DNA of 39,769 nucleotides, taken from NCBI GenBank assembly GCA_913055635.1, contig CAJXLK010000038.1, positions 1 through 39,769 of the forward strand. The letters are read 5' to 3'. The first letter of the stretch is position 1. Each line of letters starts with the position of its first letter. This stretch comes from an uncultured Bacteroidota bacterium (GTDB lineage: Bacteria > Bacteroidota > Bacteroidia > Bacteroidales > UBA12077). This document shows positions 1 through 39,769 of this stretch, one piece after another. A program made the position numbers and the translations under genes. A model generated the notes under the pieces. It did not search any database. It worked only from the letters and a program-made list of their open reading frames with translations, and was not told the origin of the DNA.

Positions 1-344
1 TTGGGAAACTCCCCCAGTATCAGGGGCGAGGTGATCAGCATGAACAGGGGGGTGAAAGTGATCAGGGGAATGGTGATTGACAGGTCGGATACCTTGATGG
101 CCCGCATATAGAGCAGGTTGGTCCCGATGTTGGCCCCTCCGCCAATCAAAAGGGCCATCCAAAAGTCTTCTCCGATTTCAGGTACGCCCTTGACGATCAG
201 CAGCAGGGCCATAAAGGGCAGGGCAAAAAGAAACAGGGACCAGGCCACGATGTATTCGTCCATGTTCTTAAGCCCGAACTTACCTGCTACATCTGTCAGT
301 GAGCGGAAAAGGGCTGTCAGAAAAGCAAAAAGAAACCAACTCAT
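1..344 (-). CDS. DMT/EamA-family transporter, N-terminal part (runs off window)
   Basis: The reverse strand is open from an ATG at 342-344 to the window edge, giving about 114 residues that begin MSWFLFAFLTALFRSLTDVA. The visible part holds three to four hydrophobic segments separated by short loops, with TDVAGKFGLKN after the first helix and GGGANIGTNLLYMRAIK before the third. This is the pattern of the first half of an EamA (drug/metabolite transporter) protein, an inner-membrane carrier of ten helices in two repeats. The substrate cannot be told. The gene lies downstream of htpG on the same strand, but a strong hairpin at 421-459 separates them, so it is probably its own transcription unit. 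The C-terminal half is outside the window. Family assignment is by overall character, not a diagnostic motif. Confidence 0.75.
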   Translation of the reverse strand, partial: MSWFLFAFLTALFRSLTDVAGKFGLKNMDEYIVAWSLFLFALPFMALLLIVKGVPEIGEDFWMALLIGGGANIGTNLLYMRAIKVSDLSITIPLITFTPLFMLITSPLILGEFP

Positions 345-420
345 GTCTGTCTTGATGTATTGATTATCTGCGGTTTGACAACTTGCTGATGCGAAACGTT
401 CCCGCTATGGGGGATATGTG

Positions 421-459
421 AAAACTCCCGCCTGTTTCAAGTCATAAGGCGGGAGTTTT
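421..459 (-). terminator. Bidirectional hairpin terminator after htpG
   Basis: Perfect 12-bp inverted repeat, AAAACTCCCGCC at 421-432 and GGCGGGAGTTTT at 448-459, with a 15-nt loop. The A/T ends give a short U run on either strand. It lies 62 nt past the htpG stop and before the next minus-strand gene. Confidence 0.8.
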
Positions 460-520
460 GTAAGAAAAACCCGGGTTGGGTTTGGTGTTGGGCCTATCAC
501 GGGGTATACCCGGCTTTTGT

Positions 521-2575
521 TTATTTGATAAGCTTGATGCTGCGCTTGACAAACTTGTCCAGGGCTTCCCCCTTGAGCATGTTGTTGGCCAACAGGGCCA
601 GGTCAATCAGCTGCTTGACCAGCTGGCTCTTCTTACCGTATTCAGTAAGCTTTTGTTCCTTTTGGCTGTTCAGCTCATTGATCTGCTTGTCCAGATCCTG
701 GAGGTTGTCTTTATCTCCCTGCGGCATCTCTTCCTCTTTCTTATCCTTGTTGGCCTCGTTGATCCGGTCTTTCTCCTGCTGAAGGGGTTTGACCTCATTT
801 TTTATTTTGTTGAGCTCATCGCCCAGGTCATTGTTCTTGTTATTGATCATTTTCTCTATCAGCCGGTGGTTGGTGTTGACCACCAGGTTATAGGTATCGG
901 GCATCTCCCCGTAAAAGCTCATCGGGCCACCGCCCAGTTCGGCCATATCCTTCATCCGGCGCATGAATTCGGATTGGGTGATGGCCAGGGGATCCTGGTC
1001 TTCGCCCTGAGGCTCAAAGGTAACGGTGAAGGTGCCGATGTCAGGAAGCTGGCTCTTCAGTATGGTGGCCAGTTCGTCCTGGTCATCCTGTGAAAGCTGG
1101 GTTTCCTGTTTGTCCTCTTTCTGGATCAGCTTATCGATCACATCAGCATCGACCCTTGCAAAGCTGCTGTTGTCCATTTTTTGCTCCAGGAAGTTGATGA
1201 AGTGGGTATCCAGCTGACCACTTAAATCCAGTACATCATAGCCCTTGTTTTTGGCATTTTCAATGAAGGTATATTGCTTGTCCTTATCGGTGGTGTAAAG
1301 ATAGATCAGCTTGTTGTCTTTATCGGTCTGATTCTCCTTGATGTGCTCTTTATATTCCTCGAGGCTGAAGTATTTGCCTTCGGTATTTTTAAAGAGAATG
1401 AAGTTTTGCGCCCGCTCGTAGAACTTTTCATCGGTCATGGCGCCATATTCGATGAAGAGCTTCAGATCATCCCATTTGTTTTCAAACTCCTGGCGGTTGT
1501 TCTTGAATATTTCCTCCAGCCGGTCGGCCACCTTTTTAGTGATGTGGTTGGAGATCTTCTTGACATTGGGATCGCCCTGCAGATAAGTTCGGGACACATT
1601 TAACGGTATATCGGGAGAATCGAGCACCCCGTGCAACAGGGTCAGGAATTCGGGAACGATGTTTTCGACCGAATCGGTCACAAAGACCTGGTTGGCGTAT
1701 AGTTGGATCTTGTTTTTCTGGACCTCAATGTTGTTTCGGATCTTCGGGAAATAGAGCACCCCTTCCAGGTTAAACGGATAATCCACATTCAGGTGGATAT
1801 GGAAGAGGGGATCCTCGGCCATGGGGTAGAGTTTTTTATAAAACTCCTTATAATCTTCATCGGAAAGGTCAGTGGGTTGTTTTTTCCAGATGGGGTCGGT
1901 GTCGTTGATGATGTTCTCCTGGTCGGTCTCTACTTCCTTTCCCTGGTTTTGGTCGTATTCTGTTTTCTTGCCAAAAGCGATGGGTACGGGCAGAAACTTA
2001 CAATACTTGTCCAGGACTTCCTGTATGCGGTTGTCCTCGAGGTATTCTTCGGCATCCTTGTCGATGTGCAGAACTACATCGGTGCCGCGGTCCTCTTTTT
2101 CCGTTTCTTCTATTTGGTATTCAGGGCTTCCATCGCACACCCAGTGCACTGCTTTGGCATCTTCCTGGTAGGACTGGGTATAGATCTCCACCTTATCGGA
2201 TACCATAAAGGCCGAAAAGAAGCCTAAACCGAATTTCCCGATGATGGCACTGGGATCCTGGTATTTGTGCACAAATTCTTCTGCACTGGAAAAGGCCACA
2301 TCATTGATGTACTTATTGACTTCTTCCTGGGTCATCCCAATTCCACGGTCGGAGATGGTAACGGTTTTGTTCTCCTTATCCACTTTGACCCGGACGGTCA
2401 AATCGCCCAGTTCTTTCTCATATTCTCCAACGGAGGCGATTTTTTTCATTTTCTGAGTCGCATCCACGGCATTGGCGATGAGTTCCCTCAGAAATATTTC
2501 ATTCTCGGAGTATAGAAACTTTTTTATAATCGGAAAAATGTTCTCAGCAGTGACTCCAATTTTTCCTTTTTGCAT
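521..2575 (-). CDS. htpG: Molecular chaperone HtpG (bacterial Hsp90)
   Basis: HtpG is the cytosolic Hsp90 chaperone, an ATP-driven dimer that remodels late folding intermediates. The 684-residue product shows the GHKL ATPase domain in the first 220 residues: NEIFLRELIANAVDATQKM carries the catalytic Glu and the Mg-binding Asn, DRGIGMT is the nucleotide-binding loop, and GKFGLGFFSAFMV is the lid-proximal glycine motif. A middle domain follows (LNVSRTYLQGD is the conserved Hsp90 segment that supplies the catalytic Arg), then a charged, coiled-coil-like C-terminal region ending VKRSIKLIK. The length exceeds the 620-630 typical of proteobacterial HtpG because of an acidic linker and a charged C-terminal helix, as usual in Bacteroidota. 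It appears monocistronic, with a strong hairpin downstream at 421-459. No clear -7 box was found upstream. Confidence 0.98.
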   Translation of the reverse strand: MQKGKIGVTAENIFPIIKKFLYSENEIFLRELIANAVDATQKMKKIASVGEYEKELGDLTVRVKVDKENKTVTISDRGIGMTQEEVNKYINDVAFSSAEEFVHKYQDPSAIIGKFGLGFFSAFMVSDKVEIYTQSYQEDAKAVHWVCDGSPEYQIEETEKEDRGTDVVLHIDKDAEEYLEDNRIQEVLDKYCKFLPVPIAFGKKTEYDQNQGKEVETDQENIINDTDPIWKKQPTDLSDEDYKEFYKKLYPMAEDPLFHIHLNVDYPFNLEGVLYFPKIRNNIEVQKNKIQLYANQVFVTDSVENIVPEFLTLLHGVLDSPDIPLNVSRTYLQGDPNVKKISNHITKKVADRLEEIFKNNRQEFENKWDDLKLFIEYGAMTDEKFYERAQNFILFKNTEGKYFSLEEYKEHIKENQTDKDNKLIYLYTTDKDKQYTFIENAKNKGYDVLDLSGQLDTHFINFLEQKMDNSSFARVDADVIDKLIQKEDKQETQLSQDDQDELATILKSQLPDIGTFTVTFEPQGEDQDPLAITQSEFMRRMKDMAELGGGPMSFYGEMPDTYNLVVNTNHRLIEKMINNKNNDLGDELNKIKNEVKPLQQEKDRINEANKDKKEEEMPQGDKDNLQDLDKQINELNSQKEQKLTEYGKKSQLVKQLIDLALLANNMLKGEALDKFVKRSIKLIK

Positions 2576-2689
2576 AATTCCCTGATATTAATAGGTTTGA
2601 CATTGAATTTGATTATCCTCTATGAAACAAATGACGTGCCACCCATCGATTGCTGACAAATAGTCAGAGAAGTGGGGAGCTATTTCCCT

Positions 2690-3244
2690 TTAGGAGGGAT
2701 GATTTTTAGAGGGAGCGGAAAAAAAGCTGAAATGGACGGTGCCATATTTTCTTTGATCTGACAGGTTGGTGGTATCCGGCAGGGTCAGATGCTTGTCATG
2801 TTCTAATATGAATACCCCGCCGGGCGAGAGCAATTGGCTTTCGACGATCAGTTCGGGAAGTTGTTCTCTTCCCTCCATTTGATAGGGGGGATCGGCAAAA
2901 ATGATGTCAAATGTACCGGGATGGGCGTCAATGAAACGGAAGACATCTTTTTTGATTACTTTTAAATTGTCTATTTCCAGGGTTTTCATCACGCGGTGGA
3001 TGAATTGAATTTGGCGGGAGCCTTTTTCCACGGCCGTTACCCGGGCACATCCCCTGGAGATGAACTCAAAGCTGATGTTGCCTGTTCCGGCGAAAAGATC
3101 CAGGGCCTCGGCCCCTTGCAGTTCACATTGGTTTTCCAGGATGTTGAACAGGTTTTCCTTGGCAAAGTCGGTGGTGGGTCTTGCCGGAATTTTTCCGGAG
3201 GGCCGGAATATTCTGCCTTTATATTTGCCGCTTACTATTCGCAC
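2690..3244 (-). CDS. rsmD: 16S rRNA (guanine(966)-N2)-methyltransferase RsmD
   Basis: RsmD methylates N2 of G966 in 16S rRNA during 30S assembly, using S-adenosylmethionine. The 184-residue protein begins MRIVSGKYKGRIF, the family N-terminus. It has the SAM-binding glycine motif LDLFAGTGNISFE at about residues 48-60 and the catalytic ADPPYQ motif, typical of N-methyltransferases acting on exocyclic amines, at about 116-122. Length is normal for RsmD. Its start overlaps the end of the upstream DUF3822 gene by 10 bp, so translation is probably coupled. It is the last gene of a three-gene operon driven from the promoter at 4767-4774. Confidence 0.96.
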   Translation of the reverse strand: MRIVSGKYKGRIFRPSGKIPARPTTDFAKENLFNILENQCELQGAEALDLFAGTGNISFEFISRGCARVTAVEKGSRQIQFIHRVMKTLEIDNLKVIKKDVFRFIDAHPGTFDIIFADPPYQMEGREQLPELIVESQLLSPGGVFILEHDKHLTLPDTTNLSDQRKYGTVHFSFFSAPSKNHPS

Positions 3245-4083
3245 AGGTTGAGCCGGAATAAGTTGGTAAAATGCCGGGTTGAATCGCGGGAAAAAGTATA
3301 GCTGTAGGTAAATTCAGCTGGAGGTTTGTGGTAATGGCTTTTTTCAATGTATTGATCAATGAGCTTTTTCACCGGGGTGTTGTCCTGAGCCTGGCCGGAA
3401 AGGTGCAATTCATTGGAGCCGGCATCAAGGCTGAATTGTTTGTAGATATAAAGCAGGAAGTAGAGCATATCCTCGGGGGTGGTCCACCGAAAAGTATTGT
3501 AAAAGTGCAGTTGTTGCTTCGAGAAGACTCCTACATCCATGAATCCTTCAAAGATGGAGGCCCCCACCCATTTTTTGGACCCGGTGGCATTATCCAGGTG
3601 GTAACGCATGAACGGCAGCCCCTGGTGGTAGTAATCGATTTGGTTGAAGTGGTTTCTCAGGGCGTTGCTTAGGGGATTGGGCAGGGCAAAGACCTGATAA
3701 GCCTGAATTTCCGAGAGGTAGTTGTAGTGTATCTCATCCAACTCATCCAGGTCATGGTTGAACGTCAGGTATTTTTTCAGGTGTTCAATTTGGAAATAGC
3801 CGGCGGGGATCAGGGTTGATCGGGGGGTGTCTATCAGGGCATTGACTTTTTGGAAGCCCCCCTGCAGGTGTTCATCCCCGGCCAGGATCTGCTCTATGGC
3901 AGCGGCTTTTTGATCCAAAGTGGCTGAAGGGTCAAGGGCACGGTGTTTTAAAACCACAAATTTGCCCCGTACCTGGTCGAGTATAGAAAAAGAAAATCCA
4001 TTCAGGCTGAGCTGAATGGATAACTTATAGGCATGGGCTCTGTTGAGATCTAAGGTTTCATCAACAAAGGCAAAGTCTTTCAT
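3235..4083 (-). CDS. DUF3822 family protein
   Basis: This 282-residue soluble protein is recognised as DUF3822, a Bacteroidota family that is recurrently found next to rsmD; its biochemical role is unknown. No signal peptide or membrane segment is visible. The sequence alternates strands and helices with conserved-looking pieces such as SIQLSLNGFSFSILD near residue 23 and FRWTTPEDMLYFLLYIYKQF near 200. The overall layout recalls an actin/ASKHA-like fold in which two related halves occur, but that is inference. It begins 15 bp after the preceding gene and its 3' end overlaps rsmD by 10 bp, so a link to ribosome maturation or to rsmD expression is the best contextual guess. Confidence 0.85.
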   Translation of the reverse strand: MKDFAFVDETLDLNRAHAYKLSIQLSLNGFSFSILDQVRGKFVVLKHRALDPSATLDQKAAAIEQILAGDEHLQGGFQKVNALIDTPRSTLIPAGYFQIEHLKKYLTFNHDLDELDEIHYNYLSEIQAYQVFALPNPLSNALRNHFNQIDYYHQGLPFMRYHLDNATGSKKWVGASIFEGFMDVGVFSKQQLHFYNTFRWTTPEDMLYFLLYIYKQFSLDAGSNELHLSGQAQDNTPVKKLIDQYIEKSHYHKPPAEFTYSYTFSRDSTRHFTNLFRLNLCE

Positions 4084-4098
4084 ATCAAACAGCCTTGG

Positions 4099-4728
4099 TT
4101 ATTCCCAATTCCCCGCGTTGTTGTTGGGTTTTTCGAGGTCACCCACTTTAACACCAGGAAATTTGTTCTGCTTTTTCGACATCCTTTCATTTAGATTAAT
4201 CACCAGCTGTTTCTTCTGATCGTGCAACAGCACATCGTTGTGGACTTTTGCTTCGAAGACCTCTACGTCAACATTACCTGACTCGACGGTTTTTGCCCCC
4301 ATCTGGAAGCTGTCTTTCTCGGTATAGGGAACCCGCCATAGGTCATCGGCTTTGAAGCCTTTGCGGAACAGCGAATCCTTGATGGCCAGTTTAATCGTAT
4401 CGCGGCTGATGATGCCTTCTCTGAGGGCTTCCTGTTCAGTCATTCCGGCTTCCAGGAGGCTGTCGGGAATTCGGCCTATGGCCTTAACCACACTCAACGA
4501 GTCTTTTTTGATGAAGTTGATCAGGGTGTCAAAGCTGCCGGTAAAGTTGCCATGCTCATCCTTGTAGGCCAGCTGGGCTTTTCGGATGTCCTTCAGCTTT
4601 TGAATGGTGGCCTCATAGCGCTCTTGTTTGGTGTTTCTGAATTCAATGGGCGTTTGAATGCTTTTATACAGAGCAAACACTAACCCTATGATCACTATCG
4701 CTAAGATGATTCGCAGTGCTGTTTTCAT
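4099..4728 (-). CDS. Membrane-anchored conserved protein, pilin-like N-terminus
   Basis: I do not recognise a named family. The 209-residue product begins with one hydrophobic helix (about residues 5-23, ALRIILAIVIIGLVFALYKS), which would anchor it in the inner membrane with the rest in the periplasm. Residues 45-75 read IRKAQLAYKDEHGNFTGSFD, which resembles the helix-plus-loop start of type IV pilin/pseudopilin domains, although the G-F/E prepilin cleavage site is missing. The remainder is polar and lysine-rich and has no cysteines. It is the first gene of the operon with DUF3822 and rsmD, behind a good Bacteroidota promoter at 4767-4774. A structural prediction would show whether it is truly pilin-like. 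Confidence 0.8.
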   Translation of the reverse strand: MKTALRIILAIVIIGLVFALYKSIQTPIEFRNTKQERYEATIQKLKDIRKAQLAYKDEHGNFTGSFDTLINFIKKDSLSVVKAIGRIPDSLLEAGMTEQEALREGIISRDTIKLAIKDSLFRKGFKADDLWRVPYTEKDSFQMGAKTVESGNVDVEVFEAKVHNDVLLHDQKKQLVINLNERMSKKQNKFPGVKVGDLEKPNNNAGNWE

Positions 4729-4766
4729 TTTTTCTTTGCTTTATTTTTAATTATTTTGCCTGCTTG

Positions 4767-4774
4767 CAAATTTA
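4767..4774 (-). promoter_or_regulatory. Bacteroidota promoter -7 element for the 4728-2690 operon
   Basis: On the minus strand the sequence is TAAATTTG, an exact TAnnTTTG match, with a TTTG element 17 nt upstream. The spacing to the ATG at 4728 leaves a leader of roughly 30 nt. Confidence 0.6.
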
Positions 4775-4821
4775 AAAAAACTAATTAAAATCAAAATTTC
4801 AAACCATAAATTATTGGATGG

Positions 4822-6255
4822 ATGTTAAAAAATCATATCGTCTCCCATCTGGAGGATAACCTTTCCTATGCACCCACTACCAGCCAGCGCAAATTATTTG
4901 GGACCCTGGCCCGTTTCATGCTGGACCGCCACAAGCGCGAGGTCTTGATGATTACCGGTTATGCCGGGACGGGCAAGACCACCACGGTTAAATCGCTCAT
5001 TCAAACCCTGGCAGCTTTTAAGATAAAAAGCCTTTTAATGGCCCCTACTGGCCGTGCAGCAAAAGTTTTGAGTGCCTATTCCGGACGCCCGGCCTATACC
5101 ATCCACAAAAAAATATACCGGCAAAAGTCCTCATCGGAAGGATTTGGCGATTTCCTGCTCGATCGCAACCTTCACCAAAACACCTATTTCATTGTTGATG
5201 AGGCCTCCATGATTTCCAACCAGAGCCTGGAAGCCGCTATATTCGGAAGTGGGCGCCTGCTGGATGATTTGGTTGAATATGTCTACCAGGGCACCGGTTG
5301 TAAGTTGGTGCTCATCGGAGATAGCGCCCAGCTTCCTCCGGTGAGGATGGAGCTCAGCCCGGCACTGGACCCGGCTCAAATGGAAGGCTACGGATTGAAC
5401 GTGCGACAGGCTTTTTTGTCAGAAATATTGCGTCAAAGCGCCGAATCGGGAATCCTCTATAACGCCACCCTGATCCGCAAGCTGATCGATTCCGGCAAGG
5501 ATGAGTTCCCCCGCCTGCAAATGGAAGGTTTTCCCGATATTGAACGCGTAAGCGGTGAAGAACTGATCGAATTGCTTTCCGATACCTATGACCATTACGG
5601 GGAGGAGGAAACCGTCGTGGTCACCCGTTCCAATAAAAGGGCCAACATGTTCAATCAGGGCATCCGCAATCAAATCCTTTGGCGGGAAGAGGAACTCGCA
5701 GTGGGCGATTTTATCATGGTGGTGAAAAACAACTACTACTGGATTGATCAGGAAGAAAAACTGGATTTTATTGCCAACGGAGATATTGCTGAAATCATTA
5801 AAATCCACGGGTATCAGGAGCTTTATGGCTTTCATTTCGCCGATTTGAGGCTCCGGCTGGTCGATTATGACGATATCGAACTCGATGCTAAAATCCTGAT
5901 GGATACCATTCACGTAAATCAAGCCTCCCTTTCCCGGGAAGAAAACAAAAAGCTCTTTTACAATGTGCTGGAAGATTATCAGGATTTGACGACCAAAAAG
6001 GCACGTTACCAAAAAGTCAAGGAAAACCCTTTCTTTAATGCCCTTCAGGTTAAATTTGCCTACGCTGTGACTTGCCATAAGGCCCAGGGAGGCCAGTGGA
6101 AAGTGGTTTTCGTCGATCATGGCTACCTCAATGAGGAGATGATCAATAAGGAATTTTACCGTTGGCTCTATACCGCTTTTACCCGGGCCACCGAAAAACT
6201 TTACCTGATTAATTTTCACAAATTGTTTTTCGGGGAAGAAGACACATTTGAATGA
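4822..6255 (+). CDS. RecD/Dda-like SF1 DNA helicase (AAA_30 + UvrD_C_2)
   Basis: A 477-residue superfamily 1B helicase, probably a 5'-3' DNA translocase acting in repair or recombination. Visible motifs in order are: motif I/Walker A GYAGTGKTTT at residues 46-55; motif Ia APTGRAAKVL at 74-83; motif II/Walker B FIVDEASM at 123-130, with the catalytic Glu at 127; motif III VLIGDSAQLPP; a motif IV region VVTRSNKRANMFNQGIRNQ; and the C-terminal RecD-type motifs AVTCHKAQGGQW (motif V) and LYTAFTRATEKLYLI (motif VI, with the arginine finger). There is no RecBC partner and no N-terminal RecD2 extension, so this is a stand-alone minimal helicase of a type common in Bacteroidota. It is divergent from the rsmD operon, with 93 bp between the two starts. 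Confidence 0.93.
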   Translation: MLKNHIVSHLEDNLSYAPTTSQRKLFGTLARFMLDRHKREVLMITGYAGTGKTTTVKSLIQTLAAFKIKSLLMAPTGRAAKVLSAYSGRPAYTIHKKIYRQKSSSEGFGDFLLDRNLHQNTYFIVDEASMISNQSLEAAIFGSGRLLDDLVEYVYQGTGCKLVLIGDSAQLPPVRMELSPALDPAQMEGYGLNVRQAFLSEILRQSAESGILYNATLIRKLIDSGKDEFPRLQMEGFPDIERVSGEELIELLSDTYDHYGEEETVVVTRSNKRANMFNQGIRNQILWREEELAVGDFIMVVKNNYYWIDQEEKLDFIANGDIAEIIKIHGYQELYGFHFADLRLRLVDYDDIELDAKILMDTIHVNQASLSREENKKLFYNVLEDYQDLTTKKARYQKVKENPFFNALQVKFAYAVTCHKAQGGQWKVVFVDHGYLNEEMINKEFYRWLYTAFTRATEKLYLINFHKLFFGEEDTFE

Positions 6256-6303
6256 AGCTTGTTTTGGGCTTTTCAATGATGGTTTGGCCTTGAACATCCA
6301 TTT

Positions 6304-6471
6304 AATGTTGCGGTAGCATTGGCCTCCAACGTTGTGGTAGCTTTGTCCTCCAATGTTGTGGTAGCGTTCTCCTCCAACGTTGCGGTAGCATTCTCCTCCA
6401 ACGTTGCGGTAGCATTCTCCTTCAACGTTGCGGTAGCATTCTCCTCCAACGTTGCAGGAGCATTGGCCTTG
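6304..6471. repeat. 24-bp minisatellite, seven tandem copies
   Basis: Seven contiguous 24-bp units start at 6304, 6328, 6352, 6376, 6400, 6424 and 6448. The core consensus on the plus strand is AACGTTGCGGTAGCATTCTC plus TCC; units 4-6 are nearly identical and the outer ones are diverged. Because 24 is a multiple of 3, frames stay open on both strands. The minus strand from 6485 to 6273 could encode a 70-residue ORF made of an eight-residue EENATATL repeat, and the plus strand reads NVAVAFSS. No start signal or neighbour supports translation, so I annotate only the repeat. It sits 48 bp after the helicase stop codon. Confidence 0.9.
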
Positions 6472-6610
6472 GATATCATTGACAACGAATGACCATGTTT
6501 AAAGCTGGATTGGTTGTTAAAAATATGGATTTATCACGAAGATTGCTGTATGGCGGTGATGTTTTGATCATCCCGTCTTTGCATTGTCCGGGTGAGGCCG
6601 AGTAGAAGGG

Positions 6611-6644
6611 GCCAGTTTAAAATATCCTGAACTGCCAAACTGGC
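6611..6644 (-). terminator. Possible weak terminator hairpin
   Basis: Perfect 8-bp arms, GCCAGTTT (6611-6618) and AAACTGGC (6637-6644), with an 18-nt loop directly after the stop of the minus-strand gene ending at 6647. No U-tract follows, so termination activity is uncertain. Confidence 0.35.
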
Positions 6645-6646
6645 AC

Positions 6647-6937
6647 TTAGGGTTCTTCACTGAATTCTCCAAGGATTTGTTTTATTTTTTCAAAATACCA
6701 GCTTTCCCGATCAACAGGCAAATTGAGCGCTTCAATGGCGTATTCGGCTTCCTCCTGGATCCATGGAAGAAGCATGTGGGCGTTGTTGTAGACATACTGG
6801 CTGTCGTTCCACAATACATCAAGCATCTGACTTTTAAGTCGGTCCAGAATGCTCCGGGCTGCTTGCTCGGGTGTTGTATTTGTCATCATGTCAGGATGCC
6901 AGTTTAACCGCGTGTCTTTGAGCTGATTTTTCATCAA
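6647..6937 (-). CDS. Small protein of unknown function
   Basis: I do not recognise this 96-residue product. It is soluble, acidic and predicted to be mostly helical, with tryptophan- and aromatic-rich stretches (LDVLWNDSQYVYNNAHMLLP in the middle, ESWYFEKIKQILGEFSEEP at the end). It looks more like a real protein than the antisense shadow on the other strand because of its balanced composition and normal codon use. Starts at 6937 or the second ATG at 6934 are equally plausible; no Shine-Dalgarno is seen, as is usual here. It is divergent from the MIF-like gene and followed by an 8-bp hairpin. Confidence 0.55.
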   Translation of the reverse strand: MMKNQLKDTRLNWHPDMMTNTTPEQAARSILDRLKSQMLDVLWNDSQYVYNNAHMLLPWIQEEAEYAIEALNLPVDRESWYFEKIKQILGEFSEEP

Positions 6938-7041
6938 TAAATCAGACCGGATTAATTTGTAATCAATATTTGAATTGTTTGGGAATTCTTTTATTTTATT
7001 CCCCTCAAGCCTGTATTATTAAATGCAAAAACCGTGACATT

Positions 7042-7386
7042 ATGCCTTTTTTAGAACTAAAAACCAACAAACAACTCAGTGAAGACAAAAAACAACAAGT
7101 CATGACCGATCTGACCTCCCTGATCAGTAAGGACCTGAATAAACCCGAAAAGTATATTATGGTGGGTTGTCAAGACAATCAGGCTTTGATGTTTGGGGCT
7201 TCTACCGAGCCGATGGCTTTTATTGACCTTCGAAGCATACGTTTACCGGAGGATCAAACGCAAAAGCTTTCCCAAAGCCTCTCGACCTTTTTGTCGAACA
7301 ACCTTGAGGTATCGCCCGGGCGGGTCTTTATCAACTTTTGGAATGTACCCCCTCATATGTGGGGCCACAATGGATCCACTTTTTGA
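7042..7386 (+). CDS. MIF-like tautomerase (macrophage migration inhibitory factor family)
   Basis: This 114-residue protein matches the MIF/D-dopachrome tautomerase family over its full length, closer to animal MIF than to the short bacterial 4-oxalocrotonate tautomerases. The start at 7042 is chosen because it puts Pro directly after Met, the catalytic N-terminal base exposed after Met removal. Other family features are present: the Lys of NKPEKYI (human Lys32), MFGASTEP (human AFGGSSEP), the Ile of LRSI (Ile64), RVFINFWN (human RVYINYYD, with Tyr95 replaced by Phe and Asn97 kept) and a C-terminal GHNGSTF (human GWNNSTF). The expected activity is keto-enol tautomerisation of phenylpyruvate-like substrates as a homotrimer. 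The natural substrate in bacteria is unknown. An upstream in-frame extension to 6970 lacks homology and is rejected. Confidence 0.92.
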   Translation: MPFLELKTNKQLSEDKKQQVMTDLTSLISKDLNKPEKYIMVGCQDNQALMFGASTEPMAFIDLRSIRLPEDQTQKLSQSLSTFLSNNLEVSPGRVFINFWNVPPHMWGHNGSTF

Positions 7387-7397
7387 AGGGATCAGAA

Positions 7398-7526
7398 CCC
7401 CGCTTAGCGGGGGTGAATTTTTAGGACCCCGCTAAGCGGGGTAAGTTCTCACGACCCCGCTAAGCGGGGATAAGTTTTACCCCTCCGCTAAGCGGGGGCA
7501 GGTTTTCACGACCCCGCTAAGCGGGG
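7398..7526. repeat. Array of five 15-bp palindromes at 28-29 bp spacing
   Basis: CCCCGCT-A-AGCGGGG or a close variant occurs at 7398-7412 (central base T), 7427-7441, 7455-7469, 7483-7497 (one mismatch in the left arm) and 7512-7526. Centres are 29, 28, 28 and 29 bp apart. The 13-14 bp spacers are themselves related (TAAGTTCTCACGA, ATAAGTTTTACCC, GCAGGTTTTCACGA), so the full unit is a roughly 28-bp tandem repeat. It starts 11 bp after the MIF-like gene stop. Each palindrome could form a GC-rich hairpin in RNA or be a protein-binding site; no function is known to me. Confidence 0.9.
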
Positions 7527-7874
7527 GGGTAGGTGGTAAGTTCCTTTCAGGCCTGAAAAAAAAATGATCATCACATCTCCCCCGCATGCAAAAAATTTTA
7601 TAACAAGGAGATACAAAGACTTGCTCAACAATACAATAAATAAAGCATACGGGTTCCATGATGAGGTAGCCCTTTTAAAACAAAGGCGTGGTATTATTTT
7701 TGCCCCATTTAAAATGAAGGCTTTAGACCTACCGGGGTGTGGAATACAAAACGGTTTTTTCACAGCAACGAAAAACGGCCGGTAAAGAATCATAAAGAAG
7801 GACAGAAATGTCTTACACCCTATCGGTTAGATAGGGCGAAGCCCAGTATAAATCATTAAACGACGAATGCTCCA
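7527..7874. other. Intergenic region before the TPR gene
   Basis: No convincing gene. The stretch holds a member of the dispersed palindrome family (7581-7670) and a perfect 7-bp hairpin CCCTATC-GGTTA-GATAGGG at 7818-7836, 38 bp before the start of the TPR gene. A 73-residue plus-strand frame (7564-7785) runs through the repeat and is not supported. Confidence 0.6.
7581..7670 (+). repeat. Dispersed palindromic repeat, copy A
   Basis: Left arm CCCGCATGC (7581-7589) and right arm GCATACGGG (7645-7653) pair with one mismatch. The right arm is preceded by AATAAATAAA and followed by the family flank TTCCATGATGAGG. Confidence 0.7.
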
Positions 7875-10118
7875 ATGATGACAATAGAACAAATTAGAGA
7901 TAAGCACCATAGAGCCATTGATTTAATCATTGCCCGTAAAGTTGGTTTTGCCCTGGACCTGTTTTATGAGATGGCACAGCAGGCGCGCTCCGATTATTAC
8001 CGCATTCAACTGGATAAACAACGGGAAACTTACCAGAATATACTGAATCATGCCTTTCAAAATCAGGTTGATCCACAGCGGGACGATATCTATCAGCGTC
8101 TGCAAAAGAGCATAGTAGAGGTAGGCGATCAGCTAAAGGAACATTTGTTGACCATCAGCGGGCAGTCGTCGATTTATAAGACCAAATGGAAACTGGAACA
8201 GGAAATTCAGGCCGGCGAGCTTCAATACCAGGATTTACTTGAAAAGCTGACCCGCGATCAGCAGCTGGATGAGTTGCTGCAAGATTCCGAGATTCAGCCT
8301 GAATCGGATGAACAGCAGGAATTGGGCCGGGATGAAATCTACAGTTACTTGTTTCGGATTATCTGGCTAACCGATAAATATGGCGAGGAGGAAATACAGC
8401 TCCTCCAACAGGTAAAGGAATCGGAGAAGTTGCCATGGTATGATAAGTCTCTTATGATTAGCGCTTTAACATTAAGTGCGCTGCGCAGTTTTGATGAGCG
8501 GAAAATTGAATTGTTGTTCGATTTTTATGATAAACACGAGGAGCAAGTATGGGAACGCGCCCTGGTGGGCATTTTATACACTCTTTATAAATACGATCAC
8601 CGCCTGGAATTTTACGAGTCCCTGATGGAACGCCTGGATGGCTATAAAGGAAATGATCAGCTGGAGCGCAATATCGAGGCCATCATCATTCAAACCATCA
8701 AATCTAAGGAAACCGAAGAATTAACCCGCAAATGGGAGGAGGAAATCCTGCCCGAGATTATGAAAATGCGGCCCAACATTGAAAAAAAGCTGGACCTTGA
8801 AAATATTGTTTCCGATAAGTTTTTGGAGGACAAAAACCCTGACTGGGAAAAGGTTTTTGAGGATTCTCCCGACTTGCTGGATAAAATTCAACAATTTTCA
8901 AAGATGCAAATGGAAGGGTCCGATGTCTTTATGAGTGCTTTTGGGCGATTGAAGCATTTTCCGTTTTTTAAGCGCATCAGCAATTGGTTCATCCCGTTTT
9001 TCAAGGAAAATCCCGATATTCAAAGCGCCACTCAGGACCAGGAGCAGGTGAATATGTCGCCCCTGGTCGAGAAGCTCGAATCGTCCAATTTTATGTGCAA
9101 TTCCGATAAATACTCCTTTTGCCTAAACCTTCAATACATTCCCCAGGAGCAAAAAAATACCATGATGCAGCTTTTCAACGAGGAGATGAAGCAAATGGAT
9201 GAGATTGGTCAGGATGAAGAGATGCTCAATGATTTTGCCAAGACAAAAAGCATTTACACCCAGTATATTCAGGATATCTACCGTTTTTTCAAGTTGCATC
9301 CCCTCAAGCACGAAGTGGATGATATCTTTCAATACAAGCTGGATGTTTACAATACCAAATTTTACAATCGGATTGTTGAAGATCGGAAAGTACGCCGCAA
9401 TATTGCTGAATTTTATTTTGAGCGCAATCATTTTGATCAGGCAGTGGAGTTGTTTAAGAATCTGAGTCAGGAAGAGTTGAATACTGCTGAGGTTACCGAG
9501 AAAATTGCCTATAGTTATCAAAGGCTGGGAGATTATGAGCATGCCCTTCAGTATTACCTTAAAGCCGAGCTGTTTGATACCAATAAGTCTTGGGTTACCA
9601 AGAAAATCGCCTTGTCCTACCGCTATCTGAATCAACCCGAAAATGCCCTGGTCTACTATAAGGAGGCAGAAAAACTGGAGCCTGAAAACCTCTATATCCA
9701 GGCTTACATTGGCCACAGCCTGTTTCAGCTTCAACGCTATGAGGAGGCCTTGAAATATTATTTTAAGGTGGAATACCTGGCCCCGGAAAATGCCAAGATC
9801 AGAAGGCCCATCGCCTGGTGTTCGTTTATCCTGGGTAAATATGAAACGGCTGAAAATTATCTGCATAAGTTACTGGAAAAGGAGAGCCGATATTTTGATT
9901 ACATAACCCTGGGCCATGTATACTGGTGTATGAATGACCTGGAGCGCGCCCAGCAGGCCTACAGGAATGCGGCTACCCACCAGGATGTCGGATTTGAGCA
10001 GTTTGCAAGCGCCTTTTTGGATGATCGCAAATACCTTGAGCAAAATGGCATACCCGCGATAGAAGTGAACCTGATGCTCGACAAGGTCAAGTTCCTTGCT
10101 GAGGTGGAATCTGATTGA
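7875..10118 (+). CDS. Large tetratricopeptide-repeat protein
   Basis: A 747-residue cytosolic protein without signal peptide or membrane helix. The first 500 residues are charged and helical (for example KWKLEQEIQAGELQYQDLLE), with no family I can name. The last 220 residues contain at least four TPR units, seen in AEFYFERNHFDQAVELFKNL, YSYQRLGDYEHALQYYLKAE, SYRYLNQPENALVYYKEAEK, HSLFQLQRYEEALKYYFKVE and YWCMNDLERAQQAYRNAATH, ending near residue 720. TPR arrays are protein-interaction scaffolds, so this may be an adaptor. The start is one of two adjacent ATGs (7875, 7878). It is followed by an orphan response regulator on the same strand 346 bp later, but there is no evidence of an operon. 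Confidence 0.9.
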   Translation: MMTIEQIRDKHHRAIDLIIARKVGFALDLFYEMAQQARSDYYRIQLDKQRETYQNILNHAFQNQVDPQRDDIYQRLQKSIVEVGDQLKEHLLTISGQSSIYKTKWKLEQEIQAGELQYQDLLEKLTRDQQLDELLQDSEIQPESDEQQELGRDEIYSYLFRIIWLTDKYGEEEIQLLQQVKESEKLPWYDKSLMISALTLSALRSFDERKIELLFDFYDKHEEQVWERALVGILYTLYKYDHRLEFYESLMERLDGYKGNDQLERNIEAIIIQTIKSKETEELTRKWEEEILPEIMKMRPNIEKKLDLENIVSDKFLEDKNPDWEKVFEDSPDLLDKIQQFSKMQMEGSDVFMSAFGRLKHFPFFKRISNWFIPFFKENPDIQSATQDQEQVNMSPLVEKLESSNFMCNSDKYSFCLNLQYIPQEQKNTMMQLFNEEMKQMDEIGQDEEMLNDFAKTKSIYTQYIQDIYRFFKLHPLKHEVDDIFQYKLDVYNTKFYNRIVEDRKVRRNIAEFYFERNHFDQAVELFKNLSQEELNTAEVTEKIAYSYQRLGDYEHALQYYLKAELFDTNKSWVTKKIALSYRYLNQPENALVYYKEAEKLEPENLYIQAYIGHSLFQLQRYEEALKYYFKVEYLAPENAKIRRPIAWCSFILGKYETAENYLHKLLEKESRYFDYITLGHVYWCMNDLERAQQAYRNAATHQDVGFEQFASAFLDDRKYLEQNGIPAIEVNLMLDKVKFLAEVESD

Positions 10119-10464
10119 AAGCTGAATGCCATGGAGGGCCCCGTTCAGAAACCTTCACCCGATTATACCCGTTGACTTGAGTGAACCCTTCACTTAGAAA
10201 ATGACCAGGCCTTGTCATCGCTTAAATTCATTGATTCAACTGGTGTAGAGCGGGGCAGGTGGATTGTTTTTTTTCTTTTTTTGTTATGTCGTTGTTTGTC
10301 AGTTGCTTTGATTTTTTTGGTTTGATTTTTGTTTCATGCACATTCGGTTTTTTATTTTTTTGTTTAAATTCATCATTTGAAAATGGTGAGCCGGTTAATG
10401 AAACCCTGACGGGTTGCTTTGCCGGTATATCAGAAGTGGGAATGAATTACTTGTTTTTTTCTCC
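10119..10464. other. Intergenic region, strongly T-rich on the plus strand
   Basis: From about 10262 to 10375 the plus strand is a run of T-rich sequence with many TTTG motifs, which produces an artificial hydrophobic frame. I see no gene, RNA or clear repeat. The T-rich tract may include the promoter of the downstream response regulator; TATTTTTTTG near 10352 is a near match to TAnnTTTG. Confidence 0.5.
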
Positions 10465-10869
10465 ATGGACCATCAAAACACCAATAAAGCAAATGACAGC
10501 GCAACCGTTCTGATCGTTGAGGACGAGTTGTTCAATTATATTTATTTTAGTGAAGTCCTCAAGCTTCATCGCATCGAAAGCCTAAAAGCCGAAAATGGCG
10601 AGGAAGCGGTAGAGGTGGTCCGTAAGAATCCCAATATCGATCTGATCCTGATGGATATCAAGATGCCTTTTATGGATGGTTATGAGGCCTTTACCGAAAT
10701 CCGAAAGATCCTGCCCCATGTACCCATTATTGCCCAGACGGCCTATGCCCTGAGCCATGAGCGCAAAGAGATCCTTGAGTATGGATTCAGCGATTATATT
10801 GCCAAACCCGTCGAGGAAGAAAAACTCATGGAGGTCATCAATCAAAACCTCAATGCGGATAGCAAATAA
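10465..10869 (+). CDS. Single-domain response regulator (CheY-like receiver)
   Basis: A 134-residue stand-alone receiver domain. It carries the acidic pocket (VEDE, residues 18-21), the phospho-acceptor Asp64 in LILMDIKMPFMDG, the switch Thr92 in AQTA and the conserved Lys114 in IAKP. There is no output domain. The spacing after the acidic pocket (DELFNYIYFSEVL) resembles receivers found at the C-terminus of Bacteroidota hybrid histidine kinases, so it may act as a phosphate sink or as a partner of such a kinase elsewhere. The ATG at 10465 is preferred over an upstream frame start at 10414, which would add 17 residues of T-rich, unconserved sequence. No kinase gene is adjacent. Confidence 0.92.
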   Translation: MDHQNTNKANDSATVLIVEDELFNYIYFSEVLKLHRIESLKAENGEEAVEVVRKNPNIDLILMDIKMPFMDGYEAFTEIRKILPHVPIIAQTAYALSHERKEILEYGFSDYIAKPVEEEKLMEVINQNLNADSK

Positions 10870-10934
10870 CCTACAATAGGGAATTTAACCTCAATTCCGT
10901 GACCTTACCCGGTATGAATCTTTCCTTTTTTAGA

Positions 10935-10962
10935 GGGGTTGATCCCTGACAGGTTCAACCCC
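10935..10962 (+). terminator. Possible hairpin terminator after the response regulator
   Basis: GGGGTTGA (10935-10942) pairs perfectly with TCAACCCC (10955-10962) across a 12-nt loop, 66 nt past the response-regulator stop. The U-tract is poor, so this is tentative. Confidence 0.4.
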
Positions 10963-11037
10963 CGCGATTTATTATTTATAGGGTTTTATTTGAACTTGAA
11001 ACCCTTCTGAATGGTTTTCCTAATAAAGCGATGTATC

Positions 11038-12057
11038 ATGATCCGATTGTTTTTTCGGGGGGGCGTTTGGTTTTTATTGTTGTTCACAGGAATCGCCTGT
11101 CAGCAGGAGGAGATTAGCAAAAGCGAAGGTTTTGGGCAGGGCTGGTTGATTGATTCGAGTGAAGTAATGGGCGAGGTGAACCAGCATTTTCCTTTCATTG
11201 ACGAGCCTGATTACCGGCCTCTGCCGACCATTGACGCCGACAGTTCCGACCTTGTTCTTGCCTTAAAAGCCGGAGGTCAGGTTTATGTTTATCCCCATTT
11301 CACCATGAATGTTGAGGTAGTCAACGATGTGATTAACCGTCGCCCGCTAGCAGTCACTTATTGTCCATTAACCGGCAGCGGATTGCTGTGGAATCGGGTT
11401 TATGATGGGGATACCTTGTCTTTTCGGGCATCCGGTATGCTGTATCGGGAAAATCTGATGCCTGTTGATACGGCTCATGGGAGCATATGGTCTCAGATGC
11501 TGATGCAGTGTGTGCACGGTAGATTTTATGGAAGAAAAGTCAAAACCCATGGTCTGATTGAGACAACCTGGGCAACTCTTGAGCAATATTATCCGGAAGC
11601 CCGCGTTTTTGCCTCGGCTGCTTCCCGGCAACTGCGGGCAGATCTTCCGATTTATGTTTATGACATAAGAAACCGCTCCAGAATGAGCCAGGACGATGTT
11701 GCAGACGGAGAGAAGATGCTGGGAGTGATTACACTCAAGCAGGTTCATCTTTTTCGTTACCGCCATTTCAACCCGGGTACCCGTATTATTCGATATGCAG
11801 GGTATTTGTTGGTTGGTAATGCTCAGCAACGCTGGATCAATGTCTTTAAAGATTCCGGTGAATTTTCTTTTGAGCCCGTGAACGATACCCTGCCGGGTGT
11901 TATGGTGGATGATCAGGGCAGTCGTTGGGATATGTTCGGCTATGCCCTGAATGGTGAACATGAGGGCATGAAACTTGAATCTCCCGACTTTTATGTGGCC
12001 CGATACTGGGCCTGGCGATTGTTTTTTGAAAATATACGGATGTACGAGGAGGATTAA
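11038..12057 (+). CDS. DUF3179 domain lipoprotein
   Basis: A 339-residue exported protein. The N-terminus MIRLFFRGGVWFLLLFTGIAC followed by QQEE is a lipoprotein signal with Cys21 as the lipidated residue, so the mature protein should be membrane-tethered. The body matches DUF3179, whose hallmarks are VTYCPLTGSGLLWNR, SFRASGMLYRENLM and the following GSIWSQM; the family often has conserved Cys and Trp residues, but its function is unknown. The ATG at 11038 is chosen because an upstream start at 11011 would put MVFLIKRCI in front of a complete signal peptide. The gene is convergent with mltG, with only 6 bp between the stops. No partner gene is evident. Confidence 0.9.
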   Translation: MIRLFFRGGVWFLLLFTGIACQQEEISKSEGFGQGWLIDSSEVMGEVNQHFPFIDEPDYRPLPTIDADSSDLVLALKAGGQVYVYPHFTMNVEVVNDVINRRPLAVTYCPLTGSGLLWNRVYDGDTLSFRASGMLYRENLMPVDTAHGSIWSQMLMQCVHGRFYGRKVKTHGLIETTWATLEQYYPEARVFASAASRQLRADLPIYVYDIRNRSRMSQDDVADGEKMLGVITLKQVHLFRYRHFNPGTRIIRYAGYLLVGNAQQRWINVFKDSGEFSFEPVNDTLPGVMVDDQGSRWDMFGYALNGEHEGMKLESPDFYVARYWAWRLFFENIRMYEED

Positions 12058-12063
12058 GTCAGC

Positions 12064-13131
12064 TCACTCCATGATGTTTTTTTTATTCAGTGCCCGTTGA
12101 TATTTTTGGGCATTGCGGATGTGCTCATAATGGTTTTCAGAAAAGTTGTGATATCCCGAAAAATCCGGTTTGGCTGCAAAATACAGGTAGTCATGTTGGC
12201 TGTAGTTCAGCACGGCATCGATGGCAGCTATAGAGGGGATGGAAATGGGGCCGGGAGGTAAACCGGGGTGTTTATAGGTGTTGTAGGGTGAATCCACCTG
12301 GAGGTGTTTGCTCAACACCCGGTTGATGGAAAAATCGCCGATGGCATACTTGATGGTCGGATCGGCCTGAAGGGGCATGCCAATGCGCAGGCGGTTGATA
12401 TATACACCTGCTATCTTAGGCATTTCATCATTATGAAGGGTTTCCTCATCGACAATGGAAGCCAGTGTAATGACCTCTTCAGGGGTCATCTCCATTTTCC
12501 CGGCCCGGGTTTTACGCTCTTCGGCCCAAAAATTCTGATATTCCTTGTGCATCCTTTGAATGAATTCCCTGGCCGAAGTATCCCACCAGAATTCATACGT
12601 GTTGGGCAAAAACATGGCCGGTGCAGTGGCCGGGGTCATATCATACTGATCGAGGAATGTCTCATTATTCAAAAGCTGCACGATGGCCCCCGAATCGGCC
12701 TCAATTTGTCGGGCTACTACCCCGGCTAACTCCTGTGTCGTCCTTATGTTGTTGAATATCAGCCTGACAGGTTCCTGCTTCCCTGAGCGTAGCCTCTCGA
12801 CCAGGGCATTGTTGCTCATCCCGTCCTTTATCTTGTATTTGCCGGGATACACATGCCGGGGATAATTTTTCTTTTTGGCCAGCCAGATGAATGAAGCCGT
12901 ATCATCCAGTATATTTTTTTCCCGGATCAGGTTGAACACATCCTGAGCCTCCGAACCGGTCGGGATATACAGATACAGGTGCTCCTTTTGTCCTACATCC
13001 ACGTTGGGGCCATATATATCCTGGTAGGTCTGAAACATCTTGATTCCCCCGCCAATAATGATTAGGGCCAGGATGATCCACCAGGGCTTGCGAATCCATA
13101 ATTTTGGGTTCCTCCATTTGCTCAGCTTCAT
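12064..13131 (-). CDS. mltG: Endolytic murein transglycosylase MltG (YceG)
   Basis: MltG is an inner-membrane lytic transglycosylase that cuts nascent glycan strands and sets their length. The 355-residue product has an N-terminal membrane helix (about residues 18-32, PWWIILALIIIGGG), a LysM-like segment (YLYIPTGSEAQDVFNLIREK) and the YceG catalytic domain with FLPNTYEFWWDTS, ASIVDEETLHNDE (E. coli ASIVEKET, where the second Glu is kept), VYINRLRIGMPLQADPTIKYA and SPYNTYKHPGLPPGPIS. I chose the ATG at 13131 over one 17 codons upstream because AAAGGAGGT lies just in front of it, a rare perfect Shine-Dalgarno in this window. Convergent with the DUF3179 gene. Confidence 0.96.
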   Translation of the reverse strand: MKLSKWRNPKLWIRKPWWIILALIIIGGGIKMFQTYQDIYGPNVDVGQKEHLYLYIPTGSEAQDVFNLIREKNILDDTASFIWLAKKKNYPRHVYPGKYKIKDGMSNNALVERLRSGKQEPVRLIFNNIRTTQELAGVVARQIEADSGAIVQLLNNETFLDQYDMTPATAPAMFLPNTYEFWWDTSAREFIQRMHKEYQNFWAEERKTRAGKMEMTPEEVITLASIVDEETLHNDEMPKIAGVYINRLRIGMPLQADPTIKYAIGDFSINRVLSKHLQVDSPYNTYKHPGLPPGPISIPSIAAIDAVLNYSQHDYLYFAAKPDFSGYHNFSENHYEHIRNAQKYQRALNKKNIME

Positions 13132-13134
13132 ACA

Positions 13135-13143
13135 ACCTCCTTT
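13135..13143 (-). promoter_or_regulatory. Strong Shine-Dalgarno setting the mltG start
   Basis: On the minus strand AAAGGAGGT, the canonical anti-SD complement, lies 3 nt before the ATG at 13131. Nearly all other starts here lack such a site, so it decides the start codon. Confidence 0.7.
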
Positions 13144-13629
13144 GGTTTTATAGGGACAAGGCTTTGAATAAAGTGCTGTCAATTATTGTTTTATTAATTA
13201 TTCCCAGGTGTTTTGAACCATTCCACCGGGGACCCCAACCTTTATCCCTGCAAAAATAAACCTTTTTTAGGAATTGCTGTGGCTGGCCTTTATTTTGTTT
13301 GAATGTATTGTGATAATTGAAAAAATCTCATTAATTTAGTAGGCGGCCGGGTTCGATCGAAGTAATTTTTTCTTTTCCTGATAGTTATGACCTTTTTGAA
13401 GGCCTTCGGTTAGGGCGATGATGAAATTTGACGGGAGGCCCTCAATCAATTTGAAAAATTGCTTTGACCGATGAAACCCAATGCAGCAACCTGTACAACC
13501 CGGCAATGCAAGGATTTACGCAACCCAGCGATGTATTAAACATGCGGGTTCCATGGCGAAGTAATCAATTACAGTAACAAGATTTTCAATATTATACCGA
13601 TTTACAAATTTTAATAAGTCCCTCTCCAA
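13144..13629. other. Intergenic region between mltG and a response regulator
   Basis: No gene is supported. It is AT-rich around 13183-13340 and contains copy B of the dispersed palindrome family at 13471-13565. The small inverted repeat CAATTT-GAA-AAATTG at 13447-13461 is probably fortuitous. The divergent promoters of mltG and the response regulator must lie here, but no exact TAnnTTTG was found. Confidence 0.5.
13471..13565 (+). repeat. Dispersed palindromic repeat, copy B
   Basis: Left arm in ATGAAACCCAATGCA (from 13471) pairs with CATGCGGGTT (13541-13550) apart from a bulge. The right arm is preceded by GTATTAAA and followed by CCATGGCGAAGTAA, closely matching copy F. Confidence 0.75.
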
Positions 13630-14004
13630 ATGAAACAAGACACCAACGTATTGATTGTTGATGACTCCGGAACGAATTTATTTCTCTTGCAAAGGCTTCT
13701 CGAGGATGAGGGCTATGGTGTAATTGCCCTGGACAACCCGGAGGAAGCTTTGGATTACCTGGATCAGCATGGCCCGATTGACCTGATTTTACTAGATATC
13801 ATGATGCCTGGGATCGATGGATTTAAATTCCTGGACAGGATCGCCGAGCAACCTTCACTAAAATCGATTCCTGTGATTATGGTAACCGCCAAGGATGACC
13901 GGGATAGTCAGCAGAAGGCCCTGGATAAGGGAGCAGTTGATTATATGTCGAAGCCTTTGGATTTGAACCAACTCAAGGATATGGTACGCCGCCACCTTCC
14001 ATGA
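13630..14004 (+). CDS. Single-domain response regulator (CheY-like receiver)
   Basis: A second orphan receiver, 124 residues with nothing but the receiver fold. It has acidic residues Asp11-Asp12 (LIVDDS), phospho-acceptor Asp56 in LILLDIMMPGIDG, Thr86 in MVTAKDD and Lys108 in MSKPLDL, all intact. It resembles receivers of the PleD/Rcp type more than the Bacteroidota hybrid-kinase type seen at 10465, so the two are probably not recent duplicates. Without an output domain it must act by protein contact, and its kinase is not nearby. The start at 13630 is the only reasonable one. Confidence 0.93.
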   Translation: MKQDTNVLIVDDSGTNLFLLQRLLEDEGYGVIALDNPEEALDYLDQHGPIDLILLDIMMPGIDGFKFLDRIAEQPSLKSIPVIMVTAKDDRDSQQKALDKGAVDYMSKPLDLNQLKDMVRRHLP

Positions 14005-14164
14005 GTTAAACCCTACCAGGCGGCCAGGCAACAAAGACATCAAGATATTTTGCATTAACAGCATTTGTTTAGCATCAGGTTTATTTGGAGATTGAGCCCA
14101 TAACATTGCCTTGAAGTTCATTCAAAGGTTGCTTTATACCATTTCCAATCCAATGCCACCCAAG

Positions 14165-14220
14165 TGAAAACCCGCATGCAGGTCTCTTTGAGATGAAGAG
14201 GCGGATAAAGCATGCGGGTA
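14165..14220 (+). repeat. Dispersed palindromic repeat, copy C
   Basis: Perfect 10-bp arms, ACCCGCATGC (14170-14179) and GCATGCGGGT (14210-14219), around a 30-nt loop. The right arm is preceded by GGATAAA as in the other copies, but the TTCCATG flank is lost. Confidence 0.8.
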
Positions 14221-14267
14221 TAGTTGATTTTTAAGGCCCTGCTGAGGGGGGCTTAGGGTCGGTTTTT

Positions 14268-15464
14268 TTACCGGAGTTGATCCAGATAGGTTTTCATCCG
14301 CCTGAGGGCTTCCTGAAGTTCTTCATCTGAGGCGGCATAAGAGATTCTGATGTTCTCAGGCGAGCCAAAGGCACTACCCGGTACCAGGGCCACATTGGCC
14401 TGCTCGAGCAAATAAAAGCACAGGTCGCTGTCATTGTTGATGGTGGTGTTTCCATCCGAGGTGCCTAAAAAATCGGATATTTCCGGAAATAGATAGAAGG
14501 CTCCTTTGGGGGTATATTTCTTCAATCCTTTAATTTGGTCAACGCCCTCCATCACCAGGTCTCTCCTGCGCTGAAAAGCTTCTTTCATTTGATGGGTGAA
14601 GCTTTTGTCGCTGTTCAAGGCAGTAAGGGCTGCCCGCTGGGCAATGGAACAGGCTCCTGATGTAACCTGACCCTGTAATTTAGCCGAAGCCTTGGCGATT
14701 TCAAGGGGAGCGGCCATGTAACCAATCCGCCAGCCGGTCATTGCAAACCCCTTGGAAACCCCATTGATCAATATAACCTGGTCATGGATATCTGGGAACT
14801 GGGCGATGCTTTCATGCTGACCTGCAAAATTGATGTACTCATAGATTTCATCGGAGAGCACATAAATGGTTTGTTTGCTTTGGGCAATGACATCGGCCAG
14901 GGCCCGCAATTCTTCGCGGGTATATATCGAACCGGTGGGGTTGGACGGTGAGCACAGGATTATGGCCTTGGTCTTCTCGCTGATGGCCTGCTCCAACTGT
15001 TCGGGCTGTAACTTGAATTCCTGTTCGATGCTGGTGGGAACAATCACATTGTGCCCTTCCGCCAGCTTGACCTGCTCCACATAACTGACCCAGTAAGGAG
15101 CCGGTACAATCACTTCATCGCCAGGGTCAATGATCGAGAGCAATGCGTTGGACAGGGAATGTTTCGCCCCGGCTGATACCACCACTTGCTGCCAGCTGTA
15201 ATCCAATCCGTTTTCCTGCTTTAACTTATCGGCGATCGCTTGCCTTAAGTCCTTGTAGCCGGCCACCGGGGTATACATGGTGTAATTGTTGTGGATGGCA
15301 TCAATGGCTGCTTGTTTGATGTGATCGGGGGTGTGGAAATCCGGCTGCCCCACGCTCAAATTGATGATGTCCTTGCCTTGTGCCTTCAGTTCGGCACTCT
15401 TTTGCGACATGGCTATGGTTTGCGACTCTGAAAGATTTTGGATGCGCTTTGAGATTGATTCCAT
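14268..15464 (-). CDS. Aspartate-type aminotransferase (PLP class I/II)
   Basis: A 398-residue pyridoxal-phosphate aminotransferase of fold type I, subgroup I-gamma, matching bacterial aspartate/prephenate-type enzymes that transfer an amino group from Asp to 2-oxoglutarate. Seen are SVGQPDFHTPDHIK (substrate arm), the cofactor contacts SAGAKHSLSNALL, CSPSNPTGSIY (conserved Asn), LSDEIYEYI (Asp-Tyr of the PLP pocket), INGVSKGFAMTGWRIGY with the Schiff-base Lys, and IRISYA with the carboxylate-binding Arg. The start at 15464 is preferred over 15491 because a TATTTTTG promoter element lies at 15489-15496, which would overlap the longer frame. Substrate specificity cannot be fixed from sequence alone. 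Confidence 0.95.
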   Translation of the reverse strand: MESISKRIQNLSESQTIAMSQKSAELKAQGKDIINLSVGQPDFHTPDHIKQAAIDAIHNNYTMYTPVAGYKDLRQAIADKLKQENGLDYSWQQVVVSAGAKHSLSNALLSIIDPGDEVIVPAPYWVSYVEQVKLAEGHNVIVPTSIEQEFKLQPEQLEQAISEKTKAIILCSPSNPTGSIYTREELRALADVIAQSKQTIYVLSDEIYEYINFAGQHESIAQFPDIHDQVILINGVSKGFAMTGWRIGYMAAPLEIAKASAKLQGQVTSGACSIAQRAALTALNSDKSFTHQMKEAFQRRRDLVMEGVDQIKGLKKYTPKGAFYLFPEISDFLGTSDGNTTINNDSDLCFYLLEQANVALVPGSAFGSPENIRISYAASDEELQEALRRMKTYLDQLR

Positions 15465-15488
15465 TGGCCTGTGGTTTTTTCTTGTTTT

Positions 15489-15496
15489 CAAAAATA
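15489..15496 (-). promoter_or_regulatory. Promoter -7 element of the aminotransferase gene
   Basis: Minus-strand TATTTTTG is an exact TAnnTTTG match 24 nt before the ATG at 15464. It overlaps the alternative longer start and so argues against it. Confidence 0.6.
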
Positions 15497-15651
15497 GGAT
15501 AAATTAACGACCTTTACGTTTAAATTCCCCATAAAATTATATTCTCCAAAACATAAACCGAAGGAATTTTTAGGGATTCTATGGCTATGGGGTGGAAAAA
15601 TTGCAATTTTGTTTTGGTTTCGATTATTTTTACAACAAAATAGCCCGACTT

Positions 15652-16173
15652 ATGGACCTTTTTCTGGAAATGCTCACCTATTTGCTTCCCGCATTGGTCG
15701 TCTTTTTTACAGCATACCTGACCATCCGCAGCCTATTAAAAAATGACCAGAGAAAGCGCGACCAGGAACTGGTGATCAAGAATAAAGAGCTGATCACGCC
15801 GGTGCGCCTGCAGGCATATGAGCGGCTGGTGTTGTTTTTGGAACGCATATCACCGGATAATCTGGTGATGCGTTTCAGCAAGGATCAACTCACCGTTAGC
15901 CAGCTACAGAATCAGATGCTGAAATCCATCCGCTCAGAATTTGATCACAATGTTTCCCAGCAGATTTATATTTCTTCGCGGGCCTGGGAAGTGGTGAAGA
16001 GTGCCCGGGAAAACACCGTCAAGCTGATCAACACCACCGCTCAGTCATTAAGGCCGGATGATCCGGCCCTGAAGTTGAGCAAGGCTTTGCTTGAAAAACT
16101 CATGGAGCAGGAGAAGTCGCCTTCCCGTGCAGCGGTGGAATACCTAAAGAATGAAGCGGGCACCTTTTTCTGA
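15652..16173 (+). CDS. Membrane-anchored conserved protein of unknown function
   Basis: A 173-residue protein with one N-terminal membrane helix (LEMLTYLLPALVVFFTAYLT, about residues 4-23) and a basic, helical cytosolic domain (KNDQRKRDQELVIKNKELIT, then PVRLQAYERLVLFLERI). I know similar proteins from Bacteroidota as uncharacterised; no function is established. The in-frame ATG at 15652 is preferred to one 20 codons earlier (15592) because the extension is aromatic and T-rich and precedes a complete membrane anchor. Its end lies 46 bp before the yjbQ start, so the two may be co-transcribed. Confidence 0.8.
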   Translation: MDLFLEMLTYLLPALVVFFTAYLTIRSLLKNDQRKRDQELVIKNKELITPVRLQAYERLVLFLERISPDNLVMRFSKDQLTVSQLQNQMLKSIRSEFDHNVSQQIYISSRAWEVVKSARENTVKLINTTAQSLRPDDPALKLSKALLEKLMEQEKSPSRAAVEYLKNEAGTFF

Positions 16174-16219
16174 ACATCAGCGCCTTGTTGACTGTAACAA
16201 TGACAAACACCCAGTGAAG

Positions 16220-16630
16220 ATGATCCAACAAAAAGAAATCACACTGCCCGCCTTTGGCCGGGGCTATCACATCATTACCGGCATAATTGAAGAGCATTTG
16301 AGCGAGCTGCCTGAAACGGGTATTATGAATGTTTTCATCAAGCATACCTCGGCTGCCCTAACCATTAATGAGAATGCCGATCCTTCGGTGCGGGATGACT
16401 TTGAGTCAACCCTTAATGATCTGGTTCCCGAGGACAACCGCCGCTATACCCATACCATGGAAGGTTCCGATGATATGCCCGCCCACATCAAATCCTCCTT
16501 GTTGGGCCCTTCCCTGACCATTCCCATTACCGGTGGCCAACTCAACCTGGGAACCTGGCAGGGCATCTTCCTTTGTGAATTCCGTAATCACCAACATCGC
16601 CGAAAACTGGTATTGACCATCTACGCATAA
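16220..16630 (+). CDS. YjbQ/UPF0047 family protein
   Basis: This 136-residue protein belongs to the YjbQ (UPF0047) family, whose members form trimers with a conserved His-rich pocket and have weak thiamine-phosphate synthase activity in vitro; the true role is uncertain. Hallmarks are FIKHTSAALTINENADPSVR around residues 43-62, and HIKSSLLGPSLTIPITGG followed by LGTWQGIFLCEFRNH in the C-terminal half. The start at 16220 (MIQQKEITLP) gives the usual family length; an upstream ATG at 16151 would add 23 residues overlapping the previous gene. Confidence 0.93.
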   Translation: MIQQKEITLPAFGRGYHIITGIIEEHLSELPETGIMNVFIKHTSAALTINENADPSVRDDFESTLNDLVPEDNRRYTHTMEGSDDMPAHIKSSLLGPSLTIPITGGQLNLGTWQGIFLCEFRNHQHRRKLVLTIYA

Positions 16631-16689
16631 GCTGGGTGCAATATGTTGCAGACAATCTTTTTTATTTTCAGATATTGATAAAATTATCT

Positions 16690-16697
16690 TACATTTG
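16690..16697 (+). promoter_or_regulatory. Promoter -7 element upstream of iorA
   Basis: TACATTTG is an exact TAnnTTTG match. It lies 181 nt before the iorA start, leaving a long leader that contains a 25-codon GTG-started frame at 16728-16805. Confidence 0.5.
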
Positions 16698-16727
16698 TTG
16701 AGTAGCTAAACTTAAAACACTGTAGAT

Positions 16728-16805
16728 GTGAATTTAAGGAAGGTTTTATTCCTCTATGTCACTGCCATTCTTGTGGGTTATCTAAAGCTATTCGGCGGTC
16801 TTTAA
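16728..16805 (+). CDS. Possible 25-residue hydrophobic leader peptide
   Basis: A GTG-started frame, MNLRKVLFLYVTAILVGYLK followed by LFGGL, lies in the leader of iorA, 30 nt after a promoter-like element. It has two basic residues then a hydrophobic stretch, like a small membrane peptide. An ATG two bases upstream (16726) is followed at once by a stop codon. No homolog is known to me, so this may be chance. Confidence 0.25.
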   Translation: MNLRKVLFLYVTAILVGYLKLFGGL

Positions 16806-16878
16806 GCGACTCCTTTTTTATACTTTCCCTCATCGAAGTTATTCAACGAATGTACAATTATAAATAAATTCCCTACCC

Positions 16879-18492
16879 ATGGATAAATTACTTTTATTAG
16901 GCGACGAAGCGGTAGCCCAGGGCGCAATGGACGGAGGTATGTCGGGCATATATGCTTATCCGGGCACCCCTTCTACCGAGATTACTGAATACGTACAGGC
17001 CTCCAAATATGCACAGGAGCAAGGCATCCACCGGCAATGGTCGGCCAATGAGAAAACGGCCATGGAAGCGGCCCTTGGGATGTCTTATTCCGGCAAGCGG
17101 GCCATGGTTTGCATGAAGCATGTTGGTCTGAATGTGGCGGCTGATCCCTTCATCAACTCAGCCATTACGGGTGTGAATGGCGGTATGCTGGTGGTTTCAG
17201 CCGATGACCCCTCCATGCACTCCTCCCAGAATGAACAGGATTCGCGGTTTTATGGCAATTTTGCCATGGTCCCCATACTGGAGCCTTCCAATCAGCAGGA
17301 GGCTTATGATATGGCCTATGCAGGTTTTGAGCTCTCCGAACGCCTGCAGGTACCCGTTCTCCTCCGACTTACCACGCGCCTGGCCCATTCCCGTTCCGGA
17401 GTGGCCCGACGGGATGTCAAACCGCAAAATCAAGGTGGGTTACCGGCCAATCTCAGGCAGTTTGTTTTATTGCCCGTGTTTGCCCGCCAGAATTACCAGC
17501 GGCTGATCACCAGCCAGGTGCCGATGGAACAGGCCTCCGCTGATTCACCCTACAACCAGTATGAAGAGGGGGAAGATTATAAACTGGGCATCATCGCTGC
17601 CGGCATTGCCTACAATTATCTGAAGGAAAATTTTCAGGATCAGGCCCTGAAGCATCCTGTGCTTAAGCTTAGTCAATATCCCCTGCCCCACAAGTTGATT
17701 AACAAGATGCTGGATGAATGCGATCAGGTGCTGGTCATTGAAGAAGGTTATCCTTTTATCGAAGAACATTTAAAAGGTTTTCAGGAGAAGGGTACTCCGA
17801 TCAAGGGCAAATTGGACGGTAGCCTGCCCCGAACCGGCGAACTCAACCCCAATCACGTAGGCCGGGCTTTTGGCCTGGACAGCCAGGAGGGAAAAGCGGT
17901 TCCTGAAATCGTTCAAAACAGGCCCCCGGCTATGTGCAAAGGTTGTGGCCATATTGAAGCTTATAATGCCCTGAATCAGGCCCTGAGTGAATATTCACAA
18001 GGACGGGTCTTTTCCGATATTGGTTGCTATACCCTGGGCGCCCTGCCTCCCTTTGAGGCCATCAATTCCTGTGTGGACATGGGAGCTTCGGTGACCATGG
18101 CCAAAGGAGCGGCCGATGCCGGCCTGACACCCTCTGTTGCTGTGATCGGCGATTCAACCTTTACCCATAGCGGCATGACCGGCTTGTTGGATTGCGTGCT
18201 TGAAAATAGCCCGGTCACCATCGTCATATCTGATAACTTTACCACTGCCATGACCGGTGGTCAGGACTCCCATGCACTGGGCCGCCTGGAGAGAATCTGC
18301 GAAGGCCTTGGGGTTGAACGCGAACATATCCGCGTGTTCCGCCCCACCAAAAAGAACCTGGATGAGATGACCCAGATCATGCGGGAAGAAATAGCTTATG
18401 AAGGGGTCTCGGTCGTCATTCCCCGCAGACAGTGCATCCAAACCATGAAGAACAAAAAACTGGTCGAAAGGGTGAAGGAATTGGGCCTTTGA
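16879..18492 (+). CDS. iorA: Indolepyruvate:ferredoxin oxidoreductase alpha subunit, ferredoxin-domain-less form
   Basis: IorA with IorB oxidatively decarboxylates aryl 2-oxoacids such as indolepyruvate to aryl-acetyl-CoA, passing electrons to ferredoxin in anaerobic amino-acid catabolism. The 537-residue product has the pyrimidine-binding domain at the N-terminus (GIYAYPGTPSTEITEYV, SYSGKRAMVCMKHVGLNVAA, VVSADDPSMHSSQNEQDSR), PPAMCKGCGH in the middle, and the thiamine-pyrophosphate domain with DIGCYTLGALPPFEA, GDSTFTHSGMTGLLD and ISDNFTTAMTGGQDS. The classical archaeal enzyme is about 100 residues longer because of a C-terminal pair of 4Fe-4S clusters. Here the protein ends VERVKELGL with no such cysteines. 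The iorB gene follows 115 bp downstream. Confidence 0.94.
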   Translation: MDKLLLLGDEAVAQGAMDGGMSGIYAYPGTPSTEITEYVQASKYAQEQGIHRQWSANEKTAMEAALGMSYSGKRAMVCMKHVGLNVAADPFINSAITGVNGGMLVVSADDPSMHSSQNEQDSRFYGNFAMVPILEPSNQQEAYDMAYAGFELSERLQVPVLLRLTTRLAHSRSGVARRDVKPQNQGGLPANLRQFVLLPVFARQNYQRLITSQVPMEQASADSPYNQYEEGEDYKLGIIAAGIAYNYLKENFQDQALKHPVLKLSQYPLPHKLINKMLDECDQVLVIEEGYPFIEEHLKGFQEKGTPIKGKLDGSLPRTGELNPNHVGRAFGLDSQEGKAVPEIVQNRPPAMCKGCGHIEAYNALNQALSEYSQGRVFSDIGCYTLGALPPFEAINSCVDMGASVTMAKGAADAGLTPSVAVIGDSTFTHSGMTGLLDCVLENSPVTIVISDNFTTAMTGGQDSHALGRLERICEGLGVEREHIRVFRPTKKNLDEMTQIMREEIAYEGVSVVIPRRQCIQTMKNKKLVERVKELGL

Positions 18493-18607
18493 TCCGATCT
18501 TAACGATGTAACAATTTGTAAAGGTTACTCATGGCGGACTTTCATTCATGGCATAACGAATGGCCCGCTTGAGAAAACCCCATTCAACCAAATAAAAATC
18601 AAACCCT

Positions 18608-19189
18608 ATGAAAACTGATATCGTCTTAGCCGGTGTAGGCGGACAAGGAATATTATCCATTGCGGCAACCATCGGTATGGCTGCCCTGGAAAATGATTTA
18701 TATCTCAAGCAGGCTGAAGTTCACGGAATGAGCCAGCGTGGGGGTGCGGTTCAATCCCATATGCGCTTATCCGATCAGCCCATTTATTCGGATTTAATCC
18801 CGAAAGGTTCGGCCGATATCATTCTCTCGGTTGAACCAATGGAATCGCTGCGTTACCTGCCTTTTCTTTCCCCAAAAGGTTGGCTGGTGACCAACACCAA
18901 AACCTACCGCAATATCAACAATTATCCGGATGAGCAGAAGCTACTGGAGGAGATTGAAAATTGCGGCCAGTATATTGCCCTTAACGCCAATGACATTGCT
19001 TCTAATATGGGTTCCAGAAGGTCTTCCAATATGGTGATGTTGGGAGCAGCATCCCCCTTTTTCCAGGTTCCCTTTGAGAGTTTTAAGGAGGGCATCCGCA
19101 AGATATTTGCCCGCAAAGGCGATAAGGTCGTCAACGTCAATCTGGAAGCCCTGGAAGCGGGGCGTGATTTTGCCGAAAAGAACCGCTAA
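18608..19189 (+). CDS. iorB: Indolepyruvate:ferredoxin oxidoreductase beta subunit
   Basis: The 193-residue partner of IorA, from the gamma-type domain family of 2-oxoacid:ferredoxin oxidoreductases. It begins MKTDIVLAGVGGQGILSIAA, the glycine-rich motif of the family, followed by LKQAEVHGMSQRGGAVQSHM and YSDLIPKGSADIILSVEP, all diagnostic. Length is typical. The 115-bp gap from iorA contains no obvious promoter, so the genes are probably one transcript ending at the hairpin at 19204-19241. Confidence 0.95.
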   Translation: MKTDIVLAGVGGQGILSIAATIGMAALENDLYLKQAEVHGMSQRGGAVQSHMRLSDQPIYSDLIPKGSADIILSVEPMESLRYLPFLSPKGWLVTNTKTYRNINNYPDEQKLLEEIENCGQYIALNANDIASNMGSRRSSNMVMLGAASPFFQVPFESFKEGIRKIFARKGDKVVNVNLEALEAGRDFAEKNR

Positions 19190-19203
19190 AGATAACAAGT
19201 ATA

Positions 19204-19241
19204 AAAAAGGGGTTGAGCCGGGGCAGGCTCAGCCCTTTTTT
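19204..19241 (+). terminator. Rho-independent terminator after iorB
   Basis: GGGTTGAGCC (19210-19219) pairs with GGCTCAGCCC (19226-19235), one G-U pair, 6-nt loop, followed by six T. It lies 15-50 nt past the iorB stop. A run of A on the 5' side makes it usable in both directions. Confidence 0.88.
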
Positions 19242-19274
19242 CGTCATGGATCCGGGTGCAGCTCTGTTCGGTTA

Positions 19275-19310
19275 GTGGAACCCACATGCCGCATGCAGAC
19301 GGGTTTTATG
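19275..19310 (-). repeat. Dispersed palindromic repeat, copy D (short)
   Basis: On the minus strand CATGTGGGTTCCA matches the right arm and flank of the family; the opposing AAACCCG lies close by, so the loop is very short. It sits between the iorB terminator and the 3' end of the prohibitin-like gene. Confidence 0.5.
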
Positions 19311-19318
19311 CCCCGGTA

Positions 19319-20131
19319 TTATTGATTCCCCAGGATGACGGGCAACCCGGAGTCACCACTTCCGATAACCACCACTTTGGAGTTTTGGGATTCCGATAAT
19401 TTAAGGGTGGCTTCAATGCCCCGCATTTTCAGGAGTTCGGGCGTGAGGCTTTTGCTGATGATTTCGTTGGCACGGGCTTCGCCTTCTGCCTGGATTTTTT
19501 TACGCTGGGCTTCACTGCGCTCGCGTTCCAGGCGGTATTCATAGGCCAGGGCTTCCTGTTCCTGCTTCAGTTTCTTTTCAATGGCGCTTTTGATCTGTTC
19601 GGGCAGCTGGATGGAACGGATCAAAAGGGCTTCCATGTTGACGTGATTTTCCTTCAGTACCTGACGGGTCTCAGTCTTGATGGCTGACTCTACTTTTTCT
19701 CTTTGGGTCGAATAGATCTGCTCTGCTGTATAACGACCGGCCACCCGCCTGACGGTGGAACGTACCTCCGGAATAACCAACTCTTCTACATAACGCTCGC
19801 CAAAGGTCTCATGAAGATAGCCGATGCCCTCGTATTTGGGGTGAAACCTTACCGAGACATCCATGCTGATGTTCAGCCCGTTTTTGTCCAGTACATCCAG
19901 CTCTTCTTCCTTTTGCTGTTCCTTGACGTTGTAAAGGTACATATCATTCCAGGGGGCAATGATCTTGAAGCCCGGTTTATAAATGTGTTCTTTGTCCAGG
20001 CCGGTGGTGAATTTTCTGAAGATGACCCCTCTTTCTCCGGGTTGAATGGTGACAAAGGTGGCACTGCTCAGGATTACAGCAATCAGCACAATTACCGATA
20101 AAAGAATCCAAAAAGTGGTTGACTTTTTCAT
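19319..20131 (-). CDS. Prohibitin-family SPFH membrane protein
   Basis: A 270-residue SPFH/Band 7 protein of the prohibitin subgroup. One N-terminal membrane helix (FWILLSVIVLIAVILSSATF, about residues 7-26) is followed by the SPFH domain with TIQPGERGVIFRKFTTGLDK, VSVRFHPKYEGIGYLHETFG and VVRRVAGRYTAEQIYSTQRE-like residues, then a charged coiled-coil segment (LKQEQEALAYEYRLERERSE) and a C-terminal tail ending VILGNQ. Such proteins form ring-shaped membrane assemblies that often control FtsH-type proteases; that role is inferred. It appears monocistronic, transcribed toward iorB. Confidence 0.93.
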   Translation of the reverse strand: MKKSTTFWILLSVIVLIAVILSSATFVTIQPGERGVIFRKFTTGLDKEHIYKPGFKIIAPWNDMYLYNVKEQQKEEELDVLDKNGLNISMDVSVRFHPKYEGIGYLHETFGERYVEELVIPEVRSTVRRVAGRYTAEQIYSTQREKVESAIKTETRQVLKENHVNMEALLIRSIQLPEQIKSAIEKKLKQEQEALAYEYRLERERSEAQRKKIQAEGEARANEIISKSLTPELLKMRGIEATLKLSESQNSKVVVIGSGDSGLPVILGNQ

Positions 20132-20273
20132 GGTTCAGGGATTTTGATGGTTCTCGCTTTTAAAGGTACTTCATTCAGATGAATTGTCCAACCTGTCTTC
20201 CGGTGTCCACATCGCCTTATGGATTAAAAGGCGGTCTTGACAGGATAAATATGTTACCCCGGGGTTGTGCCGG

Positions 20274-20963
20274 TTAAGGCAAATTGGTGTTTTCTTTGAG
20301 GTGGCTTAATATTTTTTGGGTAATTTGCTCGGGCGCCATGATGCCACCGGCCGGGTCATGGCAGTCGATCAAATGAAAAGGGTCGTCTTTGCGGGTTTCC
20401 CGCAAATAAATTTTTCTGACCTGCTGTTGAAAGTGGAGGTTTTTCTCATGAATGTCCTCCTTGCCTTTGAGATAGGCGCGGTCTGAACCTTCTCGTTTAC
20501 CCGAGAGTTTAGAGCGTGTGAAATCGGGCGGAACATCCAAAAAAAAGCTGTATTCAGGACGGGGAATTCCATTGTATTCGTATTCAAGGTATTTAATCCA
20601 CTTGCTTAAGTTTGCTACCTGTTCTTCCTCTTCCAGCTTGGCCCCCTGAAAGGCAATGTTGGAATAAACATAACGATCCACCAGCACCAGGTAATTGTTG
20701 TTGATCCATTCATAGAGTTGGTCCTTGGCGTCATTCCGGTCGCCGGCATAAATCAGGGCCACCAGATACGGGTTGACCGACTCCATCTCTCCGAGCTCTC
20801 CCCGGAGAAAACGGGCGATCAGATCGCCGTATACCGGGGCATCGGTTCGGGGAAAATGAATGGTTTGGCAGGGAATGTGGTGCTGTTCAAAATGGTTTAT
20901 CAAATGCTTGATTTGAGTTGACTTGCCGGCTCCGTCCAGGCCTTCTATGTTGATCAGGGTCAT
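20274..20963 (-). CDS. tmk: Thymidylate kinase (dTMP kinase)
   Basis: Tmk phosphorylates dTMP to dTDP using ATP in the cytosol. The 229-residue product has the P-loop GLDGAGKSTQ at residues 8-17, the DR(Y/F) motif VDRYVYSNIAFQGAKL in the middle, a substrate loop FLDVPPDFTRSKLSGK and the lid KREGSDRAYLKG. The length is somewhat above the 205-215 of many bacterial enzymes owing to an insertion around KYLEYEYNGIPRPEYS. I chose the ATG at 20963; a frame start at 21035 adds 24 residues without homology and would cover the divergent folP promoter. Divergent from folP, with 76 bp between starts. Confidence 0.93.
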   Translation of the reverse strand: MTLINIEGLDGAGKSTQIKHLINHFEQHHIPCQTIHFPRTDAPVYGDLIARFLRGELGEMESVNPYLVALIYAGDRNDAKDQLYEWINNNYLVLVDRYVYSNIAFQGAKLEEEEQVANLSKWIKYLEYEYNGIPRPEYSFFLDVPPDFTRSKLSGKREGSDRAYLKGKEDIHEKNLHFQQQVRKIYLRETRKDDPFHLIDCHDPAGGIMAPEQITQKILSHLKENTNLP

Positions 20964-21010
20964 CTTGGGTGCTGTTTGTTTATAAAAACCTGTATTCCCG
21001 ACATTTTTTG

Positions 21011-21018
21011 TACTTTTG
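21011..21018 (+). promoter_or_regulatory. Promoter -7 element of folP
   Basis: TACTTTTG is an exact TAnnTTTG match 21 nt before the ATG at 21040. It includes the TTG at 21016 that would otherwise be an alternative start, so it supports the ATG. Confidence 0.6.
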
Positions 21019-21039
21019 AGGGTACAAAAGGGCAATCAG

Positions 21040-21918
21040 ATGGAGTATAAAGGTACATTATTTTCGGGAAAATCCCTGATCAATTGCAGGGGAACCTTGT
21101 TGGACCTTTCGTATCCAAGGGTGATGGGGATCATCAATGTCACCCCCGATTCCTTTTACCGGGGCAGCCGGCAAGCTTCCCTGGAAGAGATCCGCCGGCA
21201 ATCCGACCGGATGGTGGAGCAGGGGGCCGACATAATTGATGTGGGGGGCTACAGTTCCCGGCCCGGGGCGGTCCATATTTCCCAGCAAGAAGAGCTGAAC
21301 CGCCTGCTGCCTGCTCTGGAGGAAATTCGAAAAAACCACCCTGAAGTGATCGTTTCAGTGGATACTTTTCGCCCGGAAATTGCCCGGATCGTCGTAAAAG
21401 ATTATCAGGCCGACATCATCAATGATATTTCGGCCGGAGAAATGGGCCCTGGCATGTTCGAGGCAGTCGCTGATCTCCAGGTGCCTTATATTATGATGCA
21501 TATGAAAGGTACCCCTCAGGACATGAAACAAAAAGCCCATTATGAGGATATGATGCGTGAGATTTTTCTCTATTTTTCCGCTAAGGTGGATCAGCTAAGA
21601 AAAATGGGCCTTAACGACATCATCCTGGATCCCGGTTTTGGCTTTGGTAAGACCATCTCCCATAACTATGAGTTGTTAAATCGGCTGGCGGATTTTCAGG
21701 TATTTGGCCTGCCCCTTCTGGTGGGTTTATCCAGAAAATCTATGATATACAAGGTTTTAGGGCTCAATCCCGAAGAAGCCCTGCCAGGTACCATTGCCCT
21801 GAATACCCTGGCATTGAATAAGGGCGCCAACATCCTGCGGGTCCATGATGTGAAAGCTGCCCGGGACATCATCACCCTTCACCAGAAGTTAGCGGATTCT
21901 GATGGTTCTGGTGATTGA
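21040..21918 (+). CDS. folP: Dihydropteroate synthase
   Basis: FolP condenses p-aminobenzoate with 6-hydroxymethyl-dihydropterin pyrophosphate in folate synthesis and is the sulfonamide target. The 292-residue TIM-barrel shows the two signature blocks, RVMGIINVTPDSFYRGSRQA (about residues 27-46) and DIIDVGGYSSRPGA, then VSVDTFRPEIAR, INDISAGEMGPG, IMMHMKGTPQDM, ILDPGFGFGKTISHN, GLSRKSMI and ILRVHDVKAARD. All pterin-contacting residues are present. It opens a run with cdaA (49 bp gap), an order seen repeatedly in Bacteroidota. The start is fixed by the promoter at 21011-21018. Confidence 0.97.
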   Translation: MEYKGTLFSGKSLINCRGTLLDLSYPRVMGIINVTPDSFYRGSRQASLEEIRRQSDRMVEQGADIIDVGGYSSRPGAVHISQQEELNRLLPALEEIRKNHPEVIVSVDTFRPEIARIVVKDYQADIINDISAGEMGPGMFEAVADLQVPYIMMHMKGTPQDMKQKAHYEDMMREIFLYFSAKVDQLRKMGLNDIILDPGFGFGKTISHNYELLNRLADFQVFGLPLLVGLSRKSMIYKVLGLNPEEALPGTIALNTLALNKGANILRVHDVKAARDIITLHQKLADSDGSGD

Positions 21919-21935
21919 TTTAGGCCGTAATTTTG

Positions 21936-21943
21936 TATTTTTG
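21936..21943 (+). promoter_or_regulatory. Promoter -7 element of cdaA
   Basis: TATTTTTG is an exact TAnnTTTG match 24 nt before the cdaA ATG. It suggests that cdaA can be expressed apart from folP. Confidence 0.55.
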
Positions 21944-21967
21944 AAAAGCAACTGGCCCTAACAGCGT

Positions 21968-22753
21968 ATGATTGCAACTTTTATCTCCATACGTTTCCTC
22001 GATGTTTTGGATATCTTTTTGGTAGCCTTTCTTTTGTATCATTTCTATAACCTGATCAAAGGTACGGTGGCCATCAATATCTTCATCGGGATCTTTTCAT
22101 TGTATCTGTTGTGGTTGATTGTGCGGGCCCTGGATATGGAATTGCTGGGGACCATCCTGGGCCAGGTGATCGGGGTGGGGGTGATTGCCATCATCATTGT
22201 CTTTCAGCAGGAGATCCGCCGTTTCTTGCTGGTTATAGGCAGTCGTTACATCACCAATTACCAGTTCTCGTTCGCCCATTTATTTTCGCTTAAGACCCGG
22301 CAAAAGCCCAGAATTCGTACTACTGAGATTGTAAAGGCTTGTACCGACATGTCGGCCTTCAAAACCGGGGCTTTGATCGTCATAGCCCGGCGCGACAGCC
22401 TGGTCAATTATGAAAAAACCGGAGTTACCATCAATGCTGACACTTCCAATCGTTTATTGCAGAGTATTTTTTTCAAAAACAATCCCTTGCATGATGGGGC
22501 GGTGATCATCAAAAAGGATAAGATTGTGGCGGCCAGTTGTGCCCTGCCCACTTCCGAACGCGTAGATATTCCACCCCTCTATGGAATGCGCCATCGTGCC
22601 GCCATAGGCCTGACCGAACGTACGGATGCCGTGGTGATCGCTGTATCGGAGGAAACAGGAGCCATCTCTTTTGCCAAGCACGGAGACATTGAAACCAATA
22701 TTGGCCCTAATCGGCTGCGTGAAATACTGAAAGAGCATTTTGAAAAAGAATGA
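21968..22753 (+). CDS. cdaA: Diadenylate cyclase CdaA
   Basis: CdaA makes cyclic di-AMP from two ATP at the inner membrane. The 261-residue protein has three N-terminal helices (LDVLDIFLVAFLLYHFYNLI, VAINIFIGIFSLYLLWLIVR, and ILGQVIGVGVIAIIIVFQQE) followed by the DisA_N domain. Both signature motifs are intact: DGAVI at residues 166-170 and RHRAAIG at 198-204. The length matches CdaA of other Bacteroidota (around 255-265). It follows folP and precedes an mscS gene, which fits the known role of c-di-AMP in osmolyte and potassium control. No CdaR regulator is seen next to it. Confidence 0.96.
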   Translation: MIATFISIRFLDVLDIFLVAFLLYHFYNLIKGTVAINIFIGIFSLYLLWLIVRALDMELLGTILGQVIGVGVIAIIIVFQQEIRRFLLVIGSRYITNYQFSFAHLFSLKTRQKPRIRTTEIVKACTDMSAFKTGALIVIARRDSLVNYEKTGVTINADTSNRLLQSIFFKNNPLHDGAVIIKKDKIVAASCALPTSERVDIPPLYGMRHRAAIGLTERTDAVVIAVSEETGAISFAKHGDIETNIGPNRLREILKEHFEKE

Positions 22754-22895
22754 TGACCTATCACGGACATAGCGGCTTTTATGCATCTTCTTTTCGATAC
22801 ATGCCGTTAATACCTGGGATGAAACTTCTGATGCCCCTGGCCTCTGTATTGATTATATTTAATGGCCATGAAAAAGCATTGAACCTGTCCAGACC

Positions 22896-23738
22896 ATGTT
22901 GACCATGATCTTAAAAACCAATCTCGATGACATCCTGAGCTATTCCCTGGTCAATACTGAGAAGGTAACCATCACCGTATACAGCCTTCTGATTGCCCTG
23001 CTGATCCTTGTTACTGCCTGGTTTGTTCTGTGGATCATCAAACGGGTTTTCAAACGTACCCTTTATCACCGGGCTATTGATCCGGGGAAAGGCCATACCG
23101 TATTCCAGCTGATCAAATACATCATCTGGGTCATTGCCATTATCCTGGTGCTGGATACCCTTGGCGTGCGAATTACCCTGCTTCTGGCCGGTTCGGCTGC
23201 GCTGCTGGTGGGCATCGGCCTGGGGGTTCAACAGGTCTTTAAAGACATCATCTCCGGCATCTTCCTGCTGTTTGAGGGAAACCTCAAAGTAGGTGATGTG
23301 GTGGAACTGGATGGCATCGTAGGGATTGTAACAGAAATAGGTTTCCGTACCACCAAAATAGAAAGCCGCGACAACATCATCCTGATCATTCCCAATTCCA
23401 AGTTTATCGGAGAAAATGTGATCAACTGGAGCCACATCGAACAAAAAACCCGCTTTCATGTCAATGTGGGAGTGGCCTATGGCTCAGACGTAGAAAAGGT
23501 TAAGCGCCTGCTGCTCGAATGTGCCCATGAGCACCAGGAGATCACCCATGATCCCCAACCCTTCGTGCGTTTTCTTGACTTTGGCAATTCATCCCTTGAT
23601 TTTCAGCTCTTCTTCTGGACCGATAATGCCTTCCGGGTGGAAAACATCAAAAGCGACCTGCGTTTTGCCATTGACCGCAAATTCCGCGAAAACAACGTTA
23701 CCATTCCTTTCCCCCAACGCGATGTGCACATCAAATAA
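22896..23738 (+). CDS. MscS-family mechanosensitive ion channel
   Basis: A 280-residue small-conductance mechanosensitive channel that would release solutes on hypo-osmotic shock. Three helices are visible: one near residues 27-48 (VYSLLIALLILVTAWFVLWI), one near 70-88 (LIKYIIWVIAIILVLDTLGV) and the pore-lining helix (LLLAGSAALLVGIGLGVQQV) with its Gly/Ala packing pattern. The MscS beta domain follows (GDVVELDGIVGIVTEIGFRT, then IPNSKFIGENVINWS) and an alpha/beta C-terminal domain ending FPQRDVHIK. Length is near that of E. coli MscS (286). Starts at 22896 and 22905 are both possible. It is 142 bp downstream of cdaA on the same strand. Confidence 0.95.
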   Translation: MLTMILKTNLDDILSYSLVNTEKVTITVYSLLIALLILVTAWFVLWIIKRVFKRTLYHRAIDPGKGHTVFQLIKYIIWVIAIILVLDTLGVRITLLLAGSAALLVGIGLGVQQVFKDIISGIFLLFEGNLKVGDVVELDGIVGIVTEIGFRTTKIESRDNIILIIPNSKFIGENVINWSHIEQKTRFHVNVGVAYGSDVEKVKRLLLECAHEHQEITHDPQPFVRFLDFGNSSLDFQLFFWTDNAFRVENIKSDLRFAIDRKFRENNVTIPFPQRDVHIK

Positions 23739-23840
23739 TGGTTCCCTACCCTGGTCCACTTTTCGGATTCATTTGGATCAAGTCTTATTTGAAGCTTGTG
23801 CATCAGTATGGCACTGAATATCAATCAATTGTTGTCAGGC

Positions 23841-23910
23841 GCCTCTTCATGGAATCCCCATGCTTTATGCAGCGCCTTGTTGTGTAAATAAGGGCAAATG
23901 GTTTTCATGA
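23841..23910 (-). repeat. Dispersed palindromic repeat, copy E
   Basis: On the minus strand ATAAAGCATGGGGATTCCATG is the right arm with its flanks, followed by AAGAGGCGC as in copy A (ATGAGG). The left arm, around GAAAACCATTTGCCC, is degenerate. Confidence 0.6.
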
Positions 23911-23979
23911 AATCGGTATGAACTTAAGAATGAAGTCCTCCTGTACCTGATGCCTTGTCTTTGAAAAAAAAAATTTTAA

Positions 23980-23998
23980 AGTCCAATGATATTGGACT
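23980..23998. promoter_or_regulatory. Operator-like palindrome AGTCCAAT-GAT-ATTGGACT
   Basis: A perfect inverted repeat with 8-bp arms and a 3-bp spacer, directly upstream of an AT-rich promoter-like stretch and 137 bp before the HTH gene. Its size suits a dimeric helix-turn-helix regulator, possibly the adjacent one. Confidence 0.6.
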
Positions 23999-24134
23999 CT
24001 GTTTTTATAATTTGTATAGATAGAACTTGCTTTTACCATAAATCAATTATTAACAGGTTGTTTTCCTGGGTGCATTTTTAAGTGAGAAAAAGAACCATTA
24101 GTAAATAAAGAACAAATAAAGGAAACCTTATTTT

Positions 24135-24470
24135 ATGGGATTATTTAGGTATATAAATCGTTATCAGCAAATGGACCGTCTTATAAAACTTCAGTCTACA
24201 GGTACACCTCAGGAATTTGCTGAAAAGCTTCATATAAGTGAGAGCCATCTTTATTTTAGCCTTAAGGAGTTAAAGGATATGGGCCTGCCCATCGAATATG
24301 ACCGTAGAAAGCAAAGTTATTTATACCGCGACAAAGTAAAACTTGATATTCAGATAGCTATTGAATATATGACTACTGAAGAACGAATTTTACTCTCAGG
24401 GGGTAAAATAATGGAACAAGTTCCACAATTTTTTTATCCACTATTTTATAATCAGAGTAAGCTGGTGTAA
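24135..24470 (+). CDS. Short helix-turn-helix transcriptional regulator
   Basis: A 111-residue protein whose first 70 residues form a winged-helix/HTH_11-like domain: IKLQSTGTPQEFAEKLHISE then SHLYFSLKELKDMGLPIEYD and a wing, RRKQSYLYRDKVKLDI. I recognise this short type from Bacteroidota, where it is often found next to GG-leader peptide genes and C39 transporters, but no member's role has been established to my knowledge. The C-terminal 40 residues (AIEYMTTEERILLSGGKIME onward) match nothing and lack a WYL or other sensing domain. It is 92 bp upstream of the first peptide gene. Candidate controller of the palindrome at 23980-23998. Confidence 0.85.
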   Translation: MGLFRYINRYQQMDRLIKLQSTGTPQEFAEKLHISESHLYFSLKELKDMGLPIEYDRRKQSYLYRDKVKLDIQIAIEYMTTEERILLSGGKIMEQVPQFFYPLFYNQSKLV

Positions 24471-24562
24471 ATTGATATTAGCATACCGGTAAATGGGCCC
24501 GATCCGGATGAGAGGCCATATCCAGCCGCCTGAAGTGTTGGTTTCATCTAAAATGTGAGAAA

Positions 24563-24754
24563 ATGGAAAAGTTGAGTTTAGCGGATTATTCTGTTGCAGC
24601 ATTAAAGCCCGAAGAAGCAATAAAAATTAGCGGGGGATTTGGGATTATTCCTATAATTACATTCGCTTCGGCAATGATCTATATTTATAATAATCAGGAT
24701 GATATAGAGGAAGGCTTTGAGGAGGGCTTTATGAGCACGTATGATGGGGATTGA
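24563..24754 (+). CDS. GG-leader secreted peptide precursor 1 (bacteriocin-like)
   Basis: A 63-residue precursor. The first 25 residues, MEKLSLADYSVAALKPEEAI then KISGG, form a double-glycine leader of the Bacteroidota type with Leu-rich hydrophobic positions and EE at -9/-8. Cleavage after GG would release a 38-residue core: a hydrophobic helix (FGIIPIITFASAMIYIYN) followed by a strongly acidic tail (DDIEEGFEEGFMSTYDGD) with no Lys or Arg. There are no cysteines. Similar products are annotated as class II bacteriocin-like. It is followed by a second GG-leader gene and then by the matching transporter, so export and trimming by that transporter is the natural inference. Function (toxin, signal or adhesin) is unproven. 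Confidence 0.83.
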   Translation: MEKLSLADYSVAALKPEEAIKISGGFGIIPIITFASAMIYIYNNQDDIEEGFEEGFMSTYDGD

Positions 24755-24827
24755 GGCTGGATGTCTGTTGACCTGTCTTGGGCTTAGAACAACAATTTGA
24801 GTATTTAACCTTTAAAAATCAAACGCC

Positions 24828-25016
24828 ATGAAAAAATTGGAGATAAAAGAAGTAATGGAGATGAAAAATTGTGAATTGGTCCAGATCAGTGGAGGAAATG
24901 ATTTTCTTAGAGATGGCTTCAAGAAGTTGGGTGCATTATTTGGAAAATTATGTAGTTGGGCCTCTTTTGAAGATTCAAATAGCATAAACGAAGGTTATGT
25001 CGGGAGGGGAAGATAG
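24828..25016 (+). CDS. GG-leader secreted peptide precursor 2 (bacteriocin-like)
   Basis: A 62-residue precursor with leader MKKLEIKEVMEMKNCELVQI then SGG (23 residues). The 39-residue core begins NDFLRDGFKKLGALFGKLCS, an amphipathic, basic helix with one Cys, and continues with a polar tail ending GYVGRGR. Its charge is opposite to the acidic core of the gene upstream, which would suit a two-peptide system; that is inference. It starts 73 bp after peptide 1 and is followed by a hairpin at 25029-25057. The leader has a Leu/Ile/Val pattern before SGG like that of precursor 1, so both should be cut by the same C39 peptidase. Confidence 0.83.
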   Translation: MKKLEIKEVMEMKNCELVQISGGNDFLRDGFKKLGALFGKLCSWASFEDSNSINEGYVGRGR

Positions 25017-25028
25017 CTCTTATTTCAA

Positions 25029-25057
25029 GCCGCTGCTGTTGTTTTAACGGCAGCGGC
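25029..25057 (+). terminator. Hairpin between peptide 2 and the export genes
   Basis: GCCGCTGCTGTT (25029-25040) pairs with AACGGCAGCGGC (25046-25057) over 12 bp with one G-U pair and a 5-nt loop. No proper U-tract follows. It could partially terminate or stabilise the peptide mRNA, giving more peptide than transporter. Confidence 0.6.
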
Positions 25058-25130
25058 ACCTTTATGGTCTTGCTTATAAAATAACATAACAAATATTTTT
25101 AAAAGTTTAATTACTAAATTTTTTAATGTT

Positions 25131-25271
25131 ATGGAAGAACAAAACAACAAGTCTTATCAGGAATTGCTAAAACAGAATAAACAATTAAAGCGAACCAATT
25201 TAGTTCTGTTTGTCTATCTGATCGCTTCTTTTATTATAGTTGTTTATAATGCCTTTTTTGGTGGTGGATGA
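25131..25271 (+). CDS. 46-residue tail-anchored small membrane protein
   Basis: A short gene lying between the second peptide gene and the HlyD gene. The 46-residue product has a charged, helical N-terminus (MEEQNNKSYQELLKQNKQLK) and one hydrophobic helix (NLVLFVYLIASFIIVVYNAF) close to the C-terminus, ending FGGG. This is the arrangement of a tail-anchored protein with the N-terminus in the cytosol. I do not recognise a family. Immunity protein, transporter accessory subunit, or a third exported product are all possible; its position inside the locus favours a dedicated role. ATG at 25131 follows an A/T-rich leader, as usual in this phylum. Confidence 0.7.
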   Translation: MEEQNNKSYQELLKQNKQLKRTNLVLFVYLIASFIIVVYNAFFGGG

Positions 25272-25344
25272 CAATATAGTTGACAAAGTTCAATTATTTT
25301 AAATAAAAAAGAATAATTTTTTACCTGACAACAATTTTTGCATC

Positions 25345-26502
25345 ATGTCCCCACTTTTTCCACCGGAGATTGTAGACCGGACCACGGAAAGCCTTTTTGT
25401 GGAGCGTAAAACCCGTACTTCCATTATTTATATTATGGTAATCGTGGCGTTGCTGGTGGCCCTGGGTTCACTGCCTTTCATTGATGTTGCCATTACCAGC
25501 CAAAGCCGGGGCATCATCCGTTCGGCCAGGGAAAACAACCGCATTGCCTCACCCCATTCGGGCCGCATTGAATGGATCAGCATCCGGCCCAACCAGCCGG
25601 TAATTGCCGGTGACACACTCTTAATGCTTAATACCGACAAGTTGGATGAAGAAATGGCCTGGTACAGAAAACAAATCCAAAGGAATCAAGCCTGCATCCG
25701 GGATCTGGAACTCATCCTCAGCGATAAGGGAAAGCCCCAAACATTGCTGTATCAAACCCATTATGCCCAATACAGGGCCAACCTCAAGAAACATAACCAT
25801 GAGCGGGTGAAGGCCCGAAAAGAATTTCAAATCCACCGCCAGCTCCATCAGCAGCAGGTAATAGCCGACCGCCAAATGGAGGAGAAAAAATACTTGTATG
25901 AGCTGGCCAGTTACAATTACAAGACCTTTCGGGAAGAAACCCGGCTTAAATGGCAGAATGAATTGGAAACCTATCGGCTCAGGATGCAGGAACAACGCTC
26001 GATGATGGAGCGATTAAAACAGGAAAAGAGCCAGTATACCCTTACGGCTCCTGTCAACGGGATTATTACCGAGGCGGCCGGATTGCAGCCCGGCAACTTT
26101 GTAGCCCACAATCAGATGATCGCTGAAATTTCACCGGAAAAAGATCTGATGGTTGAATGCTACATCTCCCCGGCCGACATTGGAATGATCCGCGACAGCA
26201 TGGCAGTGCGCTTTCAGTTCGATGCTTTTAATCACAACCAGTGGGGGCTTGGAACGGGGCGGGTCCAGACCATCTCTCCCGATGTGATCACCAAAAATGA
26301 TCAGCCTGTTTTCCGGGTGCGATGCTCCCTGGCGTCCGCGGAGCTCAAACTGAACAACGGTTACATCGGCAGGTTGAAGAAAGGCATGACCCTGACGGCG
26401 CGTTTTCAGATTGCCCGGCGCAATCTGTTTCAACTGTTGTATGACAAGGTAGACAACTGGTTGAATCCTAAGTTGCAACCAATCAATCACCAATCATATT
26501 AA
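25345..26502 (+). CDS. HlyD-family periplasmic adaptor for peptide export
   Basis: A 385-residue membrane-fusion protein that would bridge the ABC exporter and an outer-membrane TolC-type channel. It has a cytosolic start, one membrane helix (SIIYIMVIVALLVALGSLPF, about 26-45), a lipoyl/biotinyl half-motif (IASPHSGRIEWISIRPNQPV), a long coiled-coil hairpin rich in Gln, Glu, Arg and Lys (about 100-230), the second lipoyl half (YTLTAPVNGIITEAAGLQPG) and a beta-barrel domain (MVECYISPADIGMIRDSMAV). The ABC transporter starts 13 bp after its stop, so they are co-expressed. No TolC gene is in the window; it must be supplied elsewhere. Confidence 0.93.
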   Translation: MSPLFPPEIVDRTTESLFVERKTRTSIIYIMVIVALLVALGSLPFIDVAITSQSRGIIRSARENNRIASPHSGRIEWISIRPNQPVIAGDTLLMLNTDKLDEEMAWYRKQIQRNQACIRDLELILSDKGKPQTLLYQTHYAQYRANLKKHNHERVKARKEFQIHRQLHQQQVIADRQMEEKKYLYELASYNYKTFREETRLKWQNELETYRLRMQEQRSMMERLKQEKSQYTLTAPVNGIITEAAGLQPGNFVAHNQMIAEISPEKDLMVECYISPADIGMIRDSMAVRFQFDAFNHNQWGLGTGRVQTISPDVITKNDQPVFRVRCSLASAELKLNNGYIGRLKKGMTLTARFQIARRNLFQLLYDKVDNWLNPKLQPINHQSY

Positions 26503-26515
26503 AAGGAAGCCAGCG

Positions 26516-28672
26516 ATGGGCATCAGGGTAAAACAAAGGGATGTAACGGATTGCGGAGCTGCCTGTCTGGCTTCCATTGCTGCTTATTACCGTTTGCGCA
26601 TCCCGGTCTCGCGGATTCGCCAAATGGCAGGAACAGATAAGAAGGGCACCAATGTTTTGGGGCTGATCCAGGCTGGTGAAAAAATGGGCATGTCGGCCAA
26701 AGGCGTTTGGGGCAAGCAGGAAAGCCTTATGCGAATTCCCCTGCCGGCGATTGCCCATGTGGTGATCGGGGAAAGGCTTCACCATTATGTGGTTATCTAT
26801 AAGGTAACACCAAAATGGCTGCAGATCATGGATCCCCGCCATGGCAAAACCGAACGCATGCCCATCAAGGAATTTATGAACATCTGGAGCAAAGCCATGG
26901 TCTTGATGGCACCCAATGAGGATTTTCGCCCGGCCAATCTGAAAGCCTCCAACCGCTCGCGGTTTTTGTTCCTGCTCAAACCCCACCGCGGCATCCTGAT
27001 GCAAGCCCTCTTCGGGGCCGTTATTTATACCATCCTGGGATTGTCAACCTCCATATACATTCAAAAGATCACCGACCACGTGCTGGTCGGCGGCAACCGA
27101 AACCTGCTCAACCTGCTGAGCATTGCCATGGTGATGATCCTGCTGTTTCAAATATTCATCGGCATCATCAAAACGATATTTATCCTTAAGACGGGACAAA
27201 AAATTGACGTGCGTCTGATCCTGGGCTATTACAAGCATTTGTTGAAGCTGCCCCAAAGGTTTTTCGATACCATGCGCGTGGGAGAACTTATCTCGCGCAT
27301 CAACGACGCGGTGAAAATCCGTCAGTTCATCAATGATACGATGATTACCCTGGTGGTGAACCTATTTATCATTGTTTTTGCCTTTGGATTGATGTTTATC
27401 TACAGTTGGAAACTGGCCCTGATCATTGCCCTGATCCTGCCCCTTTATGGGGTGGTGTATGCCATTACCAACCGGCTCAACAAAAAACAGGAACGGCGGG
27501 TGATGGTCAATGCCGCTGAAGTGGAGAGTCAACTGGTGGAATCGCTTAACGCCGTGCGCACGATCAAGCAATTTGGCCTGGAGGATTTTGCCAACTTGCG
27601 TACCGAAACCCGCTTTGTTGCCCTGCTGCGATCGGTCTACCATTCCGGGCTGAATGCGGTTTTTTCAGGCAATACCTCGGCTTTCCTCAGCCGTGGATTT
27701 ACCATCATCCTGCTTTGGGTGGGCTCCTATTTTGTGATCAACCGGCTGATCACCCCCGGAGAGTTGCTTTCTTTTTATGCCCTGATGGGCTACTTTACCG
27801 GGCCGGCTATGGCCCTGGTGGGCATGAATAAAACGATGCAGAATGCCATGATTGCCGGAGACCGGCTTTTTGAAATCATGGACCTTGAGCGGGAGGAGCA
27901 AACACCACTGATGGAGCTCGATAAGGAGATGGTGGGCGATGTGCATATGGAAAATGTTTGGTTTTCCTATGGCAACCGAACCGATGTGTTTGAGGGCATA
28001 AACCTGACCTTCAAGAAGGGAAAGATTACAGCAGTGATCGGGGAAAGCGGTTCGGGTAAGTCCACCATCACTTATCTGCTTCAAAAACTGTATCCCCTGA
28101 ATAAGGGGGGCATACGAATCGGCCAGTATGACCTGGGTGTGGTTTCTAACAAGAGCCTGCGCCGTATCATCGGGGTAGTCCCCCAACAGCTCAACATCTT
28201 TTCCGGGACCGTTGCCGATAACATTGCCATCGGGGATCCGGACCCCGATATGAAACGGTTGGTGGGGACCTGCTCTAGGCTGGGCATGTTGGATTTTATC
28301 AAAAAAATGCCCAATGGTTTTGGGACCTGGCTGGGCGCGAACGGAGCATCGCTCTCGGGAGGACAAAAGCAGCGGATAGCCATAGCCAGGGCCCTTTACC
28401 GTTGTCCGCGCATCCTGATCCTTGACGAAGCCCTCTCCAGCCTGGATTCAGAGGCAGAGGCTTATGTGCAGAAGGTGCTCAATGACCTGCGCAATCGGGG
28501 GCTCACCGTTGTGATGATCACCCATCGCCTCAGCTCACTGGCCCTGGCCGACTGGGTGGTCGTGCTGGATAAAGGAAAAGTGGCGGAACAAGGCAGCCCC
28601 CGCGATTTATATCATCACGGCGGCAAATATTATGGCATGTGGCAAAAACAATTGCCCGCGTTTTACAATTGA
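26516..28672 (+). CDS. C39-peptidase-containing ABC transporter (peptide processing and export)
   Basis: A 718-residue bifunctional transporter that cuts double-glycine leaders in the cytosol and exports the released peptide. The N-terminal C39 peptidase is intact: Gln7 in VKQRDVTDCGAACLASI, catalytic Cys13, His90 in ERLHHYVVIYK and Asp106 in IMDPRHG. A six-helix ABC membrane domain follows (about 160-450), then a nucleotide-binding domain with Walker A GESGSGKST, Q-loop VPQQLNIFSGTV, signature LSGGQKQR, Walker B ILILDEALSSLD and the H-loop ITHR. All motors and catalytic residues are present, so it should be active. It starts 13 bp after the HlyD gene. Its likely substrates are the two GG-leader peptides upstream. 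Confidence 0.96.
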   Translation: MGIRVKQRDVTDCGAACLASIAAYYRLRIPVSRIRQMAGTDKKGTNVLGLIQAGEKMGMSAKGVWGKQESLMRIPLPAIAHVVIGERLHHYVVIYKVTPKWLQIMDPRHGKTERMPIKEFMNIWSKAMVLMAPNEDFRPANLKASNRSRFLFLLKPHRGILMQALFGAVIYTILGLSTSIYIQKITDHVLVGGNRNLLNLLSIAMVMILLFQIFIGIIKTIFILKTGQKIDVRLILGYYKHLLKLPQRFFDTMRVGELISRINDAVKIRQFINDTMITLVVNLFIIVFAFGLMFIYSWKLALIIALILPLYGVVYAITNRLNKKQERRVMVNAAEVESQLVESLNAVRTIKQFGLEDFANLRTETRFVALLRSVYHSGLNAVFSGNTSAFLSRGFTIILLWVGSYFVINRLITPGELLSFYALMGYFTGPAMALVGMNKTMQNAMIAGDRLFEIMDLEREEQTPLMELDKEMVGDVHMENVWFSYGNRTDVFEGINLTFKKGKITAVIGESGSGKSTITYLLQKLYPLNKGGIRIGQYDLGVVSNKSLRRIIGVVPQQLNIFSGTVADNIAIGDPDPDMKRLVGTCSRLGMLDFIKKMPNGFGTWLGANGASLSGGQKQRIAIARALYRCPRILILDEALSSLDSEAEAYVQKVLNDLRNRGLTVVMITHRLSSLALADWVVVLDKGKVAEQGSPRDLYHHGGKYYGMWQKQLPAFYN

Positions 28673-28846
28673 ACGAACCGTTTTGCCGCACATATCAATT
28701 CATTTTCAATTTGTTGACTTAGGCCCCTTACTTATTGAATCCGGCCAATGACCTTTCCCTTTACTTCCTAAATGTTCCACTAAAAAAGCCTTTCTAGTTT
28801 TTGGCATTTTTTTTTATGTTTTTGTATCTTATTCCAAATCAATGCC

Positions 28847-29233
28847 ATGGAATCCATTCATCACTTTGAAGATTTGGAGGTGTGGAAACTGGCCCGAAAA
28901 ATTAACCGGAAGGTATATGATTATACCTCCAGGGATCCGCTTTGGCACGATTTTGCCCTGGTAGATCAATTGCGCAGGTCAGCCGGGTCGATTATGGATA
29001 ATATTTCCAGGGGCTATGAACGCGATGGCAACAAGCAATTCATTGATTACTTGTTTTTATCAAAAGCCGCATGCGGGGAGTGCCGGTCTCAGATACACCG
29101 GGCCCTGGATCAAAATTATCTGACCCAGAAAGAGTTTGACGAGCTCTATGAGCTGCTGATCCAGCAAAGCCAAAAACTCCAGGCTTTGATCCGTTACCTC
29201 AAAAAGTCCAATCCCCCCGATAGACGAACCTGA
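28847..29233 (+). CDS. Four-helix-bundle protein (S23/23S rRNA IVP family)
   Basis: A 128-residue protein of the family first found in intervening sequences of 23S rRNA and also used as the accessory protein Avd in diversity-generating retroelements. Typical pieces are HHFEDLEVWKLARKINRKVY, LVDQLRRSAGSIMDNISRGY and QFIDYLFLSKAACGECRSQI. The family forms pentameric four-helix bundles that may bind nucleic acid. Here there is no reverse transcriptase or rRNA nearby, so it is a stand-alone chromosomal copy, as is common in Bacteroidota, with unknown role. It begins 174 bp after the transporter and is likely separate. Confidence 0.92.
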   Translation: MESIHHFEDLEVWKLARKINRKVYDYTSRDPLWHDFALVDQLRRSAGSIMDNISRGYERDGNKQFIDYLFLSKAACGECRSQIHRALDQNYLTQKEFDELYELLIQQSQKLQALIRYLKKSNPPDRRT

Positions 29234-29394
29234 AGTTTTTTCATTCCACACAAAAAGGAAAGGCATTAGGAGAGGGGCATGAATCCATTCTTGCGGATGT
29301 CCGGGATTCAGCTCCCATCCACGGATTTTTACCAGGCTTGTGGATTGAATGATTTAAAGGAATAATCAATCCTGACCCCGGAGGGATTTGGCAT

Positions 29395-30048
29395 CTATTT
29401 TTTCGAAGAGTGCAGGTTAAACTTAGAAAGATCTGCTTTTGATTCCTCATTTCTCAGCAACCGGCCGATGTTTTTCTGATGGGTGATAAGGATCAAAATG
29501 GGGATCATCACCGAGAAGATGATCAGCGATTGGGCATCAAAATCGAAGACCAGGATGATCAAAAGCGGAAAAGAGATCCCGGCAATGATGGAACTTAATG
29601 AAACATAGCGGGTGCCGAAGAGGGTCAGGAAAAAGATGCCAGCCATGATCAGGGTAGGGAAGAGGCTGATGGCCAGGATGGCGCCAAAGAGTGTGGCCAC
29701 GCCCTTACCTCCTTTAAAATTGGCATATATGGGGAATATGTGTCCCAAAATGGCGGCGATACCAAGGATGAGCTGGACAGTGATCAGCGCTTCAGGGGCA
29801 GCCTGGACCAGGGTTGGATTTAGCATGGCCAGGCTGGTGGCCAGGTAACCCTTGAACAAGTCGATTATGAAAACCAGGATACCGGGCTTGGTGCCCAGTA
29901 CCCTGAAAGTATTGGTAGTTCCGGCATTGCCACTGCCGTACATTCTAACATCTATATGAAAAAATATTTTCCCGATCCACACCGATGAAGGAATAGAACC
30001 TATCAGGTAAGCTGCTGCAATCAACACGATATTCAGAGGATCAAACAT
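29395..30048 (-). CDS. plsY: Glycerol-3-phosphate acyltransferase PlsY
   Basis: PlsY transfers an acyl group from acyl-phosphate to glycerol-3-phosphate, the first step of phospholipid synthesis at the inner membrane. The 217-residue product is almost wholly hydrophobic with five or so helices. It shows the three family motifs: LIGSIPSSVWIGK near residue 16, the GSGNAGTTNTFRVLG motif near 41, and HIFPIYANFKGGKGVATLFG near 105. I chose the ATG at 30048 over 30069, since the shorter form begins directly before the first helix like other PlsY. It follows pckA on the same strand with 71 bp between. Confidence 0.95.
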   Translation of the reverse strand: MFDPLNIVLIAAAYLIGSIPSSVWIGKIFFHIDVRMYGSGNAGTTNTFRVLGTKPGILVFIIDLFKGYLATSLAMLNPTLVQAAPEALITVQLILGIAAILGHIFPIYANFKGGKGVATLFGAILAISLFPTLIMAGIFFLTLFGTRYVSLSSIIAGISFPLLIILVFDFDAQSLIIFSVMIPILILITHQKNIGRLLRNEESKADLSKFNLHSSKK

Positions 30049-30119
30049 ACACTCGGTTTTGATTTTCACTAATATAACTAATCATTGGGTCAGGAATTGT
30101 ACAAATCTAACAAATCTTT

Positions 30120-31772
30120 TCATTTCCCCGGACACTGAAGGGTTACTTCCTTTCGGATATTTTTATTTCCATAGGACTGGTCAAATGCATCGGAGAATTT
30201 GGAGGCCAGCAATCGGGCCTGTTTATCATAGGCTTTTTTATCTTCCCAGGTATTTTTAGGGGAAAGGATTTGATCGGGTACTCCGGGGCATTTCAGGGGG
30301 ATATCCAGGTGGAAGAGGCTGTCGTGTTGGAAATGGCCTTTATTGAGAACCCCGGACAGGGCGGCATCAACCATTTTGCGGGTATAGCTCAGGTCGATCC
30401 TTTGGCCTGTTCCGTAAGGCCCGCCGGTCCATCCGGTATTAATCAGGTAGACCTGGGTTTGATAACGGGCCATTTTTTCTCCGAGCATTTCGGCATATAC
30501 ATCGGGGTTGGCCGGCATAAAGGGTTGACCGAAGAACCTCGAGAAGGTGGCTTTGGGTTGGGTGATGCCGGTTTCCGTGCCGGCCAGTTTACTGGTATAG
30601 CCCATCAGGAACCAGAGCATGGCCTGTTCTGCGTTCAGTTTGGATACAGGGGGGATGACCCCGTAGGCATCGGCTGTAAGGAAAAGGATGGTACTGGGGT
30701 GATGGGCCGTGGAGGAGGGTTTAATGTTGTGGAGGTATTTCAGGGGATAAGAAGCCCGTGAATTGGGCGTGAGGCGTTCGTCATTAAAATCGAATGTTCC
30801 GTCGGGATAGATCATGGCGTTTTCAACGATGCTTCCATGTTGGGTATGATCATCCTTGTGCATGACGGCGTCATAGATCTCCGGTTCTTTTTGGGGGTCG
30901 ATGTTGATCATTTTGGCATAACAGCCATTTTCAAAGTTGGCGATCCCCTGTTGGCTCCACCCGTGCTCATCGTCGCCCAGGAGGGCGCGTTCGGGGTCGG
31001 CCGAGAGGGTGGTTTTGCCGGTGCCGGAGAGGCCCAGCAGCAAGGCAACATTGCCGTCGGGGCCTTCATTGGCCGAACAATGCAAGGGGAGGATGCCTTT
31101 TTGGGGCAGGTAATAATTCATCACCGTAAACATCAATTTTTTGACACTTCCCAAATAGGCCGAGCCAATGATGATGCCGATGCCCCTTTCTAAATCCATG
31201 GCCACGATCATGTTGCTGGTTTCACCGTTAACCAGGGTTCTCAGCCGGTCTTTGTATCTTTCCCGCTTGAGTTTGTTGTAAGGGAGAGTTAACAGGTAAA
31301 AATCCTGCTGATAAAAGATGCTTTTTTCGATCCCCTGGGGTACCGGGCGAAACATATTCAGGGAGAAAACCCCGGTCAGGGCATGATCGGTAATGGTTTT
31401 GACCGGAAGGCTGTAGGTCTGGTCGGCCCCAATAACGCGGTTGGTCAGGTAAAGTTCTGTTTTGGATTTCATCATATCCAGGGCATCGTGATAGACCATT
31501 TCAAAGGTTTCTTCATCAATGGCAATGTTATTGGGTGAATCCCAGTCAATATGATCCCTGTTTTCGGGCCTTTTAACAATGACCGTATCCTTGGGACTTC
31601 GGCCGGTGCTTTCGGCCGGGGTCCAGGTAGCCAGGGCTCCGGATTCAGAAACGATGGCTTCCTTCTTTTCCAGGGCTTTATGGATCAGGGTTGATTTAGG
31701 CAAATCCCTTAACAGGGTGGTTTTCGATTCAATAACTGAATCCAGTTTTTGCTTGAGGGTTTGATTCATCAT
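30120..31772 (-). CDS. pckA: Phosphoenolpyruvate carboxykinase (ATP)
   Basis: PckA interconverts oxaloacetate + ATP and PEP + CO2 + ADP. In fermenting Bacteroidota it commonly runs in the carboxylating direction toward succinate, which is inference here. The 550-residue product has STGRSPKDTVIV with the substrate Arg, the P-loop GLSGTGKTTLS at 247-257, the metal-binding LLGDDEHGW at 264-272, NFENGCYAKMI, and YPDGTFDFND with the family's ENAMIYPDG. The start is at 31772 or the next ATG (31769). A TATATTTG promoter lies 32 nt upstream. The adjoining ppdK gene acts on the same PEP/pyruvate node. Confidence 0.97.
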   Translation of the reverse strand: MMNQTLKQKLDSVIESKTTLLRDLPKSTLIHKALEKKEAIVSESGALATWTPAESTGRSPKDTVIVKRPENRDHIDWDSPNNIAIDEETFEMVYHDALDMMKSKTELYLTNRVIGADQTYSLPVKTITDHALTGVFSLNMFRPVPQGIEKSIFYQQDFYLLTLPYNKLKRERYKDRLRTLVNGETSNMIVAMDLERGIGIIIGSAYLGSVKKLMFTVMNYYLPQKGILPLHCSANEGPDGNVALLLGLSGTGKTTLSADPERALLGDDEHGWSQQGIANFENGCYAKMINIDPQKEPEIYDAVMHKDDHTQHGSIVENAMIYPDGTFDFNDERLTPNSRASYPLKYLHNIKPSSTAHHPSTILFLTADAYGVIPPVSKLNAEQAMLWFLMGYTSKLAGTETGITQPKATFSRFFGQPFMPANPDVYAEMLGEKMARYQTQVYLINTGWTGGPYGTGQRIDLSYTRKMVDAALSGVLNKGHFQHDSLFHLDIPLKCPGVPDQILSPKNTWEDKKAYDKQARLLASKFSDAFDQSYGNKNIRKEVTLQCPGK

Positions 31773-31804
31773 ATTGGATTTGTGGGTTTGGGTTTATGCA
31801 TTAC

Positions 31805-31812
31805 CAAATATA
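31805..31812 (-). promoter_or_regulatory. Promoter -7 element of pckA
   Basis: Minus-strand TATATTTG is an exact TAnnTTTG match 32 nt before the pckA start. It lies just downstream of the ppdK terminator hairpin. Confidence 0.6.
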
Positions 31813-31826
31813 ATGAATAAAAATTA

Positions 31827-31863
31827 AAAATAAGGGTTGCAACCTGGTTGCAACCCTTATTTT
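31827..31863 (-). terminator. Terminator after ppdK
   Basis: Perfect 17-bp inverted repeat, AAAATAAGGGTTGCAAC (31827-31843) and GTTGCAACCCTTATTTT (31847-31863), 3-nt loop, with T-rich ends on both strands. It lies 31 nt past the ppdK stop and insulates pckA. Confidence 0.88.
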
Positions 31864-31893
31864 TAACCTGATAAAAAGGGATATACTGATCTT

Positions 31894-34620
<2,727 letters not shown>

Positions 34621-34681
34621 CTTTATTCCGTTTTTAAGTGTTTAACGATATAAAACAATCCGTTTTTGTCGATACAAGATA

Positions 34682-34689
34682 CAAATATA
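34682..34689 (-). promoter_or_regulatory. Promoter -7 element of ppdK
   Basis: Minus-strand TATATTTG is an exact TAnnTTTG match 61 nt before the ppdK ATG, in a strongly A/T-rich stretch. No clear -33 TTTG is seen. Confidence 0.5.
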
Positions 34690-34836
34690 TTTAAAAATTG
34701 GAGATTTATTTTAATTGCAATGGAAATATTGGGGTAGGTGGCGTTGATTATAGCCCGGGAAGCTTTGGATTACAAGACAGCCTCTCAGCAAAGGATGATC
34801 TTGGAGGATCTGGCCATTGAGAGGAAAAGACCCGGT

Positions 34837-35220
34837 TTAAAAGGCTTTGATATTGAATTCCATTTCCGCCTCATTTTCAAAATCACGGACTTCTTCGACC
34901 ATATCCGGATCATCTTCATCATAAAACCAGTTGACTTCTGTTTGTCCACCCTGTTCCTTATATTTTTTGAGGATTTCGAATATATCCAACAGACATTTGG
35001 AGGTGCTTGTATTGAAATAAATGAGTTTGATATTCAGGGTTATCTTGCGTTTTTCTTCCTCGGTAAATTGTCTGATCCAATTGATCAGGGGCAGGTAAAA
35101 TTTATAGGCTTCTTCCATATAAGATTCCCCGCTTATTTCACACACACCGGAGGAGACCTCAAACTTTACGCTGGGAAAATAAGGAGTAGAAAGATTTTGA
35201 TTGATTTCAATATTCTCCAT
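34837..35220 (-). CDS. SiaC-family regulatory phosphoprotein (DUF1987)
   Basis: A 127-residue member of DUF1987, the SiaC family. In Pseudomonas aeruginosa SiaC is a partner-switching protein: SiaB phosphorylates it on a Thr, SiaA dephosphorylates it, and the unphosphorylated form binds the diguanylate cyclase SiaD. The family segment here is IYFNTSTSKCLLDIFEILKK, with candidate phospho-sites Thr71-Ser-Thr-Ser74. The N-terminus (LSTPYFPSVKFEVSSGVCEI) and GESYMEEAYKFYLPLINWI also match the family. It overlaps the upstream SiaB-like gene by 14 bp. No GGDEF protein lies nearby, so its target is unknown. Confidence 0.9.
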   Translation of the reverse strand: MENIEINQNLSTPYFPSVKFEVSSGVCEISGESYMEEAYKFYLPLINWIRQFTEEEKRKITLNIKLIYFNTSTSKCLLDIFEILKKYKEQGGQTEVNWFYDEDDPDMVEEVRDFENEAEMEFNIKAF

Positions 35221-35773
35221 CTTTGGTGAATTTAACCGTTAATTTAAAATAAGAAAAATCTCTGGTTGTTTCAATGATGTGAAAATCCAGGGGATTTCTG
35301 GAGATAAGCCGGGCCTGTAACATGCCGATGCGGGCGCCCAGTTTGTAACCGGATGAGCTTTTTCGCAGGGCCCGTTTCAGGGACTTTAGATTTTCATAAC
35401 TGGCATGGTTGATGATTTCACAGCGTTGAGCAAGTATATTGGCATCTGTGGTTTTCACCAGGTTTTTGGTAGTCAGCCAGTAATGGCTCTGGTCTTCGTC
35501 CATTCGCAGGGCACCCACCCCGATCTTTTTTTGTTTTTCATCAGCCTGTACGAATTGTTCGGCATAGTTAGAGACATTTTGGGAGAGTTCAACGTAAACC
35601 CTGAAAATTTGTTTCTGCAGGCGGGGATAATTGCTGGTCATCATTTTAAGCTGGTTGCCTAACATGGTCAGCAAATCAATAAAGAAGGGGCCTTCATAAG
35701 AGAATATTTGACTCATCGGGCCAATAAGGGGGGATTTCTTTAGGATGGGTGGAGCAGATTCTTCCCGGTTCAT
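35207..35773 (-). CDS. SiaB-family protein kinase
   Basis: A 188-residue member of the SiaB/DUF6272 family, a GHKL-related Ser/Thr kinase type that phosphorylates SiaC. The kinase N-box is visible as VYVELSQNVSNYAEQF, with Glu and Asn in the expected places, preceded by a helix around IDLLTMLGNQLKMMTSNYPR. The C-terminal half (YKLGARIGMLQARLISRNPL then ITTRDFSYF-like residues) forms the rest of the small ATP-binding domain. The ATG at 35773 is preferred over a TTG at 35797 that would add eight residues. It follows the phosphatase gene by 25 bp and overlaps the siaC-like gene, so all three are one transcription unit. Confidence 0.88.
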   Translation of the reverse strand: MNREESAPPILKKSPLIGPMSQIFSYEGPFFIDLLTMLGNQLKMMTSNYPRLQKQIFRVYVELSQNVSNYAEQFVQADEKQKKIGVGALRMDEDQSHYWLTTKNLVKTTDANILAQRCEIINHASYENLKSLKRALRKSSSGYKLGARIGMLQARLISRNPLDFHIIETTRDFSYFKLTVKFTKDGEY

Positions 35774-35798
35774 ATGGGGTGCCTTTAGTAATGCCAAA

Positions 35799-37616
35799 TT
35801 ACAAAATTTTTACCGCTACTACAGTGATATCATCTCTTTGTTCGGAGACCCCGGTAAAAGTTTCCAGCTTCTCTTCCAGCTTTTTTTTCTGGGTTTTCAT
35901 ATCCAGATGCAGGTTATCATACATCACCTGAATAAACCGCTGCGTGCTGAAGCGTTTGCGATGATCGTTGACCTGGTCAAAGAGGCCGTCGGTTGTGAGG
36001 TACATCATATCGCCTTTTTGCAAAGTTAATTCATGGGTTTGAAAAGTCTTTTTCGTTTTATTCTTGTTGATGCCCCCGATCGAATAACGGTCTCCTTTGA
36101 TTTTACTTAAGGTGGGTTCATTTTGACGGTAGTAAAACAGCGGCCTTTTGGCCCCGGCAAAACGGATCTTTTTTTTCTGTTTATCAGTGTTTTCCATGGA
36201 AATCAGGCAAACATCCATGCCGTCGGGATTATCGGTGCGCTCCTGCTGAAGGGCATCAATGGTGGTGCGATTCATATGATAGAGAATATGGGCGGGATCG
36301 TAGATTTTTTTTTCGCCAATGATTTCATTGAAAATGCGGTTGCCGATCATTGACATAAAAGCACCCGGTACACCATGGCCCGTACAATCAACAGCTGCCA
36401 GAAAGGCCTTTGAGGGGTGGGCGTTGGTACCCTCGACCCGGGTATACCAGTAGAAATCACCGGAGACAATATCCTTGGGTTTGTAAAGGATAAAGGATTC
36501 AAACATCTGCTCCAACTCATTTTTTGCAGGAAGGATGGCCTGCTGAATGGTCTCGGCATAGTTGAGGCTGTCGTTGAGCTTGGTGTTTTGCAGCTGCAAA
36601 CGGTCTTTCTGTTGTTGAATCTGAATTTTTTGTTGGTTGATTTGTTGATTCTGCCGCTCCAGCAAAACATTGGCCTGCTTTTTTTGCTTGTAAAAACGGT
36701 ATAATAGGAGTGAGAACCCTGTTATCAGGAGAAAACCGATGATTAAAGAATTGCGTACCGTCTTTTCCAACTTCAGCTGGGCCTGTATTTTTTTATTTTC
36801 CAGCTCCTGCATGGTCAGTTGCATTTGCCTTTTACGGCTGATGCTGTCCACCCGTTGAAGGCTGTCTTCGGTCATTTTTCTTTTGTTGATCTCTTCGGTC
36901 AACTCTTGCTGTGTCTGCTGTTTTTCGGACCGGGCTTCCGATATCTCGCTCTGTGAATGCTTACGAATCTCAGATATCTTTTCCTTTTTCAGGTGTTGAT
37001 CAATCGAGGAGAACAGATCAAAATATTTTATGCTTTTTTCTGAATGCCCCAGCTTTTTGTGGTTTTCAGAAAGAATCCCGTAGCAGGTGCGTATGGGCTT
37101 GAGCTTGTCCAGTTCCTTTGCCAGGGAAAGCCCCTGAAGGGCATAACGGTTGGAGGATTGATAATCTCCCGCCAACTGATGGGTTTGTGCAATATTGATC
37201 AACCCCGAGAGTTGACTGCTCTTTTGGCTGAGTCTTTTGCTGATTTGCAGCCCCTTTTCAAATGAGCCCAGCGCCTTCTTGTACCGGCCCGATTCAGACC
37301 AAATCATGCCCAGATAATAGTGGGTCCTTTTTATCCCATTGGTATTGCCCAGTCCCTGGTTGATTGCCAGTCCCCTGGAAAAATAGCTTCGGGCTTGCTC
37401 GCGGAAATCATGATTCCAGTAAAGAAATGCCAGTTTGTTGAGGTACTCCAGTTCCTTCCTCTCTTTGCCCTCTTGCTGATATTGCGATAGGGCGGCTTTA
37501 TATTTTTCTGCTTTTTGCTGTTTTTTTTCCGGTAGGGATTGTCCATAAACTGACTGATCGGAACTTATGGCTGCGATAAGTATCAAAAAGCTCAGTATTT
37601 GGAAAATGGGTCTCAA
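35799..37616 (-). CDS. Periplasmic TPR sensor fused to PP2C/SpoIIE phosphatase (SiaA-like)
   Basis: An approximately 605-residue membrane phosphatase. It starts with a signal peptide (RPIFQILSFLILIAAISSDQ, then SVYGQS), followed by TPR units in the periplasm (about 35-210; EYLNKLAFLYWNHDFREQAR, HYYLGMIWSESGRYKKALGS), a long coiled coil, one membrane helix at about 289-309 (NSLIIGFLLITGFSLLLYRF), a cytosolic coiled coil and a SpoIIE-type PP2C domain from about 365. The metal-binding residues are intact: SGDFYW, AVDCTGHGVPGAFMS, TTDGLFDQ and QRDDITVV. It should dephosphorylate the SiaC-like protein. The start is uncertain: no ATG fits, and a TTG at 37616 stands right before the signal peptide; longer TTG frames run into the divergent cupin gene. 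Confidence 0.88.
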   Translation of the reverse strand: MRPIFQILSFLILIAAISSDQSVYGQSLPEKKQQKAEKYKAALSQYQQEGKERKELEYLNKLAFLYWNHDFREQARSYFSRGLAINQGLGNTNGIKRTHYYLGMIWSESGRYKKALGSFEKGLQISKRLSQKSSQLSGLINIAQTHQLAGDYQSSNRYALQGLSLAKELDKLKPIRTCYGILSENHKKLGHSEKSIKYFDLFSSIDQHLKKEKISEIRKHSQSEISEARSEKQQTQQELTEEINKRKMTEDSLQRVDSISRKRQMQLTMQELENKKIQAQLKLEKTVRNSLIIGFLLITGFSLLLYRFYKQKKQANVLLERQNQQINQQKIQIQQQKDRLQLQNTKLNDSLNYAETIQQAILPAKNELEQMFESFILYKPKDIVSGDFYWYTRVEGTNAHPSKAFLAAVDCTGHGVPGAFMSMIGNRIFNEIIGEKKIYDPAHILYHMNRTTIDALQQERTDNPDGMDVCLISMENTDKQKKKIRFAGAKRPLFYYRQNEPTLSKIKGDRYSIGGINKNKTKKTFQTHELTLQKGDMMYLTTDGLFDQVNDHRKRFSTQRFIQVMYDNLHLDMKTQKKKLEEKLETFTGVSEQRDDITVVAVKIL

Positions 37617-37782
37617 TAATTTGCCTTTAATGTAAAATTTTTTTATATAGCCAGGGCCAACCCAGCTCTTTGGGTATAGCCTGGTGCATGGGCATCCGTT
37701 AAGGGTTTGATAAAATGAGCAGCGCCTAAAATAGTAATTCAAGCTAAAAATACCAATAAATTGATAAATTAGTTTGATTTGG

Positions 37783-37790
37783 TATATTTG
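37783..37790 (+). promoter_or_regulatory. Promoter -7 element of the cupin gene
   Basis: TATATTTG, an exact TAnnTTTG match, with TTG at 37761-37763 exactly 19 nt upstream. It excludes starts before about 37795 for the downstream gene. Confidence 0.65.
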
Positions 37791-37818
37791 TGGAATGATG
37801 AAACAAAACAAAGAAGGG

Positions 37819-38292
37819 ATGTATCATAGCCCGATTGATTTTTGGGTGGAACACCTTGGCCTTCAGAGGCATCCGGAAGGAGGGTATTACCGGGAGACCT
37901 ACCGCAGTGAGAAGGTCTGTGAAGGTAGAAATCTGGCCACCAGCATTTATTACCTTTTACCGGGAAAAGAAGTATCGCGTTTTCATCGCCTCCGTTATGA
38001 TGAGATCTGGTATTTCCATAAAGGGGCGCCCTTAGAGGTTTATTTTCTCCGTCCTACCGAAGGGCTTGTTCAATACACCCTGGGGCTTAGCCTTCAATTG
38101 GGTCAGCAGCTATCTTTACTGGTACCTGGGGGAACGATTTTTGGCGGAGAAGTCTCGGATAAGGATGCCTATTCCCTGGTGAGTTGTCATATGGCTCCGG
38201 GATTTGATTTTGAAGATTTTGAACTGTTATCTTCCCGGCAGTTGCTGGAGCAGTTTCCCAAACACCAAACGTTGATCCATAAACTTACCTGA
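37819..38292 (+). CDS. Cupin-superfamily protein, DUF985
   Basis: A 157-residue single-domain cupin of the DUF985 family (COG3542). Family features are LGLQRHPEGGYYRETYRS near the start, SIYYLLPGKEVSRFHRLRYDEIWYFHKG with the cupin metal-binding His/Glu set, LLVPGGTIFGGEV and YSLVSCHMAPGFDFEDFELL at the end. Function is not established; sugar epimerase-like activity has been proposed for relatives. I chose the ATG at 37819 because the promoter lies at 37783-37790 and the preceding 20 bases are A-rich, as Bacteroidota initiation regions are. ATGs at 37795 and 37798 are alternatives that would make the mRNA almost leaderless. Only 2 bp separate it from the next gene. Confidence 0.9.
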   Translation: MYHSPIDFWVEHLGLQRHPEGGYYRETYRSEKVCEGRNLATSIYYLLPGKEVSRFHRLRYDEIWYFHKGAPLEVYFLRPTEGLVQYTLGLSLQLGQQLSLLVPGGTIFGGEVSDKDAYSLVSCHMAPGFDFEDFELLSSRQLLEQFPKHQTLIHKLT

Positions 38293-38294
38293 TT

Positions 38295-39062
38295 ATGTTG
38301 GGAGCAATTGCCGGGGATATCATCGGTTCAAGATTTGAGGTCATACCCACCAAGTCTTTGGACTTTCAACTCTTCACCGATTTGAATGTTTTTACTGACG
38401 ACACGGTGCTTACTGTAGCCATTGCCCATGCCATCCTGAACCGGCAAAGCTATGAAAGGAGCCTTCGATATTTTGGGCGGCGTTACCCGGATGCCGGATA
38501 CGGGGGAAGTTTTATCAAATGGCTCTCCGGCGAACTACCGGGACCCTATTACAGTTTTGGCAATGGATCGGCCATGCGGGTAAGCCCGGTAGGTTTTGCC
38601 TTCTCCTCCAGGACCCAGGTGATGAAGGAAGCCAAAAAAACCGCCGAGGTCTCTCACAACCACCCCGAAGGCATCAAAGGAGCCCAGGCCATTGCCCTCG
38701 GGGTTTACCTGGCCAAAAGAGGTTATTCCAAAAAACAAATACGGGAAGAACTGGTGCGTGAATTTGACTATGACCTCGAGCGTAACCTCCGGGATATTCG
38801 GCCGGGGTATCAGTTTGACGTGACGTGTCAGGGTTCGGTTCCTGAATCAATCATCGCTTTCCTGGAATCGGATGATTTTGTAAGTGCCATCCGCAATGCC
38901 ATTTCCCTCGGAGGAGACAGCGATACCATGGCCTCTATGGCTGGCGCTCTGGCTCAGGCTTATTATGGCAATATCCCCGAAACCATCACCCATCAGATAT
39001 ATTCACGCCTGCCCGAAGAATTCAGGGAAATCGTGATTGTCTTTGAAGAACACTACCTCTAA
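38295..39062 (+). CDS. ADP-ribosylglycohydrolase family protein
   Basis: A 255-residue ADP-ribosyl-glycohydrolase (DraG/ARH superfamily), expected to remove or hydrolyse ADP-ribose groups with a di-magnesium centre. It begins MLGAIAGDIIGSRFE, the family N-terminus, followed by the metal-binding FTDDTVLTVA, then GSAMRVSPVGFAFS, EVSHNHPEGIKGAQ and the second metal motif SLGGDSDTMASMAGALAQA. All key acidic residues are kept. The substrate (protein, nucleic acid or small molecule) cannot be told. It sits 2 bp after the cupin gene, probably translationally coupled, and its end overlaps the convergent gene by 4 bp. Confidence 0.94.
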   Translation: MLGAIAGDIIGSRFEVIPTKSLDFQLFTDLNVFTDDTVLTVAIAHAILNRQSYERSLRYFGRRYPDAGYGGSFIKWLSGELPGPYYSFGNGSAMRVSPVGFAFSSRTQVMKEAKKTAEVSHNHPEGIKGAQAIALGVYLAKRGYSKKQIREELVREFDYDLERNLRDIRPGYQFDVTCQGSVPESIIAFLESDDFVSAIRNAISLGGDSDTMASMAGALAQAYYGNIPETITHQIYSRLPEEFREIVIVFEEHYL

Positions 39063-39493
39063 AATATCTCCATCGGCCGGGAAGCAGGGTTGGGTTGACT
39101 TTCGATGAGGGTATCAATCGGGGTGGGGTTGACCTCTTGAGGCGAATCCCGGGTCATCATCAGGAAAATAAGATTTTCCTGATGCCTGCCGTCGGAAGAC
39201 AGCGATAGATTGCTGTTTACCAGTTCCCATCCCTGTTGATGGTAATGCCTGATCAGATCAATCAAAGGAGAAAGATCATACTTTCCCTTGACTTGTGAGG
39301 CATTTATCTTTTCCTGTCTGTATTGCTCTCCGTTAACGGATACATAAATGCTGCTGGAGCTCAGGAAAGTGGGCTTCGAAATGTCGGCCACAATAGTAAG
39401 ATACTGTGGAGCCATTTTTTTCTGACTTGTGGCTGAATGAGGCACCATCAGAAAAATCAGTCCCATCAATACAACAACTTGAATCCATTTCAT
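39059..39493 (-). CDS. Exported protein of unknown function
   Basis: A 144-residue product with a Sec signal peptide (KWIQVVVLMGLIFLMVPHSA, cleavage near ATSQ at 20-24). The mature part is about 120 residues, alternates short strands and helices (QYLTIVADISKPTFLSSSSI, LSPLIDLIRHYHQQGWELVN) and ends in a Pro/Ser-rich tail. I do not recognise a family. YHQQGWELVN followed by FLMMTRDS resembles the short strand-helix-strand DUF4177-like pattern often seen in small secreted proteins, but this is weak. Its 3' end overlaps the convergent ADP-ribosylglycohydrolase gene by 4 bp. Confidence 0.75.
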   Translation of the reverse strand: MKWIQVVVLMGLIFLMVPHSATSQKKMAPQYLTIVADISKPTFLSSSSIYVSVNGEQYRQEKINASQVKGKYDLSPLIDLIRHYHQQGWELVNSNLSLSSDGRHQENLIFLMMTRDSPQEVNPTPIDTLIESQPNPASRPMEIF

Positions 39494-39694
39494 AAATCAG
39501 GTGTGTTTTTCATTTCCATTTATACGCCAATGTAACATAAAGTGTTTTGTCTTGTCTAATCCCTTTGAGATGCAATTTTGCCTTATTTGACCGAGCAGGA
39601 ATGTGAGCCGGAATGGTTATGCAACATCCATTGAATAGGGTTTTAAAGGTTTAACGCTTCAATCACCGCGAGGCTGACCGGCTTGTTTTCATCG

Positions 39695-39769
39695 TATGAA
39701 ACCCTCATGCACCGACTAGCACAAAAGGTAATGAATAAAACATGAGGGTTCCATGGCAGAGGTTACCGA
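39695..39769 (+). repeat. Dispersed palindromic repeat, copy F (at window edge)
   Basis: Perfect 10-bp arms, AACCCTCATG (39700-39709) and CATGAGGGTT (39741-39750), with a 31-nt loop. The right arm is preceded by AATGAATAAAA and followed by CCATGGCAGAGGTTA. The central arm base pair is T-A where copy C has G-C, so both arms changed together. No gene is seen between 39494 and the window end. Confidence 0.8.

Follow-up and report, generated by a model that had tools for sequence, protein, structure and literature searches.

We describe a bacteriocin-like export locus whose regulator is, as far as the sequence can tell, probably a substrate of its own C39 exporter. The locus lies in a stretch of 39,769 nucleotides (the window) from an uncultured Bacteroidota bacterium. 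The HTH protein encoded first in the locus appears to end in the same export signal as the peptides that are exported, and gene control and secretion may thus form one linked circuit, a design seen in many Bacteroidota. To our knowledge, the control of class II-like peptides in Bacteroidota and the survival against them are largely open, and if a regulator were both a DNA-binding protein and an exporter substrate, export capacity would be linked directly to transcription with no kinase needed. A search of the open-licence PMC literature returned no description of a regulator with a double-glycine leader or of a family of HTH proteins with a GG site and a tail (HTH-GG).

The features of the locus are collected in Table 1. 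An earlier sequence-only reading had seen here a compact locus for peptide export and a C39 transporter to match, and this was correct. All the elements that it had listed were present and co-directional on the plus strand, and the HlyD and C39-ABC domains were matched in Pfam. Gene order marks the locus as an accessory insertion, placed between mscS and plsY; the gap between these two genes is 5.7 kb in the window and about 100 bp (G004) and 60 bp (G001) in genomes of the same genus, and in G002 one gene of 718 aa separates them. The A+T-rich stretch pointed out before was genuine, with a G+C content of 0.31–0.38 across the HTH gene to the 46-aa gene, and the values for HlyD, the C39 transporter and the window were 0.50, 0.52 and 0.47, respectively. 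The transfer suspected on that ground is supported by the synteny with G004 and G001 and not by the base composition, the G+C of the transporter genes being host-like.

Table 1. Features of the export locus and of the candidate gene in trans. Positions are those of the window except for the last row (contig C1 of the same genome).
Feature	Position	Strand	Remarks
Accessory insertion	23739..29394	.	Between mscS (22896-23738) and plsY (29395-30069)
Palindrome	23980-23998	.	Candidate operator, 8-3-8, AGTCCAATGATATTGGACT
Weak Bacteroidota -7-like element	24006-24014	+	TATAATTTG, shortly after palindrome; imperfect match
HTH-GG protein, 111 aa	24135-24470	+	Winged-helix domain, leader-like stretch to GG, tail
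Winged-helix domain (BirA/NiaR type)	24135-24329	+	About residues 1-65; AlphaFold2, Foldseek
GG leader inside HTH protein	24369-24404	+	Residues 79-90, MTTEERILLSGG; family pattern
Predicted released tail, 21 aa	24405-24467	+	KIMEQVPQFFYPLFYNQSKLV, stretch after GG
P1, bacteriocin-like precursor, 63 aa	24563-24754	+	Leader 25, core 38
P2, bacteriocin-like precursor, 62 aa	24828-25016	+	Leader 23, core 39
46-aa single-TM protein	25131-25271	+	Candidate accessory or immunity role
HlyD-type periplasmic adaptor	25345-26502	+	PF13437 8.9e-17, PF16576 2.6e-13
C39 peptidase-ABC transporter, type A	26516-28672	+	TDCGAACLAS; Peptidase_C39 8e-33
CPBP-like membrane-protein gene	C1:5739-6254		Exact 17-mer core upstream

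The transporter retains Cys13, His90 and Asp106, which we take to be the catalytic residues, and these were identical in all 10 aligned relatives, as was Gln7; the earlier statement that the C39 triad is intact holds. The same chain contains the ABC transmembrane domain PF00664 (9.4e-53) and the ATPase domain PF00005 (1.2e-26). The locus shares with the PCAT plus HlyD systems, of which ComA and the LagD/PedD type are examples, the C39 Cys/His/Asp, the TMD and NBD, the HlyD adaptor and the adjoining GG-leader peptides, and differs from them in that its HTH regulator also appears to carry a GG leader and that the match of the transporter to NCBIfam TIGR01193 (bacteriocin_ABC) scores 491.6, below the curated cut-off of 523.85.

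The two precursors with leaders ending in ISGG and cores of 38 and 39 residues were borne out. Both leaders fit the double-glycine pattern with hydrophobic residues at -4, -7 and -12, and their scores (8.06 for P1 and 16.75 for P2) were equalled in 0 of 20,000 shuffles each. Neither Pfam nor NCBIfam assigned P1, P2 or the 46-aa protein to a family, the few matches being at chance level. Among the fetched loci, P1 has a relative in L099 (7e-11), where the gene order is the same and P2 has a weak relative (0.0025), and the 46-aa protein has relatives in L099 (4e-6), L153 (9e-5) and L176 (6e-4), all of which are type-A C39 loci. Paired small GG-leader peptides with a GxxxG in each core, as read from the sequence, are in common with the class IIb two-peptide bacteriocins of the lactobin A/cerein 7B kind, from which the window differs in that P1 and P2 have no match to TIGR03949 at E up to 1 and that the locus has an HTH-GG regulator; TIGR03949 was weakly matched by 2 of the 58 HTH-GG proteins (best 0.0099) in the best 80 of 544 transporter-found stretches. 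The bacteroidetocins (PMC6671954) are GG-leader peptides of Bacteroidota that go with a peptidase transporter and lack an obvious immunity gene, which the window shares; they contain at least two cysteines and are neighboured by genes for TM proteins and, mostly, for thiol oxidoreductases, whereas cysteine is absent from the P1 core and occurs once in that of P2, and no such genes are seen among those of the locus.

The HTH protein itself matches Pfam HTH_11 with 25.6 bits, just over the cut-off of 25. Its AlphaFold2 model has pLDDT above 90 over most of the winged-helix domain, about 66 in a helix at residues 81–87 of the leader and below 50 from residue 95 on, and Foldseek returned NiaR and BirA at probabilities of 0.96–1.0 and E of 0.07–0.1, none reaching 0.001. 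The GG (residues 89–90) follows a leader-like stretch, in which M-12 and L-4 fit the pattern and R-7 does not. The description of two GG-leader peptides plus a separate regulator had to be given up, as the regulator, with its own GG and tail, looks like a third GG precursor when set against the family pattern, its own leader being a weak case (score 0.42, reached by 634 of 20,000 shuffles).

The recurrence of this architecture was examined in loci found with the C39 transporter alone as bait, the best 80 of 544 confirmed stretches being used. An HTH relative was present in 57 of these 80 loci and absent in 23, and in 38 of the 57 its frame lies no more than 200 nt downstream of C39. A GG (51 proteins) or AG (seven) followed by a tail was found in 58 of the 63 HTH relatives in these best 80 of 544, five having neither, and 53 of the 58 match HTH_11 at E up to 0.1. 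The leaders were scored with a matrix from 159 cargo leaders against a background of 685 GG sites in large proteins; 56 of the 58 in the best 80 of 544 stretches exceed the 99th percentile of background, and the median scores (cargo 20.4, HTH-GG 6.8, background -22.4) place the HTH leaders as a group between background and cargo, not as cargo-like. In the HTH-led sample, 33 distinct HTH leaders are hydrophobic at -12 in 29, at -7 in 23 and at -4 in 26, and 0 of 2000 shuffles matched any of these three counts. The weak leader of the window would fit an ordinary locus, in which a conventional small HTH regulator stands with a class II-like bacteriocin operon and the GG is vestigial or there by chance, but the GG or AG in 58 of 63 proteins and the canonical hydrophobic positions of the 33 leaders make this very unlikely. 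Because alignment A1 contains tail columns, the HTH-led sample is biased towards GG-tailed proteins, a bias from which the transporter-led sample is free; alignment A3 was made without the five HTH rows that lack [GAD]G, and its 'invariant' Gly is therefore a product of row selection. The 23 HTH-less loci of the best 80 of 544 were also searched for other domains before a GG, which gave short frames after C39 and a single candidate frame, in L129, that looks like an ordinary GG peptide extended upstream. A PDB profile search with the HTH alignment returned only three antibody chains (E 0.0015–0.0049), which were taken as spurious.

An order- and family-level sample gave 88 complete HTH proteins, 36 scored as having GG and 52 without it; L080 and L081, first scored as GG-tailed, proved spurious and were kept in the counts of 36 and 88 and dropped from the set of 33 leaders. 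The nearest C39 was of type A in 11 of the 36 GG-scored proteins (nine loci) and in one of the 52 without GG (Fisher 1.6e-4, relatedness included). Homologs with no linked C39 transporter, which the sequence-only reading had held to speak against it, were found in part, namely for the HTH-GG protein, as in 25 of the 36 the nearest C39 in the fetched stretch is not of the window type; two of the 36 are spurious, many stretches are truncated by the end of a contig, and C39 enzymes can also work in trans. The GG changes at least 23 times on a weakly supported tree, and a test on this tree of whether the GG tail goes with the type-A transporter was powerless, with only eight supported pairs. It is distinctly unlikely that the winged helix is nothing but a large leader and the tail another exported peptide with no regulation, although the GG site does follow a folded domain and the tails are short, variable and core-like; the 52 GG-less proteins of the same HTH family argue against this, as do the palindromes near HTH genes described below. 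Whole domains serve as leaders in the Nif11 and NHLP types, and these long-leader precursors resemble the window in that a GG site and a core come after a folded domain; the window differs in that the domain is a winged helix and operator-like palindromes are nearby.

Regulation, for which there had been no leads, now has one in the operator-like palindromes recurring near related HTH genes. The half-sites before the operon read AGTCCAAT-GAT-ATTGGACT, with 0.02 such palindromes expected by shuffling when up to 2 mismatches are allowed, and they are followed by the weak -7-like element (Bacteroidota consensus TAnnTTTG). This genome carries the exact 17-mer core a second time, on a different contig and ahead of a membrane-protein gene. 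In 393 genomes the core occurs at three places and its reversed control at seven, and the operator argument therefore rests on position and not on number; with 2 mismatches allowed, the reversed pattern matches 3 times on each strand of this genome. The copy in G403 lies inside a lepA-like coding frame and was set aside as chance. A scan that required a -7-like box 8–12 nt downstream, so that the box spacing is no independent finding, gave 136 matches, many of them unrelated. One palindrome class was over-represented near HTH genes (34 sites within 1 kb and 34 farther away, compared with 181 and 763 for other palindromes; p 4.6e-8), the class and the test having been defined after the scan results were inspected, and it includes sites near the GG-less HTH genes of L033, L053 and L058. 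The palindrome is a candidate operator. That it is a terminator or RNA hairpin instead seems unlikely; the window copy is flagged as terminator-like on both strands and paired changes in L102 and L104 preserve the palindrome, as an RNA hairpin would also need, but similar sites also accompany HTH genes in other genera, several of these sites with no T run behind them, and many stand upstream of GG-peptide genes.

Self-protection had likewise been without leads and now has one in a candidate gene for immunity, which lies in another part of the genome and carries the same palindrome. The product of this CPBP-like gene is 45% identical to that of L096:5567-6058, in the locus of the sister genome, which matches PF02517 at 6.5e-5, just over the cut-off; the product itself has no Pfam match and stays below the PF02517 cut-off. 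At E up to 1e-6, three further relatives were found in 393 genomes, one near an HTH-GG gene (G238), one at a type-A C39 locus (G190) and one beside a HlyD fragment (G329). A motif scan for CPBP gave 40 matches, partly noise, in 29 of the best 80 of 544 loci, and all ten that were checked match PF02517. These settings make the gene a candidate for immunity acting in trans; a second HTH relative, without GG, lies 3 kb from it and could be the binder there. The palindromes suggest the regulons of such loci, and in this genome one palindrome points to this candidate outside the locus.

We propose that HTH-GG, presumably as a dimer, would bind AGTCCAAT-N3-ATTGGACT before the operon, as the recurring sites suggest, with activation or repression as the outcome, and would also bind before the CPBP-like gene, the likely immunity gene, on the other contig. 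The transporter would recognise HTH-GG by the leader helix close to its C-terminus, in the way that it would recognise P1 and P2 by their leaders, the C39 domain would presumably cut after the GG and the 21-aa tail would exit by way of HlyD and a channel of the TolC type whose gene lies elsewhere. HTH-GG would be cut only if an exporter is there and free of cargo; cleavage of the regulator would thus depend on free exporter and transcription would be coupled to export, and the released tail could report the exporter state outside the cell. The secretion-coupled regulators FlgM (flagella) and ExsE and LcrQ (type III) resemble this proposal in that a secretion machine would remove the regulator of its own genes, and the window differs in having a DNA-binding protein with a C39 leader and an ABC exporter, through which only the tail would leave. 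The HTH-GG gene beside a transporter may serve as a genome marker of such loci.

The coupling could extend to a one-protein quorum-sensing circuit, in which a transcription factor has a pheromone of its own attached after a C39 leader and is cleaved and exported by the bacteriocin transporter that it regulates, with operators before cargo and immunity genes and a spread over five orders (presumably Bacteroidales, Flavobacteriales, Cytophagales, Sphingobacteriales and Balneolales, from genus names); taken as a whole, this is a tentative suggestion that we rather doubt. The GG pheromones CSP and BlpC are likewise GG-processed short hydrophobic peptides of bacteriocin loci, and the window differs in that signal and transcription factor would be in one polypeptide and no histidine kinase or response regulator is found among the genes of the locus. 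It is a credible possibility, if short of probable, that the leader does no more than dock HTH-GG to the transporter, by which HTH-GG would be sequestered or trimmed, the presence and load of the exporter being sensed, much as with FlgM and other secreted regulators, and the tail carrying no message. In line with this, identity is higher in the leader than in the tail for 32 of the 33 close pairs (L149 and L150 share 23 of 24 leader and 7 of 12 tail residues), tails span 7 to 39 aa in the set of 33 leaders, and the palindrome overlaps the last tail codons of the HTH-GG gene in several relatives, by which part of the tail conservation may be at the DNA level. Against a messageless tail, some tail motifs (SLLFY[EQ]SGR) are kept despite large divergence of the HTH domain, and the dN/dS of the tail, noisy and from few codons, was below 1 in 24 of the 33 close pairs, 1 or more in four and undefined in five. 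In 32 of the 33 close pairs the tail has changed more quickly than the HTH domain. Some clades nevertheless preserve the tail; those of L115 and L138 are identical at 10 of 15 residues and the HTH domains of the two at 32 of 65, and the tail of the window shares 9 of 19 aligned residues with that of its same-genus relative L096.

Every element of the peptide-export locus that the sequence-only reading had listed was found in the sequence at the coordinates assigned to it. The leaders of the two GG precursors, VAALKPEEAIKISGG in P1 and VMEMKNCELVQISGG in P2, are beyond chance, as their leader-matrix scores were reached by 0 of 20,000 shuffles of either. The transporter matches PF03412, PF00664 and PF00005, and 10 of 10 aligned relatives share the residues earlier described as intact, the presumed catalytic trio Cys13, His90 and Asp106. 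The A+T-rich stretch was also borne out, and the low G+C stops about at the start of the HlyD gene. The lack of TolC in the locus is no obstacle because the genome has 26 PF02321 matches in about 13 TolC-type genes. The mscS and plsY genes are adjacent in two same-genus genomes (G004 and G001) and separated by one other gene in a third (G002), while in the window the gap between them is filled by the peptide-export locus and an intervening-sequence-type protein gene; thus, the locus is an accessory insertion. Small relatives of the 46-aa protein were noticed in L099, L153 and L176, and together they are perhaps an unnamed microprotein family of such loci. The same genome has a second C39-type transporter of another subtype (DAMDCGPACL) with a distant HlyD, and no HTH relative and no convincing GG peptide were found around it in the fetched stretch (L193).

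Coordinates of the features in the window and in related stretches
Sequence	Coordinates	Strand	Feature
Window	23980-23998		candidate operator palindrome
Window	24135-24470	+	HTH-GG protein, 111 aa
Window	24563-24754		GG precursor P1
Window	24828-25016		GG precursor P2
Window	25131-25271		46-aa single-TM protein
Window	25345-26502		HlyD
Window	26516-28672		C39-ABC transporter, type A
Window	28847-29233		stand-alone 23S rRNA intervening-sequence-type protein (PF05635, 1.3e-27), between transporter and plsY, within the inserted segment
C1 (L192), same genome	2445-3635; 4253-5443		two closely similar 396-aa membrane proteins
C1	5629		second exact palindrome
C1	5739-6254		171-aa membrane protein
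C1	9270-9527		second HTH relative, without GG
L096, sister genome	5567-6058		relative of the 171-aa protein
L193, same genome	7136-9325		second C39-type transporter
L046	6465-8593; 11788-13977		segments noted for two very similar HTH-GG genes with 39-aa tails and a C39 transporter near them

From its sequence, the HTH protein of the window looks like a third GG precursor; its residues 79-111 read MTTEERILLSGG up to the GG and KIMEQVPQFFYPLFYNQSKLV after it. This leader is weak, with a score of 0.42 that was equalled or beaten by 634 of 20,000 shuffles. The HTH protein as query gave matches in 10 of 25 family genomes, its own counted, and a leader-like stretch with a short tail is also C-terminal in several family relatives; the same-genus relative ends with MAEDEVIHIVGG and, after the GG, IEKKSNFFAPLLYNQSEGTYFGT, and others carry the leader-like stretches LEKNELHKVNGG and LSKNELVSTEGG. 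Across the order, the HTH alignment had matches at E ≤ 0.001 in 102 of 393 genomes, the weaker ones being mostly long proteins. An HTH-led sample comprised 80 stretches around the stronger order-level matches and the matches of the family-level search. These stretches and the window hold 88 complete HTH proteins, of which 36 scored as GG-tailed and 52 did not; the 36 include those of L080 and L081, which are spurious. Among the 33 distinct HTH leaders remaining when these two were left out, 29 have a hydrophobic residue at −12, 23 have one at −7 and 26 have one at −4, and none of 2000 shuffles reached any of the three counts. The tails in this sample have a median length of 20 residues (range 7 to 39). 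The nearest C39 is of type A, the window type, for 11 of the 36 GG-tailed proteins (9 loci) versus 1 of the 52 others (Fisher 1.6e-4, kinship not discounted).

The association was also seen when the HTH protein was not used as bait. An alignment of ten transporters confirmed 544 stretches, the best 80 of which were retained as loci; they include Carboxylicivirga, Labilibaculum, Natronoflexus, Zobellia, Tenacibaculum, Pedobacter, Sphingobacterium, Cyclobacterium and Balneolaceae. HTH relatives occur in 57 of these best 80, and the 63 of them in total carry GG (51), AG (7) or neither (5); in the 58 with GG or AG, it sits 12–30 residues past the HTH domain and is followed by a tail. Of the 57 loci, 38 have an HTH frame that follows the C39 gene on its strand within 200 nt; 19 have one upstream, which is the arrangement of the window, and 3 loci show both. 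GG-peptide frames were found in 55 of the 57 loci with HTH and 11 of the 23 without it by a regular expression that also picks up some unlikely frames. With a matrix trained on 159 leaders of ordinary GG peptides (cargo), 56 of the 58 HTH leaders exceeded the 99th percentile of the background, for which 685 GG sites from large proteins were used, and 41 of the 58 exceeded that of their own pooled shuffles. Cargo, being the training set, had a median score of 20.4 and the HTH leaders one of 6.8, against −18.1 in shuffles and −22.4 in the background, and since the HTH leaders fall between background and cargo, by sequence they are clearly leader-like, yet less so than cargo leaders. In Sinomicrobium (L151, L165), about six or seven similar Gly/Val-rich GG peptides are arrayed before a C39 transporter with HTH-GG, and in Pedobacter (L158, L163, L179) the HTH-GG variants end in NAG, not GG, with similar tails ending PLLFL. 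The paired HTH-GG genes of L046 lie near a C39 transporter with the unusual active-site motif WCGLACMA.

In the AlphaFold2 model (58 sequences), residues 2–64 form a winged helix, most of it at pLDDT > 90; residues 81–87, within the leader, form a helix at pLDDT about 66, and nothing is confident from residue 95 onward. Among solved structures, NiaR and BirA come closest in fold (probability near 1; E 0.07–0.1, none at 0.001). Pfam HTH_11 was matched at E ≤ 0.1 by 53 of the 58 relatives. Among the matches listed, no NCBIfam model stood out, the most frequent being TIGR00122 (20/58), and TIGR03949 (class IIb bacteriocin) was matched weakly by 2/58 (best 0.0099). The tail encoded in the window agrees with that of the same-genus relative at 9 of 19 aligned residues (FFxPLxYNQS), and one clade keeps SLLFY[EQ]SGR in the tail, with HTH domains that are 32/65 identical. 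Of 33 close pairs, 32 showed more similarity in the leader than in the tail, dN was higher in the tail than in the HTH domain in 32, and tail dN/dS, resting on few codons throughout, was <1 in 24, ≥1 in 4 and undefined in 5. Part of the tail conservation may be a DNA-level constraint, because the palindrome covers the last HTH-GG codons in several relatives (e.g., L106, L107, L110, L170). That the tail acts as a signal is therefore a suspicion with reasons behind it and falls short of a result.

The best-supported reading is that the regulator would be a substrate of its own exporter, which would cut HTH-GG and release its tail. The released tail may be a signal, at a fairly low probability; slightly more probable, though also below even odds, is that docking of HTH-GG at the transporter itself is the point. 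The existence of GG-less HTH relatives with similar palindromes makes it less likely that the HTH domain serves just as a leader. Known neighbours are GG peptides with C39 transporters, two-peptide bacteriocins, bacteroidetocins (PMC6671954) and secretion-coupled regulators. The consulted parts of a graspetide survey (PMC8939145) and a Bacteroidales RiPP survey (PMC10352776) have HTH genes near such loci, none described with a leader, and no description of an HTH regulator fused to a GG leader was found in the open-licence PMC papers searched.

The exact palindrome core GTCCAATN3ATTGGAC occurs at three places in the 393 genomes, namely the window, C1 (another contig of its genome) and G403, where it falls in a coding frame reading like lepA and is taken as chance. 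The reversed control pattern occurs at 7 places, so the pattern is not rare as such, and it is position that argues for a function of this putative operator. Close variants precede HlyD in L096, separate HTH-GG from P1 in L099 and directly follow C39 in L111; in L102 and L104 they stand where the HTH gene ends, and there both arms are changed and the palindrome is kept. An inverted-repeat scan that demanded a box like the TAnnTTTG consensus 8–12 nt downstream gave 136 hits, which include, before GG-peptide genes, the half-sites AGTCTCA, AGTCCGA, ACTCTCA, ACTGCAA, AGTGCAA and CGTGCAA. In the palindrome class, defined after the scan hits were viewed, 34 sites are no more than 1 kb away from HTH genes and 34 fall in the remaining sequence, which is 4.8-fold larger; other palindromes number 181 near and 763 far (Fisher 4.6e-8). 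The class is present in 31 of 138 loci holding an HTH gene, and some of the 34 near sites are surely chance. L029, where one contig carries a pair of HTH-GG genes together with several palindromes of differing half-sites before cysteine-containing GG peptides, is possibly a multi-circuit locus.

About 95 nt separate the second exact palindrome from the gene that follows it on C1, which encodes the 171-aa membrane protein, a candidate immunity protein acting in trans. This protein had no match in a Pfam search. The L096 protein, encoded beside the sister genome's HTH-GG locus, is 45% identical to it and matches PF02517 just above its cut-off; CPBP/Abi proteins can serve as bacteriocin immunity proteins. 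Three more relatives were found in the 393 genomes at E ≤ 1e-6, in G238 at a distance of 1.2 kb from HTH-GG, in G190 next to a type-A C39, HlyD and GG peptides, and in G329 next to a 38-aa HlyD-like fragment. PF02517 proteins are also present in L099, L111 and L135 and in 10 of 10 further cases picked by motif. The GG-less HTH protein, encoded 3 kb from the 171-aa protein gene, could be the binder of the C1 palindrome. The 396-aa pair just upstream of the gene for the CPBP-like 171-aa protein is perhaps, as a guess from sequence, a duplicated glycan-lipid transferase gene.
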